Below are positions 1 to 64,000 of a stretch of DNA of 64,000 nt, piece by piece. This DNA comes from Desulfosporosinus fructosivorans (GTDB lineage Bacteria > Bacillota > Desulfitobacteriia > Desulfitobacteriales > Desulfitobacteriaceae): contig NZ_SPQQ01000003.1 of assembly GCF_004766045.1 (NCBI RefSeq), forward strand, positions 186,001 through 250,000, in the 5' to 3' direction. Position 1 is the first letter of the stretch. Every line of letters starts with the position of its first letter. A model generated the notes under the pieces. It saw only the letters and a list, made by a program, of their open reading frames with translations. It had not been told where the DNA came from and ran no database searches. The translations under genes and the position numbers were made by a program.

Positions 1-10
1 AGCCAACCTT

Positions 11-641
11 GTCGCTTCCCACAGGGAAGCGTGGATTGAAATATTGTCAATATCTGCGTAAGTTCAAGCGCATCGTTGTCGCTTCCCACAGGGAAGCGTG
101 GATTGAAATTATAACCCAAACGGAAAGCCAAAGTGTGCACACCAGTCGCTTCCCACAGGGAAGCGTGGATTGAAATCAATACAGGAGCCACAGCGGTGGT
201 TATGCCAGTCCGTCGCTTCCCACAGGGAAGCGTGGATTGAAATTCCGATTTCCATCGGCTGCCACACATCCTTATTTCGTCGCTTCCCACAGGGAAGCGT
301 GGATTGAAATCCCTGTCCCTTTCCGATGAGTTGCATAACCTCCCGTCGCTTCCCACAGGGAAGCGTGGATTGAAATATGGCCGCTCCACCCTCTCGAACT
401 CAATGACCCATGTCGCTTCCCACAGGGAAGCGTGGATTGAAATTCCGCTTCATCATCTTTTCGTAGTGCTTTGACTTTGTCGCTTCCCACAGGGAAGCGT
501 GGATTGAAATGATTCTGGAACCTCAGCAATCCACTTACCGTCGGTCGCTTCCCACAGGGAAGTGTGGATTGAAATTTCTTTAAATATTGCTGTTATGGGA
601 ACGCTCATCCTCGCTCCTGGTATGGAAGCGTGGATTGAAAT
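11..641 (+). CRISPR. Type I-C CRISPR array 1 (leader-distal end)
   Basis: Ten 32-bp repeats start at 11, 78, 145, 212, 279, 345, 412, 479, 544 and 610, with nine spacers of 33-35 bp. Each repeat has the stem-forming part GTCGCTTCCCACAGGGAAGC and the 3' handle GTGGATTGAAAT, the usual form for type I-C. The copy at 544 has one substitution in the handle and the copy at 610 is strongly degenerate, so the leader-distal end is on the right. The array probably continues left of the window, because bases 1-10 read as the end of a spacer. The repeat orientation matches array 2, so both arrays can serve the cas operon between them. Confidence 0.97.
610..641 (+). repeat. Degenerate terminal repeat resembling array 2
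   Basis: This last repeat of array 1 has CTCGCTCCTGGTATGGAAGC in its variable half. It differs from the array 2 repeat at three positions but from the array 1 repeat at seven. It therefore looks like a relic of an array 2-type repeat at the old end of array 1. Confidence 0.85.
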
Positions 642-644
642 TAA

Positions 645-1045
645 AAACGGGCTGCCTGTTCGGACCATTTCAGCTCCAATGCCATTGAAGGTAATACTCT
701 TACCTTGCAGGAAACAGCCTTGGTTCTTAATGAAGGTATTACAATCGCTGAAAAACTGCTTAAGGATCACATTGAGGTTATTGGGCACAAAGATGCTTAT
801 TTCTGCGTAGAAGAATTGCTGAAAGAGAAAATTCTACTCTGAAAAGATCATTATGGATATTCATAGAATCGTGCTGATGGACAAGGGCGTTTATTGCTTT
901 GTACCTGTTCGCATTATAAGTGCAGTTCACACCCGCCACAGCTTTGGGAAATACCGATTCAGATGGAACAGCATCTTGCTGACTACGATAAGGTGAAACA
1001 TGAGTTACATCCCATTGAACGTGTGGCTCTCTTTCATCTTAGGTT
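645..1045 (+). pseudogene. Fic-domain protein remnant (N-terminal half, frameshifted)
   Basis: Three frames carry consecutive pieces of a Fic/DOC AMP-transferase-family protein. The first piece (to the stop at 840) reads HFSSNAIEGNTLTLQETALV and continues with a GITIAEKLLKDHIEVIGHKDA-like stretch typical of the Fic N-terminal helices. It includes S-N-A-I-E-G, which matches the inhibitory (S/T)xxxE(G/N) motif of self-inhibited Fic proteins. The second (850-930) reads VYCFVPVRI, and the third (933-1045) reads HELHPIERVALFHLRF. The sequence then stops matching just before the catalytic HPFxDGNGR motif would begin. Two frameshifts and the missing active site make this a dead fragment. It starts within a few bases of the last CRISPR repeat. 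Confidence 0.8.
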
Positions 1046-1218
1046 CATGCGGCATTTGCAGAGTAGTAGAAAGTTTCAAAGCGAATATGCAGGAATTAAC
1101 TCGAAGCTTAGAGAAGTTTACGAAGTCAATGAATTTGACCGAGGAGTTTGTTTATAACTTGGTCGTAGGAGTATCAAACATGGAACAGCAAGCTGTCTTT
1201 TTTCTGAAATATCTGCCG

Positions 1219-1639
1219 ATGAAAATATCATTGGTATCTATAGAAACATCCATATTGCCGACCTATTTAGGTTCTACTCTGCGCGGGGCGGTTGGACAGG
1301 ATTTGCATTGCGATCCCCTCGCATATTATCCGGAATATTACCCACCGGCTTGAGGGCCTTGTAAAACGATGCGGTGGATGGGTCGATTCCTTGGAGGCAG
1401 CTCGTATTCAAGCCCTTTCAGCTCAAGTGGCTGTGATTTAAAATCATTTTGAGCTAAAACTCATAACACGTTATTCAAATTGGATAGGTGAAAAAATGGA
1501 TTTCAGCGGTTTAACTAGCAGCATGGAGGTGAAAGGCGAATTGACGCCCTTTGTGCCCTAGTTGTTTGCCGCTCATACTTTGCATATCGGGCGTAATACA
1601 ACTTTCGGTATGGGTAAGATTGAGGTGGAATTTACTTGA
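1219..1639 (+). pseudogene. cas6: Cas6-family RAMP endoribonuclease remnant
   Basis: The start (ATG at 1219) reads MKISLVSIETSILPTYLGST and then LRGAVGQDLHC, the N-terminal signature of the PF10040-type Cas6 family. At 1496-1636 the typical C-terminal glycine-rich region appears: FSGLTSSMEVKGELTPFVP, an in-frame TAG at 1559, then LFAAHTLHIGRNTTFGMGK. The middle is missing or out of frame, so about 140 codons remain of a family usually 230-300 residues long. Type I-C systems process crRNA with Cas5c, so this gene is foreign to the neighbouring operon and probably comes from a lost type III or I-B module. Confidence 0.82.
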
Positions 1640-1971
1640 TGGAGCGTGGGAGGAGAATGGTTAGCAGATAAATGGGAGCGTTAAAGCTTACAATAAACCT
1701 TGATGCGGGTGAAGCCTATTGATTTGGCCAGGGCAAAACTGGCAAAAGAGTTTAAAAAGAAATTGATGGAGTTAAAAGGTGAATAAGGTAATAGGGATTC
1801 CGGTCTTGACTTGGAATGTTAAGGATTTTAGAAAGCTGGAATGTGTATTTTACAGACCACAAGATTTAATATAAGTTCTTTTTGCAAGGAATTGTCTTAT
1901 TATAATTATAAAACGATGCTCTTCAAAAGCGTGGCACTATTGTCCCTGCTGAAAAAAGGAGAACAGATATC
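1640..1971 (+). promoter_or_regulatory. Gap before cas3, with possible promoter
   Basis: No intact gene was found. A 27-codon open frame at 1703-1786 (starting MRVKPIDLARAKLAKE) is unrecognised and may be decayed. A TATAAT-like -10 box lies at 1901-1906, but no well-spaced -35 partner is clear. The cas3 ribosome site AAGGAG is at 1957-1962, nine bases before the ATG. Confidence 0.4.
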
Positions 1972-4140
1972 ATGCATATTGCGCGTCGCAGAGAAAATGA
2001 TTGGGAATCCCAAAGATTGAAAACCCATTTAGAGAATACCGCCAATCAGGCCAAGAAGTTTGCCGACAGCTTCCATAATGGCGATTATGCCTACGCATGC
2101 GGGCTAATGCATGATATCGGAAAGTATTCGACGGAATTTCAAGATAAAGTGATCAATAGCACGAACACCAGGGTAGATCATTCGACTGCGGGTGCGATTG
2201 AAATTAACAAAGCCTTTGTTTCGCTGGGGAAGTTACTGGCCTATTGTATTGCCGGTCATCATGGCGGTCTCCCGGACGGTGGGAGTAAAAGTGACACTGC
2301 GATTGAAACAACATTAAGCGGACGGTTAAAGAGAGCAAAGCAGCTTCATGATTACTCGTATTTTAAAAATGAGATTAATATTCGTGAATGTTTACCGGGA
2401 AGGCTGCCTAATATAAAACCCTTAAATAAGGGCGGTTTTTCACTGTCTTTTTTCGTAAGAATGATTTATTCGTGCCTGGTGGATGCCGATTTCCTCGACA
2501 CGGAAAGATTCATGAACATAGGCAAAGTGGCTCGAAGCGCGAATTACGATTATCCATTTTTCAATGAGAAGCTAAACACGCATATAAATGCGTTCAAGGA
2601 TATGGAACGTGAAATCAATCAAAAAAGAGCTGAGATACTTCATTGTTGTCTCGAAAAAGCACAGGAAGAAAGAGGTTTATACACTCTTACTGTTCCCACC
2701 GGCGGGGGTAAAACCATTTCCTCTCTGGCATTTGCCCTGAAACATGTACTGAAGCACGATATGGAGCGAATTATTTATGTGATTCCCTACACAAGTATCA
2801 TCGAACAAACGGGAAAAGTTTTCAAAGATATATTGGGGCAAGAAAATGTCTTAGAGCATCATTCGAACTTTGATTTTAAGGATGACGAAGATTTAATTTT
2901 GCACAAACTGAAGCTATCTTCGGAAAACTGGGATATCCCGGTTGTTGTAACGACGAACGTGCAGTTTTTTGAATCCTTGTTTGCCCATAAGTCTTCTCGG
3001 TGCAGAAAACTTCATAACATTACAAACAGCGTAATCATTTTTGATGAAGCGCAAATGCTGCCCACGCCATTCCTTACACCTTGTCTGATGGCGATTGCCG
3101 AATTAGTCAGGAATTATCGCTCAACCTGCGTATTATGCAGTGCTACCCAGCCCTCTTTAAAGGACAGGTTTCCGAAAAAAATAACGGTGGATGAAATATG
3201 TGAAAATACCGAAGACTTATATGAATTCTTCAGACGAACCCACGTTATCCCCAGAGGACAAATTGAAACAACGCAAATTGCAGTGGAACTGAACAGATGT
3301 AATCAGGTGTTATGCATCGTCAACAACAAAAAACACGCCAGAGAAATATACTCGGCGCTACGGGAAGAAGGGGTTTTTCATTTATCAACGAGAATGTGTC
3401 CCAAACATCGAAGCGACGTGTTAGGGGAAATAAAACGAAGATTAAAAGATGGGCTGTCTTGTAAAGTGGTCTCCACCCAGTTAATTGAGGCCGGTGTTGA
3501 TGTGGATTTTCCTGTGGTCTACCGAGCAATGGCCGGAATTGATTCCATTGTGCAAGCCGCAGGTCGGTGTAACAGGGAAAACAAGCTTGAAGTCGGCATC
3601 GTCAATGTTTTCGAACCGGAAAGCAGATATACCCAAAATATGCCCAGTTCAATAAAACGACCGATTGAGGTAGCAAAAAGCGTTATGACAAGATTTGAGG
3701 ACATTCTATCTCTTCAAGCCATAGAGACCTACTTTAAAGAATTATATGACTTTGAAGGTGAGGCAGGACTTGATATACATAGTGTATTTAAAGAAATGGA
3801 AAGCGGAGCGGAAGGCTGTAACTTTAATTTTAATTTCAAACAAATTGCCGGTCAGTTTAAATTAATCGATGAAAATACGGTACCGATTATTATTGGGTTT
3901 GATGAGAAGGCTAAAGAGCTGATTCATAAGCTGCGCTATGTCAACAAGTATAGGGGCATCTTAAGGGCGATACAGCCGTATTCCGTTAATGTTTATGAAA
4001 ATGAGTTCAAAGCGATGAACGGAGCAGGACTGATAGAAATTGTTGACGACGGAATTTATATTCTGCGGGATATGAATAGGTACAATGAAGGAACAGGACT
4101 AGAGTTCAATACGGAATCCGGCGTGGCAATCTTCGCCTAA
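1972..4140 (+). CDS. cas3: CRISPR-associated helicase/nuclease Cas3, type I-C
   Basis: 722 residues. Cas3 is recruited by the target-bound Cascade complex and unwinds and cuts DNA. An N-terminal HD nuclease domain shows MHDIGKY near residue 46, DHSTAG near 68 and HHGGLPDGG near 97. The helicase has VPTGGGKT (Walker A) near 241, FDEAQML near 356, SATQP near 390 and a long motif VI region, STQLIEAGVDVDFP followed by QAAGRCNREN, near 500-530. Length and order match single-chain HD-helicase Cas3 proteins. It is separated from cas5c by 235 bp with a strong hairpin and a new promoter, so cas3 is probably a separate transcription unit. Confidence 0.97.
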   Translation: MHIARRRENDWESQRLKTHLENTANQAKKFADSFHNGDYAYACGLMHDIGKYSTEFQDKVINSTNTRVDHSTAGAIEINKAFVSLGKLLAYCIAGHHGGLPDGGSKSDTAIETTLSGRLKRAKQLHDYSYFKNEINIRECLPGRLPNIKPLNKGGFSLSFFVRMIYSCLVDADFLDTERFMNIGKVARSANYDYPFFNEKLNTHINAFKDMEREINQKRAEILHCCLEKAQEERGLYTLTVPTGGGKTISSLAFALKHVLKHDMERIIYVIPYTSIIEQTGKVFKDILGQENVLEHHSNFDFKDDEDLILHKLKLSSENWDIPVVVTTNVQFFESLFAHKSSRCRKLHNITNSVIIFDEAQMLPTPFLTPCLMAIAELVRNYRSTCVLCSATQPSLKDRFPKKITVDEICENTEDLYEFFRRTHVIPRGQIETTQIAVELNRCNQVLCIVNNKKHAREIYSALREEGVFHLSTRMCPKHRSDVLGEIKRRLKDGLSCKVVSTQLIEAGVDVDFPVVYRAMAGIDSIVQAAGRCNRENKLEVGIVNVFEPESRYTQNMPSSIKRPIEVAKSVMTRFEDILSLQAIETYFKELYDFEGEAGLDIHSVFKEMESGAEGCNFNFNFKQIAGQFKLIDENTVPIIIGFDEKAKELIHKLRYVNKYRGILRAIQPYSVNVYENEFKAMNGAGLIEIVDDGIYILRDMNRYNEGTGLEFNTESGVAIFA

Positions 4141-4143
4141 AAC

Positions 4144-4181
4144 GTCGGGCAGCCAATGATGTGTACCATTGGCTACCCGAC
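4144..4181 (+). terminator. Hairpin after cas3
   Basis: Two 15-base arms (4144-4158 and 4167-4181) pair with one mismatch around an 8-base loop, immediately after the cas3 stop. There is no T-run behind it, so it could be a weak terminator or an mRNA 3'-stabilising hairpin. Confidence 0.5.
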
Positions 4182-4208
4182 AGAATGTTTCATTAATAAC
4201 TAGAATAA

Positions 4209-4220
4209 ATTTCAATCCAC
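4209..4220 (-). repeat. Isolated anti-repeat fragment (CRISPR handle)
   Basis: ATTTCAATCCAC here is the exact reverse complement of the 12-base 3' handle shared by both CRISPR arrays. It lies in the cas3-cas5c gap, next to a small palindrome (ATTTCATTTGAAAT, 4221-4234). The match does not extend into the stem. It may be chance, a repeat relic, or a pairing site on the cas mRNA leader. Confidence 0.4.
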
Positions 4221-4297
4221 ATTTCATTTGAAATGACAGCTGGATTTTAACACTTATATTTTTTTCTGTCAAATGTAAAAGATTTGGAATATTAATA

Positions 4298-4326
4298 TTG
4301 ACAAAATTTGTGACATGGATTAAATT
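4298..4326 (+). promoter_or_regulatory. Sigma-A-type promoter for cas5c-cas2
   Basis: A perfect TTGACA -35 box (4298-4303) is followed after 17 bases by TAAATT (4321-4326). It lies 50 bp upstream of the cas5c start and probably drives cas5c-cas8c-cas7c-cas4-cas1-cas2, whose genes are overlapping or closely spaced. Confidence 0.65.
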
Positions 4327-4375
4327 AACAATTAGGATCTATTAAAAACTACAATAAGAATGTAGGAGTGATGAA

Positions 4376-5032
4376 ATGGGTTATGGAATTTGCTTGGAGA
4401 CGTGGGGTGATTATGCGCTCTTTTCGAGACCTGAAATGAAAGTGGAGCGAGTGAGCTATGATGTCATCACACCCTCGGCAGCGCGCGGCATTATAGATTC
4501 TATTTATTGGAAACCCGCGATTGTCTGGCGTATAGACAAGGTACATGTCTGCAATCCGGTCGAATTTACCAATATCAGAAGAAATGAAGTCAGCTCCAAA
4601 ATATCGGCAAGATCCGTTGATTCGGTAATGAACGGCGCTGCCAAGCCCCTATACATCAATACGAATGAGGACAGACAGCAAAGAGCCTCAATGATTCTCA
4701 AAAATGTCCGTTATATTATTGAAGCGCACTTTGAATTAACTGACAAGGCTGGAGAAACGGATACCATCGAAAAACATTATAATATTGCGCTTCGGAGGAT
4801 GAGAAAAGGTCAGTGTTACCATCAGCCTTGCTTTGGCTGCAGAGAATTTCCGGCAAATTTCAGGCTGCTTGAGGGCGACGTGCCCGAATCCGGCTTGATT
4901 GGAGAAAAAGACCTTGGCTATATGCTCTATGATATGGACTTTACAGATCCCGAAAATATTAAGCCTATGTTTTTCAGAGCGGTTATGCGTAACGGGATTA
5001 TTGATTTATCCGCTTGCGAGGTGGTCAGATGA
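4376..5032 (+). CDS. cas5c: Cas5c/Cas5d crRNA-processing Cascade subunit
   Basis: 218 residues. In type I-C this RAMP protein cuts the pre-crRNA at the base of the repeat hairpin and stays bound to the 5' handle in Cascade. The start GYGICLETWGDYALFSRPEM and the following ERVSYDVITPSAARGI block are hallmark Cas5d sequences. The RRNEV segment and RKGQCYHQPCFGCREF also fit, and a K-H pair in EKHYN is the likely catalytic region by comparison with the family. The ATG at 4376 sits seven bases after AGGAG. The stop overlaps the cas8c start in an ATGA. Confidence 0.96.
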   Translation: MGYGICLETWGDYALFSRPEMKVERVSYDVITPSAARGIIDSIYWKPAIVWRIDKVHVCNPVEFTNIRRNEVSSKISARSVDSVMNGAAKPLYINTNEDRQQRASMILKNVRYIIEAHFELTDKAGETDTIEKHYNIALRRMRKGQCYHQPCFGCREFPANFRLLEGDVPESGLIGEKDLGYMLYDMDFTDPENIKPMFFRAVMRNGIIDLSACEVVR

Positions 5033-6819
5033 TTTTACAGTCACTTGTTAAGTATTATGAAATCCTGGCTAATGATGAGGACAGCAACATTCCCAAGCTG
5101 GGTTACGGCAAGGTGAACGTGTCTTACGCAGTTAATTTGTCCTTAGAAGGAGAACCGTTAAACATTATTCCGCTTAAAATCAGCGCCCAGCGCGGCAAAA
5201 AAATGGTGGAAATTCCGCAAAGCATGGAAGTGCCGGAACAGGAAAAGAAAGCTGGAATTGGAGCAAAATCCAATTTTCTCTGTGAAAACGCAAGCTATGT
5301 ATTCGGCGTGGACAATAAAGGAAAACCCGAAAGAGCCAAAGCATGTTTTGAAGCGTTTAAGCAATTACATCTGCAAATACTGAAGGATGTTAACAATGCA
5401 ACGGCACAGGCGGTCGTCAATTACGTGAGCCGTTGGGATGTTGATCACGCACTGGAACATCCAGCACTTGCCGAATATCTGGATGAAATTTTATCCGGTG
5501 CAAATTTTGTATTTAAAATTAATGGCGGGGAATTTGTTCATCAAAACCCGGAGATCAGACAAGCCTGGGAAACATATAAAAGCAATTTAGACAACACAAA
5601 TACAATGCAATGCCTGGTAACCGGCCAAGAGAGTCCTATTGCCAGATTGCATCCCAGTATCAAAGGGGTCCGCGGAGCACAATCCGTAGGGGGATCGCTG
5701 GTTTCGTTCAATGAACGCGCTTATGAGTCATACGGCCGTGAAAAAGAACAGGGTTTGAATGCTCCGGTGAGTGAATATGCAACCTTTGCCTACACCACCG
5801 TGTTGAATTATCTCTTGGCGGATAGTGCCCATAAACTGAATTTAGGTGATGCAACGATTGTATTTTGGGCAGAAAGCCCCAAAAAAATCTATCAGGATTT
5901 TATGACTCTCTATCTGAACGGTGGAACAGTGAATAACGGAGAGAATCTAGTGCAGGATGAAGCAGCGGCAAGAGAAATAAAGTCTGTTTTTGAAAAAATA
6001 AAGCAAGGTAAACCCATTGGCGACTTATCGGATATCTTTGATCAAGAAACAAACTTTTATATCCTGGCAATATCCCCAAACGCGGCAAGGTTAGCAGTCA
6101 GGTTTTTCTTCGCCAATTTTTTTGGGGAATTTGTGAAAAAAGTCGGAAGGCATTACGAAGATTTAAGGATAGAAAAACAATATCCTACCGAGCCGGATAT
6201 CTTTTCTCTATGGAGGGTGTTAAACGAAACAGTATCCCCAATGTCCAAGGATAAGGCAGCTTCACCATTACTTGCCGGCGCTGTGCTGAAGGCAATTATT
6301 ACAGGCACCCAATATCCGGCAGGTCTGTATAATTCCATCATGCTGAGGATTAAAGCGGAAAAAGAGATCAGTTATTATAAAGCGTCAATAATCAAAGCGT
6401 ATTTATCCAGAAATACAAAAGAATTTAAGGAGGTATTAACAATGGCCCTGAATGAGCAAAGTGAAAATAGCGCCTATATCTTGGGAAGATTATTCGCAGT
6501 GCTGGAAAAGGCACAGCTAGATGCCAATCCAGGGATAAGTGCAACCATTAAAGACCGGTATTTTACATCGGCTTGTGCCACGCCGTCCTCGGTTTTTCCT
6601 GTTCTGCTGAGATTGACGCAGCACCATATCTCAAAAGCAGACTATGGACATACCAGCGATAGAAGGATCGGCGATCTATTAGAAAAGATGGATATAGCCA
6701 ACAATCCATTTCCGGCAAATCTGTCGTTAGAGCAGCAAGGCGTGTTTATTTTAGGATACTACCACCAAAGGAATGCATTCTATCAAAAAAATAATAAAAA
6801 AAGTGAGGCGAAGGAATAA
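5029..6819 (+). CDS. cas8c: Cas8c (Csd1) large Cascade subunit, type I-C
   Basis: 596 residues from the ATG at 5029, which overlaps the cas5c stop and follows a GAGGTGG ribosome site. An upstream in-frame TTG at 5014 lies inside that ribosome site and is unlikely. Cas8c recognises the PAM and opens the target DNA. The start MILQSLVKYYEILANDED and the SRWDVDHALEHPALAEYL block are typical of Csd1. The C-terminal helical part (SLEQQGVFILGYYHQR) matches the usual end, where an internal start makes the small Cas11c subunit in other I-C systems. An internal ATG at 6442 follows AAGGAGG (6426-6432), at the right place for such a start. Confidence 0.96.
   Translation: MILQSLVKYYEILANDEDSNIPKLGYGKVNVSYAVNLSLEGEPLNIIPLKISAQRGKKMVEIPQSMEVPEQEKKAGIGAKSNFLCENASYVFGVDNKGKPERAKACFEAFKQLHLQILKDVNNATAQAVVNYVSRWDVDHALEHPALAEYLDEILSGANFVFKINGGEFVHQNPEIRQAWETYKSNLDNTNTMQCLVTGQESPIARLHPSIKGVRGAQSVGGSLVSFNERAYESYGREKEQGLNAPVSEYATFAYTTVLNYLLADSAHKLNLGDATIVFWAESPKKIYQDFMTLYLNGGTVNNGENLVQDEAAAREIKSVFEKIKQGKPIGDLSDIFDQETNFYILAISPNAARLAVRFFFANFFGEFVKKVGRHYEDLRIEKQYPTEPDIFSLWRVLNETVSPMSKDKAASPLLAGAVLKAIITGTQYPAGLYNSIMLRIKAEKEISYYKASIIKAYLSRNTKEFKEVLTMALNEQSENSAYILGRLFAVLEKAQLDANPGISATIKDRYFTSACATPSSVFPVLLRLTQHHISKADYGHTSDRRIGDLLEKMDIANNPFPANLSLEQQGVFILGYYHQRNAFYQKNNKKSEAKE
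6442..6819 (+). CDS. Possible internally initiated Cas11c (inside cas8c)
   Basis: Inside cas8c the sequence AAGGAGG at 6426-6432 is followed nine bases later by an in-frame ATG (6442), giving a 125-residue product that starts MALNEQSENSAYILGRLFAV. Separate translation of the Cas8c C-terminus as a small Cas11 subunit is established in other type I-C systems. The strong ribosome site in the right position makes the same likely here. This is inferred from sequence only. Confidence 0.6.
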   Translation: MALNEQSENSAYILGRLFAVLEKAQLDANPGISATIKDRYFTSACATPSSVFPVLLRLTQHHISKADYGHTSDRRIGDLLEKMDIANNPFPANLSLEQQGVFILGYYHQRNAFYQKNNKKSEAKE

Positions 6820-7700
6820 TGAGTGAGGCTATTAAGAACAGGTATGAATTTGTCATTTTATTTGAGGTCGAAAACGGCAATCCAAACGGAGATCCTGATG
6901 CCGGCAATATGCCCAGAATTGATGCTGAAACGGGTTACGGGATTGTCACCGATGTCTGCCTGAAAAGAAAAATCAGAAATTATGTTGAAACTGTGAAAGG
7001 GGACAGCAAGGGTTACAAAATATATATTAAAGACGGTGTTCCCTTGAACACCAGCGATAAGTCGGCTTATGAATATTTGGGTATCAAGGAGGAAGAAGCA
7101 CAAAAGAGCAAGGGTGAAAAAGACAACCAGATTCGAGATTTCATGTGTGAGAACTTTTTTGATATCAGGACTTTTGGCGCTGTTATGACGACTTTTGTCA
7201 AGGCCAAACTAAACTGCGGACAGGTCAGAGGACCTGTGCAGATCGGATTTGCCAGAAGCATAGACCCCATCGTTCAACAAGAAGTTACGATAACTAGGGT
7301 CGCGATCACAACAGAAGAAGATTTTAAGAAGAAAGAAACGGAAATGGGCAGAAAGTACATTGTACCTTATGCTCTTTATCGGGCGGAAGGCTATATATCT
7401 GCTAACCTGGCGAAAAATGTAACTGGATTTTCTGAAGAGAATTTACAGCTTCTGTGGGAAGCCATCATTAATATGTTTGAGCATGATCACTCTGCGGCAA
7501 GAGGGAAAATGAATGTCAGAGAGTTAATCGTTTTTAAACACGACAGCGAATTTGGCAATACTCAAGCCTATAAGCTGTTTGCTACGATAACGGTTGAACG
7601 CAAAGATAAAACAAGGCCAGCCAGAACATATGCTGATTATGACGTAAGAGTTGACGCCGAAAAAGTTCCTGGAGAAGTACAGTGCCTGCGCATGATATGA
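6819..7700 (+). CDS. cas7c: Cas7c (Csd2) Cascade backbone subunit
   Basis: 293 residues. Cas7 copies polymerise along the crRNA spacer and form the Cascade backbone. The start has RYEFVILFEVENGNPNGDPD, the canonical Csd2/Csh2 signature, followed by the FFDIRTFGAVM and GQVRGPVQIGFARSIDP blocks. The ATG overlaps the last base of the cas8c stop (TAATG), and the gene's own stop overlaps the cas4 start, both signs of translational coupling. Confidence 0.97.
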   Translation: MSEAIKNRYEFVILFEVENGNPNGDPDAGNMPRIDAETGYGIVTDVCLKRKIRNYVETVKGDSKGYKIYIKDGVPLNTSDKSAYEYLGIKEEEAQKSKGEKDNQIRDFMCENFFDIRTFGAVMTTFVKAKLNCGQVRGPVQIGFARSIDPIVQQEVTITRVAITTEEDFKKKETEMGRKYIVPYALYRAEGYISANLAKNVTGFSEENLQLLWEAIINMFEHDHSAARGKMNVRELIVFKHDSEFGNTQAYKLFATITVERKDKTRPARTYADYDVRVDAEKVPGEVQCLRMI

Positions 7701-8374
7701 GTAAAGAATATAGAGAAGACGACTTCCTGCTCTTGTCCGGGATACAGCACTTCGCATTTTGCAAGCGTCAGTGGGCCTTAATCCACATTGAGCAGCAGTG
7801 GCAGGAGAATTTGCGCACTGTTGAGGGTGGAATTCTGCATGAGAAAACCCATGACTCTACCATTAAGGAAAAGCGGGGAGATTTGATCATATCCCGGAGC
7901 ATGGGAATCTTTTCCCGTACTTTAGGGATTACCGGAGCTTGTGATGTGGTGGAATTCCACAAGTCTCGGGACGGAGTCACCCTCTATGGCAGGGCGGGAA
8001 CCTATAAGCCGGTTCCAGTGGAGTATAAACGGGGCAAGCCCAAGCATGACAATGCGGATGTCCTGCAATTATGCGCTCAGGCTATGTGCTTGGAAGAAAT
8101 GCTCTTGTGTACGATTCCCGAAGGGTTTCTGTTTTATGGGGAACCTAAACGAAGGCTTAAAGTAATGCTCGACGAGGAGATCCGGGAACAGGTAAAGGCG
8201 ATTTGTAAAGAGATGCATGAGCTGTACGACAGGAGGTATACGCCCAAAGTAAAGCCGACTAAGGGCTGCAAAGCCTGTTCCCTCAGTGAGCTTTGTTTGC
8301 CTAAGCTGTGTAAAAATCCATCGGCTCTGGCCTATATGAAAAAAAATGTTTCGGAAATTGAGGTTGATGAATGA
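7697..8374 (+). CDS. cas4: Cas4 adaptation exonuclease (Fe-S, RecB-like)
   Basis: 225 residues from the ATG at 7697 in an ATGA overlap with cas7c; a GTG five codons earlier is less likely. Cas4 trims prespacers and selects those with a correct PAM, acting with Cas1-Cas2. Visible features are a lone N-terminal cysteine in HFAFCKRQW, the nuclease core GACDVVEF and PVEYKRGKPK, and the C-terminal cysteine trio CKACSLSELCLPKLC that completes the 4Fe-4S site. The stop overlaps the cas1 ATG. Confidence 0.96.
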   Translation: MSKEYREDDFLLLSGIQHFAFCKRQWALIHIEQQWQENLRTVEGGILHEKTHDSTIKEKRGDLIISRSMGIFSRTLGITGACDVVEFHKSRDGVTLYGRAGTYKPVPVEYKRGKPKHDNADVLQLCAQAMCLEEMLLCTIPEGFLFYGEPKRRLKVMLDEEIREQVKAICKEMHELYDRRYTPKVKPTKGCKACSLSELCLPKLCKNPSALAYMKKNVSEIEVDE

Positions 8375-9402
8375 GAAAATTATTGAATACTCTCTATGTG
8401 ACTTCGCCCAATACTTATTTATCCCTTGATGGAGAAAATATTGTGATTTTAAAGGATGAGGCCGAGTTGCTGAGAGTTCCCCTGCATAATCTGGAGGGCA
8501 TTGTTGCCTTTGGCTATACCGGCGCCAGTCCGGCTCTGATGGGTGCCTGCGCCAAGCGCAATATCGCTTTGAGTTTTATGAAGCCCAGCGGAAAATTCCT
8601 GGGCAGGGTGGTTGGCGAAGTTAAAGGCAATGTTACCTTGCGCAAGACTCAATACAGGTTATCGGAGGATGCAGCAGAAAGCCATAAAATTGCACAATCC
8701 TTTATCTTAGGAAAAATATATAACGCCCGCTGGGTGGTGGAGCGGGCAACCAGGGATCATGGGGCCAGGCTGGATGTGGATAAATTAAAAGGAGTCTGTC
8801 AGACCCTGGTCAAGGCTTTGAAGCTGGTTGAAAATAGTCAGAATTTAGAGCAGCTCCGGGGATTTGAAGGGGAAGCCGCGGCCCAGTACTTCCGAGTATT
8901 GGATGATTTGATTCTTCAGCAAAAAGATGATTTTTATTTTAATTCCCGGAACAAACGTCCTCCCCTGGACAATGTCAACGCCATGCTTTCCTTTGTCTAT
9001 ACCCTTTTGGCCCATGATGCTGCGGCGGCGTTGGAAACCGTTGGGCTGGACCCCTATGTGGGATTTCTGCACCGGGATAGGCCGGGGAGGATTTCCCTGG
9101 CCCTGGATTTGATGGAAGAGCTGCGGGCTGTCTATGCGGACCGATTTGTCATTTCTTTAATTAATAAACGAGAAGTCAATGGTAGCGGCTTTACCCGGAT
9201 GGAAAATGGAGCAGTTATTATGGATGACGATACGCGAAAAGCTGTTCTTAAAGCTTGGCAAAGCAGGAAGCAGGAAGAAATCAGGCATCCCTTTCTGCAG
9301 GAAAAAATGGAATGGGGATTGGTGCCTTATGCCCAGGCTATGCTGCTGGCCCGGTTTATCCGGGGGGATTTGGACGGGTACCCGGCCTTTATGTGGAAGT
9401 AG
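8371..9402 (+). CDS. cas1: Cas1 spacer integrase, type I-C
   Basis: 343 residues, full length. Cas1 is the metal-dependent integrase that inserts new spacers at the leader end. The N-terminal beta domain begins MRKLLNTLYVTSPNTYLSLD. The helical catalytic domain carries GFEGEAAAQYF, HRDRPGRISLALDLMEELR and the KRPPLDNVNAMLSFVYTLL stretch typical of the I-C branch, supplying the conserved Glu and His metal ligands. It is coupled to cas4 by an ATGA overlap. Confidence 0.97.
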   Translation: MRKLLNTLYVTSPNTYLSLDGENIVILKDEAELLRVPLHNLEGIVAFGYTGASPALMGACAKRNIALSFMKPSGKFLGRVVGEVKGNVTLRKTQYRLSEDAAESHKIAQSFILGKIYNARWVVERATRDHGARLDVDKLKGVCQTLVKALKLVENSQNLEQLRGFEGEAAAQYFRVLDDLILQQKDDFYFNSRNKRPPLDNVNAMLSFVYTLLAHDAAAALETVGLDPYVGFLHRDRPGRISLALDLMEELRAVYADRFVISLINKREVNGSGFTRMENGAVIMDDDTRKAVLKAWQSRKQEEIRHPFLQEKMEWGLVPYAQAMLLARFIRGDLDGYPAFMWK

Positions 9403-9418
9403 GTGAGAAGATATTTTA

Positions 9419-9703
9419 GTGCTTATCACATATGATGTAAATACTCAAACGGCGGCGGGGAGAAAGCGACTGCGTCAAATTGCTAGGCAATGTGTGAATT
9501 ATGGACAGCGTGTTCAGAATTCGGTTTTTGAATGTGTGTTGGATGCGGCCAAATTCCGTGAGGTACAGCATAAGCTGGAGCAAATTATTGATAAGGATAC
9601 GGATAGCCTGAGGTTTTATTTGTTGGGCAATAATTACAAGAATAAGGTTGAGCATGTGGGGGCCAAAGCTTCCTTTGATGTTGAGGATACGCTGATCATT
9701 TAG
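9419..9703 (+). CDS. cas2: Cas2 adaptation protein
   Basis: 94 residues starting at a GTG, with AGGTGAG at 9401-9407 as ribosome site. The start MLITYDVNTQTAAGRKRLRQ carries the conserved beta-strand and Asp of Cas2. The protein ends SFDVEDTLII, the usual I-C ending. Cas2 dimers bridge two Cas1 dimers in the integration complex. It is the last gene of the operon and is followed directly by the array 2 leader. Confidence 0.96.
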   Translation: MLITYDVNTQTAAGRKRLRQIARQCVNYGQRVQNSVFECVLDAAKFREVQHKLEQIIDKDTDSLRFYLLGNNYKNKVEHVGAKASFDVEDTLII

Positions 9704-9870
9704 TGCGAATGTGAAGCGAACATAAAATCCCTGGGGGATTCGCACCGCGAGATGACAGGAATTTTGATGAAAAATGACGATAATATTGGATTTGTAAGGC
9801 GGTTCGTGGAAAGAATGCATGAATTTTAATAAAAACCTTTGATAGGAGATAGTTTTATTAGTTTTTTGCG
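9704..9870 (+). promoter_or_regulatory. Leader of CRISPR array 2
   Basis: These 167 bp between cas2 and the first perfect repeat hold no gene and have the position and AT-rich 3' end expected of a type I-C leader, where transcription starts and new spacers are inserted. Confidence 0.75.
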
Positions 9871-10966
9871 GTCGCTCCCGGTATGGGAGCGTGGATTGAA
9901 ATTTTTAGCATTTCTAAATAAGTTGGCTTTACTGCCCGTCGCTCCCGGTATGGGAGCGTGGATTGAAATGGTTGTATCCATGGCTTGTTGCATCAGGACC
10001 TCCGTCGCTCCCGGTATGGGAGCGTGGATTGAAATGTGCAATCATTCCATGCTAGACAAGTATCATTGCAGTCGCTCCCGGTATGGGAGCGTGGATTGAA
10101 ATATCCCTGGTCCATCCTAGGTCAGCTTTCTCTTGCAGTCGCTCCCGGTATGGGAGCGTGGATTGAAATCATAAAGAAGGATTTGCCTGAGTTACGTCCA
10201 CCAACGTCGCTCCCGGTATGGGAGCGTGGATTGAAATTCACCTGCTATGTCCACGCCTTGACCGTACCAAGTCGCTCCCGGTATGGGAGCGTGGATTGAA
10301 ATTGAAATCTTTTGTTTCGTTTCCTCGGAATGTTTAGTCGCTCCCGGTATGGGAGCGTGGATTGAAATTTAATCAGCGTTACCTATACGGAAAACGAAAT
10401 CGGTCGCTCCCGGTATGGGAGCGTGGATTGAAATTTTAAACTCGCTTGCTTACTCGGAGGTAACAACGTGTCGCTCCCGGTATGGGAGCGTGGATTGAAA
10501 TTTATATACGTCGTTTAATTAACAGAACATAGCCAAGTCGCTCCCGGTATGGGAGCGTGGATTGAAATCCATCAAACAGTAAGGGTGGTCGCCCAAAGAA
10601 AGGGTCGCTCCCGGTATGGGAGCGTGGATTGAAATTGCTGTGCTGTGCGACCTTCCGTGAGTGGATTTGTCGCTCCCGGTATGGGAGCGTGGATTGAAAT
10701 CGTAGCAGGCGCGGCAATAACTTTCGCAAGTAACGTCGCTCCCGGTATGGGAGCGTGGATTGAAATTTGTGCTTGTACATATGTTGGCGCAATCAAAACA
10801 AAGGTCGCTCCCGGTATGGGAGCGTGGATTGAAATCTTGAGCCTTTCGTGCTCCCGATGTTCCCGGAAGTCGCTCCCGGTATGGGAGCGTGGATTGAAAT
10901 AGAATCCTTGTCTATCAAGGTAATCGCACCATAAGGTCGCTCCCGGTATGGGAGCGTGATTGAAAT
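9871..10966 (+). CRISPR. Type I-C CRISPR array 2
   Basis: Seventeen repeats start at 9871, 9938, 10004, 10071, 10138, 10206, 10271, 10337, 10403, 10470, 10537, 10604, 10669, 10735, 10804, 10869 and 10936, with 16 spacers of 33-37 bp. The repeat has GTCGCTCCCGGTATGGGAGC in its hairpin half and the handle GTGGATTGAAAT. All copies are identical except the last, which lacks one G in the handle, so the old end is on the right. The stem differs from array 1 (7-bp stem with 5-base loop here, 8-bp stem with 3-base loop there), while pairing is kept in both. One spacer (10569-10603) reads SNSKGGRPKK, reminiscent of phage small terminase starts; this is only a hint. Confidence 0.98.
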
Positions 10967-11367
10967 TATATCTATGCACAGGACCAGTATATTGAAATTT
11001 ACGATAACAATCAGAAAAACTATCAGATTACCGTTGCCACTCAGATGGTCTGAGGCAAATTGTTATCAGGGGAGCTATGCGCCTTATTGTCCGCCAGGGA
11101 ATCAAGCTTAATTACCGCAGATGGATTGTCTCCGGCAATGAAGTGGCAGGTGCAAAATGGTTAACAAAGAAAGTGATTAATAACTGCAGCACTCTGGGGC
11201 GGTCTCCGGTCGCTTCTAAGTTTTTAACTTTTTTGGCAATGGATATACAATTGGTTCTACATGGAGATTGAAATTTTTGAGGCAGGAAAAAGAAGCTAAT
11301 GATGGAACTAATTAGGAGAAGAATATGCAAATAAGCAGGAAAGAAGGTCTTTCAGTTGAGGAGAATA
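10967..11367. other. Gap after array 2
   Basis: No intact gene was found. A broken frame starting at 10970 reads YAQDQYIEIYDNNQKNYQIT before a stop, and a 64-codon frame at 11077-11271 reads RQGIKLNYRRWIVSGNEVAG. Neither was recognised, and both look like gene debris. An isolated ATTGAAAT at 10991-10998 may be a last eroded repeat end. Confidence 0.4.
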
Positions 11368-11792
11368 ATGCCCTTTTTATCCACCTGCGGATTATTACCG
11401 CAACGAGTTGGCCCCCTAGACGAGGAAATTTGTTCACTGCTTGCCAAGCGTAAGGAGCTGTCAGATGAAAATCCTGGTTTTCCCGATTCGGATTTGATTT
11501 CGAAATGGAGCCAAAAGTTTGCTCTTAACGTGAATTGGCTGCGTAGAATGTTTGTGGTATATTTGCAAGGCGAGGAATGTTACTAACCTCCTGTAGAACC
11601 CACGGGGTTTTTGAAGTTTATTCCGGTCTTAAAATCCGTGACGATTGAAAATTTCTCCCATACAGTACGTATATGAAACAATACAGCAATGCCAGCATTG
11701 TGTATGTGGAAACTGAACTGATTGCTTCCGGACGATTCGTCAGCTTAGGGCATGCCGGCTTTGAATTATCGATTGCTCCCGAGGATTTTTGA
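11368..11792 (+). pseudogene. Conserved hypothetical protein, nonsense plus frameshift
   Basis: The ATG at 11368 follows GAGGAG and starts a frame containing LDEEICSLLAKRKELSDENP, GFPDSDLISKW and LRRMFVVYL. That frame stops at 11584 (TAA) but reads on with PPVEPTGFLKFIPVLKSVTI. A shift near 11667 then continues with MKQYSNASIVYVETEL and ends at 11790. Together these look like one protein of about 140 residues. I recall similar chorismate-mutase-like-length hypothetical proteins with GNPGFP motifs in Firmicutes, but no function is known to me. Confidence 0.6.
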
Positions 11793-11827
11793 TGAAGATA
11801 AAAACAGTTATCTTAGACCCGGCCGGC

Positions 11828-11866
11828 TGTCTCCAAAATTAATACCCGCGTACGATTTTGGAGACA
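11828..11866. terminator. Hairpin downstream of the DUF2922 gene
   Basis: A perfect 12-bp stem (11828-11839 with 11855-11866) surrounds a 15-base loop, 45 bp beyond the stop of the minus-strand DUF2922 gene. The upstream arm ends in AAAAT. It is a possible terminator for the DUF1659-DUF2922 pair. Confidence 0.4.
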
Positions 11867-11910
11867 AGCCAAGGAGAAAACGCTCACCCTTGCCGGGAAT
11901 GCAGCGGTGT

Positions 11911-12150
11911 TTAAGCCTGAGGCGGGTCGAATAGATCATCGGTAACAGTTCCGATGACCTTAACGTCCCGTAGGCCTGTGAGGGCGCCGCTGGTCGTCAG
12001 GAAAATATTGCTGGAGACAATCGTATTCATAACGGTCAGGACCTCAGCTTGATTCAGGTCTTCCCGGGGATTGGGAATTGTTATAGTAAACGTCTTTCCT
12101 CCCTCGGTGGCAAAACTTAACCTGACCACTTTGGTATTGCTTGTAGCCAC
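11911..12150 (-). CDS. DUF2922 family small protein
   Basis: 79 residues starting at a GTG, with a strong AGGAGGTGAG ribosome site. The start MATSNTKVVRLSFATEGGKT and the end TVTDDLFDPPQA match the DUF2922 family of Firmicutes, usually 70-80 residues and of unknown function. It lies 69 bp after the DUF1659 gene, a common pairing in spore-forming Firmicutes, and the two are probably cotranscribed leftward. Confidence 0.85.
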   Translation of the reverse strand: MATSNTKVVRLSFATEGGKTFTITIPNPREDLNQAEVLTVMNTIVSSNIFLTTSGALTGLRDVKVIGTVTDDLFDPPQA

Positions 12151-12219
12151 AAACTCACCTCCTTCTCTTTGGATTTTCTTAAACGGTTACTCCTCTGTCA
12201 GCCTGAAATTTTTTCTCAA

Positions 12220-12411
12220 CTACACGTCCAGCAGCGGCTGCAGTGACAGGCTGAACAAGGCCTGAGCCACATCGTAAAGGGCTTCTTCGGAGGCATCCGC
12301 CCGCACATAGCTCAGGCTTTTTTGCCTAGTTACCGGGCTTCCGGTGGGAGTAGATCCGGTTTGGTAAATTGCTATCAGTGCCGAATTCAAAGGTTCAGCT
12401 ATAATTGACAT
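12220..12411 (-). CDS. DUF1659 family small protein
   Basis: 63 residues from the ATG at 12411, which follows AAAGGAG; a longer frame starting ten codons earlier includes that ribosome site and is rejected. The sequence MSIIAEPLNSALIAIYQTG and the ending ALFSLSLQPLLDV fit DUF1659. The function is unknown. It is first in a leftward pair with the DUF2922 gene. Confidence 0.8.
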   Translation of the reverse strand: MSIIAEPLNSALIAIYQTGSTPTGSPVTRQKSLSYVRADASEEALYDVAQALFSLSLQPLLDV

Positions 12412-12513
12412 TTTCTTGCTCCTTTCTGATCGTTTTGACAAACCGGCTGTTCCGGCATGTCCCTATATTCTATGGGCTTGTACCCCAGGGGGTTATCCTC
12501 TGGCACAAAAGGA

Positions 12514-12549
12514 ATGTCCGAACCAGCTGATGTTGCCTGCTTCGGACAT
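12514..12549. repeat. Short inverted repeat
   Basis: ATGTCCGAA at 12514-12522 pairs perfectly with TTCGGACAT at 12541-12549 around an 18-base loop. It lies between the DUF1659 start and the DUF3102 gene, and its role is unknown. Confidence 0.4.
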
Positions 12550-12680
12550 GATCTTAGCCGGGATTGTCACCAGATTCCCAATTTTGTAAGGTGATTTGCC
12601 AGATTCATAGCCAAGCTTTCACCATTCGAAACCCGCCTACGTATGCTGTAATTAAAGCTATTGAAAAGGCGGGAATCAAA

Positions 12681-13472
12681 ATGGATGAAACCAGCACTGA
12701 ACGTACTCCCCAAAGCATCGCGGCTGAGATTAATAGGATCAAACAACAGACTTGTAAAATTATGCTTACCAATGCCCTGGAGATCGGCAAGCGCCTGAAG
12801 GAGGCCAAGGACCTGCTCCCCCATGGAGAATGGGGGAAATGGCTGGTAGAATCGGTGAGCTATTCCCAGCGCACAGCCAACAGGCTAATGCAGCTCTTTG
12901 AAGAATATGGAGATAAACTATTCGCTTCCACCGCTGAGGGCGACAGGTCAAATTCGTCGGCGCCGACGAATTTGACCTACTACCAAGCCATTCTCCTGCT
13001 GGGGATTCCGGAAGATGAGCGGGAAAAATTTATATTGCAGCATGATGTTAAGAATATGACCACCCGGGAGCTGGATCAGGCGCTCAAAGAACAGAACCAA
13101 ACCCCTCCGGAGAAAGAGCAGGCTCAAGTCACGCCCATGTCCAATAACCCTGGGGAAATCAAGATAGAATATCAAACCGTCAAAAAAACCGACAAACCCA
13201 TAAGCAGGCCAAAAACTGCAGCCTCCCAGGCATTTACTACGGAGTATGAAGAAAGATGCACCGCTTGCTGCAAAACTATCGCCGATACATTTTACGAGCT
13301 CCTGGTAGCCCTCAGCCACCTGGCTAGACTTGATCTGGCGGTGAAGGAGAAATGCAGTAAAGACGCGAGCAAGCTTGCTGAAAATATGGTCGAAAAGCTT
13401 AAAGAGTGGCCACCTGTTCCCACGATGAATATGAGGAAGGTTGAAACCTACGCTCCCCATGAAAGGTGGTAA
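12681..13472 (+). CDS. DUF3102 family protein
   Basis: 263 residues from the ATG at 12681, where the family usually begins (MDETSTERTPQSIAAEINRI). The open frame extends 39 codons further upstream, but that part does not resemble the family. The conserved DUF3102 core is EIGKRLKEAKDLLPHGEWGK followed by VSYSQRTANRLMQLFEEYG, a helical region found in phage- and plasmid-related proteins of unknown function. A central Gln/Lys-rich linker follows, then a helical C-terminus with a Cys pair (CTACC). About 190 bp of its core is nearly duplicated at 58797-58990. Confidence 0.8.
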   Translation: MDETSTERTPQSIAAEINRIKQQTCKIMLTNALEIGKRLKEAKDLLPHGEWGKWLVESVSYSQRTANRLMQLFEEYGDKLFASTAEGDRSNSSAPTNLTYYQAILLLGIPEDEREKFILQHDVKNMTTRELDQALKEQNQTPPEKEQAQVTPMSNNPGEIKIEYQTVKKTDKPISRPKTAASQAFTTEYEERCTACCKTIADTFYELLVALSHLARLDLAVKEKCSKDASKLAENMVEKLKEWPPVPTMNMRKVETYAPHERW

Positions 13473-13517
13473 ATCGAAGGGCAAGAGATATCCCTTTAGA
13501 TGAAGGAGAGTACGACA

Positions 13518-13565
13518 ATGATTGATATCGATATAACAGCTGGAGGGCTTTTTGCCAGATCGTAA
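13518..13565 (+). CDS. Possible 15-residue peptide
   Basis: ATG at 13518 follows GAAGGAGAG with good spacing and encodes MIDIDITAGGLFARS, ending at the start of a T-rich hairpin. There is no family match. It could be a leader peptide or chance. Confidence 0.2.
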   Translation: MIDIDITAGGLFARS

Positions 13566-13658
13566 GGTCTGCCTTTTTTGTTTTTTCTTGGATTATTTTT
13601 ACTATCATGGGAGGAGATGAGCGGAAAATGTAGAAATATTAGGGTGGAATAATTTATG
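13551..13658 (+). repeat. Direct repeat copy 1 (about 107 bp)
   Basis: From TTTGCCAGATC to TTTATGTG this stretch is nearly identical to 17448-17555. It includes a small hairpin (CCAGA/TCTGC) with a T-rich tail and, inside, a ribosome site with an 11-codon frame, MSGKCRNIRVE. Sequences outside the two copies are unrelated, which fits a small mobile or duplicated unit. Confidence 0.7.
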
Positions 13659-13858
13659 TGGCAAAAAGGAATTTGAAGAATCAGTTGAGCGTGATAAGGG
13701 AGCTATGGGCGACAAATTTGATATTTAGTTTACTCTGTATTTATAACGTAGTTGCGTATTTTATTCAGAAGTATGATTTTGCTCTGAGGAAGATAGGTCG
13801 CCAGGATTATTCGAAATCGGGAAGGGCGTCCCGGCTTAGTAAAGATGCACTGTGTTAG
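13658..13858 (+). CDS. Doubtful small membrane-like ORF
   Basis: 66 codons from a GTG, with one hydrophobic stretch (LIFSLLCIYNVVAYF). The start lies exactly at the edge of a 107-bp direct repeat, and its 3' end belongs to a second repeat shared with 14563-14627. It probably crosses junctions of gene debris. No family was recognised. Confidence 0.2.
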   Translation: MAKRNLKNQLSVIRELWATNLIFSLLCIYNVVAYFIQKYDFALRKIGRQDYSKSGRASRLSKDALC

Positions 13859-13882
13859 TTTATGGATTTTCTGGGTGGGAAG
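13818..13882 (+). repeat. Diverged repeat left of dinB gene
   Basis: The region around GGGAAGGGCGTCCCGGCTTA and TTTTCTGGGTGGG is similar to 14561-14627 on the other side of the DinB gene. The two copies differ at about one base in six. They may be duplicated ends of a lost gene or marks of an insertion event. Confidence 0.5.
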
Positions 13883-13978
13883 CGTTTGTAAGTAAGCAGA
13901 CTACTTAAATGGTGCTTGCGGCGATAATTTGGTTTTTTGTGAATGCTTTTATATAATAATCATGGAGGTGTGATTGAT

Positions 13979-14452
13979 TTGAGAGAATTTTTATTTAATC
14001 AACTAAAGGTAATTCGTAGTAACACCATTAATGCAGTGAAAGAACTCAATGAAAGCCAATCAGATTCGGTACCTGTAGGATTCAATAATAACATCCGCTG
14101 GAATCTCGGTCATATTTATTTAGTTCAAGAACACTTTGCTTTTGGCTTTACACAAGAACAAAAACAAATGATAGTACCGGATGGATTTAAAGATTTATTT
14201 TGGCTTGGCACCAAGCCCTCTGAGTGGAAGGTACACCCACCAACATTACCTGAGTTGATTCAAGTACTTCAAGATCAAACGAATCGAATAGAAGAAAAGC
14301 TTAACAACCGACTGGAAGAGACCGTTGCAAAGCCATTCACTATGCCTTCTGGATTAACATTAAAGACTATAGGCGAATTCCTTACATTTTCTATGTATCA
14401 TGAAGGTAGGCATTTTGAAATAATTAAAATGTTAAATAGATTTAGTGAATAA
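13979..14452 (+). CDS. DinB/YfiT-like four-helix protein
   Basis: 157 residues from the TTG at 13979, which sits eight bases after GGAGGTG; an ATG at 13943 lies upstream of that ribosome site. DinB-superfamily proteins are four-helix bundles with a His-based metal site and often act in bacillithiol-dependent or stress reactions. Here RWNLGHIYLVQEHF supplies one conserved His, and the C-terminal SMYHEGRHFEI supplies the HxxxH pair expected for metal binding. It has its own terminator and is flanked by a diverged repeat. Confidence 0.8.
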   Translation: MREFLFNQLKVIRSNTINAVKELNESQSDSVPVGFNNNIRWNLGHIYLVQEHFAFGFTQEQKQMIVPDGFKDLFWLGTKPSEWKVHPPTLPELIQVLQDQTNRIEEKLNNRLEETVAKPFTMPSGLTLKTIGEFLTFSMYHEGRHFEIIKMLNRFSE

Positions 14453-14653
14453 AGCTTGTGCCTTCGCCGGTTAACGCGAATGCCTCGATACGAAAAAAGA
14501 ATTTATTGTAATTAGAGACATTTCATTTTGTAACTTATCTACTTGTCGGCTCATTCCCAGATGGGGAAGGGTGTCCCGGCTTGGTAAAGAGGTGCTGTGG
14601 TAGTTAAGTGACTTTCTGGGTGGGTAGAAATTATAAATCCTAATTACTACGAT
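14453..14653. other. Gap after dinB with diverged repeat
   Basis: No gene was found. Bases 14561-14627 are the second copy of the repeat found at 13818-13882. Confidence 0.5.
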
Positions 14654-14689
14654 CTCCTACACAAATTGAAGTGTAGGAGTTTTTTTTTA
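14654..14689 (+). terminator. Rho-independent terminator
   Basis: CTCCTACAC (14654-14662) pairs perfectly with GTGTAGGAG (14671-14679), followed by a run of T at 14680-14688. It is the likely end of the dinB transcript. Confidence 0.9.
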
Positions 14690-14799
14690 TCCGTTAATTC
14701 CTTGTTTCGCCCTGTTTCGCTGTCAATCTAGAATATAGTTGTCTGAAGGATAAACCATTAAGTAAAAGGAATTAGGAAATATGACATGAGTTTTATTGT

Positions 14800-15243
14800 T
14801 TACTTTGTTTCATACCATCTTTGATAAAGAAAAATAATAGGAACAAGGCTTAATAACAATAAAAAAAGACCGAAATTACTCATGTTATTCATCTTGTAAA
14901 GCCCAAATCTTTGGAAAATAAATGGACTAATTATAAATGCTTGAAAAGCATCTATAATTATATTTGCTCCAAAAAATAACCAAACATTTGAATAAGTAAA
15001 ATAGAATATAAGAATTGTGGTGACGGGAAGAAGACCAAAATTAAATGATGAAATATTTCTAAGAAAAAATACATTATCTGTAACATCCCACCAATGCCAT
15101 ACTTCTGCCATTTGCCAGTAAATTGTAGTTAAGAATATAGTAAAGAATGCAACCGATGAAAAATGTCTTACCCGTTTTGAATCTAATGGTATAAGTAAAA
15201 ACCACGGTACGATAAGTAATGCCCATAATAATAATTGTCCCAA
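14800..15243 (-). CDS. CBO0543-like integral membrane protein
   Basis: 147 residues with about four or five membrane segments (for example LLLWALLIVPWFLLIPL, VAFFTIFLTTIYW, TTILIFYFTYSNVWLFF and FLLLLSLVPIIFLY). Composition, length and the Trp-rich MAEVWHWWDV loop resemble the CBO0543 family of uncharacterised Firmicute membrane proteins. No operon partner is visible. Confidence 0.65.
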   Translation of the reverse strand: MGQLLLWALLIVPWFLLIPLDSKRVRHFSSVAFFTIFLTTIYWQMAEVWHWWDVTDNVFFLRNISSFNFGLLPVTTILIFYFTYSNVWLFFGANIIIDAFQAFIISPFIFQRFGLYKMNNMSNFGLFLLLLSLVPIIFLYQRWYETK

Positions 15244-15310
15244 TGAAGGTTACCTCACTCTCTATTTTGATTAATAACTCTCGACATAATCACTTATACA
15301 TATAAATTAT

Positions 15311-15333
15311 GCACCTATTGGGTGCTTTTTATT
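15311..15333 (+). terminator. Small hairpin with T-run
   Basis: GCACC (15311-15315) pairs with GGTGC (15321-15325), followed by TTTTTATTTT. It is a weak intrinsic terminator just before a short lysine-rich ORF. Confidence 0.45.
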
Positions 15334-15357
15334 TTGCCTTTGAAAGGAGGTGGAAAA

Positions 15358-15393
15358 ATGGCTAAAAAGTTAAAAGCCAAAAAGAAGTTCTAG
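15358..15393 (+). CDS. Possible 11-residue lysine-rich peptide
   Basis: ATG at 15358 follows a near-perfect AAAGGAGGTG ribosome site and encodes MAKKLKAKKKF. The strength of the ribosome site suggests real translation, but there is no family match. A tetranucleotide repeat follows 12 bp downstream. Confidence 0.35.
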   Translation: MAKKLKAKKKF

Positions 15394-15405
15394 GCATTCA
15401 ATCAC

Positions 15406-15435
15406 TTATTTATTTATTTATTTATTTATTTATTT
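15406..15435 (+). repeat. TTAT tetranucleotide tract
   Basis: Thirty bases of seven and a half uninterrupted TTAT units. Such tracts are rare in bacteria and prone to slippage. It lies between a short peptide ORF and an open frame of 39 codons (15457-15576). Confidence 0.9.
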
Positions 15436-15456
15436 GCCTAAAAAAGGGGGGGAGCA

Positions 15457-15576
15457 CTGAGTGAACAAGAGGTAGCCGATCTGGCCATTGTGGACCACAT
15501 TATGGCGGGGACATTAGCTGGGACCGAACATACGAAAAAAGAACCTTATATAATAAGGTCCAATGAAAGCATTTAA
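15457..15576 (+). CDS. Short ORF without a clear start
   Basis: A frame reading LSEQEVADLAIVDHIMAGTL and ending KKEPYIIRSNESI is open from 15442 and has only a CTG at 15457 near the GGAG-rich sequence. It is unrecognised and could be a fragment. Confidence 0.25.
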   Translation: MSEQEVADLAIVDHIMAGTLAGTEHTKKEPYIIRSNESI

Positions 15577-15639
15577 AAGATTTTAGCGATTAAAGTGGCT
15601 TGGGGCACATGCTAGCTCCGATGCGTTGTGTGCCAGTAG

Positions 15640-16785
15640 CTAAAACCAGCGTTTAAACCAGTATTTTTCGAACGCTACTTTAGCCCAATAGGCAAGCCTG
15701 GTTGGTCGTAACAAAGTAATATAAGGCTGAGGTTTCTTATAATAATGAACTGTTGAATAGCGGGCTCGACCGAACCCGGTATTCATCATACACATACCTT
15801 TTCCCTTATAAAAAAATCTAGGCTTTAACCCTTTTGATAATGAAATGATATTTTTCGCCACCACAACGGCTTGGGCATGGGCAAAAGCTCCTGCTTTTGG
15901 AGCATATGCGCCAATTACTGGTAACCTAATTGCAGTAGCATCTCCAATAGCATAAACACTGGGATAGCATGTTTCCAGGGTGCGCAGATTCACATCCACG
16001 AATCCGCTGTTGTCTACCAAGTCTGTATTACGTAGCACTTCCGGGGTCCAATGGGGAGCGACACCCAACAAAAGATCCGCAGGAATTTTTGTGCCATGAT
16101 CTAAGATCAGGGCGTTCTTTTCAACTCTCAAAACCTTAGCCTCAGTAATTATTTCTATATTTTTTTCGTTAAGCATTTTTCTAACACTTTGGCCAACTTT
16201 TGGTGAAGCCAAAGGCTCAGGTGAAAAATCCGGGGTAACTATAGTAAGTTTAACTTTATGGCGAAGCCCACGTTGGCGGAAAAATTGATCAAGAAGAAAC
16301 ATCATTTCATAAGGAGCAGGGGGGCATTTATAAGGCAAGCTGGAAATGAAAAATACGATCTGGCCGGAAGAAAAACTGCTTAACCTTTGATTTGTTTTTA
16401 TAACGTCGTTAAAATCATATGCATTTAAGGCAAATTCACTAAACCCTGGTACTGTCTCCTGATGGTACTCCACTCCAAGAGATATTATGAGATAATCGTA
16501 ATCTAAATCTCCTTCATCAGTAGTTACCCGATGACCGGGTAAATCGAGTTTTATTACCTCACTACGCAAAACTTTGATTTTCTTTCTTTCTAATTGTTTC
16601 AAATCTCGGGTTATTTTTGAGGCTTTTCTCTCTCCGATCATTAAGAGAGGAAAAGAAGAAGAAAAATAGTGATTTGGTTCCCGATCAACCACTGTTACCT
16701 GCATCGAAGACCCCATGGCTTTTTTAAGAGCGTTTGCAGCAACTATGCCACCAATTCCACCGCCAAGAATTAGAGTTTTTTTCAT
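15640..16785 (-). CDS. Sulfide:quinone oxidoreductase-like FAD flavoprotein
   Basis: 381 residues from the ATG at 16785, which follows GAGGTGGG; a GTG three codons upstream overlaps that site. SQR-family enzymes oxidise sulfide and pass electrons to membrane quinone. The N-terminal FAD motif is TLILGGGIGGIVAANAL. The middle has YKCPPAPYE with the cysteine conserved in SQR and flavocytochrome c, and the second FAD site is YAIGDATAI near residue 285. The C-terminal GKGMCMMNTGFGRARY supplies the other conserved cysteine, and the aromatic tail (YWAKVAFEKYWFKRWF) fits membrane attachment. The substrate is not proven. It appears to be a single-gene unit. Confidence 0.85.
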   Translation of the reverse strand: MKKTLILGGGIGGIVAANALKKAMGSSMQVTVVDREPNHYFSSSFPLLMIGERKASKITRDLKQLERKKIKVLRSEVIKLDLPGHRVTTDEGDLDYDYLIISLGVEYHQETVPGFSEFALNAYDFNDVIKTNQRLSSFSSGQIVFFISSLPYKCPPAPYEMMFLLDQFFRQRGLRHKVKLTIVTPDFSPEPLASPKVGQSVRKMLNEKNIEIITEAKVLRVEKNALILDHGTKIPADLLLGVAPHWTPEVLRNTDLVDNSGFVDVNLRTLETCYPSVYAIGDATAIRLPVIGAYAPKAGAFAHAQAVVVAKNIISLSKGLKPRFFYKGKGMCMMNTGFGRARYSTVHYYKKPQPYITLLRPTRLAYWAKVAFEKYWFKRWF

Positions 16786-17447
16786 TAATCCCACCTCAGG
16801 ATTATTTTCCCCCTAAAGAAATTACTTTATCCTTTGAGATTTTTATTATGTTCAGAGAATGGCTTTTGGAAATCATTCCATTACTGTTGAGGCCTTAAGC
16901 TTAATTAATTGTTGCGGGGAATCACAAATCCAAATAAGTGCTACTCTTGGGCATCGAAAGTACCAAAGGCTGCAGCGTTGGCGAAGTATTTAGGGTAAGT
17001 TTGTATCTACATTTAGAAAGGGGAATAAGATATGTCTGACAAATTGAAATCTCGTAAACTGTGGCCCTTCGTCGGTGCCGCGATCTTGGTTTTAGTTAAT
17101 TAGCAACGCCTGCTCAATCTTCCGAATAGGAGGCTATTTGATGACAGATGTAGGCATTGATTGCAACTGAGCGTCGTACTGCATGCATCCCTGTGAAGAA
17201 TGGTTCATTGAGAATAACAAATGTCCCGTCTGCCAAAACAAAATCATCCGAGTTGGCGGATGCTCCGAGTGCATTACAGGGATTAGGTCGAAGTGTGGTT
17301 GAGACATTGATTTATTTAGCAGCATTTGCGTATAAAGATGTAGCTTGCTGAGATAAAATATTTTGGAGATTTGTATTAAACACGCTCTGATCAGCCATTT
17401 TTGTTAATAGTGTTGCCGTAGCAGCTCCGTAAATAGTATGTATCACA
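16786..17447. other. Decayed region with gene fragments
   Basis: No intact gene was found. At 17032-17103 a 23-codon frame, MSDKLKSRKLWPFVGAAILV, with an AAAGGGG ribosome site resembles the start of a small phage-type membrane protein cut short by a stop. Around 17180-17305 one frame reads CPVCQNKIIRVGGCSEC, like the C-terminal zinc ribbon of a B12-type ribonucleotide reductase. This match is weak and there is no start. Confidence 0.4.
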
Positions 17448-17555
17448 AATTTGCCAGATCATAAGGTCTGGATTTTCTGTTTCTTGGATTATTTTTACTA
17501 TCATGGGAGGATATGAGCGGAAAATGTAGAAATATTAGGGTGGAATAATTTATGT
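17448..17555 (+). repeat. Direct repeat copy 2 (about 107 bp)
   Basis: Near-identical partner of 13551-13658. Here the internal hairpin is better paired (7 bp around an ATAA loop). The sequence diverges at once on both sides. Confidence 0.7.
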
Positions 17556-17631
17556 GATTCCAAAGTTCTCGCACTGAGCAGAAAAGACGATATCCCCAGT
17601 TGGTCGTAGCTGATGGCATCGGAGAGGTACT

Positions 17632-17763
17632 TTGGAATTTGATTTAGATGAAGAACCTTATACAAGAAAAAAAGTCTTTACTGGAATGGATAGTATAAAA
17701 ATGAAAGTAAAAACAGGAACTACATATTTTGAACCACTAGAAAAGCGTTTTGGGGATATTTGA
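17632..17763 (+). CDS. Unrecognised 43-residue ORF
   Basis: A frame from a TTG at 17632 reads LEFDLDEEPYTRKKVFTGMD and ends PLEKRFGDI. AGAGG lies just upstream. There is no family match and it may be a fragment of a larger lost gene. Confidence 0.25.
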   Translation: MEFDLDEEPYTRKKVFTGMDSIKMKVKTGTTYFEPLEKRFGDI

Positions 17764-17991
17764 TTCGGATTTTAGAAAGTGTGATTGAATAACGCATTTT
17801 CCTTCACTAGCCGCACTATCGGGAAAGTTCTACGGTTCTTTGGGCCTTTGATGTAGCTCACCAATTTTACGTGAAATCACAGGCGCAGAATATTTTGGTG
17901 ATGGCTGAAGCCGAACATGATATCGATCAACAAAAAGCAGGTCGACAACGATACAGGAGTGACTTAAATCCTAGAGGTGAGGAGTGGAACG

Positions 17992-18647
17992 ATGAAGGCT
18001 TTGATCTTTTCGGCATCGTTTGGTGCCGGGCATGTGCGAGCTGCTGAAGCAATTATTGAGGAGTTGCGGATCAAGGAACCGAGCGCTGAAATTATTCATC
18101 TAGATTTTGGAGCATTTCTCAGTAAAACGGTTAATTCTGTTATGAAGAACACCTACATTGAGGTGATTAAGTATACACCAAAACTATGGCGAGAATTTTA
18201 CTACCGTACCTCAAAAATCCCCCCAAATTCCTTATTACAACGGTTTTTAAACGGTCTGGGTCGACACGAATTTGAGAAATTACTTCAGAAGTTACAGCCG
18301 GATGTCGTGATTTGTACCTATCCGACCGCGGCAGGTGTATTAGCGCAACAGCGGCTTAAAGGTATTTTGAAGGTGCCTTTAGTCACAATTGTAACAGACT
18401 ATACTTTGCACAGCCAATGGATTCATCTAGGAGTAGACCTTTATATTGTAGGGTGTGAAGAGGTATATGAGGGATTGGTAGCTGGGGGAATCAACCCTAA
18501 CTTGATTCGGCTTACAGGAATCCCAGTGAGCCCTAAGTTTGACTTAAAATTAGATCGACTGAAACTATTGCAGGTCGGACGGCTGAACTAGCGATTGACG
18601 AAATCTTGCTACTTCTAGAACAACCTCAAGAAAATAACGGGCAGTGA
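17992..18647 (+). pseudogene. MGDG synthase/UgtP-type glycosyltransferase, internally deleted
   Basis: ATG at 17992 follows GGAG by seven bases. The first 190 residues (MKALIFSASFGAGHVRAAEA, then KLQPDVVICTYPTAAGVL and VTIVTDYTLHSQWIH) form the N-terminal domain of processive diacylglycerol glycosyltransferases (PF06925), which make membrane glycolipids. After PVSPKFDLK the frame stops at 18589. A +1 frame then reads GRTAELAIDEILLLLEQPQE to a stop at 18645, which looks like the natural C-terminus. The UDP-sugar binding domain (about 150 residues) has been deleted, so the protein should be inactive. Confidence 0.75.
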
Positions 18648-18710
18648 TTTAAGATTCAACGATCTCCAGAATAGGGGCTCTTTTTCACCTTAAAATTCTT
18701 CAGAAACTTT

Positions 18711-18888
18711 AGGATATAAACTTTTTTAAAGATACATGTACAGTTTTAAACCATACATTAGCTTGGGACATCGCGGGGAAATTTGTCCCAACTGAATGCT
18801 TGGATCTTGATCCGGAAGAACTTTCTAATTCATGCCCCGATGTTATGGAACCTAAAATACATGATTCAATGCTATCCAACCCGCAGTA
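18711..18888 (+). pseudogene. Unrecognised gene fragment
   Basis: An open frame without a start reads NHTLAWDIAGKFVPTECLDL and continues DPEELSNSCPDVMEPK. It has protein-like composition but the family was not recognised. It precedes another startless frame at 18910. Confidence 0.3.
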
Positions 18889-18909
18889 AAATGTCGGGGA
18901 GGGGAGTAC

Positions 18910-19260
18910 TTGCGGATTATTTATGGACTGGAATATACACTGCCAGAAAATCTGAAGAGGTTGCGCCACCGCTCATTGGGCAGGAAACGTTCCCTGGCTT
19001 TGCGGGAGTTTGCGCTGGGTATTGAGGCTTTGGAACGTTTTGTAAAGCTTGAACCTCTTTATCGGGTACATGAATGTGTGTTTGTGGTACTGGCGTTAGA
19101 AAGTGAACCAGTTGATCCGGACACATTTAAATCGTCGCTCACAGCCAAATATGGCCACAAACGAGGAATTTGGTTTAAAATATATAGACGTAATGTTAAT
19201 TATTGGACGAAAGAGGATATCTATTCCAATAAGGCGAAGACGTTAGACGATAAAAAGTAA
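18910..19260 (+). CDS. Hypothetical protein or C-terminal fragment
   Basis: 116 codons from a TTG with no ribosome site. It reads RIIYGLEYTLPENLKRLRHR, then REFALGIEALERFVKLEPLY, and ends with a basic, aromatic tail (KRGIWFKIYRRNVNYWTKED). No family was recognised. The absence of a start signal and the decayed surroundings suggest a 3' remnant. Confidence 0.35.
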   Translation: MRIIYGLEYTLPENLKRLRHRSLGRKRSLALREFALGIEALERFVKLEPLYRVHECVFVVLALESEPVDPDTFKSSLTAKYGHKRGIWFKIYRRNVNYWTKEDIYSNKAKTLDDKK

Positions 19261-19286
19261 CTTTGATGCATGAAAGGGATTTTTTT

Positions 19287-19784
19287 ATGGATATGGAAAG
19301 AAAGCGGACCATCGTCTGGGACGATCCTCAAATAAACAAAAGGGATGCGGTGTCATCCCTTTCTGGACTTGATTATCTGAGGGCCATAAGGGACGGTAAA
19401 ATCAGCCCGCCTCCGGTTGCAAAACTGATCGGGTACCAGATCAAGGAAGTAGACCATGGCTTTGCGGCATTTGAACTTCATCCTGGAGAGCACCACTATA
19501 ATCCTTTTGCCACCGTTCATGGGGGAATCCTTTCCACGCTGCTGGATACCACAATGACTTCAGCGGTGCTTACAACGCTCCCACAGAACATAACCTGTTC
19601 GACGGTTGAGATTAAAGTGAATTTTATCAAACCGGTCAGTGCTGAAAGCAAACTGGTACGCTGTGAGGCTAGGATCATCCATATCGGAAGAAAACTAGCC
19701 ACTGTTGAAGGACGCATAAAGGGCGGAAATGATGAATTATATGCTCACGGGGTGAGCACATGCCTGATTTTCAAAGTGGGGTAA
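19287..19784 (+). CDS. PaaI-type hotdog thioesterase
   Basis: 165 residues from the ATG at 19287 (GAAAGGGA upstream); an earlier ATG at 19266 is possible. Hotdog-fold acyl-CoA thioesterases of the PaaI group hydrolyse aryl- or acyl-CoA esters. The core HYNPFATVHGGILSTLLDTT carries the HGG motif and the conserved Asp of the active site. VEIKVNFIKPV and the final ELYAHGVSTCLIF strand complete the fold. Length is normal. It stands alone in a decayed region. Confidence 0.85.
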   Translation: MDMERKRTIVWDDPQINKRDAVSSLSGLDYLRAIRDGKISPPPVAKLIGYQIKEVDHGFAAFELHPGEHHYNPFATVHGGILSTLLDTTMTSAVLTTLPQNITCSTVEIKVNFIKPVSAESKLVRCEARIIHIGRKLATVEGRIKGGNDELYAHGVSTCLIFKVG

Positions 19785-20286
19785 CCCCAAACGTTGTATA
19801 AAAAAGATGACGAAAGGTTTGGAAAACATTATACGGTTAGAGGCTGGTTCTCTCAATTTGTACCTTCGCCTAATAATCTGTCGTTAAAACGGAAATGAAT
19901 GCCGTTCTTCATCGTCCCACAACTTGTAATGTGAATGTTGAAAGACGCTACGGGAATATATAACCTTAAACGGTAATCAATTCATGGATTTATTCTAATA
20001 TTGAAACAGTCCATACGTTTCAGGGAAGAGAGGCCACCACAGTCATTATTCTTATGTTTAAGAATAAGACGAATACCCCAAATTTTACTAGAGATAACAC
20101 TTTAGGATGGTGGGAGAGAAACAAAACCTGTGAGTAAGGAGAACTGCACTGAAAAATCGAAACAGAGGAGAAGTGTGAAAACCAGTGAACATTGACTATA
20201 ATTAATCAAACATATATTATATGCGACAAAACCCTATATATAAGGTTTTGTGGCTAACTCGCTTTTATCTTAGAGGAGGGTGGAGT
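19785..20286. other. Gap with superfamily I helicase fragment
   Basis: The only readable part is 20000-20137, described separately. The rest shows no gene; the AT-rich 20200-20280 segment precedes the radical SAM gene. Confidence 0.5.
20000..20137 (+). pseudogene. Superfamily I helicase C-terminal fragment
   Basis: The frame reads IETVHTFQGREATTVIILMF and then RDNTLGWWERNKTCE. V-H-T-F-Q-G-x-E is the motif V region of UvrD/Dna2-like helicases. There is no start and no other motif, so only a 45-codon scrap survives. Confidence 0.55.
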
Positions 20287-21264
20287 ATGACATTGACATA
20301 TCGTGATCTTTTGTTATCTGCAAAAAAAGGAGAACTAATTGTCAAAAACGATGTGATCAGATTATTGAATGTTGATTACAACTCGGATAAATTCTATGAA
20401 CTATTAGCAACGGCCAATTTCTTATCTCGAACAGAATACAATAACCAAGGCTTGGTTTTTGCTCAAATAGGTATCAATGCAGAGCCTTGTTCAGCTAATT
20501 GCAAATTTTGTTCAATGGGGCAAGACCACTATTCCTTACCAATTACAGGGAGGAGAAATATTGAAGAGATACTATCAGAGCTAGATTTATTGATTACTAA
20601 TGGCATTAATGATTTTTTCTTAATGACCACTGCAGATTATCCTGTCAACGATTTTATGGACATAGCGAAAGTCATAAGAAAGAGATTGCCTGACAGTATT
20701 AAATTCGTTGCAAACATAGGTGATTTCGATTATAAAACAGCAAGAAGCCTTCAAAAAATAGGCTTTACAGGGGTTTATCATATTCATCGATTAAGAGAAG
20801 GTATCGACACGAGTATAAAAGCGGAGACTAGAATAAATACTCTAAATGCAGTTCGTGATGCTGGCTTGGAATTATATTATTGTGTCGAGCCTATTGGACC
20901 TGAGCATTCCTATGATGAAATAGCGACAGAAATAATTAGAGCAAGGGACTATAACGTAAAAGTTATGGCAGTTATGCGACGAACACCCGTAAAAGGAACA
21001 CCTCTATACGAAAAAGGACAAATCTCTGCTATAGAATTAACTAAAATAGCCGCAGTGGCCAGACTTGTGACTCGTCCTCAGAGAGCAATGAATGCTCATG
21101 AGGTTACTCAAATGACTTTAATAGCGGGTGTTAATCAGCTTTATGCAGAATATGGAGCCAATCCGAGAGATACAGAAGTTCAAACTGAAAAGAATAGAGG
21201 CTTCTCTGTAACGCAAGCATGGAACATGTTGTGGGAAGCAGGCTATGATACGACTAAACAATAA
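20287..21264 (+). CDS. BioB-like radical SAM protein
   Basis: 325 residues from the ATG at 20287, which follows GAGGAGGG. The cluster motif CSANCKFCSMG (CxxxCxxC) near residue 76 binds the 4Fe-4S cluster that cleaves S-adenosylmethionine. The overall pattern (GINAEPCSANCKFC, EILSELDLLITNGINDFFLM, YYCVEPIGPEHSYDEIATEI) follows the biotin synthase/HydE/PylB fold group. BioB itself has a different cluster motif and different late residues, and no biotin, hydrogenase or pyrrolysine genes lie nearby. The reaction is therefore unknown. The gene appears monocistronic. Confidence 0.8.
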   Translation: MTLTYRDLLLSAKKGELIVKNDVIRLLNVDYNSDKFYELLATANFLSRTEYNNQGLVFAQIGINAEPCSANCKFCSMGQDHYSLPITGRRNIEEILSELDLLITNGINDFFLMTTADYPVNDFMDIAKVIRKRLPDSIKFVANIGDFDYKTARSLQKIGFTGVYHIHRLREGIDTSIKAETRINTLNAVRDAGLELYYCVEPIGPEHSYDEIATEIIRARDYNVKVMAVMRRTPVKGTPLYEKGQISAIELTKIAAVARLVTRPQRAMNAHEVTQMTLIAGVNQLYAEYGANPRDTEVQTEKNRGFSVTQAWNMLWEAGYDTTKQ

Positions 21265-21388
21265 TCATATGAGCATTACTTCGTTTTCTCCCTCTCTGAG
21301 AGCTGCCTAAGCTTTCCCCTTAGCCAAGAGTTGCTTATTCCCCATTGAAGAAGTCATTGGCGGTTGAAGCAGGAATTACGGAGTTAAT

Positions 21389-21440
21389 GTAGAATATACT
21401 TATTGTTAGTAAATAGAGAAAATAAAATTAATAATTGCAT
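21389..21440 (+). promoter_or_regulatory. Leader segment shared with other SBP/fmdE genes
   Basis: GAAGCAGGAATT at 21392 followed by GTAGAATA about 18 bases later matches segments at 35259 (+) and 35173 (-). All three precede a GACCATGGAGGT hairpin and then an SBP or fmdE gene. It could be a promoter region or an RNA element. Confidence 0.4.
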
Positions 21441-21441
21441 T

Positions 21442-21498
21442 AAAGACCATGGAGGTCATTAGGCGGCAAGACGGCGCCTGTGATTTCTATGGTCTTTT
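21442..21498 (+). terminator. GACCATGG-type hairpin before SBP gene
   Basis: AAAGACCAT (21442-21450) pairs with ATGGTCTTT, ending near 21497 before more T. An inner AGGCG/CGCCT stem extends it. It lies about 100 bp upstream of the SBP gene and so could end the radical SAM transcript or attenuate the SBP gene. Confidence 0.65.
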
Positions 21499-21596
21499 AT
21501 TATTAGAATCGAGGTGGTTGCTTTCGGGAAGATGTTGATTTAGAGAGTCTAAGTTCAGATGCATATAGGATAAGAAAAGGAAAGGTGAGAATGAGA

Positions 21597-22733
21597 ATGA
21601 GAATGAGTAAGAGGATCATGAAGGGAAGCGCATGGCTTCTCAGTTTGCTGCTCGTAGGATTGCTGCTGACAGGTTGTTCGGCTGTTCAAGCGGGAAAGGA
21701 AGTCAAAAAGTCGGAGGCAGCTAACGTTGCAGTGACGGATCTGGTCGGACGTGAGGTAAACGTGAAAGTTCCCGCTCAACGGATTGTGGCCATCGGACCT
21801 GGATCATTAAGGCTGGTGGCTTACGCCAATGGAACTGATCGAGTTGTGGGCATTGAGGATATGGAAAAGAAAGTGCCAACCGGAAGACCGTATATGTTTG
21901 CCTATCCGGAACTTAAAGATCTTCCGACAATTGGGCAGGGTGGCATAGACACCATGCCCGACGAAGAAGCGTTGCTGAGCGTCAAGCCTGATGTTGTTTT
22001 TGTTTCCTATTTAGTGGACAAGGCTAAGGCAGATGACCTGCAGACCAAGACTGGAATTCCTGTTGTTGTCTTAAGTTATGGGGCATTGGCGACGTTTAAT
22101 GAAGAGGACATTTATCGTTCCTTGGATTTGGTCGGTAGAGTTATTGGAACACAACCGAGGACAGAGGAAGTCATTAGTTACTTGAAGAAAAGTCAGGCGG
22201 ATTTGGCAGAGCGCACAAAGGATATTGCAGACTCAGATAAGCCGAGCGTTTATGTGGGCGCGTTAGGGATGAAAGGAACTCAGGGCATAGAAAGCACTCA
22301 AGCTAAGTATCCGCCGTTTGTGAACATTGGAGCACGGAATGTCGCCGATGAGACTGGGCAAAGTGGTAGTTTTATGATCGAACGTGAGAAACTGGTAAGC
22401 TGGGATCCAGAGATTCTCTTTATCAATGAAGGAGGCTTCAGCAAGGTGCTTGCCGATGCTCAGAAGAATCCAGCCTTTTATCAGTCTCTGCGTGCCGTCA
22501 AGAATGGGTAGGTTTACGGCCAAATCCCCTTCAATTTCTATACCACGAACATTGATACGGCTTTGGCAGACGCATATTATGCCGGGAAAGTGATATTTCC
22601 AGAGAAATTTAAGGATATCGATCCCGTCAAAAAGAGTGATGAAATCTATAGTTTCCTCTTAGGTAACCCTGTCTATGAACAAATGGCTAAGGATTATGGG
22701 GGATTCAAGAAACTCGATTTAACGCTGCCGTAA
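21597..22733 (+). pseudogene. FecB/BtuF-type substrate-binding lipoprotein with amber stop
   Basis: A lipoprotein signal (WLLSLLLVGLLLTGC) is followed by a periplasmic-binding-protein type III fold closely similar to the intact gene at 35397. The frame stops at a TAG at 22509-22511, where the paralogue reads KNGQVYSQIPY; here it is KNG-stop-VYGQIPF. The reading frame then continues unbroken for 73 more codons to the TAA at 22731 (ending [13 protein letters not shown]). So a single CAG-to-TAG change truncates it. Several start codons (GTG 21585, ATG 21591, 21597, 21603) lie in a GAGAAT repeat; 21597 has the best spacing to AAAGGTG. No permease or ATPase genes accompany it. Confidence 0.85.
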
Positions 22734-22736
22734 AGA

Positions 22737-23399
22737 ATGAGTCGGTGTATGCCACGGGTGAACGTGAGCGGTGATCATTTAGTGGAGAAAGTGAGCTGGC
22801 TGGGTGTGAATAAAAAAACTTATTTTGACGAGAAGGCCGCAAAGTGGGATACCCTTATCCAAGATGAGGTGATAATCCGCTTGCAAGATATGGTAAAAGA
22901 GCTTGTGCTGTCCCCGGGCTGTAAGGTGCTGGATCTAGGTACTGGCACGGGAGTGCTTATTCCGATGTTGATTGAGGCCGTCGGTCCATCTGGCGTGGTG
23001 GTGGGTATCGACTTTGCCCCGCAGATGCTGGCAGAAGCCCAAAAGAAGTATCAGTGGCCAAATTTGGAGTTTCTGGAGGGTGTTGCTGAGGATATTCCCA
23101 TGGCAGATCAGTCAGTCGATGAAGTCGTGTGTAACTCGGCCTTTCCGCATTTTGATGATTTCAGCCTGGCAGCCCAAGAAATGGCTCGAGTGCTGAAACG
23201 TGGGGGAAGAGTTTTTGTTATTCATCCGCATAGCAGAGAGTATATTAATGAGCTACACGTGTCCCTTGGCGGTGCGGTAAGGAACTGTCTGATCCCGGAA
23301 GAAGCGGCGATGCGCGCTATTTTTTATGAGGCGGGTTTCGAGAGTATCACCCTTGAAGATGTGGCCGGGCGGTATCACTTGTCGGCAAGAAAAGCATGA
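22737..23399 (+). CDS. Class I SAM-dependent methyltransferase
   Basis: 220 residues; the true start may be a GTG at 22782 (MEKVSWLGVNKKTYFDEKAA), as family members often begin there. Motif I is VLDLGTGTGVLIP, followed by VVGIDFAPQMLAEAQ and the motif IV region VDEVVCNSAFPHFDDF, a UbiE/Methyltransf_11 pattern acting on a small molecule. It starts three bases after the end of the broken SBP frame, suggesting an operon in which it modifies or processes the imported compound. The substrate is unknown. Confidence 0.8.
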   Translation: MSRCMPRVNVSGDHLVEKVSWLGVNKKTYFDEKAAKWDTLIQDEVIIRLQDMVKELVLSPGCKVLDLGTGTGVLIPMLIEAVGPSGVVVGIDFAPQMLAEAQKKYQWPNLEFLEGVAEDIPMADQSVDEVVCNSAFPHFDDFSLAAQEMARVLKRGGRVFVIHPHSREYINELHVSLGGAVRNCLIPEEAAMRAIFYEAGFESITLEDVAGRYHLSARKA

Positions 23400-23451
23400 G
23401 TATGGCTTGTGAGGACGTTAAATACGGGTGTTAATGTGCTTTGTTTTATTG

Positions 23452-23494
23452 AAGGCTGTCGTATTATCAAATGGTAATACAACAGCCTTTTTTT
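23452..23494 (+). terminator. Rho-independent terminator
   Basis: AAGGCTGT...GTATTA pairs with TAATAC...ACAGCCTT (23452-23466 with 23475-23489), followed by a T-run. It ends the SBP-methyltransferase unit. Confidence 0.9.
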
Positions 23495-23576
23495 ACTTGA
23501 CGGTATAAGAGTTTATAATTATAATATGAAAGATACTTCACGTGAAGCGTGTTTCATATCCCATGGGGGTGAATTG

Positions 23577-23798
23577 GTGAAAAATAAAGTGAAAGAATTG
23601 CGAACCGTCGCAAATTTGACCCAACAGCAATTAGCTGATTTGGTTTGTGTTTCTTCAAGAACGATTATTTCACTGGAGAAAGGACAGTACAACCCGTCAA
23701 TTATGCTAGCCTATAAAATCGCTTGCGTGTTCAACACAACGATTGAAGATTTATATGATTTGAAGGAGAATCTAGAGAATGAAGAGAAAGATATATAA
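23577..23798 (+). CDS. XRE-family HTH regulator (YgzD/YozG-like)
   Basis: 73 residues from a GTG at 23577 behind GGGGGTGA. The helix-turn-helix reads LTQQQLADLVCVSSRTIISL and then EKGQYNPSIMLAYKIA, the standard one-domain repressor of this small class. Its 3' end overlaps the start of a membrane protein gene by 20 bp, a common pairing in Firmicutes, where the regulator controls its partner. Confidence 0.88.
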   Translation: MKNKVKELRTVANLTQQQLADLVCVSSRTIISLEKGQYNPSIMLAYKIACVFNTTIEDLYDLKENLENEEKDI

Positions 23799-24216
23799 CA
23801 AAAAGAAATTTTGGAGTGGGATCGGATTTTTATTTTTGGCGGCGATTGCAATTCCACTAGATATTATACGCTTTGAGGAGCTCAGTACCATGAGGAATAT
23901 TAAACATGTTCTAATTGATACTTTTTGCATCCTAGCCGGTGTAACATCAGTCTATAGAAGTTTAAGCAATAGTTGCACCAAAGAAGATCAACAAAATGAT
24001 GATGAGCGCGAAAAACTAGTTACTCTAAAATCGAAAAGCAGTGCCTTTAGCATTACGTTTTACATTTGCGCTACTATTGCCGCGTTAACCCTTCTTGCAT
24101 TTACAAAAACAAGACAAGAGGAATTTATGGGTATTTTTATTGGAATTGGAATCGTTCCTACAATTATGATAATTACGGAAATAAGTTGTTATTTCTATCA
24201 TGATAAACGAACTTAA
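23779..24216 (+). CDS. Membrane partner of the XRE regulator
   Basis: 145 residues with four predicted membrane segments (FWSGIGFLFLAAIAIPL, HVLIDTFCILAGVTSVY, FSITFYICATIAALTLL, FMGIFIGIGIVPTIMII), resembling DUF2178-like proteins encoded beside XRE regulators. The function is unknown. The first third has a paralogous fragment at the right end of the window (63615-63803). Confidence 0.7.
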   Translation: MKRKIYNKKKFWSGIGFLFLAAIAIPLDIIRFEELSTMRNIKHVLIDTFCILAGVTSVYRSLSNSCTKEDQQNDDEREKLVTLKSKSSAFSITFYICATIAALTLLAFTKTRQEEFMGIFIGIGIVPTIMIITEISCYFYHDKRT

Positions 24217-24272
24217 GTGTTCAAGAAAATAAGTATTCTAAGAACTTCAATGATGACCCGAAGGGAATGGTT

Positions 24273-25076
24273 ATGAACATGAAAGAAATAATCCACATCT
24301 GCTGTTCTGATAGCGGAAGAGGAGGCTTGAAACAGGCAATTAAGGAAGACTGGATTGAAGGTGAAAGAGTGATTAGCTTTGTCGACGATTTATCCAATGG
24401 TCCAATTCAATGGATTGACGATGCTAATAGCAGAATAGATTGGTGTCTGAGTACTTTATCACAGGAATTTAAGGACATTGCTGAAGGCGTGAAATCCGAT
24501 TATCGGGAATTCCATGAAGAAATCAAGAGAATAAGCAATGAGGAGATCTACCTTTGGTACGCAAGAAATGGGAAAGAAATGTGCGGCTTGCGCTATATTC
24601 TTTCGCTGCTAGAGAATAAAATCGGTCAGATACATACTATTGATGTGTCTGAAAAGACGTTTGTCATCGATCAGAATCATTTTACTCCTCGATGGGTTGG
24701 AGAGATTGCTCCGAAAAGGTTTATAGAATTACTGCCGTATAAACATTTAATGACGCCAGATTATTATCTTCAGCTCATCGAGTCTTGGGAAACGTTAAAA
24801 GCCGAAAATGCGGTATTAAGAATACCTAACGGCACTGAAGTCATTGGTGTTTCTGAAGATTACCTAGATGATTTTATATTGCAATACACAGAGACATCGT
24901 TTAGGAAATGTGCAAGGACAGTGGGAGAGGCGCTTGGACATAGCGAGATCCCTGTGACGGATTATTTTATCTTTTGGAGGGTATTGGGGATGATAAAGAC
25001 TAAAAAAATATTATATAGAGGGAAGCTAGGTGTTATGAGAGAGATGGAGATAAAAAGAGGCAGTGTATCGAATTAA
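24273..25076 (+). CDS. DUF1835 (plus DUF3658-like) protein
   Basis: 267 residues from the ATG at 24273; an ATG at 24267 touches the AAGGGA ribosome site and is less likely. The N-terminus MNMKEIIHICCSDSGRGGLK and the RVISFVDDLSNGPIQWID segment are typical of DUF1835. A C-terminal part (HSEIPVTDYFIFWRVLGMI, ILYRGKLGVMREMEIK) matches the linked DUF3658 domain. These proteins are common in Bacilli and Clostridia and have no known function. Confidence 0.85.
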   Translation: MNMKEIIHICCSDSGRGGLKQAIKEDWIEGERVISFVDDLSNGPIQWIDDANSRIDWCLSTLSQEFKDIAEGVKSDYREFHEEIKRISNEEIYLWYARNGKEMCGLRYILSLLENKIGQIHTIDVSEKTFVIDQNHFTPRWVGEIAPKRFIELLPYKHLMTPDYYLQLIESWETLKAENAVLRIPNGTEVIGVSEDYLDDFILQYTETSFRKCARTVGEALGHSEIPVTDYFIFWRVLGMIKTKKILYRGKLGVMREMEIKRGSVSN

Positions 25077-25269
25077 CACAGATCAACAACACTGAGCCAA
25101 TAAATCTATTGACCAACAAGGATATAACCTTAAGGAAAGTCATGAAGGCTTTTTTAGGGATTTTTACCTAAATGTTTTATTTTTGGGATGACGGCAACAG
25201 CTGGTGTTGCAGTTGTTTGATTAACAACACTTGTAATTACATAAATGTATGTGGCCATTAAGGTCTTGG

Positions 25270-25317
25270 AAAACCATGGAGGTTTGACTCATTAGAGTCA
25301 ACTTCGTGGTTTTTTTT
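25270..25317 (+). terminator. CCATGGAGG-type hairpin with T-run
   Basis: AAAACCATGGAGGTTTGACTC pairs with GAGTCAACTTCGTGGTTTTT around ATTA, with a few mismatches, followed by more T. It is a member of the dispersed hairpin family. Confidence 0.75.
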
Positions 25318-25421
25318 GTTTCTTGATTAGCCAAAGCCGACGATCGACAGTTCATCGTGTTTTTGTATGTTGAATCTTTTGCAGAGTTCAATATACTTAC
25401 AAAAAAATTCCTCCTGATTTT

Positions 25422-25457
25422 GTCACCAATGTTCTTGTGACATTGGTGACCCTTTTT
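25422..25457 (+). terminator. Rho-independent terminator-like hairpin
   Basis: GTCACCAATG (25422-25431) pairs perfectly with CATTGGTGAC (25441-25450), followed by CCTTTTTT. Confidence 0.8.
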
Positions 25458-25656
25458 TCGACAAACTTGCTTGGTTGAATTTACCTTTAGCACCCACGAC
25501 GGATGAGAGATGTAAGGATATTTGTGTTTCTTAGCATAGTTATATCCTCGCTGAGGTGCAAGGAATCATGCTTGAGGGAATTAAAGATAAGCACGGCAAT
25601 AAAGACTGGTACGTGATGAAAGGGAAGAAATTGTAAGGTCAAGACTGGACTGCTCA

Positions 25657-25722
25657 CTGCAGAAACAAAAGCTCTGAAGCTGGCTCATTAGAGAATCAGC
25701 TTCAGAGCTTTTGTTTCTGCAG
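25657..25722. repeat. 26-bp perfect palindrome arms
   Basis: Arms 25657-25682 and 25697-25722 are perfect reverse complements around a 14-base loop. The loop GCTCATTAGAGAAT resembles the loops of the dispersed hairpins at 25270 and 33576. No gene adjoins it closely. Confidence 0.9.
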
Positions 25723-25892
25723 TTGTACTATCTCTTAGAACGTTCTTTATCACAAAGCTACTCACAGACATTTCGTTACAAAAGTTGCCTTTCCCACGGA
25801 TATTCCAAGATTGTTATTGACATATGTCGTAAACAGAGTATAATAAAAACGTTAAGGGCATATGTTCATAACTTGATGAGAAGGTGATGAAC

Positions 25893-26141
25893 ATGCCGGG
25901 TAGAGATGGAACAGGTGTTATGGGACAAGGCGCGAAGAGTGGAAGAGGTTTAGGGAATTGCAAGGGAGCAAATGCTGCTGTTCGCAACGGTGGTGGTTTA
26001 GGTTTAGGGAACAGAAGAGGTGATCCAAAGGCTGTAACCAATTCAACAGTATCTCAAACACAAAAGGAAATGTTGCAAGAGCAAAAAGAATTGTTTGAAC
26101 GCAGACTTGATAGCATAAGCAAGCAGCTAAATAACCTGTAA
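25893..26141 (+). CDS. DUF5320 glycine-rich protein
   Basis: 82 residues from the ATG at 25893, six bases after AAGGTG. The start MPGRDGTGVMGQGAKSGRGL followed by GNCKG is the DUF5320 signature. The C-terminal half is a charged helix (QKEMLQEQKELFERRLDSIS), probably a coiled coil. DUF5320 genes regularly travel with NifX-like and MinD/Mrp-like genes, as here, and may belong to a metal-cofactor or Fe-S system. No biochemical role is established. Confidence 0.85.
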   Translation: MPGRDGTGVMGQGAKSGRGLGNCKGANAAVRNGGGLGLGNRRGDPKAVTNSTVSQTQKEMLQEQKELFERRLDSISKQLNNL

Positions 26142-26346
26142 AAGGTATCAAAAGTGGCAAGAGGTAGGATTTGCAGAGTCGTTAGTCAATGGAAAAGTAC
26201 TAAGGGGGGAGGGCGGAGATTACAAACTTTGTGATGACCATGAAAAATCATGCGGAAATGGCAGCTGTCGAAGACATCGATGCGGCAGAGTTTTGCGTGA
26301 AGAGAATGAAACAACGATGACAAATCAAAAGGAGGATACTCAATGA
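26131..26346 (+). other. Cys-rich open frame without start
   Basis: A frame open for 71 codons reads YQKWQEVGFAESLVNGKVLR and then CDDHEKSCGNGSCRRHRCG, ending across the start of the next gene. No ATG, GTG or TTG start is well placed. It may be the remnant of a small Fe-S or zinc protein, or chance. Confidence 0.25.
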
Positions 26347-26711
26347 AAATTGCAATGCCAGTAGACGACAAAATAATCAAAACGAATATCAGCCAATCCT
26401 TTGGACGCGCACCCTATTTGCTTATTTATGATACAGAATCGAAAGAGAGCCTATTTCTAGATAATAGCGCAGCAGCCAGCCAAGGTGGCGCAGGGATCAA
26501 GGCTGCACAAACTATCGTAGATAACAAGGTGACTGCTTTACTTACCCCAAGATGTGGCGAAAATGCTGCGGAGGTAATTAATAAGGCCAATATTCAAATG
26601 TTTAAAGTGATCAATGATTCTGTTGAGGATAATGTTAAGGCACTAAAGGATGGAAAATTAGCGTTGCTTGTCGATATCCATGCTGGGTTCCATAACCATG
26701 GAGGGAAATAA
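26343..26711 (+). CDS. NifX/NifB-C-like dinitrogenase cofactor family protein
   Basis: 122 residues, PF02579 type. The start MKIAMPVDDKIIKTNISQSF and the block FGRAPYLLIYDTESKE, then ALLTPRCGENAAEVINKANI, are characteristic. These proteins bind Fe-S or Fe-Mo clusters or chaperone them. The ATG follows AGGAGG. It ends one base before the MinD-like ATPase gene, so the two are translated together. Confidence 0.88.
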   Translation: MKIAMPVDDKIIKTNISQSFGRAPYLLIYDTESKESLFLDNSAAASQGGAGIKAAQTIVDNKVTALLTPRCGENAAEVINKANIQMFKVINDSVEDNVKALKDGKLALLVDIHAGFHNHGGK

Positions 26712-26712
26712 C

Positions 26713-27552
26713 ATGAAGATTGCTGTGCTAAGTGGCAAGGGTGGCACAGGGAAAACACTTGTATCGGTAAACCTGGCTGCAGTAGCTAAGCAATCGATCT
26801 ATATTGACTGTGATGTGGAAGAGCCAAACGGGCATCTGTTTTTCAAGCCAGTGAATATTGCATCAGAAAAAATCTTGATCAAGATTCCTGTAGTCGATGA
26901 AACACTTTGTAATGGCTGCCGTAAATGTGCTGATTTTTGTAAATTTAACGCCTTAGCCTATATCAACAACAAGCTGTTAATCTTTGATGAGGTTTGTCAT
27001 TCTTGTGGTGGATGCGTGTTGATTTGCCCTGAGAAAGCCTTGTTGGAAATGGAAAAACCCATCGGAGAAGTTCAAACAGGGGCTTCGGAAAATGTCACGG
27101 TAATTACCGGCATCTTGAATCCTGGTGAAGCGTCGGGCATCCCGATTATTAAAAAGCTTTTAAAGGATATTACTGACAATAAAGGAGTCTCGTTGATCGA
27201 TTGTCCACCCGGGAGTGCGTGTATTGTCATGGAAAGTATCAAGGATGCCGATTATTGTATATTTGTGGCAGAGCCAACCTTGTTTGGTGTTCATAATCTC
27301 AATATGGTTCATGAGCTGGTAACGTTATTTGACAAACCGCATGGTGTAGTGCTGAACAAGTGTCTCGATGGAGAAAATCCTGCCGAAAAATTCTGTATAG
27401 AAAAGGGTATAACGATTTTAGGCAAGATCCCCTATGACAATGAGCTCGGAACATTGAACTCAAATGCGTTAATCTCAGTAAGAGAGGCTGAGAAGTATCG
27501 GGATATGTTCTCTTCCTTGCTTCAAACAGTGACTAAGGAGGTGACAACATGA
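26713..27552 (+). CDS. MinD/Mrp-type P-loop ATPase with ferredoxin domain (1)
   Basis: 279 residues from the ATG at 26713 (GGAGGGA upstream). The deviant Walker A KGGTGKT is at residues 9-15, and the second Lys-containing site is in DCDVEEPNGHLF. An inserted 2[4Fe-4S] ferredoxin (CNGCRKCADFC and CHSCGGCVLICP, residues 63-105) is the hallmark of this ATPase group. The family (Mrp/NBP35-like) is thought to carry or insert Fe-S or related clusters. It overlaps the second copy by ATGA. Confidence 0.92.
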   Translation: MKIAVLSGKGGTGKTLVSVNLAAVAKQSIYIDCDVEEPNGHLFFKPVNIASEKILIKIPVVDETLCNGCRKCADFCKFNALAYINNKLLIFDEVCHSCGGCVLICPEKALLEMEKPIGEVQTGASENVTVITGILNPGEASGIPIIKKLLKDITDNKGVSLIDCPPGSACIVMESIKDADYCIFVAEPTLFGVHNLNMVHELVTLFDKPHGVVLNKCLDGENPAEKFCIEKGITILGKIPYDNELGTLNSNALISVREAEKYRDMFSSLLQTVTKEVTT

Positions 27553-28436
27553 AACAGTTATTAATCCTTAGCGGCAAGGGTGGTACAGGAAAAACAACGA
27601 TTGCCAGTGCTTTTATAAAGTTATCAAAGGCCAAAGCTTATGCCGATTGTGATGTGGATGCACCCAATTTGCATCTGGTCATGAATCAGGTATCAGAAGC
27701 CAAACGAACCGACTATTTTGGATTACCTAAGGCAGAGATCGATTTAGATTTATGTGTGCAATGTGATTTGTGCAGACAAAATTGTCGGTTCGATGCCATT
27801 CATGCGGGAGCTGAATATAAGGTTGATTACTACGCCTGTGAAGGGTGTGGCGTTTGCGAAGCGGTTTGTCCAGCACGTGCTGTAACGCTCAAACGTTCCG
27901 TAGCAGGAGAATTAATGCTATATGCCGATGATACAGTGTTTTCTACGGCAGAGCTTAAAATGGGGAGTGGCACTTCGGGGATGCTGGTCACTAATGTAAA
28001 AAAGGCGATGAAGTTAGCTGCCCAAAATATTGACTTGGCAATCATTGATGGGTCGCCAGGGATAGGATGTCCAGTCATTGCTTCACTAAGCGGTGTCGAT
28101 ATGGTCTTGATTGTTGCAGAACCGTCAATATCAGGCATCAGCGATATGGAACGCATTATTAAAACGGCTGAAAAATTTCAAACCAGCATTGCGGTTTGCA
28201 TCAATAAATATGATACCAACCTTGGAAACACTGAACGAATTGAAGAATTTTGTCAAACACACAAGATTCCTTTTGCTGGAAGAATACCCTTTGATCCAGA
28301 AGCTGTGAAAGCAATCAATAATAGTCAAAGTATTGTCGATATCGATTGTTCATCCGGGCGTGCTACAAAAGAAGTTTTTGATAAGACAATTAAAATATTA
28401 TTCGATGGAGGTTTGACGTTACAGGTCAAACGTTAG
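27549..28436 (+). CDS. MinD/Mrp-type P-loop ATPase with ferredoxin domain (2)
   Basis: 295 residues and a diverged paralogue of the preceding gene. It has SGKGGTGKTTIASAF, DCDVDAPNLHL, and the ferredoxin motifs CVQCDLCRQNC and CEGCGVCEAVCP. It probably forms a heterodimer with the first copy, as in other tandem pairs. The ATGA overlap supports equimolar translation. Confidence 0.92.
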   Translation: MKQLLILSGKGGTGKTTIASAFIKLSKAKAYADCDVDAPNLHLVMNQVSEAKRTDYFGLPKAEIDLDLCVQCDLCRQNCRFDAIHAGAEYKVDYYACEGCGVCEAVCPARAVTLKRSVAGELMLYADDTVFSTAELKMGSGTSGMLVTNVKKAMKLAAQNIDLAIIDGSPGIGCPVIASLSGVDMVLIVAEPSISGISDMERIIKTAEKFQTSIAVCINKYDTNLGNTERIEEFCQTHKIPFAGRIPFDPEAVKAINNSQSIVDIDCSSGRATKEVFDKTIKILFDGGLTLQVKR

Positions 28437-28504
28437 AGCTTAAAGGAAATCATTAGACATATGGCCTAACATTGATATTCTTGTCCAGTTGCCGATTGAT
28501 TACT

Positions 28505-28607
28505 AAAACTACAGATTTTATGTTTGTGATCAATGCATGATGGATGTCGACGGTGACTGGCTCGATTATATAGCTAAATTTAAGAAAAAAATGGAGGAAA
28601 CAAAATG
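28505..28607 (+). other. Cys-containing fragment before nifX-like gene
   Basis: A startless frame reads NYRFYVCDQCMMDVDGDWLD and then YIAKFKKKMEE, ending in TGA overlapping the next ATG. It is perhaps the end of a lost gene of the same cluster. Confidence 0.3.
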
Positions 28608-28961
28608 AAGATCGCAGTTGCAAGTTTGAATGGTATGGTTACGGAGCATTTTGGCTATTGTGAGAGCTTTAGTATTTTTGAAACAGAGAACAATGTAATT
28701 ACTAAGAATGAAAGCATACCAAACCCTGGACATAAGCCTGGCTTTTTACCTAATTTCTTAAATGACATGGGCGTGAATGTTATCATTGCTGGCGGCATGG
28801 GTGGTAGTGCCGTTAATATCTTCAACGAGAAAGGTATTGAAGTTATTACAGGGGCTAAAGGAAGTTCTGAGGCCGCAGCAAATAGCTATTTACAGGGTGC
28901 GCTTAAATCTACTGGCTCTGTTTGTCACGAGCATCAGCATCACGATGAATGCGGAAATTAG
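28605..28961 (+). CDS. NifX-like protein with His-rich tail
   Basis: 118 residues. MKIAVASLNGMVTEHFGYCE starts the PF02579 fold, followed by NVIIAGGMGGSAVNIFNEKG. The C-terminus CHEHQHHDECGN is rich in His and Cys and could bind metal. Its ATG follows ATGGAGG. It belongs to the same probable transcription unit as the MinD-like pair. Confidence 0.85.
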   Translation: MKIAVASLNGMVTEHFGYCESFSIFETENNVITKNESIPNPGHKPGFLPNFLNDMGVNVIIAGGMGGSAVNIFNEKGIEVITGAKGSSEAAANSYLQGALKSTGSVCHEHQHHDECGN

Positions 28962-29040
28962 GAGATCGGCTTAAGCAATTGCTTGATCTTGAATTCCTTG
29001 AAGATGGTAGTCTGCAACAACTTGTAGCTTCAAGAAAGTG

Positions 29041-29068
29041 AACTCGTTTAGCTAAAGCTGAACGAGTT
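29041..29068 (+). terminator. Hairpin after NifX-like gene
   Basis: AACTCGTT (29041-29048) pairs with AACGAGTT (29061-29068) around a 12-base loop, followed by TTA. It is a weak terminator candidate. Confidence 0.45.
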
Positions 29069-29197
29069 TTACTCCGGTGGAGGGTCGAGTTTGCCGTGGC
29101 GGTATTGTTCGAGCTGGTGATCTGGTAGAAGTAATGAAAACTTCCTCTAAGTGATTGAAACTAAACCGGTACATTTGAAATGAGGTGGCGGAAAGAA

Positions 29198-29596
29198 TTG
29201 TATTCGGATAAAGTTATAGAGCATTTTATGTGTCCGCAGAATGTTGGCAGCATGCCAGATGCAGATAGCGAAGGAACTGTAGGAGATCCAAACTGCGGGG
29301 ATTGTTTGACTATATACATTAAGGTGCTGGATGATGTCATCATAGAGATTAGCTTTTTAGTGTTTGGTTGTACTGCATCGATTGCAACTAGTAGCATGAC
29401 AACAGTTTTGGCAAAAGGCAAGAGCCTTGAAGCTGCCCTGGGGATTACCGAACAGGATATCATTGATGCCTTGGGAGGGTTGCCTATGGCGAAACAGCAT
29501 TGCTCTAATCTGGGAGTAGGCGCATTGCGTAAAGCTATTCATAATTATCGACAAACGCTTGGAATATCTAATGATCACAAGGCACTAACCGATTAA
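29198..29596 (+). CDS. NifU/IscU-type Fe-S scaffold protein
   Basis: 132 residues from the TTG at 29198, nine bases after GAGGTGG; this gives MYSDKVIEHFMCPQNVGSMP, the normal family start, whereas the ATG at 29180 overlaps the ribosome site. Scaffold cysteines are in PNCGDCLTIYI, FGCTASIATS and KQHCSNLG, with the key Asp after the first Cys. The family assembles 2Fe-2S or 4Fe-4S clusters. It fits the neighbouring cofactor genes. No cysteine desulfurase gene lies nearby. Confidence 0.92.
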   Translation: MYSDKVIEHFMCPQNVGSMPDADSEGTVGDPNCGDCLTIYIKVLDDVIIEISFLVFGCTASIATSSMTTVLAKGKSLEAALGITEQDIIDALGGLPMAKQHCSNLGVGALRKAIHNYRQTLGISNDHKALTD

Positions 29597-29622
29597 AAGG
29601 CGTAGTTTAGGGAGGCAGTATC

Positions 29623-29811
29623 GTGAGCGATTCGTGTAATAGTTGTTCAGCTGCGGAACTTGCGATTGACCCACTTTTGGCTGAGTTATCAGATGCCGGT
29701 AAAATTGAAGAATATCAATCTCCATCCTTTGATCAAATTGCGCAATGTTTAGCAGAACAGATTAAGGCGAACAGTGATGAAGACGGAGTGCAAACCGATC
29801 CTAAATCATGA
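29623..29811 (+). CDS. Small acidic Cys-containing protein
   Basis: 62 residues from a GTG behind GGGAGG. The start MSDSCNSCSAAELAID holds a CxxC pair; the rest is acidic and helical. It follows the NifU-like gene by 26 bp. No family was recognised; its position suggests a small partner of the Fe-S genes. Confidence 0.55.
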   Translation: MSDSCNSCSAAELAIDPLLAELSDAGKIEEYQSPSFDQIAQCLAEQIKANSDEDGVQTDPKS

Positions 29812-29885
29812 AGCGGAAATTGAAGGACTGTTATGAAATTATTTGAATCTGCAACACTAAGTCCAACCGGTTAAAAACAGATTTA

Positions 29886-30007
29886 TTGACATATGCCTAA
29901 AATGGGATATAAATATTATAATTTTCACAATGCCTTGTGCACACCATTCGGTCAAATTATGAGATATATGGGAACCTTGGTATCCGTTACTGAAACTGTA
30001 GTTTCAG
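29886..30007 (+). promoter_or_regulatory. Promoter and palindrome before flavoprotein gene
   Basis: TTGACA (29886-29891) and TATAAA (29908-29913) are 16 bases apart. Downstream, CTGAAACT-GT-AGTTTCAG (29990-30007) is a perfect 18-base palindrome, a possible operator for a dimeric regulator or a short mRNA hairpin. AGGAGG before the ATG at 30049 is the ribosome site. Confidence 0.55.
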
Positions 30008-30048
30008 CGAGATTCGATTTGAAAACGTATTTTTGAGGAGGATTTATC

Positions 30049-31389
30049 ATGAGAAAAACTGATGTATTGGTTATTGGAGGAAGCGCTGGAGGAATATTAA
30101 CAGCAACGACTTCAAAAAAGGTTTACAAAGATAAGAGCGTTTTGCTTGTAAGAAAGACCGGTACTGTTATGGTACCTTGTGGAATCCCGTATATTTTTGG
30201 GACCTTAAATGATACTGCAAAGAACAGGATTCCTGATACAATAATCACAAATGTTGGGGTCAATCTTGTGGTGGATGAAGTTACTAAAATAAATAAAGAA
30301 AACAAAACTGTCTTTTTGTCCAATGGTGAAGAAATTGCTTATGACAAATTAGTATTGGCGATAGGGTCGACTCCGATCATTCCGAAATTCATTGAAGGGT
30401 TTAACCTGGAAAATGTTTTTCCTATTCTAAAGAGTGAGGTATATCTTCAAGATTTATTAGAGAAATTAAAGGCCATGCAGGATGTTGTTGTTATTGGTGG
30501 CGGATTCATTGGTGTAGAATTTGCCGAACAACTTCAGAAAAATGGAAAGAACGTCACTCTCGTAGAAGTGGCCGAAAGATGTTTATGGCAAGCTTTTGAC
30601 AATGAAGCCTGTGAAACAGCTGAAGAAGCAATGAAATCCAATGGAATCACAATAAAAACAGGGATAAAGGTCAATCGGATCATAGGCACTGATAAAGTTC
30701 AGTCTGTTGAAGTTGAAGGTGGAGAAAGCATAAAGGCAGATGCCGTTATTTTAGGAATGGGCGTGATCCCGAATTCTGCATTGGCACAAGAGGCCGGTAT
30801 ATCAATCAACGCTCAAGGAGCGATCTTGGTCGACGAATATATGAGAACCAGTGAAAAAGATATTTTTGCCGTTGGTGATTGTGCTGAAAAAAGATGTTTC
30901 TTCACGAATAAAAACATACCGATAATGCTTGCCTCGACAGCCGCTATGGAAGCGAAGGTTGCGGCGGCAAATTTGTTCGGATTAAAGTATGTTAGAGCAA
31001 ACAAAGGAACCATTAGTGCCTTTTCTACTAAGATATATAATAAAACATACGCTGCCGCTGGACTTACAGAAAGAAGAGCTTCTGAAGAAGGATTTGAAAT
31101 TGTGATTGGGCAGTTTACAACCATGGATAAGCACCCAGGATCATTGCCGGGAGCGAGTAAAATTGAATTAAAAATGATTTTCATTAAGACTTCAGGTGTT
31201 CTGCTCGGTGCTCAGATCGTGGGAGGCGATTCTGTAGGAGAGATGATTAATATTTTAAGCCTTGCCATCCAACAGGGCCTCACTGCTAATGAACTGAATA
31301 CGTTCCAGGTTGCAACACACCCTCTAATAACGTCATCTCCAATCGCTTATCCAATTAATGCAGCAGCGCTAGATGCCATGACAAAATGA
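30049..31389 (+). CDS. CoA-disulfide reductase/NADH oxidase-like flavoprotein
   Basis: 446 residues. The FAD motif is VLVIGGSAGGILTATTS, the redox-active cysteine is in MVPCGIPYIFG near residue 43, the NAD(P) motif is VVVIGGGFIGVEFAEQL near 146, and the second FAD site is DIFAVGDCAE near 270. A C-terminal dimerisation domain with GAQIVGGDSVGEM completes the fold. The single Cys places it with CoADR, NADH oxidase and persulfide reductases; the substrate cannot be read from sequence. The SQR-like gene elsewhere in the window would fit a role in sulfur metabolism, but this is inference. Confidence 0.88.
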   Translation: MRKTDVLVIGGSAGGILTATTSKKVYKDKSVLLVRKTGTVMVPCGIPYIFGTLNDTAKNRIPDTIITNVGVNLVVDEVTKINKENKTVFLSNGEEIAYDKLVLAIGSTPIIPKFIEGFNLENVFPILKSEVYLQDLLEKLKAMQDVVVIGGGFIGVEFAEQLQKNGKNVTLVEVAERCLWQAFDNEACETAEEAMKSNGITIKTGIKVNRIIGTDKVQSVEVEGGESIKADAVILGMGVIPNSALAQEAGISINAQGAILVDEYMRTSEKDIFAVGDCAEKRCFFTNKNIPIMLASTAAMEAKVAAANLFGLKYVRANKGTISAFSTKIYNKTYAAAGLTERRASEEGFEIVIGQFTTMDKHPGSLPGASKIELKMIFIKTSGVLLGAQIVGGDSVGEMINILSLAIQQGLTANELNTFQVATHPLITSSPIAYPINAAALDAMTK

Positions 31390-31725
31390 CAGCGCGGGCT
31401 TACGATCGATTATTATTATAGGAGAACCATAATACAATAAAAACTGTGCACTGCCGGGATCAGGAGCCTGGGCTTTGCGCTCAGCATTTGGTGGAGGTAG
31501 TAAGAGAACGGTTTGGCAATCCTCGCATCACCTTTATCGGTTACCATACCGACAGAAATGGTTCAACGTTCAGGAGGATCAGCATATGACGTGAACAAAA
31601 GCCATGAAACTGACTCAATGGAGTCAGTTTCATGGCTTTTTGGGGAAAGGAGTTATAGTCGTTGGATTTCAGAAAATTATTGAGCATATGCCCTGAAAAA
31701 TGTTGACTAAAACAAATCGGTTTTT
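31390..31725. other. Gap with gene fragments
   Basis: A GTG-started 47-codon frame at 31446-31589 reads EPGLCAQHLVEVVRERFGNP and then ITFIGYHTDRNG; it was not recognised. A hairpin follows at 31597. The bases from 31660 lead directly into a permease gene that lacks its N-terminus. Confidence 0.45.
31597..31640 (+). terminator. GCCATGAAACTG-type hairpin
   Basis: Twenty-base arms 31597-31616 and 31621-31640 pair perfectly around AATG; the 5' end is A-rich and the 3' end T-rich, so it can work in both directions. Confidence 0.85.
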
Positions 31726-32379
31726 TTGTTTGTCACCTGCGCTGCACTGGTTATAGGGTATATCAAAAGAAAGGGCGGCGCGCGTTCGGATGTGGTGATT
31801 GGCTTATTTTGGTCGTTAGGAATGGCTTTAGGCATCCTTTTTGTAGCTTTAATGCCTGGGTATCCTCCCGATATGTCTTCCTACCTTTTCGGCAGCATTT
31901 TGTCTGTCACTAGGGCAGATATTTATTTAATGTTAGGTTTGACCTTGCTTGTGATGCTTGTGGTTATTATGCTTTTCAACTACTGGAAGGCTTATCTGTT
32001 TGACGAGGAATTTGTTGCCATAATGGGAATAAACACTGCTTTTCTTGAGTATTTGCTTCTTTTACTTATTGCAATGACGGTGGTAGTATTAATACGTGTA
32101 GTAGGAATCATTCTAGTCCTAGCGCTACTGACGGCAGCTGCGGCAGTTGCGGGAATACTTGCTTCAAGCCTTAAATCAAGAATGATTCATGCGATTATTT
32201 GGGGAAATGCTTTTTGTATTTCTGGCCTCTGGGTGTCTTATCAAGCGAACATCGCCTCAGGAGCCTCTATCGTGATTATATCGGTCATAGGCTATCTGTT
32301 TTCCTATGTAGTACATTCACTATATTGTACGCTAAAAAGAAAACGAATCACGGCAGCTTTAAGCAGGTCTGTTCCATAA
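31726..32379 (+). pseudogene. ZnuB/MntB-type metal ABC permease, N-terminally truncated
   Basis: 217 codons from an internal TTG. The sequence (YIKRKGGARSDVVIGLFWSL, then LFGSILSVTRADIYLMLGL) is the ABC-3 permease family for Zn or Mn, but the first one or two membrane helices (about 50 residues) are missing, and no ATPase or binding-protein gene adjoins. It is probably nonfunctional. The last 50 bp of the gene is repeated at 38459-38515. Confidence 0.8.
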
Positions 32380-32425
32380 GGGTCAACATCTTGGTCAATT
32401 AACATGAGAAATAGAGGTGCTTTTC

Positions 32426-33472
32426 TTGGATGAAACAATGATACAGGCCATTTGCAATCTACAAGATACGGAAGAAAAGGCGGTTCTTGCTACGATTATT
32501 CGCACGGAGGGCTCTACTCCCCGTGAGCGGGGTACTCACATGTTGATCATGGGAAATGGCCCGGCAATAGGAACTATTGGAGGCGGAACGGCAGAGAATC
32601 TTATCTTTACAAGAGCATTGGCACTGATGACGGTTGACAATGAAGGTCAGGGTCTGGGTCAAGGTCGAGGTGAAGTACATCGTATCGTGATTAATCAGGA
32701 GACCGGTATGTCTAAATTATCAGTTTGTGGGGCTAACATGGAGATTCTATTGGAGCCCATTCAGGGAAAGGGTTTTTGGCAATTTGTTCTGAATCTACAG
32801 ATGAGCGAAAAAGATGTCGTGATGGTTACTTCTTTGGTTCCTCCATATACTAAGAGTATTTTCGATACAAAGGGCAATGTTCTATGGGGGTTGCCTCAAA
32901 CAGGATTGGAGCTTTCTGCGGAGAAACTAGTAAATATTTTCTCATCCATGCAAGCAGACGTTCTAGAAATAAGCGAGGAATCAAGCTGGTTGGTAGAACC
33001 TGTCTTAAAAACAACGAGGTTATTAATTTTAGGAGCGGGCCATGTTGCCAGAGAAATTGCTTATTATGCAAAACCGCTTGATTTTCAAGTAACTGTTATT
33101 GATGATCGTGCGGTCTATGCATTGCCAGAGTTTTTCCCCGGGGCTCATGCAGTTATTTGTAGCGATTTCGAGACAGGTATTACAAATTATCGGCCCAATG
33201 GGGATACCTATGTAGTCATTGTGACCTGGAGTCACCGAACAGATGAAAATTGTCTGAAAGATGTTCTCAATTTTTCAGCTAAATATGTGGGTATGCTCGG
33301 CAGTACAAAAAAAGTAGCCACTATTGTCAAACACTTGCAAGAGGAAGGGTACACTGCGCAAAATCTAGCACGTTTAAAGGCGCCAATAGGTTTAGCTATT
33401 GGCGCTCAAACTCCGTCAGAAATCGCGATAAGCATACTAGCCGAGATCATTTCTGTTAGAAGAGCTAAATAA
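32426..33472 (+). CDS. XdhC/CoxI-family molybdoenzyme maturation protein
   Basis: 348 residues from a TTG at 32426 behind AGAGGTG (ATG 32438 also possible). The N-terminal XdhC domain has ATIIRTEGSTPRERGTHMLI and GTIGGGTAENL. The C-terminal Rossmann domain has RLLILGAGHVAREIAYYAK and VGMLGSTKKVA. XdhC-type proteins sulfurate or insert molybdenum cofactor into xanthine-dehydrogenase-like enzymes. No such enzyme is in the window. The downstream FmdE gene also belongs to a molybdenum/tungsten-linked family. Confidence 0.88.
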   Translation: MDETMIQAICNLQDTEEKAVLATIIRTEGSTPRERGTHMLIMGNGPAIGTIGGGTAENLIFTRALALMTVDNEGQGLGQGRGEVHRIVINQETGMSKLSVCGANMEILLEPIQGKGFWQFVLNLQMSEKDVVMVTSLVPPYTKSIFDTKGNVLWGLPQTGLELSAEKLVNIFSSMQADVLEISEESSWLVEPVLKTTRLLILGAGHVAREIAYYAKPLDFQVTVIDDRAVYALPEFFPGAHAVICSDFETGITNYRPNGDTYVVIVTWSHRTDENCLKDVLNFSAKYVGMLGSTKKVATIVKHLQEEGYTAQNLARLKAPIGLAIGAQTPSEIAISILAEIISVRRAK

Positions 33473-33575
33473 TTTATTTAAAAAGAAGAACTATTTACCA
33501 CGGAATTCGCGAAAGAGCGTAGACTATTAAAATTTGCCGGAAAATATTGTAAAGCAAGTACATGACGGTGTTTGC

Positions 33576-33624
33576 AAAGACCATAGAGGTTTAACTCATT
33601 GGAGTCAAACTCTATGGTCTTTTT
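33576..33624. terminator. GACCATAGAGG-type bidirectional hairpin
   Basis: AAAGACCATAGAG pairs with CTCTATGGTCTTT around an inner ACTC/GAGT stem. It lies between convergent xdhC and methyltransferase genes and can serve both. Confidence 0.85.
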
Positions 33625-33663
33625 ATTGCCCAGAAATGAGAGTGTCATGTATTCTAGCTGAGA

Positions 33664-34485
33664 TCAAACTTTCCAATAAATCCAGGCAGTTTTCGTCTGA
33701 ACTTTCTCCATAACATGTCCATTGACAGAGATCTCTTCAAGGTAGTGTCTTATTAAATCGTTCTTCTCATCTCTGGGGCAATTCTCCGTTTCGAAGAGCG
33801 TACCATAATAAACACACGCTTCTTCGACCGTTCGGACAGTTTCACGATCCGTATCGACATAGGTAATACTGGGATAGTAGCCAGTTAGCCAAAGGATGTT
33901 GAAAATACTGTAAATCGTATTGCTGTAAAATCTGACCTCTTCAAGCTTCAGAATTTCCGTGCGAAGAATGTCCTGAACAGAGTCGATCCGATCGACAAAA
34001 TTGGACAGAAAGCAGTATCCCTTGCTGGCCGCGATCATCTTCTCTAAGGTGATTCGATCATGGATTCCTGGGCTGTTGATCGCGGTAACCAAGTCAAACC
34101 GCTTATTCCAGCCGTAGTCTTCAAGATTGACATCATCCCAGTTCAAGTTTATAAATGTGGTATTGGTGAGGTTGACAGCTTCGGCATTCCTCACAGCATA
34201 GTCTAACATTTTGTCGGATATATCTAAGCCGGTAACATCGGTTGACTGCTTAGCGAATTCAACGGCAAAGCGTCCTGGACCGCAACCTATGTCTAGGACG
34301 CTACAATCCTTGGAGAGAAGGCCGTTATCTGACAAAAATTCAACGATCTTGCGAATGCGCTCATCAGGCCTACCTTGAGTAACTAACTTATTAAACTCTT
34401 CCGCTCTGTTGTTCCAAAACGACTGGACGGATACTTTGGCACCCTTTCCCTCGCGCCAAAGACGGGTGAAGTACTGTATGTCCAT
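33664..34485 (-). CDS. Class I SAM methyltransferase
   Basis: 273 residues. It starts MDIQYFTRLWREGKGAKVSV. Motif I is SVLDIGCGPGRFAVEFA, followed by VTGLDISDKMLDYAVRNAEA. It follows fmdE with a 3-bp gap, so the two are cotranscribed. The N-terminus and motif I are shared with the truncated gene at 39057, which sits behind a cobalamin riboswitch, so this subfamily may methylate or process a corrinoid or metal-binding small molecule; that role is inference. Confidence 0.82.
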   Translation of the reverse strand: MDIQYFTRLWREGKGAKVSVQSFWNNRAEEFNKLVTQGRPDERIRKIVEFLSDNGLLSKDCSVLDIGCGPGRFAVEFAKQSTDVTGLDISDKMLDYAVRNAEAVNLTNTTFINLNWDDVNLEDYGWNKRFDLVTAINSPGIHDRITLEKMIAASKGYCFLSNFVDRIDSVQDILRTEILKLEEVRFYSNTIYSIFNILWLTGYYPSITYVDTDRETVRTVEEACVYYGTLFETENCPRDEKNDLIRHYLEEISVNGHVMEKVQTKTAWIYWKV

Positions 34486-34488
34486 GCC

Positions 34489-35019
34489 CTACCATCCTCT
34501 CGAATAGTCTTTGAAGCAGTCTAAGCATACCTTTTTTCCGTCATTAATTCGCATCTTATGTTCTGGAGCACCTTCCCCACATAGTTCACAAACGATTGTC
34601 GTAAATAGTTTTGCCTTTTCGGGCAACACAAACGTCGGCTTCGAGAAATTAAAGAGTTCATCGACAGGTGAGTTCAGTAGGTAGTCCTGCCGTTGCTGAC
34701 GGTCCATTTCTCCGTTTAAGGGCTTTAGTATCATTCTCAGGCTTTCGCCATTGGACTTATTATAAAAGCTGAAAGCCATTTTGCCAGTGCCTTTATAGAG
34801 AAGGTTCCCTTTGCCAAAGGTACAGCCCGTGATGACCTGAACAGCATCGACGCCGCAGGCATCATTTTCGGTGACACATATGACTTCTTCATCGACAGAA
34901 AATCGTAAGCCCATTTTGGTAATCGCCGCCTCACAGGCTTTATAGCCGATCGCAAGTCCGGGACATTCATGCCCATGAAATTCCACTGATTTTTCCCACA
35001 ACGTTTTTTCCTTACACAT
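34489..35019 (-). CDS. FmdE family protein with zinc ribbon
   Basis: 176 residues. The FmdE core has FHGHECPGLAIGYKACEAAI with the conserved H-x-H-x-C-P metal site, then ENDACGVDAVQVITGCTFGK. The C-terminal zinc ribbon is CELCGEGAPEHKMRI and CLDCF. The family was named from the molybdenum/tungsten formylmethanofuran dehydrogenase operon, but many members lie near metal or corrinoid transport genes, as here. It is the first gene of a leftward pair and is preceded by a terminator-like hairpin on its own strand. Confidence 0.9.
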   Translation of the reverse strand: MCKEKTLWEKSVEFHGHECPGLAIGYKACEAAITKMGLRFSVDEEVICVTENDACGVDAVQVITGCTFGKGNLLYKGTGKMAFSFYNKSNGESLRMILKPLNGEMDRQQRQDYLLNSPVDELFNFSKPTFVLPEKAKLFTTIVCELCGEGAPEHKMRINDGKKVCLDCFKDYSRGW

Positions 35020-35051
35020 ACGATTAATCCCCTTTCGTTTTAGAAGAAACC

Positions 35052-35100
35052 AAAAAAGACCGCAGAAAACTGACTATCAAGGTCAGACCTCCATGGTCTA
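35052..35100 (-). terminator. GACCATGGAGGTCTGAC hairpin in the fmdE leader
   Basis: Read on the minus strand, AGACCATGGAGGTCTGAC pairs with GTCAGTTTTCTGCGGTCT, with internal mismatches, followed by six T. It lies 33 bases upstream of the fmdE start, leaving no room for a promoter in between, so it would act as an attenuator. Confidence 0.65.
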
Positions 35101-35160
35101 TGCAAACACCTTCGTGGTCCTGCAGGTTATGATTAAGCTTAGTATTCTAGACTATCTCAT

Positions 35161-35271
35161 GAATTCCTGCTTAGCTTAGGTTAAAATCAATAAATTAACC
35201 CCGAATCCCTATGCATTAGGAGAATAACGGGTGAAACTAATCAAAAAGAAGTTAGTGAAAAGCAGGAATTT
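35161..35271. promoter_or_regulatory. Structured divergent leader between fmdE and SBP genes
   Basis: AATTCCTGCTT (35162-35172) pairs with AAGCAGGAATT (35260-35270). Inside are three smaller inverted repeats: GGTTAA/TTAACC, a C-rich/CGGG stem, and ACTAA/TTAGT. The layout is a possible multi-branch RNA or a two-sided regulator site. Read outward in each direction, AAGCAGGAATT is followed by a TNNAGAATA-like sequence and then by a GACCATGGAGGT hairpin. Confidence 0.45.
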
Positions 35272-35316
35272 CTGAATTTTTGCAGAATACCACTATTAAT
35301 ATAAATAAGAAAAAAT

Positions 35317-35370
35317 TAGACCATGGAGGTCTGGCTTCACTACAGAAGTCAGCTTCATGGTCTATTTTTT
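35317..35370 (+). terminator. GACCATGGAGGTCTG hairpin in the SBP leader
   Basis: TAGACCATGGAGGTCTGGCTTC pairs with GAAGTCAGCTTCATGGTCTA, with a few mismatches, followed by TTTTTT. It ends 26 bases before the SBP start codon, so it should act on transcription of that operon. Confidence 0.75.
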
Positions 35371-35396
35371 TCGAAAATTAAGGAGTGAGAGGTTAG

Positions 35397-36533
35397 ATGA
35401 AGAAGCTTTTATCGTTAATGTTGGCCCTGCTTATGCCTACGCTGCTTCTATCGGGCTGTGGAGGGAGTGCATCCCCGAAGGACTCGGGAACAGTTCCAAC
35501 AGTGGCTAAGGTTCAGAAACAAAAAATTACAGATCTGGCGGGAAGAGAGGTTGAACTAGCGGTCCCAGTTCAAAAGGTCGTGGCGATCGGACCGGGTGCC
35601 TTGCGCTTAGTGACCTATGCCGAAGGAGCCTCCATGGTGGTGGGGATTGAAGACATTGAGAAAAAAGCTTCACCGGGAAGATCTTATATGCTAGCTTATC
35701 CCGAATTAAAGAAGCTCCCGAGTATCGGGCAGGGAGGTCCAGATACTGCGCCGAACGAGGAGAGCTTGGTCGGCGTCAACCCCGATGTGATTTTCGTTAG
35801 CACTCTCGTCGATAAAGCGAAAGCGGATCAACTCCAAGCCAAGACTGGCATCCCTGTGATCGTTTTGAGTTATGGCAGTGTGACAAGTGGAACCACGTCG
35901 TTTGACGAGAATCTATACCGTTCCTTAAGTATGATCGGCACGATCATCGGTAAGGAGACGAGGACACAAGAGGTGGTAGCATATCTCAAACAATGTGAAA
36001 AGGATCTGGCAGAGCGAACGAAGGACGTTCCTACAGAGGAAAAGGCCAACGTTTATGTAGGAGCTGTGAGTTCGAAAGGAGTGCGCGGAATTGAATACAC
36101 TCAGGCTAACTATCCGCCACTAGTGTTCATTGGGGCAAAAAATGTTGTCGATGAAACTGGGAAAAGTGGGAGTTTATTGATTGACAAGGAGAAACTCATT
36201 AGCTGGGATCCGGATATCCTGTTTCTTGATGCCGGTGGGTATGCGCTAGTCACGGAGGATGTTAAAAATAACCCAGCTTTCTACCAATCGTTGAGTGCGG
36301 TGAAAAACGGCCAAGTTTATAGCCAAATTCCCTATAATAACTATACAACGAATATTGAGACGGCGTTTGCAGATTCCTATTACGCGGGAAAGATTATCTT
36401 TCCGCAACAGTTTCAAGACATCGATCCGATCAAGAAGAGTGATGAAATTTATCAGTTTCTTCTAGGGAAACCCCTGTATGCAGAAATGGTACGGGATTAT
36501 GGTGGCTTTAAAAAGTTGGAACTAGGAAAATGA
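35397..36533 (+). CDS. FecB/BtuF-type ABC substrate-binding lipoprotein
   Basis: 378 residues. Lipobox LLLSGC with Cys21. The mature part has ITDLAGREVELAVPVQKVVA, then PNEESLVGVNPDVIFVS and KNGQVYSQIPYNNYTTN, the helical-backbone binding fold for iron chelates or corrinoids. The ligand is unknown. It is the intact counterpart of the amber-interrupted gene at 21597, with about 60% identity by eye. The RBS is AAGGAGTGAGAGG. It is the first gene of a three-gene importer operon. Confidence 0.9.
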   Translation: MKKLLSLMLALLMPTLLLSGCGGSASPKDSGTVPTVAKVQKQKITDLAGREVELAVPVQKVVAIGPGALRLVTYAEGASMVVGIEDIEKKASPGRSYMLAYPELKKLPSIGQGGPDTAPNEESLVGVNPDVIFVSTLVDKAKADQLQAKTGIPVIVLSYGSVTSGTTSFDENLYRSLSMIGTIIGKETRTQEVVAYLKQCEKDLAERTKDVPTEEKANVYVGAVSSKGVRGIEYTQANYPPLVFIGAKNVVDETGKSGSLLIDKEKLISWDPDILFLDAGGYALVTEDVKNNPAFYQSLSAVKNGQVYSQIPYNNYTTNIETAFADSYYAGKIIFPQQFQDIDPIKKSDEIYQFLLGKPLYAEMVRDYGGFKKLELGK

Positions 36534-36549
36534 TTTGAGGTGATTAGAG

Positions 36550-37629
36550 TTGGTTCGCGATGAAACTATGCCGGATGGTGGAATAAGCCATTATTTAAGA
36601 TATACCTGGAAGAAAAAATTAATTATGTTCGGTCTGGTTGCAATGACAGCAGTGCTTGCCTTATATGCTATCAGTGCTGGTTCAGCCGAGCTTTCACCCA
36701 GGCAAGTGTTACGAACCCTACTTGGTCAAACCGAGGGGAACTCTCAGATTATCATTTGGTCCATCCGCCTGCCTCGGGTATTAGCCTCCATGGTGGCGGG
36801 GATGGGGTTAGCCGTTGCTGGTACAGTCATGCAAAATATCCTCAGAAATCCCTTAGCCTCTCCTAGCACTCTGGGTATTGCTCAAGGCGCAGCCTTTGGG
36901 GCAGCACTGGCTATCATTGGCTTGGGGGCAGGTAGTACTCCAAGTACAGGTGGAGGAGCACTGTTAATCAATAGCCCCTATATTGTCACAATTTCAGCCT
37001 TCGTAGCAGCCATGGTTACGACCCTGATCATTCTCTTTCTAGCTCAATATAAGGGTGTTTCACCGGAATCGATGGTATTAGCTGGGGTCGCTTTGGGCTC
37101 TCTCTTTTCGGCAGCAATAATGCTCTTGCAGTATTTCACCAATGATGTGAATGTCGCTGCCGTCGTCTTTTGGACGTTCGGTGACGTCGGACGGGTATCT
37201 TGGGGTGAATTAGGAATCATGTCTATTGTAGTCTTTGGATCCTTAATCTTTTTCCTGTTTAATCGTTGGAATTACAATGCTCTGAACAGTGGAGCAGAAA
37301 CCGCCAAGGGGCTCGGAGTTAACGTGGAAAAAACGAGACAGTTGGGGATGTTCTTTGCTTCTTTGATCACAGCCACCGTCGTTTCCTTTTTGGGAATCAT
37401 CGCCTTCATTGGTCTCGTGGCCCCCCATCTCGTCAAACGCTTGATTGGAGGGGACAATCGTTTTCTTATTCCAGCGTCTGGAATGATGGGTGCCTTGCTA
37501 CTTCTGGCAGCGGATACTCTGTCCCGGCGGATTATTGCGCCTGTGGTTTTGCCCGTTGGGGCAGTCACTTCTTTTCTCGGAGCACCGCTCTTTCTCTATC
37601 TTCTGGTAAGGGGGTCGAAGTTACGATGA
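36550..37629 (+). CDS. FecCD-type ABC permease
   Basis: 359 residues from a TTG at 36550 behind GAGGTGATTAGAG; ATG 36568 is an alternative. About ten membrane helices. The diagnostic sequences are IIIWSIRLPRVLASMVAGMG, GTVMQNILRNPLASPSTLGI and the coupling region GLVAPHLVKRLIGGDNR. It transports iron-siderophore, heme or corrinoid-type ligands. The stop overlaps the ATPase start (ATGA). Confidence 0.92.
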   Translation: MVRDETMPDGGISHYLRYTWKKKLIMFGLVAMTAVLALYAISAGSAELSPRQVLRTLLGQTEGNSQIIIWSIRLPRVLASMVAGMGLAVAGTVMQNILRNPLASPSTLGIAQGAAFGAALAIIGLGAGSTPSTGGGALLINSPYIVTISAFVAAMVTTLIILFLAQYKGVSPESMVLAGVALGSLFSAAIMLLQYFTNDVNVAAVVFWTFGDVGRVSWGELGIMSIVVFGSLIFFLFNRWNYNALNSGAETAKGLGVNVEKTRQLGMFFASLITATVVSFLGIIAFIGLVAPHLVKRLIGGDNRFLIPASGMMGALLLLAADTLSRRIIAPVVLPVGAVTSFLGAPLFLYLLVRGSKLR

Positions 37630-38378
37630 TTTTATCAGTAAATGGGCTTGAATTCACATACAGCTCCCGTACAATCTTAGAAAATATAGGCTTTACTGTA
37701 CAAAGGGGAGAGTTCCTATCTATTTTGGGCAACAATGGCGCGGGGAAATCGACGCTGCTCAAGACCTTGAACAAGATATTGTCACCGAAAAAGGGAAGTA
37801 TCTTACTGGAGGGTCAGGAAGTGGCTAAGCTTAGTCGTTTGGCCATAGCCCTTAAAATGGCCTATGTCGCGCAAAACTACGAAAGCAACCGCCAGACCGT
37901 CTTTGACGCCGTTCTCTTGGGCCGCAAACCCTACATCAAGTGGGAGGCGACAGCGACGGATTTGGCGTTAGTGCAGGGAATCTTGGTAAAAACAGGTCTG
38001 GAGAAATTTGCCCTGCGCTACTTAGATGAACTGAGCGGGGGAGAACTGCAAAAGGTTGTTATTGCTAGGGCCTTGGCCCAGGAACCCGAGGTGCTGTTAT
38101 TGGACGAGCCAACTAGTAATTTGGATCTGAGAAATCAAATGGAAGTGTTGGAAACCATCCGGACTGCGGCAAAAGAGAAAAATATTGCGGTGATTGCTGT
38201 CATGCATGATCTAAATTTGGCCTTGCGTTTCTCAGATAAGTTTGTATTGCTACAGGACACAAAGGTTTTCGTGGCCGGTGGTCCAGAGGTGATGACGGCA
38301 GAAAATATCACTCAGGCGTATGGGGTTCCAGTCAGCGTGGAAAGGGTACAGAATCAAATGGTTGTGATCCCGATTTAA
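37626..38378 (+). CDS. ABC transporter ATPase (FecE/BtuD type)
   Basis: 250 residues. Walker A GNNGAGKSTLL, signature LSGGELQKVVIARAL, Walker B VLLLDEPTSNLDL, and switch His in VMHDLNLALRF. Last gene of the importer operon. It ends without an obvious terminator; a half hairpin (AAAAGCCATGAAATG) lies just downstream. Confidence 0.93.
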   Translation: MILSVNGLEFTYSSRTILENIGFTVQRGEFLSILGNNGAGKSTLLKTLNKILSPKKGSILLEGQEVAKLSRLAIALKMAYVAQNYESNRQTVFDAVLLGRKPYIKWEATATDLALVQGILVKTGLEKFALRYLDELSGGELQKVVIARALAQEPEVLLLDEPTSNLDLRNQMEVLETIRTAAKEKNIAVIAVMHDLNLALRFSDKFVLLQDTKVFVAGGPEVMTAENITQAYGVPVSVERVQNQMVVIPI

Positions 38379-38538
38379 CCACGAGCGACAAGAGAAGAGC
38401 AAAAGCCATGAAATGATTTACTAGAAGCGGTTCAAAAATAGAAATTGATTTTTTGGAGCGCTAAAAAGAAAACGAATCACGGCAGTCTTAAAGCAGGTCT
38501 GTTCCATAAGGAAGTGGGGATCACTCATTTGTTGTAAG
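38379..38538. other. Duplicated debris after the importer operon
   Basis: 38400-38420 is one arm of the dispersed GCCATGAAACTG hairpin with no partner. 38459-38515 repeats the end of the ZnuB-type permease gene (32331-32382) almost exactly. No gene was found. Confidence 0.7.
38459..38515 (+). repeat. Copy of the znuB-type gene 3' end
   Basis: GCGCTAAAAAGAAAACGAAT through CAGGTCTGTTCCATAAGG matches 32329-32383, with a few differences near its centre. It marks a past recombination between the two regions. Confidence 0.8.
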
Positions 38539-38560
38539 GAGCTTGACCAAGCTTTTTTTC
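38539..38560 (+). terminator. Small intrinsic terminator
   Basis: AGCTT-GACC-AAGCT followed by TTTTTT. Confidence 0.6.
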
Positions 38561-38589
38561 TGTGATAAGTTTAATTTATAATTAAATAA

Positions 38590-38825
38590 ATGAGTAAGTG
38601 ATTTTTCTTAGCTGAGAAATCATAACAGAGAAGCCGATGCAAATTCGGCGCGGTCCCGCCACTGTGAAGGGGCGTTTGTGCTATATCCACCGAGGAAACT
38701 TGAGCAGGAGGCACTAAACGAAGAACCCAAGCCAGGAAACCTGATTACTCATATGCTTTACTCACGATGGATGGGTTGCAGGAATTATTTAAGTCAGCCC
38801 TTCATAGTTTGAAGGGCTTTATTTT
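38590..38825 (+). promoter_or_regulatory. Cobalamin riboswitch 1 with terminator
   Basis: The conserved parts are CGGCGCGGTCCCGCCACTGT (38646-38665) and AAGCCAGGAAACCTG (38729-38743). The second departs from the usual GCCAGGAGACC by one base, which might weaken binding. The expression platform is AGCCCTTCA/TGAAGGGCT (38796-38818) plus T-run. The gene it controlled is truncated (39057), so this riboswitch now fronts a decayed operon. Confidence 0.9.
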
Positions 38826-38954
38826 GTTTATTCTTTAAGCTTAGATAAATGGTTTCTCGAGGGAAGCTGATCTGTAAAGTAAACGTCTTGTTCAAGCGGG
38901 ATCTGCTTTCAAAAATGTGAATGCGACTTGAAAGTGGAAGAGAACGCGTCGTCC

Positions 38955-39012
38955 GAGACAACCGATACATTACTGTCTTTATGATGAGTAATGTGGGGTT
39001 GTCTCTTTTTTT
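38955..39012 (+). terminator. Second leader hairpin after riboswitch 1
   Basis: GAGACAACC (38955-38963) pairs with GGTTGTCTC (38997-39005) and an inner ACATTACT pairs with AGTAATGT, followed by seven T. A related hairpin follows the second riboswitch (44589-44636). In both, about 50 similar bases lead into it. Confidence 0.85.
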
Positions 39013-39056
39013 TAGGAGTTAGAGAGATCATACATATTGAAGGGGGAATGTAAGCA

Positions 39057-39488
39057 ATGGATGTTGAGTATTTTGACAGACTCTGGAGCAAGGACAGAGG
39101 CACCGTTGATGAGAGTAGGATGAATTGGGATTTCAGGGCCAAGGAGTTCAACCTTAGTAAGTCTCAGAAAATTGTCAGTAATGTTGTGGATTTTTTCATG
39201 GAAAAGGGCATGCTCTGCCCCGGTTATGATGTGATTGATATCGGCTGTGGTGCGGGGAAGTACGCCCTTGAGTTCTCTATAATCGCCAAAAGTGTGACGG
39301 CAATGGATTTCTCTCCGAAGATGTTGGATTATGCTCGGGAAAATGCCGCAAGGCAAGAGGTGACTAACGTAGAGTTCTTGGAAATGCCTTGGGAAGAGGT
39401 AGATCTGGATCAGGATGTCTTGGGCTGGACAAAGAAGTTCGATTTTGCGGCGGCGATCATGAGCCTTGGCGCGAAAAATAGCCGATAG
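39057..39488 (+). pseudogene. SAM methyltransferase, 3' truncated
   Basis: 143 codons related to the gene at 33664: MDVEYFDRLWSKDRGTVDES, VIDIGCGAGKYALEFSIIAK, and ending FDFAAAIMSLGAKNSR. The remaining 130 residues are lost. At the break the sequence passes into the end of an unrelated ABC ATPase gene. It lies behind cobalamin riboswitch 1. Confidence 0.82.
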
Positions 39489-39597
39489 GGTTTACGTCAT
39501 GCATAAGGGGAAAATCATTGAACATGGGACGATTGCGGAGGTATTCAAATCTCCCAAGGAGAAATACACCTGCAAATTGGTTCAGATGATGATCTGA
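39469..39597 (+). pseudogene. 3' remnant of oligopeptide/nickel-type ABC ATPase gene
   Basis: In a different frame from the methyltransferase fragment: ARKIADRVYVMHKGKIIEHG followed by VFKSPKEKYTCKLVQ, the usual C-terminus of OppD/DppD/NikD-type ATPases. The junction at about 39469-39486 is a deletion fusion. Confidence 0.75.
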
Positions 39598-39800
39598 AAT
39601 CAGGCCTTGACATAGAGATAGGTGACAGACACAATCAGGTTAACTTCTGCGGAAGATTCCCTGAAGGATATCGTAGCGATGCAAGGGCAGGACATCCCTC
39701 ACTAGTTGGTATCCCTTCTATAGAGAATCTCTGAAAGCAATTATCACTAGATGGGAGGGAAGTGGTTCACATAACTATATAGGGAGAGATTGTTAACATT
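39598..39800. other. Gap before the EamA gene
   Basis: No gene was seen. AGGGAGAG at 39780 is the likely ribosome site region of the EamA gene. Confidence 0.5.
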
Positions 39801-40850
39801 ATGAACAATAAAACAACAGCAATATTTATGGCAATCTTGGCGGCTGCACTTTTTGGAATAAGCTTACCTGTATCTAAGTTATTGCTTGTAGAAATACCAT
39901 CTACTTTGATGGCAGCAGCACTTTATCTCGGTGCAGGGTTCGGAATGTTAGTCATTAACATCGTAAAGATGGTTCGTAAAAAAGAACAGATTGAAGCTAA
40001 AATGACAAAAAAAGAAATGCCGTATATCATAGGTATGATTATCCTTGATGTCGCCGCACCTGTTTGCTTGATGATGGGGCTAACTATGACAACCTCTGCA
40101 AACGCTTCACTACTAAGCAACTTTGAAATTGTGGCTACATCACTTGTCGCCTTATTAATATTTAAAGAGAGTATTGGCAAGAGTATGTGGATTGCAATTT
40201 CACTAATAACTTTATCAAGTATTGTTTTATCGGTTGAGGATTTAAATAGCTTTTCGTTTTCAATTGGCTCAATATTTGTTATACTTGCTTGCCTTTGCTG
40301 GGGTTTTGAAAATAACTGTACTCGTATGTTGTCGTTGAAAGACCCTCAACAAATAGTTGTAGTCAAGGGTTTATGCTCTGGTGTGGTGTCACTTGTTATT
40401 GCACTTGCGTTAAAGCAGTACAGCACAAATATTTTATATCTATCAACGGCTTTATCACTGGGATTTGTATCTTATGGTCTTAGTATATACTTCTATATTA
40501 TTGCGCAAAGAGAGCTCGGGGCAGCGAGAACAAGTGCTTATTACGCAGGAGCACCTTTTATTGGGGTGCTATTATCTGCAATAATTTTTGGTCAACAAAT
40601 TACCATGTCATTTATGATCTCTTTATTAATCATGACAATTGGTGCATATTTTGCAGTGGCTGAATACCACAAGCATGCCCATATCCATGAAGAAATAACT
40701 CACGAGCACAGGCACAATCACAAGGATAATCACCATACTCATACACACGATTGCGAAGGTGAAAGTGAACACAATCATGTTCATATCCATGATATGACAG
40801 CGCATATACACAAACATACACCCGATATGCACCATGCTCATGACCATTAG
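39801..40850 (+). CDS. EamA/DMT transporter with His-rich C-terminus
   Basis: 349 residues. About 290 residues with ten membrane segments form the double EamA domain (IFMAILAAALFGISLPVSKL, LACLCWGFENNCTRM), followed by a 60-residue hydrophilic tail with about 24 histidines (HKHAHIHEEITHEHRHNHKD, HVHIHDMTAHIHKHTPDM). Such tails usually bind Ni, Co or Zn. EamA proteins export metabolites; the tail suggests a metal or metal-chelate substrate or sensor. The remains of opp/nik-type and other ABC genes around it fit a former metal-transport region. Confidence 0.85.
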   Translation: MNNKTTAIFMAILAAALFGISLPVSKLLLVEIPSTLMAAALYLGAGFGMLVINIVKMVRKKEQIEAKMTKKEMPYIIGMIILDVAAPVCLMMGLTMTTSANASLLSNFEIVATSLVALLIFKESIGKSMWIAISLITLSSIVLSVEDLNSFSFSIGSIFVILACLCWGFENNCTRMLSLKDPQQIVVVKGLCSGVVSLVIALALKQYSTNILYLSTALSLGFVSYGLSIYFYIIAQRELGAARTSAYYAGAPFIGVLLSAIIFGQQITMSFMISLLIMTIGAYFAVAEYHKHAHIHEEITHEHRHNHKDNHHTHTHDCEGESEHNHVHIHDMTAHIHKHTPDMHHAHDH

Positions 40851-40976
40851 GGGATATAATGAGAGAGGGATCATACCAATGATCAAGAGAAATTATGTTA
40901 TGTATTCACAGGACGTAGTTTGAAAATGTTAGGTCCACAGTGTTCTCTTCTGTTCCGTAGGGAGGATTAGTCGCAA

Positions 40977-41768
40977 TTATTTATAAATAGCCGCAATGGC
41001 TTGTGCTACTGGGATAAGGAGCAATTGTCCCATTAAGGTTCCGATGAGCTTGGCACTCATTAACATAACTACAAGGGCTTTGACTTCTGGATAGGGACGA
41101 TTTCCCCTCAAAGTTTGATCAGTAATAATCGATGATTTGGGATCAATAAAAAGCATAAAGATAATGTTTGCGGCAGTGTTTATTATTCCTGCTGAAGCTG
41201 AAGCTGCCAGACGATGCTGAGGGGCAACCAGTAAAGTAGCATAATAGGCCGACATTACTCCGATGGTATAAATTCCAGTGACCAGTGCATTGAGAATGAT
41301 TAAACTAGCGGGGATTTTATGATAGGGCAGATGATTTACCATTTTTCTTGAAGGTAAAGTAACACTTTCGAAAAATATTCGGATACTGCGAAATTTTAAC
41401 GCATCGATGACAACAGCTGGCACCGAGCCTGTCTGTTCCAGTCGATTGACGACTCTGTTAAAGGCATTTAAAAAAGTGGGGGTTAAGATTATACCGAAGA
41501 ATGTTCCTGCAGTTGCTACAAAAATGACCTTGCGGATACTGGGTAGAGGATCAAGACTTTGAGAAATGGAACTATCCATCAAACCTCCAATTAAAGGAGC
41601 CTGCATAGTATGGGCAATAAGAGAGATTAAATAAAATAAGTTGAAAACGGTCAGAGATAAGGCGAATTGTCCGCTTTTAATGTAATTGAGTCGTACGGAG
41701 TAGGCAAATGTATCTATCATGTGAATGATAAACGTTAAATAAAGCAGATGGACTATATTAAACTGCAT
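40977..41768 (-). CDS. Amj-type lipid II flippase family protein
   Basis: 263 residues with about six membrane segments. The start MQFNIVHLLYLTFIIHMIDT and the block YSVRLNYIKSGQFALSLTVF match the Amj (YdaH) family, alternative lipid II flippases that replace MurJ in cell-wall synthesis in Bacillus. Length is typical (about 265). It stands alone. Confidence 0.8.
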   Translation of the reverse strand: MQFNIVHLLYLTFIIHMIDTFAYSVRLNYIKSGQFALSLTVFNLFYLISLIAHTMQAPLIGGLMDSSISQSLDPLPSIRKVIFVATAGTFFGIILTPTFLNAFNRVVNRLEQTGSVPAVVIDALKFRSIRIFFESVTLPSRKMVNHLPYHKIPASLIILNALVTGIYTIGVMSAYYATLLVAPQHRLAASASAGIINTAANIIFMLFIDPKSSIITDQTLRGNRPYPEVKALVVMLMSAKLIGTLMGQLLLIPVAQAIAAIYK

Positions 41769-41858
41769 TTGCCCACCCCCATACTTAATATAGCTATGCT
41801 GGATAGGGGATAGAAATGCTCAGACGTATCAAAAGACCGGGTGTTGACCCGGCCCCGT

Positions 41859-42020
41859 GATTATTACTTAGCTCAAAAAATTGCGGACAAAATCTATGTA
41901 ATGCGCCAAGGGGTCATCATTGAGCAAGGTGCCCTAGGGGATGTTTTTCTAAGCCCAAAAGAAGAGTATACGAGAACTCTTTTGCGTAATGCAGGCATTA
42001 TTAGGGGTCTTCTAACCTAA
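41859..42020 (+). pseudogene. 3' remnant of a second peptide/nickel-type ABC ATPase gene
   Basis: DYYLAQKIADKIYVMRQGVI and then GALGDVFLSPKEEYTRTLLR, ending at 42018. No start or Walker motifs. A small GC-rich hairpin (CCGGGT/ACCCGG, 41837-41852) lies at its upstream edge. Its end overlaps the end of the convergent isomerase-like gene by 9 bp. Confidence 0.75.
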
Positions 42021-42809
42021 TAGGTCGCGCAGATATTTTGCTTTTTCAAACGCTCTTTTAAGAAAGAGCTCAGGAGACTCCTCACGTTCCCCAGCCATTG
42101 GATAGGCCTCCAGCGTCAAGCACCCTCGAAAACCAGCTGGAAAGTGTTGGGCCACCATAACCCAATCAATAATGCCATGTCCAGGAAGCCAATGCCGGTC
42201 TTCTAGTCCGTCATTATCTGACAAATGAGTTGTTATAAGGCGATCTCCAAAATTTCCAAGTAGACTGAAGTCCTGTTTGTCCGACAAACAATGATGAGAA
42301 CTATCAAAACAAAAACCCAAGTGGTCCGATGGAATTTCGGAAAGTAAATAAGGAACGTTATCCCGTCTACGGGTGTTTTCGATGGCGATCATTACTCCGA
42401 GTTCCTCGGCAACTCTCACGAGTTCTCTGAAACTTTTCACACCATCGCTATTTGGCGCTGGTGGATTGACGCCTTCTGTCAAATGCATGACCATCATCGG
42501 TATATGATAGTTTGCGCAATCATGAAGCCAGCGGATATGTCTATGAATAAATTCGGATCTCACGGATTTGAACTCTGACCATAACTCACTAGAGTTATTA
42601 TAAGGGACATGCAAATTCTCCAATACTAAACCAATATCTCTGACCAACTGAGGCATACTTTCCTTCTTGATCTGCCATGGAGTGTCCTCGTCTTCCCACC
42701 ATAGTGAGGTCGCTGCAAACCCTGCCTCCTTGATTAATCTAAGTCGTTCTTGAAAAGGAAGTACAAAACCAAACCACGAAAATATCCCCAGTGGATATTG
42801 ATGCTGCAT
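42012..42809 (-). CDS. Xylose-isomerase-like TIM-barrel protein
   Basis: 265 residues of the AP-endonuclease-2/sugar phosphate isomerase superfamily (PF01261). Motifs are MHLTEGVNPPAP, IAIENTRRRDNVPYLLSEI (metal Glu), FCFDSSHHCLSD (Asp and His ligands), THLSDNDGLEDRHWLPG (His/Asp) and CLTLEAYPM (final Glu). Likely an epimerase or isomerase, substrate unknown. AGGAGG precedes the ATG. Confidence 0.85.
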   Translation of the reverse strand: MQHQYPLGIFSWFGFVLPFQERLRLIKEAGFAATSLWWEDEDTPWQIKKESMPQLVRDIGLVLENLHVPYNNSSELWSEFKSVRSEFIHRHIRWLHDCANYHIPMMVMHLTEGVNPPAPNSDGVKSFRELVRVAEELGVMIAIENTRRRDNVPYLLSEIPSDHLGFCFDSSHHCLSDKQDFSLLGNFGDRLITTHLSDNDGLEDRHWLPGHGIIDWVMVAQHFPAGFRGCLTLEAYPMAGEREESPELFLKRAFEKAKYLRDLLG

Positions 42810-42987
42810 AAAATTGCCTCCTAAATTTCAGCTATTCAATGAACGATTGAGAAAAGAAAGTAGCTTTGTACCTAGTCTATAGTGTTACAGAAACTATCAC
42901 AAGTGTGATTTTGTGGAAGCCATACCGCTTGACCTTTCGAAAGGTATTAGGGCTGTAGCTGTTATTTTGTGAATAACAAAAGATTCA

Positions 42988-43152
42988 CATCCTAAAATCA
43001 GCAATGCGGATCGAATCATTGTGCTGGAGCGCGGAGCGGTTAAGGAAACGGGAAAGAACGACGAATTGTTGAAAAATGGCAGCGCCTATGCTCACATGTG
43101 GAAAGAACAGAGTTGGGCTGGCAACTGGAACTTAGTGCGTACATCAGAGTAA
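42988..43152 (+). pseudogene. 3' remnant of an exporter-type ABC ATPase gene
   Basis: The frame HPKISNADRIIVLERGAVKE, then LLKNGSAYAHMWKEQ, is the C-terminus of a fused permease-ATPase (multidrug or siderophore type). Only 54 codons remain. Confidence 0.75.
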
Positions 43153-43481
43153 ATTTAAGAAGAAACGGATGGGCCTGCTCTGGGCTTTGGGCACAGTGGT
43201 GTGATAGCCATACCCGGCTTTGTGTTACTGGAATTTTGTATTATTTGAAGGAAATCAAGGAAATATGCGGAATATATTCTAGAGGGGTTGGTGCATATAA
43301 GCAGGCTTACCACTGCCCGGACGGTGGAACAATCATAATCCGAGAAGGAACGAACATTCGTAGTATGTAATCTGATAGACAAATGAGCATAAAAGTAGCC
43401 GGCGGCAGGCTTCTTAAAGAAGGGGTAATCAAAATTACCGCCGTAGGGATTGAGATGATGTGTTAAGGAGGGAGAAAACTG
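43153..43481. other. Decayed coding region
   Basis: Broken frames such as EETDGPALGFGHSGVIAIPG (from about 43160) and MSIKVAGGRLLKEGVIKIT (from 43384) suggest a lost gene interrupted by stops and shifts. The family was not recognised. A 90-codon frame at 43098-43370 crosses these pieces and is rejected as a gene. Confidence 0.4.
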
Positions 43482-44120
43482 ATGAGTTTACGTATTAATC
43501 AATTAAGAGACAATTGCCGAAAAAACTTAATTCAATACACGCTCAAAGCGTTTTCTATGATTCCGGCAATCGATCATCCCCTTATCCTGGACATGGGATG
43601 CGGGACCGGCGTACCGTCTTTAGCTTTGCTGGATATTGGCAATGGAAGCATTTATGCTGTTGATTCTGATTCGGGAAGTTTAGAATGGCTAAATGAGAAA
43701 GTGGCGGCCTTAAACTATACCGATAGAATCAAAGTCATCCACGCCTCTTTATTTGAGGCCAATCTGCCTGCCGGTTTCTTTGATATCCTTTTAGCGGAAG
43801 GCCTGCTCAATGTAGTCGGTTTTGACAAGGGTTTGCCGATTTTGGTCAATTTATTAAAACCCGGGGGATATCTCATCATTCATGACGAATTAAAGGATGA
43901 TACGGAAAAGAAAAGGATTTTTGCAAGATATCATTTACAACTGCTCGATGCCTTTGAGTTGGATGAAAATGTATGGTGGAAGGATTATTATGCTTGCCTC
44001 GAGGAATTAATTCAACAAGAAAAAAATGTTTCGCTCTTCGGAAACGAAATGAACGAAATCGCTGAAATCAAGAAGTATCCTGAAAAGTTCCGCTCAATAT
44101 ACTATGTTTTGCATAAATAG
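43482..44120 (+). CDS. Class I SAM methyltransferase
   Basis: 212 residues; ribosome site GGAGGG upstream. Motif I is LILDMGCGTGVPSLALLDIG and the next strand is IYAVDSDSGSLEWLN. The motif IV region is FFDILLAEGLLNVVGF, and post-motif LLKPGGYLIIHDELKDD follows. Of the UbiE/CobL-like group; the substrate is unknown. It precedes the cobalamin-riboswitch-controlled importer. Confidence 0.8.
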   Translation: MSLRINQLRDNCRKNLIQYTLKAFSMIPAIDHPLILDMGCGTGVPSLALLDIGNGSIYAVDSDSGSLEWLNEKVAALNYTDRIKVIHASLFEANLPAGFFDILLAEGLLNVVGFDKGLPILVNLLKPGGYLIIHDELKDDTEKKRIFARYHLQLLDAFELDENVWWKDYYACLEELIQQEKNVSLFGNEMNEIAEIKKYPEKFRSIYYVLHK

Positions 44121-44294
44121 TTTGGGTTAAGCCTCTGATATTGTCTGTGTACTCTTGCCTGAAAATGTACAAAAGAGGTGACCTGTTGATTCCGATTCCG
44201 GAAGTATGAGTGAGCAGAGCTGAAAGGGGAGCCATTGTTGGTTGCTGATTTGACTATACAATGCTTATGTGATAGGTTGATTTTAAATTAATAA

Positions 44295-44527
44295 ATGAGC
44301 ACGCGGTTTTTCTTAGTTGAAAAATCGTAGCAGGGAAGCCGGTTCAAATCCGGCGCGGTCCCGCCACTGTAATGGGGAGTTGGTGCCATATCCACGGAGG
44401 AAACTTGGGAAGGAGGCACTAAACGAGGAACCTAAGCCAGGAGACCTGATTGCTCATATGCTTTACTCACGATGAATGGGTGGCAGTAATTATTTTAATC
44501 CAGCCCTTCATTTTATGAAGGGCTTTT
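44295..44527 (+). promoter_or_regulatory. btuF leader: Cobalamin riboswitch 2 with terminator
   Basis: The core has CGGCGCGGTCCCGCCACTGT (44351-44370) and AAGCCAGGAGACCTG (44434-44448), matching the consensus. The platform AGCCCTTCA/TGAAGGGCT (44502-44524) ends in TTTT. It should switch off the downstream btuFCD-like operon when adenosylcobalamin is plentiful. The whole leader is closely related to riboswitch 1. Confidence 0.95.
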
Positions 44528-44588
44528 AGATGTTTTTAGACGCCAAAAACGTGAATGCAACTTGGAAGCGGAAGCGAGCGTCTCGTCT

Positions 44589-44640
44589 GAGACAACCAAG
44601 GCATGCTGTCATATGATTAGCAATAAGGGTTGTCTCTTTA
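44589..44640 (+). terminator. Second leader hairpin after riboswitch 2
   Basis: GAGACAACC (44589-44597) pairs with GGTTGTCTC (44628-44636), followed by TTATATTT. The T-run is weaker than in the copy at 38955. Confidence 0.7.
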
Positions 44641-44691
44641 TATTTAAAGGGCAATTTTTTAATGGAGATTAATAGAAAGGATGTTAAACTT

Positions 44692-45654
44692 ATGTCAAAG
44701 AAAAAGAGTCTCGCATTAATTGCTCTAATCCTTTGCTTCACCCTCCTCCTTGCTGGTTGTGGAAGTACAACACCTAAAGCGAACATGCCCACTGACGAGA
44801 ACCTAGCGACACCGACAACATATCCTCTAACCATCAATGATGACTCGGGCTCTAGTGTGACCCTAGTCGCCCAACCGAAACGCATTGTTTCCCTAGTTCC
44901 CTCGGCCACAGAAACCCTCTTCGCTCTGGGATTAGGAGATAACGTAGTCGCCGTCACAAAGTGGGATAATTATCCTGTGGGCGTTCAGGAAAAAGTAGAC
45001 TATGCCTTTGAAGACAGCATACGTCCGAATACGGAACAGATTTTGGAATTAGAGCCTGACCTGATTGTTATGGGCTTGATGGGCAATGACCAAAAGGATA
45101 TCGAAGCAATTCGCAATCTAAAAATTCCGGTCGTCACAATTAACCCTCAAACCCTCGTAGAAACTTACCAGACCATTGAAATGTTTGGAAAACTAACCGA
45201 CTCTCAAGAACAAGCCCACAAGATCGTTTCTGGCATGAAGGAAAAAGAACGAGTTATTGTGGAGAAAATCGGAACAATCAAGGACATTGATCGCTTAAAG
45301 GTCTGGATAGAGGTCGATGAGAACCTGTACACGCCTGGGGAAGGAACCTTTCTCAATGAATTACTAACCAAAGCGGGGGGGAAGAATATCGCGGTGGATG
45401 TCCAAGGGTGGGGACAGTTCAATAGTGAACAAGTGATAGCCAAGGATCCCCAAGTGATTTTCTCAACCTACGGTTACTATCAAAAAGACGCGGTTGCGAA
45501 GATTATCGCTCGTAAAGGCTGGCAAAACGTGCAAGCCGTTAAGAACGAACGCGTGATAGAGTTAGACAGTGACATGGTGACACGAACTGGGCCTAGAATC
45601 GTCGATGGCTTAGAATCAATTGCTAAAGCGTTGTATCCTGAACTTTTCAAGTAA
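44692..45654 (+). CDS. btuF: BtuF-like cobalamin/corrinoid-binding lipoprotein
   Basis: 320 residues from the ATG at 44692, eight bases after AAAGGATG (an ATG at 44662 is less likely). Lipobox LLLAGC with Cys23. The fold begins KRIVSLVPSATETLFALGLG, typical of BtuF, and GWGQFNSEQVIAKDPQVIF follows the family. It delivers ligand to the permease encoded next. The cobalamin riboswitch upstream supports B12 or another corrinoid as ligand. Confidence 0.92.
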   Translation: MSKKKSLALIALILCFTLLLAGCGSTTPKANMPTDENLATPTTYPLTINDDSGSSVTLVAQPKRIVSLVPSATETLFALGLGDNVVAVTKWDNYPVGVQEKVDYAFEDSIRPNTEQILELEPDLIVMGLMGNDQKDIEAIRNLKIPVVTINPQTLVETYQTIEMFGKLTDSQEQAHKIVSGMKEKERVIVEKIGTIKDIDRLKVWIEVDENLYTPGEGTFLNELLTKAGGKNIAVDVQGWGQFNSEQVIAKDPQVIFSTYGYYQKDAVAKIIARKGWQNVQAVKNERVIELDSDMVTRTGPRIVDGLESIAKALYPELFK

Positions 45655-45685
45655 TTTCTTCAGGTAAAGGGTGTGTGGGATTCTA

Positions 45686-46729
45686 ATGGAGCAAAAACTG
45701 AAGACTAAACGAATATTTTGGTTGACTGGCTTTGTCGCTCTGCTCCTAGTGTCCCTTGTGTTAGGTGTTATGATTGGCTCAGTCAATTTACCGTTTGCGC
45801 TAACGCTGAAAATTCTTCTCAGCCACCTCCCGTTGGTTAACTTGGCCCCCACTTGGTCATTAGCCCAAGATGCTATTGTCTGGGACTTGCGTCTTCCACG
45901 GGTTTTCTTGGCCATTGTGATAGGGGCTATGCTTTCTTCAACAGGAGTTGCCTTTCAAGGCATGTTGCGCAATCCCCTTGCTGATCCCTACATCCTAGGT
46001 GTGTCGGTGGGTGCGGCTTTTGGGGCAGCATCATCAATGCTCTTCTTCCGGGATTTAGCACTACTTGGATACTTCACGACCCCCATTTTTGCGTTTATTG
46101 GCGCCTTACTCTCTCTTTGGTTCGTCTTGTCACTGGCCAGTCATCACGGCCAACGCGACAGAGAATCGTTAATCCTAGCAGGTGTCGTTGTTCAATCGCT
46201 AATTGGTGCGGCTATCTCGTTCTTGATTGCTATTTCCGGACAGCAAATGCAACAAATTGTGTTCTGGATGATGGGAAGCCTAGCCAACCGTACATGGCTT
46301 GACGTCGCCATGCTTACCCCGTATATGCTCGTCGGTTTCGTCTACTTATCTCTCCAGCAGCGTGACCTCAACCTCATTTCTTTGGGAGAAAGCGCTGCGA
46401 CTCATCTGGGGATGGATGTTGAGAAGAAGAAAATCAAGATTTTAATTGCTGGGTCCTTACTAACAGCCGCTGCTGTTTCTGTTGTCGGAATCATAGGATT
46501 TGTGGGTCTTATTGTACCCCATCTAATGCGCTTAATAGTGGGCCCCGACCACCGCATTTTGTTGCCCTTATCCACTCTAGCGGGGGCAATTTTCTTGCTT
46601 TGGGCAGATACCGTGGCTCGTAGCATCATTCCCTCGCGAGAAATCCCGATTGGCGTTATTACCGCGTTTATCGGAGCACCGTTCTTTGCTTACTTACTAA
46701 AAAAGGGACTGAGGAGGGGGCAGGTATGA
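45686..46729 (+). CDS. btuC: BtuC-like permease
   Basis: 347 residues from the ATG at 45686; a GTG five codons upstream is possible. FecCD family with about ten helices: IVWDLRLPRVFLAIVIGAML, FQGMLRNPLADPYILGVSVG, and the ATPase-contact region GLIVPHLMRLIVGPDHR. ATGA overlap with btuD. Confidence 0.93.
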   Translation: MEQKLKTKRIFWLTGFVALLLVSLVLGVMIGSVNLPFALTLKILLSHLPLVNLAPTWSLAQDAIVWDLRLPRVFLAIVIGAMLSSTGVAFQGMLRNPLADPYILGVSVGAAFGAASSMLFFRDLALLGYFTTPIFAFIGALLSLWFVLSLASHHGQRDRESLILAGVVVQSLIGAAISFLIAISGQQMQQIVFWMMGSLANRTWLDVAMLTPYMLVGFVYLSLQQRDLNLISLGESAATHLGMDVEKKKIKILIAGSLLTAAAVSVVGIIGFVGLIVPHLMRLIVGPDHRILLPLSTLAGAIFLLWADTVARSIIPSREIPIGVITAFIGAPFFAYLLKKGLRRGQV

Positions 46730-47505
46730 ACCTTTTTGACGTATTGCAAGTTCAGCATCATTTCGGGAATGTCCCGGTTCTTGATAATATCAGTTTTCAA
46801 GTAAAAGTCGGAGAGACCTTTGGGATTATCGGTCCGAACGGCAGTGGCAAATCTACGCTTATTCGGACTATGAGTGGCTTACTAAAACCAAATCAAGGAG
46901 AAATCCTCTTCTATAATAAAGCGATAGGTTCGTACAGAAAACGAGACCTTGCAAAACTCATTGCCGTGTTAGAGCAAGAAGGGATACCTCCCCTATCCTT
47001 CTCGATCGAAGAGGTCGTTGCTATGGGGCGTTATCCGTGGTTAAAGCCCCTTGCGGACCTATCTCATCTAGACGAACAGATTGTCGAAGATGTCCTTAAA
47101 AACCTAGGCCTCTGGAAAATAAAGAACCAAGCGGTTAATGCTCTGAGCGGCGGTCAGCGTCAAATGGTCTCATTAGCAAGAGCCATGGTTCAGCAGCCAA
47201 AAGTATTAATCCTAGATGAACCGACCACGTTCTTGGATATTGGGCATCAAATGCTCGTGATGGACCACGTTCGAGAGTGGCACCAATCCCAGGACATCAC
47301 CCTTATTATGGTCTTGCATGATTTAAATCTTGCCAGTCAATACTGTGGCCGCCTTCTCCTCTTAGATAAAGGCTACGTTCAAAGCTATGGCAAAATTCAC
47401 GACGTATTAAAACCAGAAACTATTTCGACTGTCTATAAAACCGAAGTTATTATGATTGAACACCCTGTACAGCATGTACCTCAATTTTTGCTCACCAGTC
47501 AATAG
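46726..47505 (+). CDS. btuD: BtuD-like ATPase
   Basis: 259 residues. Walker A GPNGSGKSTLIR, signature LSGGQRQMVSLARAM, Walker B VLILDEPTTFLDI, switch MVLHDLNLASQYCG. Last gene of the riboswitch-controlled importer. No strong terminator follows. Confidence 0.94.
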   Translation: MNLFDVLQVQHHFGNVPVLDNISFQVKVGETFGIIGPNGSGKSTLIRTMSGLLKPNQGEILFYNKAIGSYRKRDLAKLIAVLEQEGIPPLSFSIEEVVAMGRYPWLKPLADLSHLDEQIVEDVLKNLGLWKIKNQAVNALSGGQRQMVSLARAMVQQPKVLILDEPTTFLDIGHQMLVMDHVREWHQSQDITLIMVLHDLNLASQYCGRLLLLDKGYVQSYGKIHDVLKPETISTVYKTEVIMIEHPVQHVPQFLLTSQ

Positions 47506-47572
47506 TACAAGAACTAAACAAAAGGTTTTGTAGAAAAATGGGGAATAGTAAAATCATGGAAGGAGGTATTCG

Positions 47573-47884
47573 ATGTCTATTTTTGTATCTATGAAAAGAG
47601 ATGACTGGCTGATTATCAGATTCGATTATACTGAAGACCGAGTGAAAAAGATTAGAAGTATCGTTGGACGGTCTTGGAATCAAAAAGAAAGACATTGGAC
47701 GATACCCTTTCAGCATGAGTCAGTAAGGAATTTCTACGATTTGTTTGCCCAGGAAGAGATTATTGTCGATAAGGTAGTCAATGATTTAATTTATGACCTT
47801 ATTCCAGAACTTCGTTATCGAGAATATTATAATTTGCTTATTGAGCCTCAACCCATTCCTCCTGCGCAGAATGTTGGCATTTAG
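47573..47884 (+). pseudogene. N-terminal piece of a tyrosine recombinase, truncated by IS91-like element
   Basis: 103 codons; the first 90 (SIFVSMKRDDWLIIRFDYTE, then GRSWNQKERHWTIPFQHESV) match the N-terminal arm domain of Firmicute integrases with a GRxWxxxxxxWxxP motif. From 47843 the sequence is that of the IS91-like element (shared with 52709). A matching C-terminal piece lies 5.5 kb away at 53444-53623, so both probably come from one gene. Confidence 0.7.
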
Positions 47885-48083
47885 GACAATTCCTGTTACG
47901 GCAGGAATTGAAGGAAACATCCATCGAGCCACATTCCGTGCAAACCTGGGCATGGGAACCCAATGCTGAGGTTCTACAAAGCCGAATCATATGAAAGGCT
48001 TTTGCCTGATCAGGAGAAAGAGACTTAAGCTTGATATGTTTAAAAATATCCTGAAGTTCAGTCAAACGAATCACGCCCATCAA
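47843..48083 (-). pseudogene. IS91-family transposase, N-terminal zinc-finger piece
   Basis: MGVIRLTELQDIFKHIKLKS, then HAQVCTECGSMDVSFNSCRN and RNCPKCQHSAQEEWVEAQ. This is the Cys4 zinc-binding region of IS91/IS801 transposases. The gene is cut at 47843, before the HUH nuclease domain. Confidence 0.9.
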
Positions 48084-48092
48084 GAGGACTTT

Positions 48093-48917
48093 TTACTGAG
48101 GACATATGTTTTGTTGATAGGTGAAGATAGATTGAGGTCGTAGCAATATTGCTATGCCCCATAAGAACTTGAATTGTGCGCAGGTCAGTATTTTTTCCAA
48201 AAGATGGGTTGCAAATGAGTGGCGAAGCGTATGAATCGTTACAGGCTTAGTAATACCAGCCTTTTTTCTAGCATCTAGAAAGACCTTTTGAGGAGTTTTT
48301 GTGGACATAGGTTGACCTTCAACAGGACCCGGGAAAAGCAGATCTGTGGGTCTGTAACGTTTCCAGTAAAGTCTAAGCATTTTAAGGTTTTCATGAGATA
48401 GAATAGTTAAGCGATCCTTGTTGCCCTTGCCATGATTAACTCGGATCGACATAGCCGATGAATCAATATCAGAGATGCGTAGATTAAGCGTTTCGCTAAT
48501 TCGTAGGCCTGAAGCATACGTCGTTAGGAGAATCATTCTGTGCTTTAAGTTTCGCACCTGATCAGTGATGGATAAAATCTCGTCTTGAGAAAGAATATGA
48601 GGAAGGGATTTAGGCCGTTTGGGACGGACAATAACGTCATCAGACCAGTTGTAGCCGAGGACCTTATTAAAAAAGAGTGTAAACGCGCTGCAAGAGATAG
48701 TGATACTGCTGTAGCCAATTCCGGATTTAATACGATCATGAATATATTGTTTAAGCTCATCGGGGGTGATATCGGGGGCAGGCTTACTAGTATGCCTTTC
48801 AAGAAGCTTTACATGGCCGAGATAATGATTCTGGGTATGTGGAGCATAGCCTCTAAGTTCCATTTCGAAGACCATCTTTTGAAGATGAGAGGAAAGAGCC
48901 TGGGATTTTTGGGACAT
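48093..48917 (-). pseudogene. Tyrosine recombinase of IS91-like element, frameshifted
   Basis: 275 codons. SAM-like N-domain (MELRGYAPHTQNHYLGHVKL), catalytic Arg in TTYASGLRISETLNLRISDI, and [13 protein letters not shown] for the H-x-x-R box. Just after, one A is missing relative to copy 2, so the true end (a GH-x-N-I-A-T-T-x-I-Y-like sequence with the nucleophile Tyr) is read in another frame. Probably inactive unless slippage in the A-run restores the frame. Confidence 0.85.
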
Positions 48918-49027
48918 AAAAAAATCATCCTTTCTGCATTACAAGTTATTGGCAGAAAGAATGATATCATGGATTATAGACCTTAGTTAATTTGAGAAAA
49001 AACCACCGCGCAGCGGTTTAGTACAAT

Positions 49028-49169
49028 GTGGGTTATTGGACTCAAAAGGAACAAAAGTAGAAAATATCGCTGGTCCTGGAAGGTTTTTAGGAGCCGATGT
49101 AATTAGGAATTGACTAGTACAGCTTGCATATGATACTTTATCCCTTCCAGAAAACTGATCCATTAGGTG
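49028..49169. other. Fragment beside IS91-like copy 1
   Basis: A startless frame ends at 49111 with GLLDSKGTKVENIAGPGRFL; unrecognised. It may be the broken 3' end of a gene hit by the element. Confidence 0.3.
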
Positions 49170-49925
49170 TTAGCAATCAAAATGATATGTTTCACCATCT
49201 GAGGGTATCAACAATTGTTCCACCCTAATACCATTTGCTTCAGCATATTTCCTTAAACATTCACGAGATATTGTAGTATGATCAAGCGATTCCATATGCG
49301 TGGCAATGATCGTACTAGTAGGCGCAGCTAAACAAACTTTAACTGTCTGTTTGGCATCCATTACGATTGGAATATTATCACCCCATACAGCACCACACGA
49401 ATGTGTTATTATAATCGACGGTTTCACTTGAGAAATAGTGTTGTCAACAGCTTTACACCAAATAGTATCCCCTGCCCAATATACCGTAGGCTCGTTTTCA
49501 TTCTTAAATATAAACCCCGATGCAGCCCCCATCTCTTGTAAAACTTCGCCTGAACCATGCTGACATGCGGTACGGATAATCTCTATGTTTTCCCAAGTTA
49601 TTTGGTCTATGATTGGTACAACACTTTGAAACCCCACAGCTTTAATTTCAGACTCATCTCCTGGCTGGCACAAGATCAGTAAATTTGTTGGTAGCAACCT
49701 TTGAGCAGTTGGGTCAAAGTGATCTGAGTGCAGATGTGAAATAATAGCCATATCTATCCCCGCTATCACTTGAAATGGCTCACAAGGTAACTCCACTAAA
49801 GGATTTAGCGATTTACCTGTGTACGACGGCATTGTGTGTTTTGCTGCTAAGTAAGGGTCAATGATAAATTTTTTTCCCGCATATTCCAATAGTATTGTAG
49901 CACTGCGAATAAGCCTAATTTTCAT
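49170..49925 (-). CDS. MBL-fold metal-dependent hydrolase
   Basis: 251 residues, UlaG-like group. It starts MKIRLIRSATILLEYAGKKF. The metal motif is ISHLHSDHFD near residue 62, with later ligands in YWAGDTIW and IATHMESLDH. Substrate unknown. Part of the leftward passenger pair between two IS91-like copies. RBS AGGAGGT. Confidence 0.85.
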   Translation of the reverse strand: MKIRLIRSATILLEYAGKKFIIDPYLAAKHTMPSYTGKSLNPLVELPCEPFQVIAGIDMAIISHLHSDHFDPTAQRLLPTNLLILCQPGDESEIKAVGFQSVVPIIDQITWENIEIIRTACQHGSGEVLQEMGAASGFIFKNENEPTVYWAGDTIWCKAVDNTISQVKPSIIITHSCGAVWGDNIPIVMDAKQTVKVCLAAPTSTIIATHMESLDHTTISRECLRKYAEANGIRVEQLLIPSDGETYHFDC

Positions 49926-49966
49926 TAGTACCTCCTGCTACCTTTTTTTTCGTTAGCCTAAGTTAT

Positions 49967-50557
49967 TCACTCACCTTGGAATCCCATAAGATACTTTATA
50001 CGACGGCAGTTTTCTGCCGATGTTAGCCTCTCCAGTAAAATAAAAGCTACCTCTAATGCCGTGGACGGAGAAGAAGAGGTGATAATATTTTGGTCAACTA
50101 TTACTGGTTGATTCACTACGTCTACTCCATATGAAGCCAATTGCTTTTGTCGTAAGCCACCATTAAGATGATAGGTAGTCCCCTTTCGTCTTTTGAGAAC
50201 CCCACTCTTGCCCACAGGCAACGCTCCTACACAGATAGTCGCTATATATTTGCCTGCATCATTAAATTGACGGATTAAGGAAAGAAATTCTTCCTGATAG
50301 GCATCTGTATAGAAACCATCCTCTTCGGATCCACCTGGAATAGCTAAGGCATCAAAATTTGACACGTCCACGGTATTTATTTGCATCTCCGGAATGACAG
50401 TAAAACCCCAAGCACTTTTGAGTTGCTTGTGCATTCCACAAGTCACTATTTGAGTGGTTCCATCTCCTTCATATTCGTTCCAGCCTAATACATCTGTAAA
50501 AACACTAGCTTCATAAGCTTCAAAACCGTTAGCCAGTAAAAGTAATACTCTTTTCAT
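49967..50557 (-). CDS. DJ-1/PfpI family protein
   Basis: 196 residues. LLLLANGFEAYEASVFTDVL has the conserved Glu, and YIATICVGALPVGKSGVLKR has the nucleophile Cys in the elbow. Members are glyoxalases, chaperones or amidases. It lies upstream of and in the same direction as the MBL gene, 41 bp away, and divergent from the LysR gene, which probably controls both. Confidence 0.88.
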   Translation of the reverse strand: MKRVLLLLANGFEAYEASVFTDVLGWNEYEGDGTTQIVTCGMHKQLKSAWGFTVIPEMQINTVDVSNFDALAIPGGSEEDGFYTDAYQEEFLSLIRQFNDAGKYIATICVGALPVGKSGVLKRRKGTTYHLNGGLRQKQLASYGVDVVNQPVIVDQNIITSSSPSTALEVAFILLERLTSAENCRRIKYLMGFQGE

Positions 50558-50688
50558 AACTTTACTTCCTTTCTTTCATTTCTGGAAATTCTATGATTTT
50601 ATAGTAACATACAGCTAGATCAGCGTAAAATTGAATATTTCAAACAAAACATTCTATTATTTCGAATTCAAGAGGAGAATATACTAAT

Positions 50689-51582
50689 ATGGACTTCCGC
50701 CAGTTAAGAACCTTCCTCAGCATTGCAAAAATGGGCAGCTTTATAGAAGCTGCCACGCATCTTGGGTATACGCCATCTACGGTAACTACTCATATAAAAA
50801 ACTTAGAAAGTTACCTGGGTATTAAACTCTTCGACCGCCTAGGTCATAAAATCAATCTAACGTCTGAAGGCAGAACCTTTAAAGCTTATGCAGAGAAAAT
50901 CACAAAACTCATTGATGAGGCGAAAGAAGCGGTCACACCCTCACCTATTCCTCATGGAACTATAATCCTCGGAACAGGTGAGTCACTCAGTACTTATAAA
51001 ATTCCAACTTTATTACAGACTTATCGACATGATTACGCTAACGTGGAGCTCATTCTAAAATTTGAGAATTGCAGTAAAATCCGCGACTGTATTCGAAACA
51101 ACGAAATGGATATTGCCCTAATCATTAACCGTAAAGTTGAAGATCCAGACTTTATAGTAAAATGTTTGTCGATTGAACCAATGCTTTTTATTACCGCCCC
51201 GAATCATCCTCTTGCTAAAAAAACAATTTCACTACAAGACCTGAGTGAAACATGTCTTATTTTGACCGAACCAGGTTGCAGCTATCGGGCAACGATTGAA
51301 AACCTGCTTCATACGGCCGATGTCACGCCTCGCTCCCGTATGGAAGTAAATAGTATAGAGTCTATTAAGCAGTTGGTTATGCTGGGCTTAGGTATTTCAA
51401 TGCTCCCTCGTTTTACTGTTGAAAAAGAACTTCAAAATAACCAACTGGCTGTAGCAACACACCATCTACCTCTTCCTCAATATATGACGCAGCTTATCTA
51501 TCACAAAAGAAAGTGGCTTTCACCTGCACTACGGGCTTTTATTGAAACAGTTGATCAAGCTTTTATTGGCTCACATACTTAA
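50689..51582 (+). CDS. LysR-type transcriptional regulator
   Basis: 297 residues. N-terminal winged helix MDFRQLRTFLSIAKMGSFIE and then AATHLGYTPSTVTTHIKNLE; effector domain IILGTGESLSTYKIPTLLQT onward. Divergent from the DJ-1/PfpI gene with 131 bp between, the classic LysR arrangement. The inducer is unknown. Confidence 0.92.
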   Translation: MDFRQLRTFLSIAKMGSFIEAATHLGYTPSTVTTHIKNLESYLGIKLFDRLGHKINLTSEGRTFKAYAEKITKLIDEAKEAVTPSPIPHGTIILGTGESLSTYKIPTLLQTYRHDYANVELILKFENCSKIRDCIRNNEMDIALIINRKVEDPDFIVKCLSIEPMLFITAPNHPLAKKTISLQDLSETCLILTEPGCSYRATIENLLHTADVTPRSRMEVNSIESIKQLVMLGLGISMLPRFTVEKELQNNQLAVATHHLPLPQYMTQLIYHKRKWLSPALRAFIETVDQAFIGSHT

Positions 51583-51817
51583 CATAGCATTTACTTATAT
51601 GACCCCAATGGGTCATAGGACCTGTAACCTCTGCCGTGCTACACTTGGTATATGGGAATTCAATCTTTTCTATTTGGGTTATAAATTATCTGGGTAACGA
51701 TGTGACAAGGGGTAATTTTCCTTCACATTAAAAATACTAAGGTAAACCCCTAAAATTGGATAGACTTCCCCCCTCCCAAGATAGGTAGTTTTCCAAAACT
51801 ATTCAATTTCACAGCGA
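51583..51817. other. Gap between LysR gene and IS91-like copy 2
   Basis: ATGACCC-CAAT-GGGTCAT (51599-51616) is a hairpin after the LysR gene. The left end of the IS copy should lie between about 51740 and 51810, but its exact edge cannot be fixed because copy 1 lacks this end. Confidence 0.5.
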
Positions 51818-52948
51818 TCATGCACTTGAGGTCGTAGCCAAAGAATTAGGAACAAGAATCGTAATAACATCAGCACTTCCACAGGAACGGCAGGCTTTCG
51901 CGTCTTTCTGGACTTTAATAGTTGGAGGCAAGGGCTTGTGCCCAGTCATCTTCATGCATTTAGAAAGCTTTGACTTAATATTTCGGCTGCAAAGCAGACC
52001 ATAATGTCTGATCTTAACAAATCGATTTGGTAGAACATGAAGAAGGAACCGTCTGGAAAACTCAGCTGCATTAAGAGTCATGACTTTGGACTTATTGCCA
52101 TCCTTATAATCCCTCCAGGAAAAACTCACCGATTGACCGTCAAATGCCAGAATTCTAGAGTTACTAATCGCGACTCTGTGAGTATACCGTCCAAGATAAC
52201 GAACAACATGACCCGGAGATTTAAACGGTTTCTTGCAAAAAACAACCCAATTTTTGTTGTATAATATGTTGATAAGAGAAAGGAAATTGCTTCTTAACGC
52301 AAGTTTGGTAGCCTCGTTAAAGAACGCAATTTCCCCATTGTTATAGGCCTTTTTTAAAAGGTCAAGAAATTTTCCTTTGAACTTTCTCGAAACAACTTTA
52401 ACAGGGATAAAAAACTTCTTACGAGAACGGACGAAACGAAGTCCATCGTTGGAAAGTCCCCCGCCAGGGACAATACAATGAACGTGGGGATGGAATGAGA
52501 GATTTTGTCCCCACGTATGGAGGACCGTGGTGGCTCCAATCGTAGCACCGAGATATTTAGGGTCTTTAGCTAGTTCCATCAACGTATGTCCTGCAGATTT
52601 AATTAAAAGGGAATAAAGAAGTTTCTGATTTTACAAAACAAGGCTGTTAAGTTCATGCGGGATTGTAAAAACAACGTGGAAGTAACCGACAGGTAAAAGT
52701 TTGGACATTTGAGCCTCAACCCATTCTTCCTGAACAGAATGTTGGCATTTTGGACAATTTCTGTTACGGCAGGAATTGAAGGAAACGTCGGTTGAGCCAC
52801 ATTCCTTACACACTTGGGCATGGGAACCCAGTGCTGAGGTTCTGCAAAGTCGAATCATATGAAAGGCTTTTGCCTGATCAGGAGAAAGAGGCTTAAGCTT
52901 GACATGTTTAAAAATATCCTGAAGTTCAGTCAAACGAATCACGCCCAT
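51818..52948 (-). pseudogene. IS91-family HUH transposase with internal stop
   Basis: The Cys4 N-terminus (CKECGSTDVSFNSCRNRNC) and VGYFHVVFTIPHELNSLVL reach a TAA at 52633. The same frame continues NQKLLYSLLIKSAGHTLMEL and on through the HUH motif LSFHPHVHCIVPGGGLS, then YLGRYTHRVAISNSRI with the likely nucleophile Tyr, and a C-terminal zinc pair CRSCGSADV. One CAA-to-TAA change separates two otherwise intact halves. IS91 elements move by rolling-circle transposition. Confidence 0.88.
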
Positions 52949-53323
52949 CAAGAGGACTTTTAACTGAGGAGATATGTTTCTTTGATAGGTGGAGATAGAT
53001 TGCAGTCGATGCAATATTGGTGTGCCCCATAAGGACTTGGATCGATGCGTTGTGTCAGTATTATTTTCCAGAAGATGAGTTCCAAAGGAATGACGAAGTG
53101 TGTGGATCGTCACAGGCTGCGTAATACCGGCTTTTTTTCTAGCAACTTGAAAGACTGTTTGAGGAGTTTTTGTGGACATGGGTTGACCTTCAATGGGACC
53201 TGGGAAAAGTAGACCGGTGGGTCTGTATTGTTTCCAGTAAAGTCTGAGCAATTTGAGGTTTTCATGAGATAGAATCGTTAAACGATCCTTGTCACCCTTA
53301 CCATGATTAACCCGGATCAACAT
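52949..53323 (-). pseudogene. Tyrosine recombinase of IS91-like copy 2, deleted and frameshifted
   Basis: It begins abruptly at MLIRVNHGKGDKDRLTILSH, which corresponds to the middle of the copy 1 protein; the N-terminal 150 residues are deleted. After HTLRHSFGTHLLENNTD a small insertion shifts the frame, so the frame runs on into the transposase gene. Confidence 0.85.
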
Positions 53324-53443
53324 AAAATATCATCCTTTCTGCATTACAAGTTATTGGCAGAAAGAATGATATCATGGATTATAGACCTTAGTTAATTTGA
53401 GAAAAAGCCACCGCGCAGCGGTTTAGTACAATGTCTCTTATGG

Positions 53444-53623
53444 AGAGCTCCCCATAACCGGCATTCTTTTGCAACCCACCTCTTAGAGAGGGGAACAGAC
53501 CTTAGATATATTCAAGAAATTTTAGGGCACCAAAATTCTAAAACAACGGAGATCTATACCCATGTTTCTAAGAAGAGCATAGGGAATATCCAAAGTCCTT
53601 TAGACTCTTTGGAACTTAATTAG
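53444..53623 (+). pseudogene. C-terminal piece of a tyrosine recombinase
   Basis: [20 protein letters not shown], then [18 protein letters not shown] and SPLDSL. It contains the second catalytic His/Arg region and the nucleophile Tyr (EIYTHV). It begins right at the end of IS91-like copy 2. It is probably the other part of the gene whose N-terminus is at 47573. Confidence 0.85.
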
Positions 53624-53648
53624 CTTAATCGGTTAATGTAGTAAGAAA

Positions 53649-53715
53649 GGGGAATTACCCGAAATTACCTTCGGGTATTCCCCTAAAATGTTAGAATATC
53701 CGAAATTAATTTCGG
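53649..53715. repeat. Two adjacent inverted repeats
   Basis: GGGGAATTACCCGAA (53649-53663) pairs with TTCGGGTATTCCCC (53670-53683), leaving one base unpaired. CCGAAAT-TA-ATTTCGG (53700-53715) is a perfect 16-base palindrome. Both contain CGAA/TTCG and could be a terminator-like or operator region after the integrase fragment. Confidence 0.6.
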
Positions 53716-53800
53716 TAATCCCATAGTTATCGGACATCTAAGCTTTTATAATTCGGGTGGGATCATCTCGGTAAGAACAGAAGGTGGAAAGAAGTAGAAA

Positions 53801-54265
53801 ATGGGAAAAAGTGAGAATGATTCATCCATTCCAAGGCACAAACGAATGAAGAGAACAGAGAGGCTTCAAGCTGGTAGACATTGGCTCCCCACGTACATAG
53901 GGAAAAATATTGTAAGGGGTTATGCTAGGCACTTTGCAGTAGATTTACTTTGTGCAGTTAAGGAATTGGAAATGTTGGGTCATCAGTTTAAGCCTGAGTA
54001 TGTTGATCAATTGAAGCGGGCTATTGCAGTCCAAATAGAGCAAAATCAAGAACGGAAAAAGTTGAAAGCGGAGCAGGAAATGTTTACATCGTCTGAATCT
54101 GATGATCAATTTTGTTACATAGCGGGATATACATCTAGCGGTGCACCTTATGGAGTAACATGGGAAGAGATGGATGCCAATGAACATTGGGATGAAAACT
54201 ATTTAGACGTAGGTCCACTAGAAAACAGGGATGAGACTGATGAAGAAGATGATATCCCATTCTGA
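53801..54265 (+). CDS. Conserved hypothetical protein
   Basis: 154 residues. Basic N-terminus (HKRMKRTERLQAGRHWLPTY), a helical middle (YARHFAVDLLCAVKELEMLG) and a C-terminal motif YIAGYTSSGAPYGVTWEEMD with an acidic tail. Similar proteins are common in Bacilli and Clostridia, often near cassettes and mobile DNA; no function is known to me. It is followed by the first cassette-type element at 54309. Confidence 0.7.
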   Translation: MGKSENDSSIPRHKRMKRTERLQAGRHWLPTYIGKNIVRGYARHFAVDLLCAVKELEMLGHQFKPEYVDQLKRAIAVQIEQNQERKKLKAEQEMFTSSESDDQFCYIAGYTSSGAPYGVTWEEMDANEHWDENYLDVGPLENRDETDEEDDIPF

Positions 54266-54308
54266 CAATAAGGAAACGAACGTCTGGGTAGCATTAACCG
54301 ACGTCCGA

Positions 54309-54384
54309 CAACAGCGGGTTTCCAAAATTTGAGAGAATATGAAGGTGGTAAGCAGACTTCGGGAACCCGTGAACCGTTATACGA
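54309..54384 (+). repeat. Cassette-boundary element A
   Basis: CGGGTTTCC (54315-54323) pairs with GGGAACCCG (54361-54369). The loop contains GAGAGAATATGAAGGTGGTA. The right edge is CCGTTATACGA (54374-54384). Compare elements B to E. Confidence 0.6.
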
Positions 54385-54424
54385 CCGGCCGCCTTCAGGC
54401 AGTACTTTGAGGGGAGGTAATAAT

Positions 54425-55012
54425 ATGCCAAGATTATTTGGTGAAGAAATTATGCTGCGCGAATACAAAAGAGAAGATTTAAAACATATAAGGAAATGGG
54501 TTAACGATCCGGAAGTCGTCAATAACCTTTCGGACATTTTTCTCCAACCTCATACGTTGGACGCAACAGAGGACTTTCTTAATTCCGTACTAAAAGGCAC
54601 CAGGCAGAATACATACTGTTTTGTTATTGCTGATAAAGAATCAGAAACTTATATTGGGCAAATTGACTTATTCAACATCAATTGGAAAAACCGATATGCA
54701 GAAATAGGTATTGTGATTGGGGAAGAAGTAAATAGAGGAAAAGGGATTGGTGCCGAAGCTCTAAGGGTGTTGCAGGAATTTGCGTTTAATAGGCTCAATA
54801 TGAACCGCCTTGAGATTAAAGTTCATTCATATAACACTCGGGCATATCAATGCTACTTGAAGAGTGGTTTCATAGAGGAAGGAAGATTGAGACAGATCTA
54901 TTATATTCATGGTTCGTATTTTGATACAATTGTTCTTTCGATGCTTAAGAACGAATTTGAAAGCAAGATGCAAGCGCGACCCGTCGTACAACAAGGTGTT
55001 CCCGTAACTTAG
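54425..55012 (+). CDS. GNAT acetyltransferase (RimJ/RimL type)
   Basis: 195 residues from the ATG at 54425 (GAGGGGAGG upstream). GNAT fold with EIGIVIGEEVNRGKGIGAEA as the acetyl-CoA P-loop (R-G-K-G-I-G) and the closing motif NMNRLEIKVHSYNTRAYQCY. The last dozen residues (ARPVVQQGVPVT) are encoded by the left arm of element B, suggesting that the gene ends inside the cassette boundary. Substrate unknown; such cassettes often carry resistance-type acetyltransferases. Confidence 0.88.
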   Translation: MPRLFGEEIMLREYKREDLKHIRKWVNDPEVVNNLSDIFLQPHTLDATEDFLNSVLKGTRQNTYCFVIADKESETYIGQIDLFNINWKNRYAEIGIVIGEEVNRGKGIGAEALRVLQEFAFNRLNMNRLEIKVHSYNTRAYQCYLKSGFIEEGRLRQIYYIHGSYFDTIVLSMLKNEFESKMQARPVVQQGVPVT

Positions 55013-55063
55013 CCAATATGAATGTAGTATGGCGCTACGGGAACACCCAGGACGTCTACGACA
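54990..55063 (+). repeat. Cassette-boundary element B
   Basis: GGTGTTCCCGTA (54995-55006) pairs perfectly with TACGGGAACACC (55036-55047). The loop holds CAATATGAATGTAGTATGG. The right edge is GGACGTCTACGA. A short separate hairpin (CGCGCCA/TGGCGCG) follows at 55077-55094. Confidence 0.65.
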
Positions 55064-55129
55064 TATCGTGCACGAACGCGCCATCCATGGCGCGAATAAT
55101 GCTTGGGAATGTGTTATGGAGGAGTAAAG

Positions 55130-55645
55130 ATGGAAATCAGAAAAGCAACAATTGACGATGTTAAAGATATTAGCCGTATTTATGCTTTAAGCTGGAAATT
55201 TGCATATAAAGGGATAATTCCTCAAGCCTACTTAGATGAGCTAAAAGAGGATCATTGGGAATCAGTATTTGTAGATTGGATAAAAGACAATGTTTTAACT
55301 GCAGAGATTGTATTTGAAAACGGTAAGCCAATTGGCTGTGTTGCATATGGAAAATCCAGAGATAAGTCACTCCCAGATTGTGGAGAAATTGTTTCTCTTT
55401 ATTTGTTGCCGGAATATTTCGGCAAAGGATATGGTAATAAGCTGTTAGATTCTGCATTATCAGATTTAAAAGAATCCGGGTATGAAAGCATCTACTTATG
55501 GGTACTAAAGGATAATCCACGGGCAAGACGCTTCTACGAAAAAAATGGGATACGATGTAACAATGATGAATATGTTTTAGAAATTATGGGGGAGCAGCTT
55601 ATTGATGTGCGATATGTTTATTCTTTTAACAGTTGTACTAAATGA
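55130..55645 (+). CDS. GNAT acetyltransferase
   Basis: 171 residues from the ATG at 55130, with GGAGGAG just upstream. It starts MEIRKATIDDVKDISRIYAL. Motif A is GEIVSLYLLPEYFGKGYGNK and motif B is YLWVLKDNPRARRFYEKNG, both standard for GNATs. Substrate unknown. It is the single gene between elements B and C. Confidence 0.9.
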   Translation: MEIRKATIDDVKDISRIYALSWKFAYKGIIPQAYLDELKEDHWESVFVDWIKDNVLTAEIVFENGKPIGCVAYGKSRDKSLPDCGEIVSLYLLPEYFGKGYGNKLLDSALSDLKESGYESIYLWVLKDNPRARRFYEKNGIRCNNDEYVLEIMGEQLIDVRYVYSFNSCTK

Positions 55646-55705
55646 TTATGAAATGAGTTAATAACATCATAGTGTAATCTGGATATCTTTATGTGAATGC
55701 TTAAG

Positions 55706-55727
55706 GCAGCGCCCTTCATGGCGCTGC
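55706..55727 (+). terminator. Small GC-rich hairpin
   Basis: GCAGCGCC-CTTCAT-GGCGCTGC; no T-run. Confidence 0.5.
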
Positions 55728-55752
55728 TGAGTCTGGGGTACGATACGTCGTA

Positions 55753-55827
55753 GAACAGCGAATTGCCGATACTTCGTCAAGATGCATGTGGGCAGGACGC
55801 GTCGGCAATTCGCGGCACGTTATCAGA
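55753..55827 (+). repeat. Cassette-boundary element C
   Basis: GCGAATTGCCGA (55758-55769) pairs perfectly with TCGGCAATTCGC (55802-55813). The right edge is GCACGTTATCAGA. The loop does not share the AATATGAATGTAGTA core of the others. Confidence 0.6.
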
Positions 55828-55862
55828 AATTGCTAGGTCATTAAAGGGGGAGTAGGTTTTTC

Positions 55863-56378
55863 ATGATTGAGAATTCTTCGACGGAAAAACGTCCTCGGTT
55901 AGAAATTCATCGGTCTTTTCTAGAAAATATTTTTGAGATAGGGGCGTTAATTGGAGTAATAGCTTCATTGATTAGTCCTATTCGAGCGTGGTCTTCCTTA
56001 CCTAGCAAAATTCCAGCTCATTACAATATTTATGGGGAGATTGACCGATGGGGATCGAAGGGAGAAATATTCCTGTTAGTTCCCATCATCATTCTTATGT
56101 ACATATTCCTAACTGTATTAAACCATTATCCACACCGATTTAATTACCCATTTGCTATTACTGAGCAAAATGCAGAAGAACAATATCGTTTGGCAAGGTT
56201 AATGGTTCAAGTTCTAAAAGTAGAAGTCATATGGATTTTCTTTTATATTGAATGGATAAGTATTAAAGCTGCAATGAGTAAAGCGATGGGGCTGGGAAAA
56301 GCCTTTATGATTATATCCTTAATATTAGTATTTAGTACGATAGGTGTTTACATCTGGCGGGCGTTTCGGGTCAAATAG
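55863..56378 (+). CDS. DUF1648 membrane protein
   Basis: 171 residues with four membrane segments. WSSLPSKIPAHYNIYGEIDR followed by WGSKGEIFLLVPIII is the DUF1648 signature (as in the SdpI/YwmF group). Some relatives are immunity proteins, but this one lacks the full SdpI domain. It is the single gene between elements C and D. Confidence 0.8.
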   Translation: MIENSSTEKRPRLEIHRSFLENIFEIGALIGVIASLISPIRAWSSLPSKIPAHYNIYGEIDRWGSKGEIFLLVPIIILMYIFLTVLNHYPHRFNYPFAITEQNAEEQYRLARLMVQVLKVEVIWIFFYIEWISIKAAMSKAMGLGKAFMIISLILVFSTIGVYIWRAFRVK

Positions 56379-56412
56379 TCGCTATTGGGTATGACTGCCC
56401 GCAACTCCAGAT

Positions 56413-56490
56413 AGCAGAGGGTTTGGCGACAGCGGAGAGAATATGAATGTAGTAACCCGACGTCGCAAACCCTCGGGACGTTATATGAAA
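56413..56490 (+). repeat. Cassette-boundary element D
   Basis: GAGGGTTTGGCGAC (56417-56430) pairs with GTCGCAAACCCTC (56462-56474), leaving one G unpaired. The loop holds GAGAGAATATGAATGTAGTA followed by ACCCGAC. The right edge is GGGACGTTATATGAAA. Confidence 0.7.
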
Positions 56491-56525
56491 GTCGGCGGAA
56501 CGAAAAAAAAGCAACCTGTTTGAGG

Positions 56526-56804
56526 CTACTTTGATGGGAAAACTTCATCATGGGTTCCGATAATATAAAGAGTGTTTATCTGGTCACTTGCCTCGGACGT
56601 TACTTCGATGATGATCCGTACCGACTTATTGACTCTAATTTCATAGAAGTTATCTGTTCCTTGAATTTTTTTATATCGTAGTGAGGGATGGCTTGGGTCG
56701 GAGATGAATAACTCAATAGATTTCTCTGCTTGTTTCGAAGTCTTAAAGTCAAGTTGCTTAAATTGCTTATCAAATTTTCGAGTAGATTTAAAGCGCCTGG
56801 TCAT
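56526..56804 (-). CDS. RelE/ParE-superfamily toxin
   Basis: 92 residues: TRRFKSTRKFDKQFKQLDFK, then SLRYKKIQGTDNFYEIRVNK and VRIIIEVTSEAS. The fold is that of RelE/YafQ-type mRNA interferases. It overlaps the upstream antitoxin gene by 4 bp. It lies between boundary elements D and E but on the opposite strand. Confidence 0.85.
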   Translation of the reverse strand: MTRRFKSTRKFDKQFKQLDFKTSKQAEKSIELFISDPSHPSLRYKKIQGTDNFYEIRVNKSVRIIIEVTSEASDQINTLYIIGTHDEVFPSK

Positions 56805-57085
56805 TGTTTAATACCGTCAAGAAATTGATTAACGGAATTAAACTCACGAACGTTACCGGAATCAACATCGTTTTTGGCCTCGAGCATATCATTTTGGACT
56901 TTATCAGACCAAAAGTATGCTTGGCTAGAAGGAACAAGTTTCATAGGTTCAATGATAATTTTATTGTTCTCCATCCTAATGTCGAGTACATCGCCTTCAT
57001 TGATATTAAGTTGTTCACGGATATCTCTGGGAAGGCTTATGAGGTTTCGTTTTTGAACGAAAATTTTATGGGAGTCAATTGACAT
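56801..57085 (-). CDS. AbrB/MazE-type antitoxin
   Basis: 94 residues from the ATG at 57085 behind AGAGGTG; a GTG three codons upstream overlaps this site. The N-terminal swapped-hairpin DNA-binding domain reads KIFVQKRNLISLPRDIREQL and then EGDVLDIRMENNKIII. The acidic C-terminus should cover the toxin. A TATAGT-like box lies about 30 bp upstream in an AT-rich region. Confidence 0.88.
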   Translation of the reverse strand: MSIDSHKIFVQKRNLISLPRDIREQLNINEGDVLDIRMENNKIIIEPMKLVPSSQAYFWSDKVQNDMLEAKNDVDSGNVREFNSVNQFLDGIKQ

Positions 57086-57202
57086 GATTATCACCTCTTT
57101 AATGTTTTGTTATTATAGTATATGCGTTATTACGTAATATTGCTAGTGAAAAGAGAGCTGTTTTAGTCAGGTATTCCTCTGGAGCGCCGACCTTCATATA
57201 AA

Positions 57203-57248
57203 CAGAGGGTTTAGCAACATCGGAGAGAATCTGAATGTAATAACCCGA
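57203..57248 (+). repeat. Cassette-boundary element E (partial)
   Basis: The left arm GAGGGTTTAGCAAC (57205-57218) and loop GAGAGAATCTGAATGTAATA plus ACCCGA closely match element D, but the right arm and edge are missing. It looks like the broken end of the array. Confidence 0.65.
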
Positions 57249-57284
57249 ACATAACCAATGTACTTACTATTGAATTTTCGATTG

Positions 57285-57590
57285 ATGTCGCCTAAGATAT
57301 TTGCACTTCAAGAAAGAGAGAATACGAAGGTCCAAATGCTGGAGGCAGGCTTTTCACTGATCAAAACATGCGGGATGACACATGCTTCGGTAGAGAAAGT
57401 TACGAATGCAGTTGGTGGAGGAAGGTACCCATTCGGAACTGATTGCGAAAAAAGGATTGTATGAGAGATTATATGACGTTCAGCAGCAAAGCCTAGGATG
57501 GAGTCTTTAAAGGAACCCGACAGGGGAGGAGCTTTTGAGGATGTTTTCCACCAGACTATAATCCAGAATTGGAGGGACTTTGAAGAGTAA
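57285..57590 (+). pseudogene. TetR-family regulator remnant
   Basis: ATG at 57285: TKVQMLEAGFSLIKTCGMTH and ASVEKVTNAVG form the first helices of a TetR DNA-binding domain. The frame then breaks. Another frame resumes with ELIAKKGLYERLYDVQQQSL and reaches a stop near 57588. Not functional. Confidence 0.7.
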
Positions 57591-57629
57591 AAGCCATGAA
57601 ACTGATCAGTAGAATCAGCTGCATGGCTT
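57589..57629 (+). terminator. GCCATGAAACTG-type hairpin
   Basis: AAAAGCCATGAAACTGAT pairs with ATCAGCTGCATGGCTT, with two mismatches. Same family as 31597. Confidence 0.7.
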
Positions 57630-57640
57630 CAAGCATCAAC

Positions 57641-57949
57641 TTATTTATTTTTTAGCGACTCAATCTCTTCTTCAACTTCCTGAGCGCCTTCCATATAGAA
57701 TTTCTCTTCGTCGGGAGCTAACTCTTTTAATAGTCTAAGAAACTCTCCGGCGTGGACCTTTTCTTCATCGGCAATATCCGTTAATACCTCAATCGCTAAT
57801 TTGTTGTCCGTTGATTCGGCTAACTGCATATACAATTGGATCGCTTCATATTCCGCGGAAATCATAAATCTAATTGCTCTAATTAATTCTTGTTCAGTCA
57901 ATTTGCGGTCTTTTGCAAGCCCTGAAAATGAATTTCCAAAATCCGGCAT
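57641..57949 (-). CDS. Encapsulated-ferritin-like (EncFtn) protein
   Basis: 102 residues. LTEQELIRAIRFMISAEYEA followed by IQLYMQLAES and LTDIADEEKVHAGEFLRLLK matches the compact two-helix ferritin family, with ferroxidase Glu residues and the ExxH pair in EEKVHAGE. Members usually fill encapsulin shells and carry a C-terminal targeting peptide. Here the end is EEEIESLKNK, without an obvious targeting peptide, and no encapsulin gene lies in the window. Confidence 0.82.
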   Translation of the reverse strand: MPDFGNSFSGLAKDRKLTEQELIRAIRFMISAEYEAIQLYMQLAESTDNKLAIEVLTDIADEEKVHAGEFLRLLKELAPDEEKFYMEGAQEVEEEIESLKNK

Positions 57950-58125
57950 AAATAGATACCTCCTTATTTTATATAACTATCATTGTATTTTTGTAGGAAC
58001 AATTTGTCAATCTTAATGCCCTATCTTATTCGGTCACTTAGGTTTAGTGGGTGGCTTAAAGGTGGACTCCCATATTAAACGCATGATGCTGACCCTAAGC
58101 TAAAAGAGGTAGGCTGGGGTGTAGG

Positions 58126-58314
58126 TTAAAAACTTTCTAAGATAATACGGTGATTGAGAAGGGTCATTTCTTTAATTTTGGCTTTAATAAATATTTGCTT
58201 TCCGAAAATATCCATTAGTTTAAGGCCATCTTCACAGGGCTCAATGGTATCAACCGACTCCATGAGCATTACTTCGTTTTCTCCATCTTTGAGAAAGGCA
58301 TTTGATTCACACAT
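58126..58314 (-). CDS. CooT family nickel-binding protein
   Basis: 62 residues: MCESNAFLKDGENEVMLMES, EPCEDGLKLMDIFGKQIFIK, ending EMTLLNHRIILE. CooT dimers bind one nickel through the N-terminal Cys2 and take part in CO dehydrogenase maturation in Rhodospirillum. Many anaerobes carry copies away from CODH, as here. GAAGGAG lies upstream. Confidence 0.88.
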   Translation of the reverse strand: MCESNAFLKDGENEVMLMESVDTIEPCEDGLKLMDIFGKQIFIKAKIKEMTLLNHRIILESF

Positions 58315-58405
58315 TGTACTTAGCTCCTTCTTTTAAGAATTATAAAAGCTTTACCAGAACAAGTCTATAAGTCGTTGCCTGGGAAAGGCTCAATTTAAGT
58401 TAAGG

Positions 58406-58455
58406 TCAGACCTAATAATATTGTGACGGTCAGATCAAAATATTATTAGGTCTGA
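58406..58455. terminator. 17-bp perfect hairpin
   Basis: TCAGACCTAATAATATT (58406-58422) pairs with AATATTATTAGGTCTGA (58439-58455) around a 16-base loop. It is upstream of cooT on its minus strand, so it could affect CooT expression or end another transcript. Confidence 0.6.
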
Positions 58456-58626
58456 TGTTTCTGTAAGGATCCAAACTTTCCTTAAGGATTATGAGTCGAC
58501 ATTTCCACACGTAAGATGCAGGAAGAAGTTGAGGGTATTTTGGAACGCGAAATTCATTGCTTTGCAAACTATGGAAAGACAGCTGGCATGGGCTTATATG
58601 CCAATAATCACCTCCTTCGAAAAATG

Positions 58627-58690
58627 AAAAAGACCATGGAAAGTATGACCAGACTTAATGTCAGGTCAAGACCTCCATGGTCTCGTTTTT
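58627..58690. terminator. GACCATGG-type hairpin
   Basis: AGACCATGGA (58631-58640) pairs with TCCATGGTCT (58674-58683), with A-rich and T-rich flanks. Member of the dispersed family. Confidence 0.75.
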
Positions 58691-58740
58691 CATAATGAAT
58701 AGTTTACTATGTTAATAATATTCTACAGGCAAGTGTTAAT

Positions 58741-58778
58741 TCCTTCTTTCAAGAAAATAATTTTTTTTGAAAGAAGGA
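58741..58778. terminator. Hairpin before the DUF3102 fragment
   Basis: TCCTTCTTTCAA (58741-58752) pairs with TTGAAAGAAGGA (58767-58778) around an AT-rich loop. Confidence 0.55.
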
Positions 58779-58790
58779 GTAGAGACTTAG

Positions 58791-59027
58791 ATGCTTAGCA
58801 ATGCCATGGAGATCGGTAAGCGCCTGAAGGAGGCCAAGGACCTGCTCCCCCATGGAGAATGGGGTAAATGGCTAGTGGAATCGGTGAGCTATTCCCAGCG
58901 CACAGCCAACAGGCTGATGCAGCTCTTTGAAGAATATGGAGATAAACTATTCGCTTCCGGCGATGACAGCGGCAGCTCAAATTCGTCAGCGCATAAATTA
59001 TGCACCAACCATATTGATGTTACGTAA
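58791..59027 (+). pseudogene. DUF3102 fragment (duplicate of 12681 gene core)
   Basis: 78 codons. MLSNAMEIGKRLKEAKDLLP through QLFEEYGDKLFAS is nearly identical, at DNA level too, to residues 30-95 of the DUF3102 protein at 12681. Both ends are missing, and the C-terminal tail is out of frame. Probably a non-functional duplicate, although AAGGAG lies 11 bases upstream of the ATG. Confidence 0.75.
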
Positions 59028-59064
59028 AATACGTAATATAATTATCAGATGGCAGGTGATGCTA

Positions 59065-59253
59065 ATGAAACGACGGGACCTAGTAAAAAAGCTTGAATCC
59101 GCTGGGTGGTACCTTAAACGTCACGGAGACGAACATGACATATACAAACACGACAACCCAGTTGGAACAAGAAACTCCGTACAAGTCCCAAGACACCGAG
59201 AAATCAACGAAGTGACAGCAAGGCAAATCCTAAAAGATGCGGGGCTGAAATAG
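59065..59253 (+). CDS. hicA: HicA toxin
   Basis: 62 residues from the ATG at 59065 (AGGTG six bases upstream). MKRRDLVKKLESAGWYLKRH and GTRNSVQVPRHREINEVTAR carry the dsRNA-binding-like fold, with the catalytic His in the KRHGDEH segment. HicA is an mRNA-cleaving toxin neutralised by HicB. It is directly followed by hicB. Confidence 0.9.
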   Translation: MKRRDLVKKLESAGWYLKRHGDEHDIYKHDNPVGTRNSVQVPRHREINEVTARQILKDAGLK

Positions 59254-59306
59254 ACCCCATCTCAAGGATCTATCAATAGATAAAAAATAATAAAGGAGGC
59301 AACGCT

Positions 59307-59711
59307 ATGGTTTACGTTTTTCCCGCTATATTTACACCCACCGAAAATGGATATGCCATACGGTTTCCCGATTTACCCGGAGCCAATAGTCAGGGCAACG
59401 ATCTTACAAACGCTATTTATATGGCACGTGATGCCTTAGCGACTTGGTTAGATTATCTCATAGACGAAAATGAGGTTATCCCAACTCCGTCAAGGGCAAG
59501 GGATATTCCTTTAGATGACGGACAGTTTACGACAATGATAGATATCGATATGACTGCCTATCGCCGGCATAAGAGCTCAAAGGCTGTAAAGAAAACATTA
59601 TCGATTCCCTCATGGCTTAATGAAGAGGCGGAAGCTCACAATGTGAATTTTTCAGCCATTCTTCAGGAAGCATTAAAAGAACATTTAGGAATTCAAACAA
59701 ATCAAAAATAA
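59307..59711 (+). CDS. hicB: HicB antitoxin
   Basis: 134 residues; ribosome site AAAGGAGG. The partially degraded RNase H-like fold reads VYVFPAIFTPTENGYAIRFP and DLPGANSQGNDLTNAIYMAR. The C-terminal ribbon-helix-helix region (KKTLSIPSWLNEEAEAHNVN) gives DNA binding and autoregulation. It forms a unit with hicA. Confidence 0.92.
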   Translation: MVYVFPAIFTPTENGYAIRFPDLPGANSQGNDLTNAIYMARDALATWLDYLIDENEVIPTPSRARDIPLDDGQFTTMIDIDMTAYRRHKSSKAVKKTLSIPSWLNEEAEAHNVNFSAILQEALKEHLGIQTNQK

Positions 59712-59793
59712 TAATACAGCAGCCTTAAATCTAAAAGGTCAACTCCTTTTATGGTAATTTTAACCATTCACACAAAGTTTTTTACATCCTCGC

Positions 59794-59814
59794 AAAAAGA
59801 CCTCCGATGGAGGT
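59794..59814. terminator. Hairpin between hicB and toxN
   Basis: AAGACCTCC-GAT-GGAGGTCTT, between convergent genes. A-rich on the left side, so better for the leftward toxN transcript. Confidence 0.7.
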
Positions 59815-59827
59815 CTTGGCTAAGTAA

Positions 59828-60427
59828 CTACTTTTTTAGTTGAATTCCAGTTGAGGCGATTTGTTTAGATGGTTCTGTTATGGTTTGTTTAATAATCTCA
59901 TACTCTTTACATTTCTTCTCTAAAAGTTCAAAGTCAACAATACTTTTCACATAACCAATATTATAATTATTCATTTTCTGATTATAAATTACACTTGCGT
60001 TCTTAATTATTGCTTCAGAATTAGAGTTAATGAAGGAAATTTCTTTTAACACAAGTATCTTATAAGTCTCATCTTCTTCTTTTGTTACATCATAATTAAG
60101 TAATGCAATATCTGGAATTGGCATCATACTACTGAATTTTAGAGTTCCTTTTAATTCATTGTTTCCTACTTTATCTTTTACAACAATTCTCATTAGAGGT
60201 GGAACACTTTTGCGAATTGTTAGAATACCATCGACTTTTATATAATCAGAATCTTTTGGAGAAGAGAGCGGTATGAAATACTTGAAATCTTTGATTTGTA
60301 ATACCGCTCCTAAATATTTTCTTCCATGTTTTCTATCATCTTCTTTACAGGAAAGAACTCTCTTATCGAATTGAATTAGATAATTAACATACTCATCTAA
60401 TACATTATATAATCTTATTTTCTCCAT
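59828..60427 (-). CDS. toxN: ToxN/AbiQ-family type III toxin
   Basis: 199 residues. IRLYNVLDEYVNYLIQFDKR, then GRKYLGAVLQIKDFKYFIPL and SSPKDSDYIK match the ToxN/AbiQ endoribonuclease fold (YxxYL..FD.RV, LGxVLxI..xKYxxPLSSPK). The later part has MMPIPDIALLNYDV and the C-terminal helix FELLEKKCKEYE. In this family the toxin cuts mRNA and is held in an RNA-protein complex by repeats of the ToxI RNA encoded just upstream. A terminator and three 38-nt repeats are present here. These systems abort phage infection. Confidence 0.9.
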   Translation of the reverse strand: MEKIRLYNVLDEYVNYLIQFDKRVLSCKEDDRKHGRKYLGAVLQIKDFKYFIPLSSPKDSDYIKVDGILTIRKSVPPLMRIVVKDKVGNNELKGTLKFSSMMPIPDIALLNYDVTKEEDETYKILVLKEISFINSNSEAIIKNASVIYNQKMNNYNIGYVKSIVDFELLEKKCKEYEIIKQTITEPSKQIASTGIQLKK

Positions 60428-60438
60428 TTTCTTCTCCT

Positions 60439-60474
60439 AAAAAAACAAGGATAAGTTTCAACCTTACCCTTGTT
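60439..60474 (-). terminator. toxI-toxN intergenic terminator
   Basis: On the minus strand AACAAGGGTAAG pairs with CTTATCCTTGTT around a 7-base loop (60444-60474), with one wobble, followed by a T-run. In type III loci this terminator sets the ToxI to toxN mRNA ratio. Confidence 0.85.
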
Positions 60475-60620
60475 TCTGTAGAATTTACAGTGTCCCACTA
60501 TCTGGTAGGGACTCACCTGAATTTACAGTTCCTCATTTTTTGGTTGAGAATAACCTGAATTTACAGCATTCCACTTATTGGTAGGAATTCACCTGAATTT
60601 ACTTTGCAGTAAATCTTATT
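60475..60620 (-). ncRNA. toxI: ToxI antitoxin RNA (three 38-nt repeats)
   Basis: On the minus strand three tandem 38-nt units (60601-60564, 60563-60526, 60525-60488) each start TAAATTCAGGT and end near CTG, followed by a partial unit at 60487. In the variable middle the paired positions change together (for example TTCCTACC..GTGGAA, TCTCAACC..GAGGA and TCCCTACC..GTGGGA), which supports a conserved hairpin or pseudoknot. ToxN would cut the precursor at each repeat to give antitoxin units. Confidence 0.88.
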
Positions 60621-60626
60621 ATTCAT

Positions 60627-60655
60627 ATTATGCAGTTTAATAAATTTGTTGTCAA
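60627..60655 (-). promoter_or_regulatory. toxI promoter
   Basis: On the minus strand TTGACA (60655-60650) and CATAAT (60632-60627) are separated by exactly 17 bases, placing the transcript start about 20 bases before the first ToxI repeat. Confidence 0.8.
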
Positions 60656-60755
60656 TAAAAACTTTACCTTTTTGTATAATTTTGTCACTTCTTACAGGAG
60701 ATTCTCTCGCTAACGCCATTTTGTTTTGGTTATTAAAATTAAAAATTAGAAAAAT

Positions 60756-60807
60756 TTAACAATAATTTTACAAAAGCATAATGGGTACTTAATACTCGTG
60801 TTATACA
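60756..60807 (+). promoter_or_regulatory. PhoP box-like tandem repeat and -10 box for phoA
   Basis: TTAACA (60756-60761), five bases, TTTACA (60767-60772) is a perfect TT(A/T)ACA-N5-TT(A/T)ACA PhoP site. TATACA at 60802-60807 is a possible -10 box. The ribosome site TTGGAGGTG follows. Confidence 0.65.
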
Positions 60808-60845
60808 ATAACAATAATAATTTTTTGGAGGTGTAAATAATAAGT

Positions 60846-62333
60846 ATGTTCAAAAGAAAGAATTCCAAAGGTATCGCGTCAATAGTTGTTATTGGTACAG
60901 TACTTATATCCCTTTTGGCTGCCCAGCCGAACCTGGGGATAGCAAAGTCAGCGAACGAGGAGATTTATAAAGGAAAAACCCCAAAATATGTTTTTATGTT
61001 TATCGGAGATGGCATGAGTTATGCCCAAATTAGCAGCGCTGAAATGTATCTCGGCGAAAAATCTATGCCTGGAAAGGTCACTCCTGAGCAATTGAGCTTC
61101 ACTAAGTATCCTGTTCACGGTGCACTTATGACTCAGGATTCTTCTTCATTTATTCCTGATTCTGCTTCAACTGCTACTTCTCTTGCTTCAGGTCACAAAA
61201 CTTTGTCTGGTGTAATAAACATGGACGAGACTAAAACCAATGCCTACACGCCGATCACGGAAGATTTGAAGGCAAAAGGCTATAAGATTGGTATTGTAAC
61301 CAGCGTTCCCATCACTCACGCTACTCCGGCAGCCTACTATGCCAAGGTGGCCAATAGGAATGATGCTTATGAAATCGGAAAACAACTGGCAGGTAGTGGA
61401 TTTGATTATTTTGGCGGTGGTGATTTTGATCAAAAAAGCGGGCCAAAGGGAGCCGATCAACCTATATACGAGATTGTTGAGAAAGCAGGCTATACCATAG
61501 CCAACACCAAAGAAGAAATCCTGGCTTTAAATAACCGTTCAGGCAAAGTCGTTGCCATTGATCCAGACAATTATGAAGCAGCGTTAGACTATGAAATCGA
61601 CCGCGAGGCAGACGAACTCGGTTTGGCGGATTATGTCAAAAAGGGAATTGAAGTATTAGATAATAATAAAGGGTTCTTTATGATGGTGGAAGGCGGAAAA
61701 ATAGACTGGGCCAACCATGCCAACGATGCCACGGCTTCCATCTATGATACCGTCGCCTTTGATGACTCTGTGAAAGTTGCTTTTGATTTCTACAACGCCC
61801 ATCCTAAGGATACTCTGATTCTTGTCACGGCTGACCACGAGTGCGGCGGTATGAGCATTGGTTATTCGTTAACAGGTTACAGCACTCATTTCGAGAAGCT
61901 TCAGCCGGTAACCATCTCTTATCAGGAATTTGACGAAATCAGTAAACTATATAAAGAAACTAATCCTGTTACTCCAAAACTAGAAGATTTAAGCGATAAG
62001 ATTAAATCTGCCTATGGGCTGGATATAGCCACTCTGACTTCTTACGAATCATCTTTGCTGAGCAATGCTTTTTCCAAGTTTATGTCAACAACTACAAAAC
62101 CGTCAAATGATCAAGAAAGTGTCCTTTATGGGACTTATAACCCCTTGTCTGTGACTCTCTCTCATATAATAAATAACAGGGCCGGAATCAGCTTCGCTAC
62201 CTATTCCCATACAGGGGTACCCGTACCGGTTTATGCAGTAGGTACAGGTTCAGAGATGTTTGATGGGTATTATGATAATACCAAGGTTTACCACAAACTG
62301 TCGGCTATCACCAAAAGCGCACGGGCGAAGTAA
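60846..62333 (+). CDS. phoA: Alkaline phosphatase, secreted
   Basis: 495 residues. Signal peptide (basic MFKRKNSKG, hydrophobic IASIVVIGTVLISLLAA). FMFIGDGMSYAQ gives the metal Asp, PDSASTATSLASGHKT gives the nucleophile Ser near residue 108, MMVEGGKIDWANHANDA, VTADHECGG and the late SHTGVPVPVYAVG supply metal ligands. It releases phosphate from organic esters outside the cell. The PhoP-box-like sequence upstream predicts induction by phosphate starvation. Confidence 0.95.
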   Translation: MFKRKNSKGIASIVVIGTVLISLLAAQPNLGIAKSANEEIYKGKTPKYVFMFIGDGMSYAQISSAEMYLGEKSMPGKVTPEQLSFTKYPVHGALMTQDSSSFIPDSASTATSLASGHKTLSGVINMDETKTNAYTPITEDLKAKGYKIGIVTSVPITHATPAAYYAKVANRNDAYEIGKQLAGSGFDYFGGGDFDQKSGPKGADQPIYEIVEKAGYTIANTKEEILALNNRSGKVVAIDPDNYEAALDYEIDREADELGLADYVKKGIEVLDNNKGFFMMVEGGKIDWANHANDATASIYDTVAFDDSVKVAFDFYNAHPKDTLILVTADHECGGMSIGYSLTGYSTHFEKLQPVTISYQEFDEISKLYKETNPVTPKLEDLSDKIKSAYGLDIATLTSYESSLLSNAFSKFMSTTTKPSNDQESVLYGTYNPLSVTLSHIINNRAGISFATYSHTGVPVPVYAVGTGSEMFDGYYDNTKVYHKLSAITKSARAK

Positions 62334-62379
62334 ATAGCAAGTAAAGACGCCCATGAATTTAGCTTGTTTTAAACGTATC

Positions 62380-62413
62380 AGTCCTGAGCGGGAGAAACTC
62401 GCTCAGGACTTTA
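62380..62413 (+). terminator. Terminator after phoA
   Basis: AGTCCTGAGCG (62380-62390) pairs perfectly with CGCTCAGGACT (62400-62410), followed by TTTAG. Confidence 0.8.
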
Positions 62414-62441
62414 GTCTTTGTAATCATCAGGAGGGGATATT

Positions 62442-63611
62442 TTGCAGAAGATACTTCTTGAAATGTTAGAGAAGAAAGCTGCTTATTTAAAAAAAATACC
62501 GTTAAGGGAACTTATTTTTAATCTTATTGTCATAACCTTTGTAGTATTTTTGGCACTCATGCCAACTGGATTTCAAGAGAATACCTATTCTGATAGTATG
62601 CGAGCAGTGGCTAAAGTATTGGAGGTTAATAATGATAACCTTTTGAAGACCGCAAGTTTTGTTTTTGAAGGGGAACAAGTTTGTAAAGTGGAAATTCTAG
62701 ACGGTCCCTTTAAAGGGCAACAAACGTTGGCCCACAACCGGTTCATGGGCAGAATGGAAATGGATAAATCGTTCACTCAAGGGGACAAAGCACTGGTAGT
62801 CATTGACTACACTGACAAAAACATCAGAAATGTCACGATGATTGATCATTACCGAATCAATTTGGAGAGCATTCTCATCGGAATTTTTGCCATCTTCTTA
62901 ATTCTGTTTGCGCGTTGGACTGGAGCAAAAGCACTGTTGTCTTTTTTAATGACTGTCTTAATGATCTGGAAATTATTGGTGCCGTTACTTCTAAAAGGGT
63001 GGAATCCGATCATTATTTCCTTGTATTTTGTAGTAACAGCCACCTCCATTATTATTTTTTTGGTGGGGGGGCTTAATCGTCAATCTATTGCAGCTGTGCT
63101 GGGTTCTCTTTCAGGAACTTTGCTCACCACCATTTTGGCCATAATTTCTGGTCACAGTTTTAAAATTCATGGTGCAGTGCTGCCTTATTCCGAAAGCCTG
63201 CTCTATGCGGGATACGCACATTTAGATTTGACCCAGATCTTGATTGCTGTAGTTTTTATCGCTTCAGCAGGCGCGGTGATGGATCTGGCTATGGACATTG
63301 CTGCTGCTGTTCATGAGGTTGTGGAAAGTAAACCGGATATCACCACGGCCGAAGCAATACTCTCAGGTCTAAACGTAGGCAGGAAAGTAGTGGGAACCAT
63401 GACGACAACCTTATTGTTCGCGTACACCGGAGGATATATTTCCTTGCTGATGTATTTCATGGCTCAAGGAACGCCTGTTGTTGACATCTTGAATTTAAAG
63501 TATGTCTCAATGGAGATTATGCATACTATTGTGGGAAGTTTTGGACTTGTTGCAGTCGCTCCGTTTACAGCCCTTGCCTCAGGAATCCTTTTAACCAAGA
63601 GAGCTGTCTAA
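62442..63611 (+). CDS. YibE/F family membrane protein
   Basis: 389 residues from a TTG behind GGAGGGG. One N-terminal helix, an extracytoplasmic domain (residues 45-135) and about seven further helices. IDHYRINLESILIGIFAIFL, LLKGWNPIIISLYFVV and AHEVVESKPDITTAEA-type cytoplasmic loops (here AVHEVVESKPDITTAEAILS) are typical of YibE/F. The function is unknown; membership is clear. Confidence 0.9.
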   Translation: MQKILLEMLEKKAAYLKKIPLRELIFNLIVITFVVFLALMPTGFQENTYSDSMRAVAKVLEVNNDNLLKTASFVFEGEQVCKVEILDGPFKGQQTLAHNRFMGRMEMDKSFTQGDKALVVIDYTDKNIRNVTMIDHYRINLESILIGIFAIFLILFARWTGAKALLSFLMTVLMIWKLLVPLLLKGWNPIIISLYFVVTATSIIIFLVGGLNRQSIAAVLGSLSGTLLTTILAIISGHSFKIHGAVLPYSESLLYAGYAHLDLTQILIAVVFIASAGAVMDLAMDIAAAVHEVVESKPDITTAEAILSGLNVGRKVVGTMTTTLLFAYTGGYISLLMYFMAQGTPVVDILNLKYVSMEIMHTIVGSFGLVAVAPFTALASGILLTKRAV

Positions 63612-63614
63612 GCT

Positions 63615-63803
63615 TTGATAGCGGTAGTAGGAATTCCGATAGATATTAGTCGCTTCGATGATCTAAGTACCATGATGAATATTAAACATGTTTTAATGGA
63701 AATTTTTTGCGTCCTATTCGGTGTGACGTCGAGCGTGTGCTTTTCGGCGGATAACTGGCACACGGTGAATCTGCAAGAAAAGAACTGGCTCGGAGCCAAT
63801 TAA
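63615..63803 (+). pseudogene. Fragment of the XRE-partner membrane protein
   Basis: IAVVGIPIDISRFDDLSTMM and NIKHVLMEIFCVLFGVTS are homologous to residues 22-60 of the protein at 23779, also at DNA level. The part after this (SADNWHTVNLQEKNW) is unrelated, and the start is missing. Confidence 0.75.
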
Positions 63804-64000
63804 ACTCTATAAGATGGCCAGAAACAAGAGAGCATGGAGTGGCAAGATAATCTTCTCAGTCTTTCGAAAGCCTCAAGGAGGTCATGCCTACTAAAAGGAT
63901 AGAGATTACTAATTGGGATTACAGGAAAGTAGCAGATACCATCTATAATAATGAATACAGAGAATGCTCAAATACAATAGTGTGAACCTTTTTAAGGGGA
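63804..64000. other. Right edge of the window
   Basis: No gene could be supported. Short frames around 63880-63985 are not recognised. Confidence 0.4.

Follow-up and report, generated by a model that had tools for sequence, protein, structure and literature searches.

Gene cassettes separated by attC-like hairpins

How does a run of small genes come to be bounded by elements whose arms change in sequence while keeping their pairing? The question is raised by a locus of Desulfosporosinus fructosivorans within a 64,000-nucleotide stretch of contig NZ_SPQQ01000003.1 (hereafter, the window). An earlier note had described five recurrent elements with single genes or gene pairs between them and had proposed a gene-capture system. 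Judged by comparison of sequences, that idea appears largely right: the edge of an attI-like site at G|TT, the recurrence of whole cassettes and the pairing of cassette starts with cassette ends all point to it. The locus is probably a broken integron-like platform, composed of a tyrosine-recombinase gene split by a transposon, an attI-like site and five cassettes; its intact relatives would likely capture, excise and reshuffle cassettes through recombination, at G|TT, of a hairpin folded from the bottom strand.

The five cassettes occupy positions 53727-57250 on the forward strand, separated by attC-like elements of which four are complete and one is cut. The run of one-gene or one-pair intervals had been seen, with its first member missed upstream: cassette 0 (53727..54376), whose edge lies at G53726, holds an ORF (53801-54265, 154 aa) with no Pfam match and site A (54299..54389, 75.3 bits against our covariance model). 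Cassette 1 (54377..55054) carries a GNAT acetyltransferase (54425-55012; Acetyltransf_3, 1.3e-24) and site B (54979..55066, 76.9 bits), and, as previously described, the stop of this gene falls in an arm of the site. A second GNAT acetyltransferase (55130-55645; Acetyltransf_1, 3.8e-20) and site C (55743..55832, 86.1 bits) make up cassette 2 (55055..55819), and a DUF1648 protein (55863-56378; DUF1648, 4.5e-15) with site D (56402..56493, 74.8 bits) makes up cassette 3 (55820..56480). Cassette 4 (56481..57250), eroded at its right end, holds a toxin-antitoxin-like pair assigned by Pfam and encoded on the minus strand: a ParE-like gene (56526-56804; ParE_like 3.3e-4, under the cut-off) and a MazE/AbrB-like gene (56801-57094; MazE_antitoxin, 5.4e-11). 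Four of the five elements proposed earlier are thus complete (A-D, 74.8-86.1 bits). The fifth, E (57185..57250, forward strand), is only a left half, with R'', left arm and loop and without right arm or right edge, and is unmatched by the model. Of the GTTAT-type edges, that of B (GTCTACGAC) is one base short of GTTCTACGACATATCG, the commonest cassette start in relatives (13/202 cassettes).

The plan of sites A-D recurs in many sites elsewhere. We built the covariance model on 37 aligned elements, a training set that includes A-D; 35 rows were picked by eye from 110 scan rows, and A and B were added by hand. The seed scan demanded an unbroken arm length of at least 8 together with AAC/GTT-type ends, and because most seeds have unbroken arms, the model leans against bulges. 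Among the 37 sites, 95.9% of cells pair (22-41% in slid controls), both sides change in 10/16 pairs and 0/500 shuffles reach the covariation score, bearing out the claim that arms change while pairing is kept. Like attC sites, these elements combine variable sequence with a conserved palindromic structure and AAC...GTT ends, the ends having been partly required at seed picking. The hairpins have an outer box of ~18 bp with a near-universal A.C, a one-sided bulge, mostly of 4 bases, and a conserved loop; on folding, the expected bulge was absent in 53/202 sites. As a site finder, the loop motif alone proved too weak, giving 55 forward matches in the window's genome versus 35 for the reversed control.

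Cassettes that appear to move as units

The key regularity lies between the elements: the start of every interval is complementary to its own end. For cassettes 0 to 4, pairing reaches only 8/14, then 11/14, 13/14, 10/14 and 14/14, with C.C at position 11 in cassette 1 and A.C in the other four. When a single gap is permitted in cassette 2 and a base of cassette 4 is passed over, the total for own starts and ends beats every other of 120 permutations.

The same holds on a larger scale. Across 202 cassettes, a start forms 7.81/10 pairs with its own end, compared with 5.82 for the neighbour on the same physical site and 5.46 when shuffled, and the paired fraction is 0.766 in register versus 0.27-0.41 when slid. 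The first and last ~18 bases of a cassette pair with each other, which is expected of a site rebuilt as the cassette circularises; in the proposed mechanism, the cassette would close into a circle and so restore a site from its own start and end. Position 11 is A at the start of 201/202 cassettes and C at the end of 190/202. Pairing is poor in 33/202, of which 17 are longer than 2 kb and might contain a site that escaped detection. A position-11 control in canonical arrays was set aside, as most of 12 stretches end beside intI and a folding-based site finder returned mostly noise; two canonical cassettes bounded by eye showed C-G (L154) and T.C (L178), a thin control.

Signs of mobility accompany this pairing. 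We identified 11 homologous cassette pairs, with unrelated flanks in 11/11, and 5 of the 11 are whole cassettes at different places with 99.4-100% identity. In 179 cassettes of up to 2 kb, the longest ORF runs forward in 159 and in reverse in 18, and 2 have none. Cargo is diverse, with 97 Pfam families over 75 ORFs, no family in more than two, and toxin-antitoxin-like genes as in integrons. These tandem, mostly single-gene, same-orientation cassettes, seemingly moving as units, behave as integron cassettes would. Most of the checks suggested in the earlier note came out in its favour: the covariance model recovers numerous copies, as a rule one at each cassette boundary, and the genes enclosed by the same edges differ; where relatives have an attI in common, their first cassettes differ and the edge falls at G|TT; and entire cassettes are found again in other locations.

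An attI-like site beside a split integrase gene

No integrase had been noticed at this locus, and this claim did not hold, since the two pieces of a split tyrosine-recombinase gene lie beside the array on the forward strand. The N-terminal piece (47573..47836) is an ORF of 88 residues up to the break. It forms a separate small domain with a W..W.P motif, is common to relatives in the integrase alignment, and in part is 68% identical to residues 9-60 of the integrase frame of relative G021. The C-terminal piece (53456..53623; Phage_integrase, 7.2e-14 in Pfam) ends in SPLDSLELN followed by a stop, an SPL-type end shared with VchIntIA/IntI4 (2A3V), and is 91% identical to the end of the open 333-residue frame of G021. 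Splitting the gene is a transposon insertion (47837..53434; Y2_Tnp 1.2e-62 and Phage_integrase 1e-27 in Pfam) with two IS91-like copies, each comprising an integrase and a Y2 transposase or remnant, and both ending alike in ...TTTAGTACAATGT. The copies enclose genes that, on ORF reading alone, we take to be metallo-hydrolase-like, DJ-1/PfpI-like and LysR-like.

Because the integrase is destroyed here and no intact close relative of it was found in the window's genome, we predict that the array is frozen unless an outside integrase acts on it. An array without an intact close cognate integrase in its genome resembles a CALIN; unlike a CALIN, this one still has its broken cognate integrase and attI attached, and integrase frames are open in some relatives. 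There, a tyrosine-recombinase gene or its remnant precedes attI and the array. Several integrases adjoining arrays in relatives are also broken or cut (L045, L046, L054, L055 and L056).

The attI-like site (53640..53726, forward strand) contains two related hairpins and ends at the G of G|TT, as recognized by homology with G021: the two sequences are 92% identical over the 60 bases preceding GTT and 25% identical beyond. Three pairs among G041, G039 and G054 show 87-98% identity before GTT and 30-38% after, and G003 compared with G018 shows 57% and 27%. These five pairs suggest that, as in integrons, the primary site lies beside the integrase gene and breaks at G|TT. Integrase, attI and cassettes follow in this order on one strand. 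In canonical integrons, intI is usually divergent from the cassettes, whereas here the integrase gene lies on the cassettes' strand with its 3' end at attI. Integron cassettes are expressed from a promoter near attI; a consensus scan for one at this site gave fewer matches than shuffles (4 versus 11.1).

A proposed folded strand

If cassettes recombine as folded DNA, one strand should be favoured. The bottom strand was the more stable in 186/202 folded sites versus 124/300 control windows (DNA parameters, in silico), the controls being random pieces and not hairpins; in these computed energies, the sites share the bottom-strand preference of integrons. On the bottom strand, and only there, the A.C at position 11 is a G.T pair, and one inner column holds A.C in 73/150. 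Outside position 11, the outer stem shows no clear strand bias: cassettes with 9 or more Watson-Crick pairs have 55 A.C and 45 G.T when read on the top strand. From position 11, the inner column and the folding energies, we infer that the bottom strand would be the recombination substrate. The integrase of intact relatives would then recombine this folded hairpin at G|TT, reading it through the 18-bp outer box with A.C as G.T on the bottom strand, the one-sided bulge at the cut, mostly of 4 bases, and the conserved loop; its extra N-terminal domain possibly helps in the reading.

The same platform could instead recombine double-stranded sites, its inverted repeats serving as dimer binding sites as in Xer/dif, with no folding. 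We regard this as unlikely. A Xer-like integrase devoid of the IntI domain, the part by which folded sites are read, would fit it, as would the want of a clear overall mismatch bias apart from two positions. However, the arms vary freely with pairing kept, which leaves no fixed binding sequence in them, and both the near-universal A.C that becomes G.T on the bottom strand only and the greater stability of that strand in 186/202 sites speak against it.

An integrase without the IntI domain

The IntI-specific additional domain is tied to the action of tyrosine recombinases on folded single-stranded attC in PMC9024848 and PMC9668308. The window's broken integrase lacks the stretch between boxes I and II altogether, so the domain was judged on 12 relatives, with arrays visible behind 6 and contigs ending within 1.4 kb for the other 6. 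Boxes I and II are 92 residues apart in 12/12 of these and 133 in 5/5 canonical IntI, and the additional domain is missing from all 12. Two relatives scored 216.9 and 212.9 bits against TIGR02249, below its cut-off of 265, and nothing in the window's genome exceeded that cut-off; against NF040815 ('site-specific tyrosine recombinase/integron integrase'; cut-off 220) they scored 221.7 and 226.9 bits. With such XerA-type recombinases the integrase shares its catalytic layout; unlike them, it has an extra N-terminal domain, which weakly matches a HARP/XPB-DRD/UvsW-type DNA-structure-binding domain, and precedes cassette arrays.

The best PDB match by sequence and fold is VchIntIA/IntI4 (2A3V), whose chain residues 184-238 align with no more than 13 residues of the query. 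Within that stretch of the chain lie K209, Y210, W219 and P232, four of the eight extrahelical-base contacts named in PMC3053210, which also gives two extrahelical bases as the attC rule. The base marks read by IntI are correspondingly rare in our hairpins: with a model whose seeds lean against bulges, 23/202 sites fold with one or more single-base bulges of the inner arm, and 2/202 with two.

The system seems to work like an integron yet lacks one of the features that define membership. Shared are an integrase gene beside the primary site, cassettes that are tandem, mostly single-gene and on one strand, hairpin sites ending in AAC...GTT and having a G|TT edge, and a cassette start that pairs with R'' of its own site. 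Unlike in integrons, the integrase has no IntI domain, the ~18 bp outer box carries A.C at position 11 with a 1x5 spacer, most inner arms are without the extrahelical base pair, and the apical loop is conserved. The description 'unlike attC' was therefore half right: the logic is attC logic, but hairpin code and integrase both depart from the canonical type.

This likeness could mean an ordinary integron or CALIN of a canonical IntI, acquired from Proteobacteria; the cassettes follow the same logic, share the G|TT edge and mostly hold a single gene, and PMC9024848, which calls integrons extremely rare in Firmicutes, reports one complete integron and a few CALIN from that group. We find such an origin very improbable, given that the IntI domain is absent from 12/12 relatives of the adjacent integrase, all placed outside the IntI clade, that paired inner-arm bulges are confined to those two sites, and that sites are common in the genus (26/29 genomes).

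In pdif modules, XerC/XerD shuffle DNA at dif-like sites. That these housekeeping enzymes shuffle the present modules is scarcely credible, despite the Xer-like catalytic domain and toxin-antitoxin-like cargo: rather than short dif-like cores, the sites are ~90-base hairpins, they adjoin a dedicated integrase that has an attI of its own, and in the tree this integrase clade is separate from two Xer-like proteins encoded in the window's genome. Recurrent hairpins with a conserved loop, some of them solitary or paired elsewhere in the genome, might also be structured intergenic repeats (MITE-, REP- or RNA-like) that take no part in moving genes, yet this explanation is next to untenable: an Rfam scan of 53400-57400 gave nothing over cut-off (one sub-threshold match), and the attI break at G|TT, the whole moved cassettes and the start-to-end pairing that spans intervals of mostly 600-2800 bases contradict it.

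Distribution and implications

Covariance model matches occur in 66/198 genomes, in arrays that are mostly same-strand with up to 53 sites in one. Among the integrase-match loci of relatives, 11/19 hold model matches, and the contigs of the other 8 end 95-1,914 bases past the integrase. At least 5,391 related integrases are present among the 7,999 scored candidates listed.

We are evenly divided on a wider reading, namely that these loci form a second integron lineage, ranging from Bacillota and Desulfobacterota to other phyla and archaeal bins, with superintegron-size arrays. Its Xer-like integrase would never have gained the IntI domain and would use another hairpin code, of outer box with A.C/G.T strand mark, one-sided bulge and conserved loop, perhaps read via a DNA-structure-binding N-terminal domain; surveys would have missed it because they require the IntI domain. 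PMC8138268 describes the CAT insertion as 'not fully conserved' in an integron-like subgroup, so integrases like these may have been lumped there. Among the titles listed from open-licence PMC papers, none describes an integron lacking the IntI domain, and none describes attC arrays or integrons for Desulfosporosinus or for Desulfitobacterium, which is not proof of absence.

An integrase of this kind, likely capturing and shuffling genes via one folded DNA strand, would amount to a second way of making an integron. The cassette system persists at large scale without the IntI domain and, in most hairpins, without the bases that this domain reads; it offers a natural test of integron requirements and a route to integrons that may be ancestral or parallel. 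It also points to a little-explored cassette pool in Firmicutes and perhaps to a new recombinase/site pair for DNA assembly. Some sites stand alone or in pairs elsewhere in the window's genome. Within the genus, a match of 84.3 bits lies on Desulfosporosinus lacus contig NZ_FQXJ01000018 (L084).

Cassette starts pair with their own ends

Complementarity between start and end marks integron cassettes, in which closure into a circle re-forms the site. The five attC-like elements, A–E, that the earlier note described in the window are there, A–D complete and E as a half element. Its plan of the elements left undescribed a complementarity between them that the edges display, the downstream flank of each element being complementary to the upstream flank of the next. 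We scored own start/end pairing at positions 4–18 from the cassette edge without position 11, allowing one gap (cassette 2) and one skipped base (cassette 4). The five window cassettes reached 8, 11, 13, 10 and 14 of 14, against an off-diagonal mean of 6.2 (maximum 10), and their total was the highest among 120 permutations, equalled by no other. The same start/end logic revealed a further upstream cassette, starting at G53726 with an ORF at 53801–54265. Window cargo comprises two GNATs, one DUF1648 protein, one unknown protein and, encoded on the other strand, a ParE-like/MazE-like pair. Outside the array, a near-perfect inverted repeat (21 bases, 95%, 8-base loop) lies at 58406–58455. A by-product of the hairpin scan was a repeat at 477–575, with CGCTTCCCACAGGGAAGCGTGGATTGAAAT-like sequence twice in 100 bases; from its look, our guess is part of a CRISPR array.

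The sites recur far beyond the window

From 37 aligned sites (alignment A2) we built a covariance model, R1. As the earlier note had it, the arms vary while pairing is kept: the named structure is paired in 95.9% of cells, 10 of 16 pairs changed on both sides, and covariation scores 0.457 versus 0.102 when shuffled, with slid controls pairing at 22–41%. Because 35 of the 37 sites were selected visually among 110 rows, the output of a scan demanding perfect arms of at least 8, AAC/GTT-type ends and at least 5/8 pairing at physical-site edges, pairing as such was partly selected; covariation and cassette start/own-end pairing were not.

The copies expected elsewhere were found: R1 matches at least 66 of the 198 genomes searched (E ≤ 0.001), counting the one that holds the window. 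By manual count of the table, with up to 22 candidates scored per genome, these are at least 26/29 in the genus, 13/16 others in the family, 17/28 others in the order and 10/125 of the remainder. In an even draw within the phylum, with up to 10 candidates scored per genome, R1 matches at least 32 of 398 genomes at 1e-5. The window's genome holds 16 sites, four within the window; a second cluster of seven, on one strand, lies on its contig C22 at 185.5–197.9 kb. R1 made 263 matches in 33 loci preselected for sites or integrases, two sites of the overlapping L055/L114 being counted double. Sites were all on the same strand in 28 of the 31 loci with nhmmer hits (L041, L107 and L113 were mixed). 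One genome, G064, carries 53 sites over 56 kb, every one on the plus strand, behind an integrase read in two frames. Six genomes from other families of the phylum (G195, G403, G443, G382, G160, G119) gave weak R1 matches of 145–148 bases, far longer than the usual 90, and these may be a different kind of site belonging to this system.

Whole cassettes recur between different flanks

Searching by nhmmer with the 150 best sites gave 276 hits, and 238 after removal of 29 partial ones and nine without clear AAC or GTT; dropping one overlapping locus and keeping intervals of 150–5,000 bases left 202 cassettes (median length 892 bases). Starts paired with their own ends at 7.81 of 10 positions, versus 5.82 with the neighbour sharing the physical site and 5.46 when shuffled; the paired fraction was 0.766 in register versus 0.27–0.41 slid. 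Pairing extends to roughly position 18 and is interrupted at position 11, where 201/202 starts have A and 190/202 ends have C, an A.C that becomes a G.T pair on the bottom strand. Thirty-three cassettes paired poorly, and the 17 of these longer than 2 kb may contain a missed site.

Homologous cassettes formed 11 pairs (seven within and four between genomes), all with flanks less than 50% identical on both sides. Five are whole cassettes of 663, 1,393, 803, 954 and 693 bases at 99.4–100% identity. Their identity is 97–100% in the 40 bases inside each edge, 30–42% in the 40 after the right edge, and 46–75% in bases 12–40 before the left edge, which lie inside another site copy. Among 179 cassettes of at most 2 kb, 159 have their longest ORF in the forward direction and 18 in reverse; two have none. 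Different genes do lie between the same edges, as had been anticipated: 75 cassette ORFs of at least 80 residues from three genomes hold 97 Pfam families, each in at most two ORFs. Cargo is similarly varied in integrons.

The hairpin differs from canonical attC

Canonical folded attC carries a pair of extrahelical bases, both on the same side (PMC3053210), whereas the inner arm of these sites rarely has them: two single-base bulges occurred in 2/202 folded sites and at least one in 23/202. Arm insert columns were occupied in only 1–2 of the 150 best sites, and in 149/202 a single side bulges at the cut by 3 or more bases, most often 4. With DNA parameters the bottom strand was stabler than the top in 186/202 sites (mean 3.45 kcal/mol), versus 124/300 random windows. 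One inner column had A.C in 73/150. Outer-stem wobbles beyond position 11 and that column, counted where a cassette had 9 or more Watson-Crick pairs, showed no clear bottom-strand excess (55 versus 45), so strand choice, if real, rests on few positions.

A split integrase and a shared attI-like region

No IntI had been thought visible, but remnants of a tyrosine-recombinase gene adjoin the array: a C-terminal piece directly upstream (53456–53623; Phage_integrase, 7.2e-14), followed by an attI-like stretch, and an N-terminal piece at 47573–47836. Two IS91-like copies and other genes occupy the space between; there, the middle part was searched for and not found. These copies, which split the integrase gene at 47838–53434, each encode a tyrosine integrase of their own and enclose metallo-hydrolase-like, DJ-1-like and LysR-like genes. 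A congener, G021, has an open 333-residue frame, its end 91% identical to the C-terminal piece and its very N-terminus in another frame, followed by the same attI region and then other cassettes. The C-terminal piece has 13 matches in the window's genome, the next best at 3.1e-13. A more distant integrase on contig C2, scoring 201 bits against the G021 frame, could in principle act on the array in trans; at 138 kb C2 has an integrase of unclear kind. Locus L048 of G003 carries two related integrase genes in tandem (9290–10117 and 10352–11167), on the array's strand.

Aligned at GTT, the window and G021 share 92% identity over the 60 bases preceding it and 25% beyond it; the three pairs among G041, G039 and G054 give 87–98% and 30–38%, and G003/G018 57% and 27%. 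Homology between relatives stops at the presumed recombination point, with attI common and the first cassette different.

Relatives of the integrase lack the IntI domain

Two integrase relatives scored 216.9 and 212.9 against the integron-integrase profile TIGR02249, below its cut-off of 265; against the XerA-type profile NF040815 they passed the cut-off narrowly. The best PDB match is IntI4, whose chain residues 184–238 stand opposite only 13 query residues; four of the eight residues named as contacting the extrahelical bases fall there (PMC3053210). Box I and box II are 92 residues apart in 12/12 same-order relatives versus 133 in 5/5 canonical IntI. Arrays follow six of the 12 (L039, L041, L042, L043, L048, L052); for the other six, contigs stop within 1.4 kb. 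A tree was built on 36 of 48 rows, the 12 left out being short, doubled or damaged and the window's split gene absent; in it, four canonical IntI make up a separate branch (100/99). Another branch (93/93) divides the 12 relatives from the other groups, with ungrouped rows such as Paenibacillus interspersed among the relatives. Judged by sequence, the integrase of this system would not be IntI. The IntI domain and the bases it reads are lost together.

Start/own-end complementarity is common to both systems, whereas the IntI domain belongs to the integron integrase only. That extra domain is described as what distinguishes IntI in the IntegronFinder 2.0 paper, which gives one complete Firmicutes integron (Limnochorda pilosa) and a few CALIN, attC clusters without integrase (PMC9024848); the archaeal survey relied on a profile of the domain (PMC9668308). 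Arrays of this type would likely be missed or classed as CALIN. We would call the system integron-like in its working but outside on one defining test of membership.

Related loci in other phyla

We inspected 14 hairpin sites in nine loci with integrase relatives. In five loci (a Micrarchaeota bin, a Euryarchaeota bin, Desulfobacterales, Desulfobacteraceae and a Desulfovibrio bin) the end of the first site pairs at 13–14 of 14 with a GTT 80–120 bases past the integrase match, with A.C at 11. Agreement was weaker in L080 (11/14) and at one L091 site (11/14, at the preceding site's GTT); the other seven sites had no such partner, their best of 9–11 being chance level for a best-of-many scan. Of the five integrases, that of the Micrarchaeota bin alone is a full-length frame lacking the IntI domain; the remaining four are partial matches, and the bins may be contaminated. 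We give even chances to a second integron lineage spanning several phyla, with a Xer-like integrase without the IntI domain and another hairpin code.
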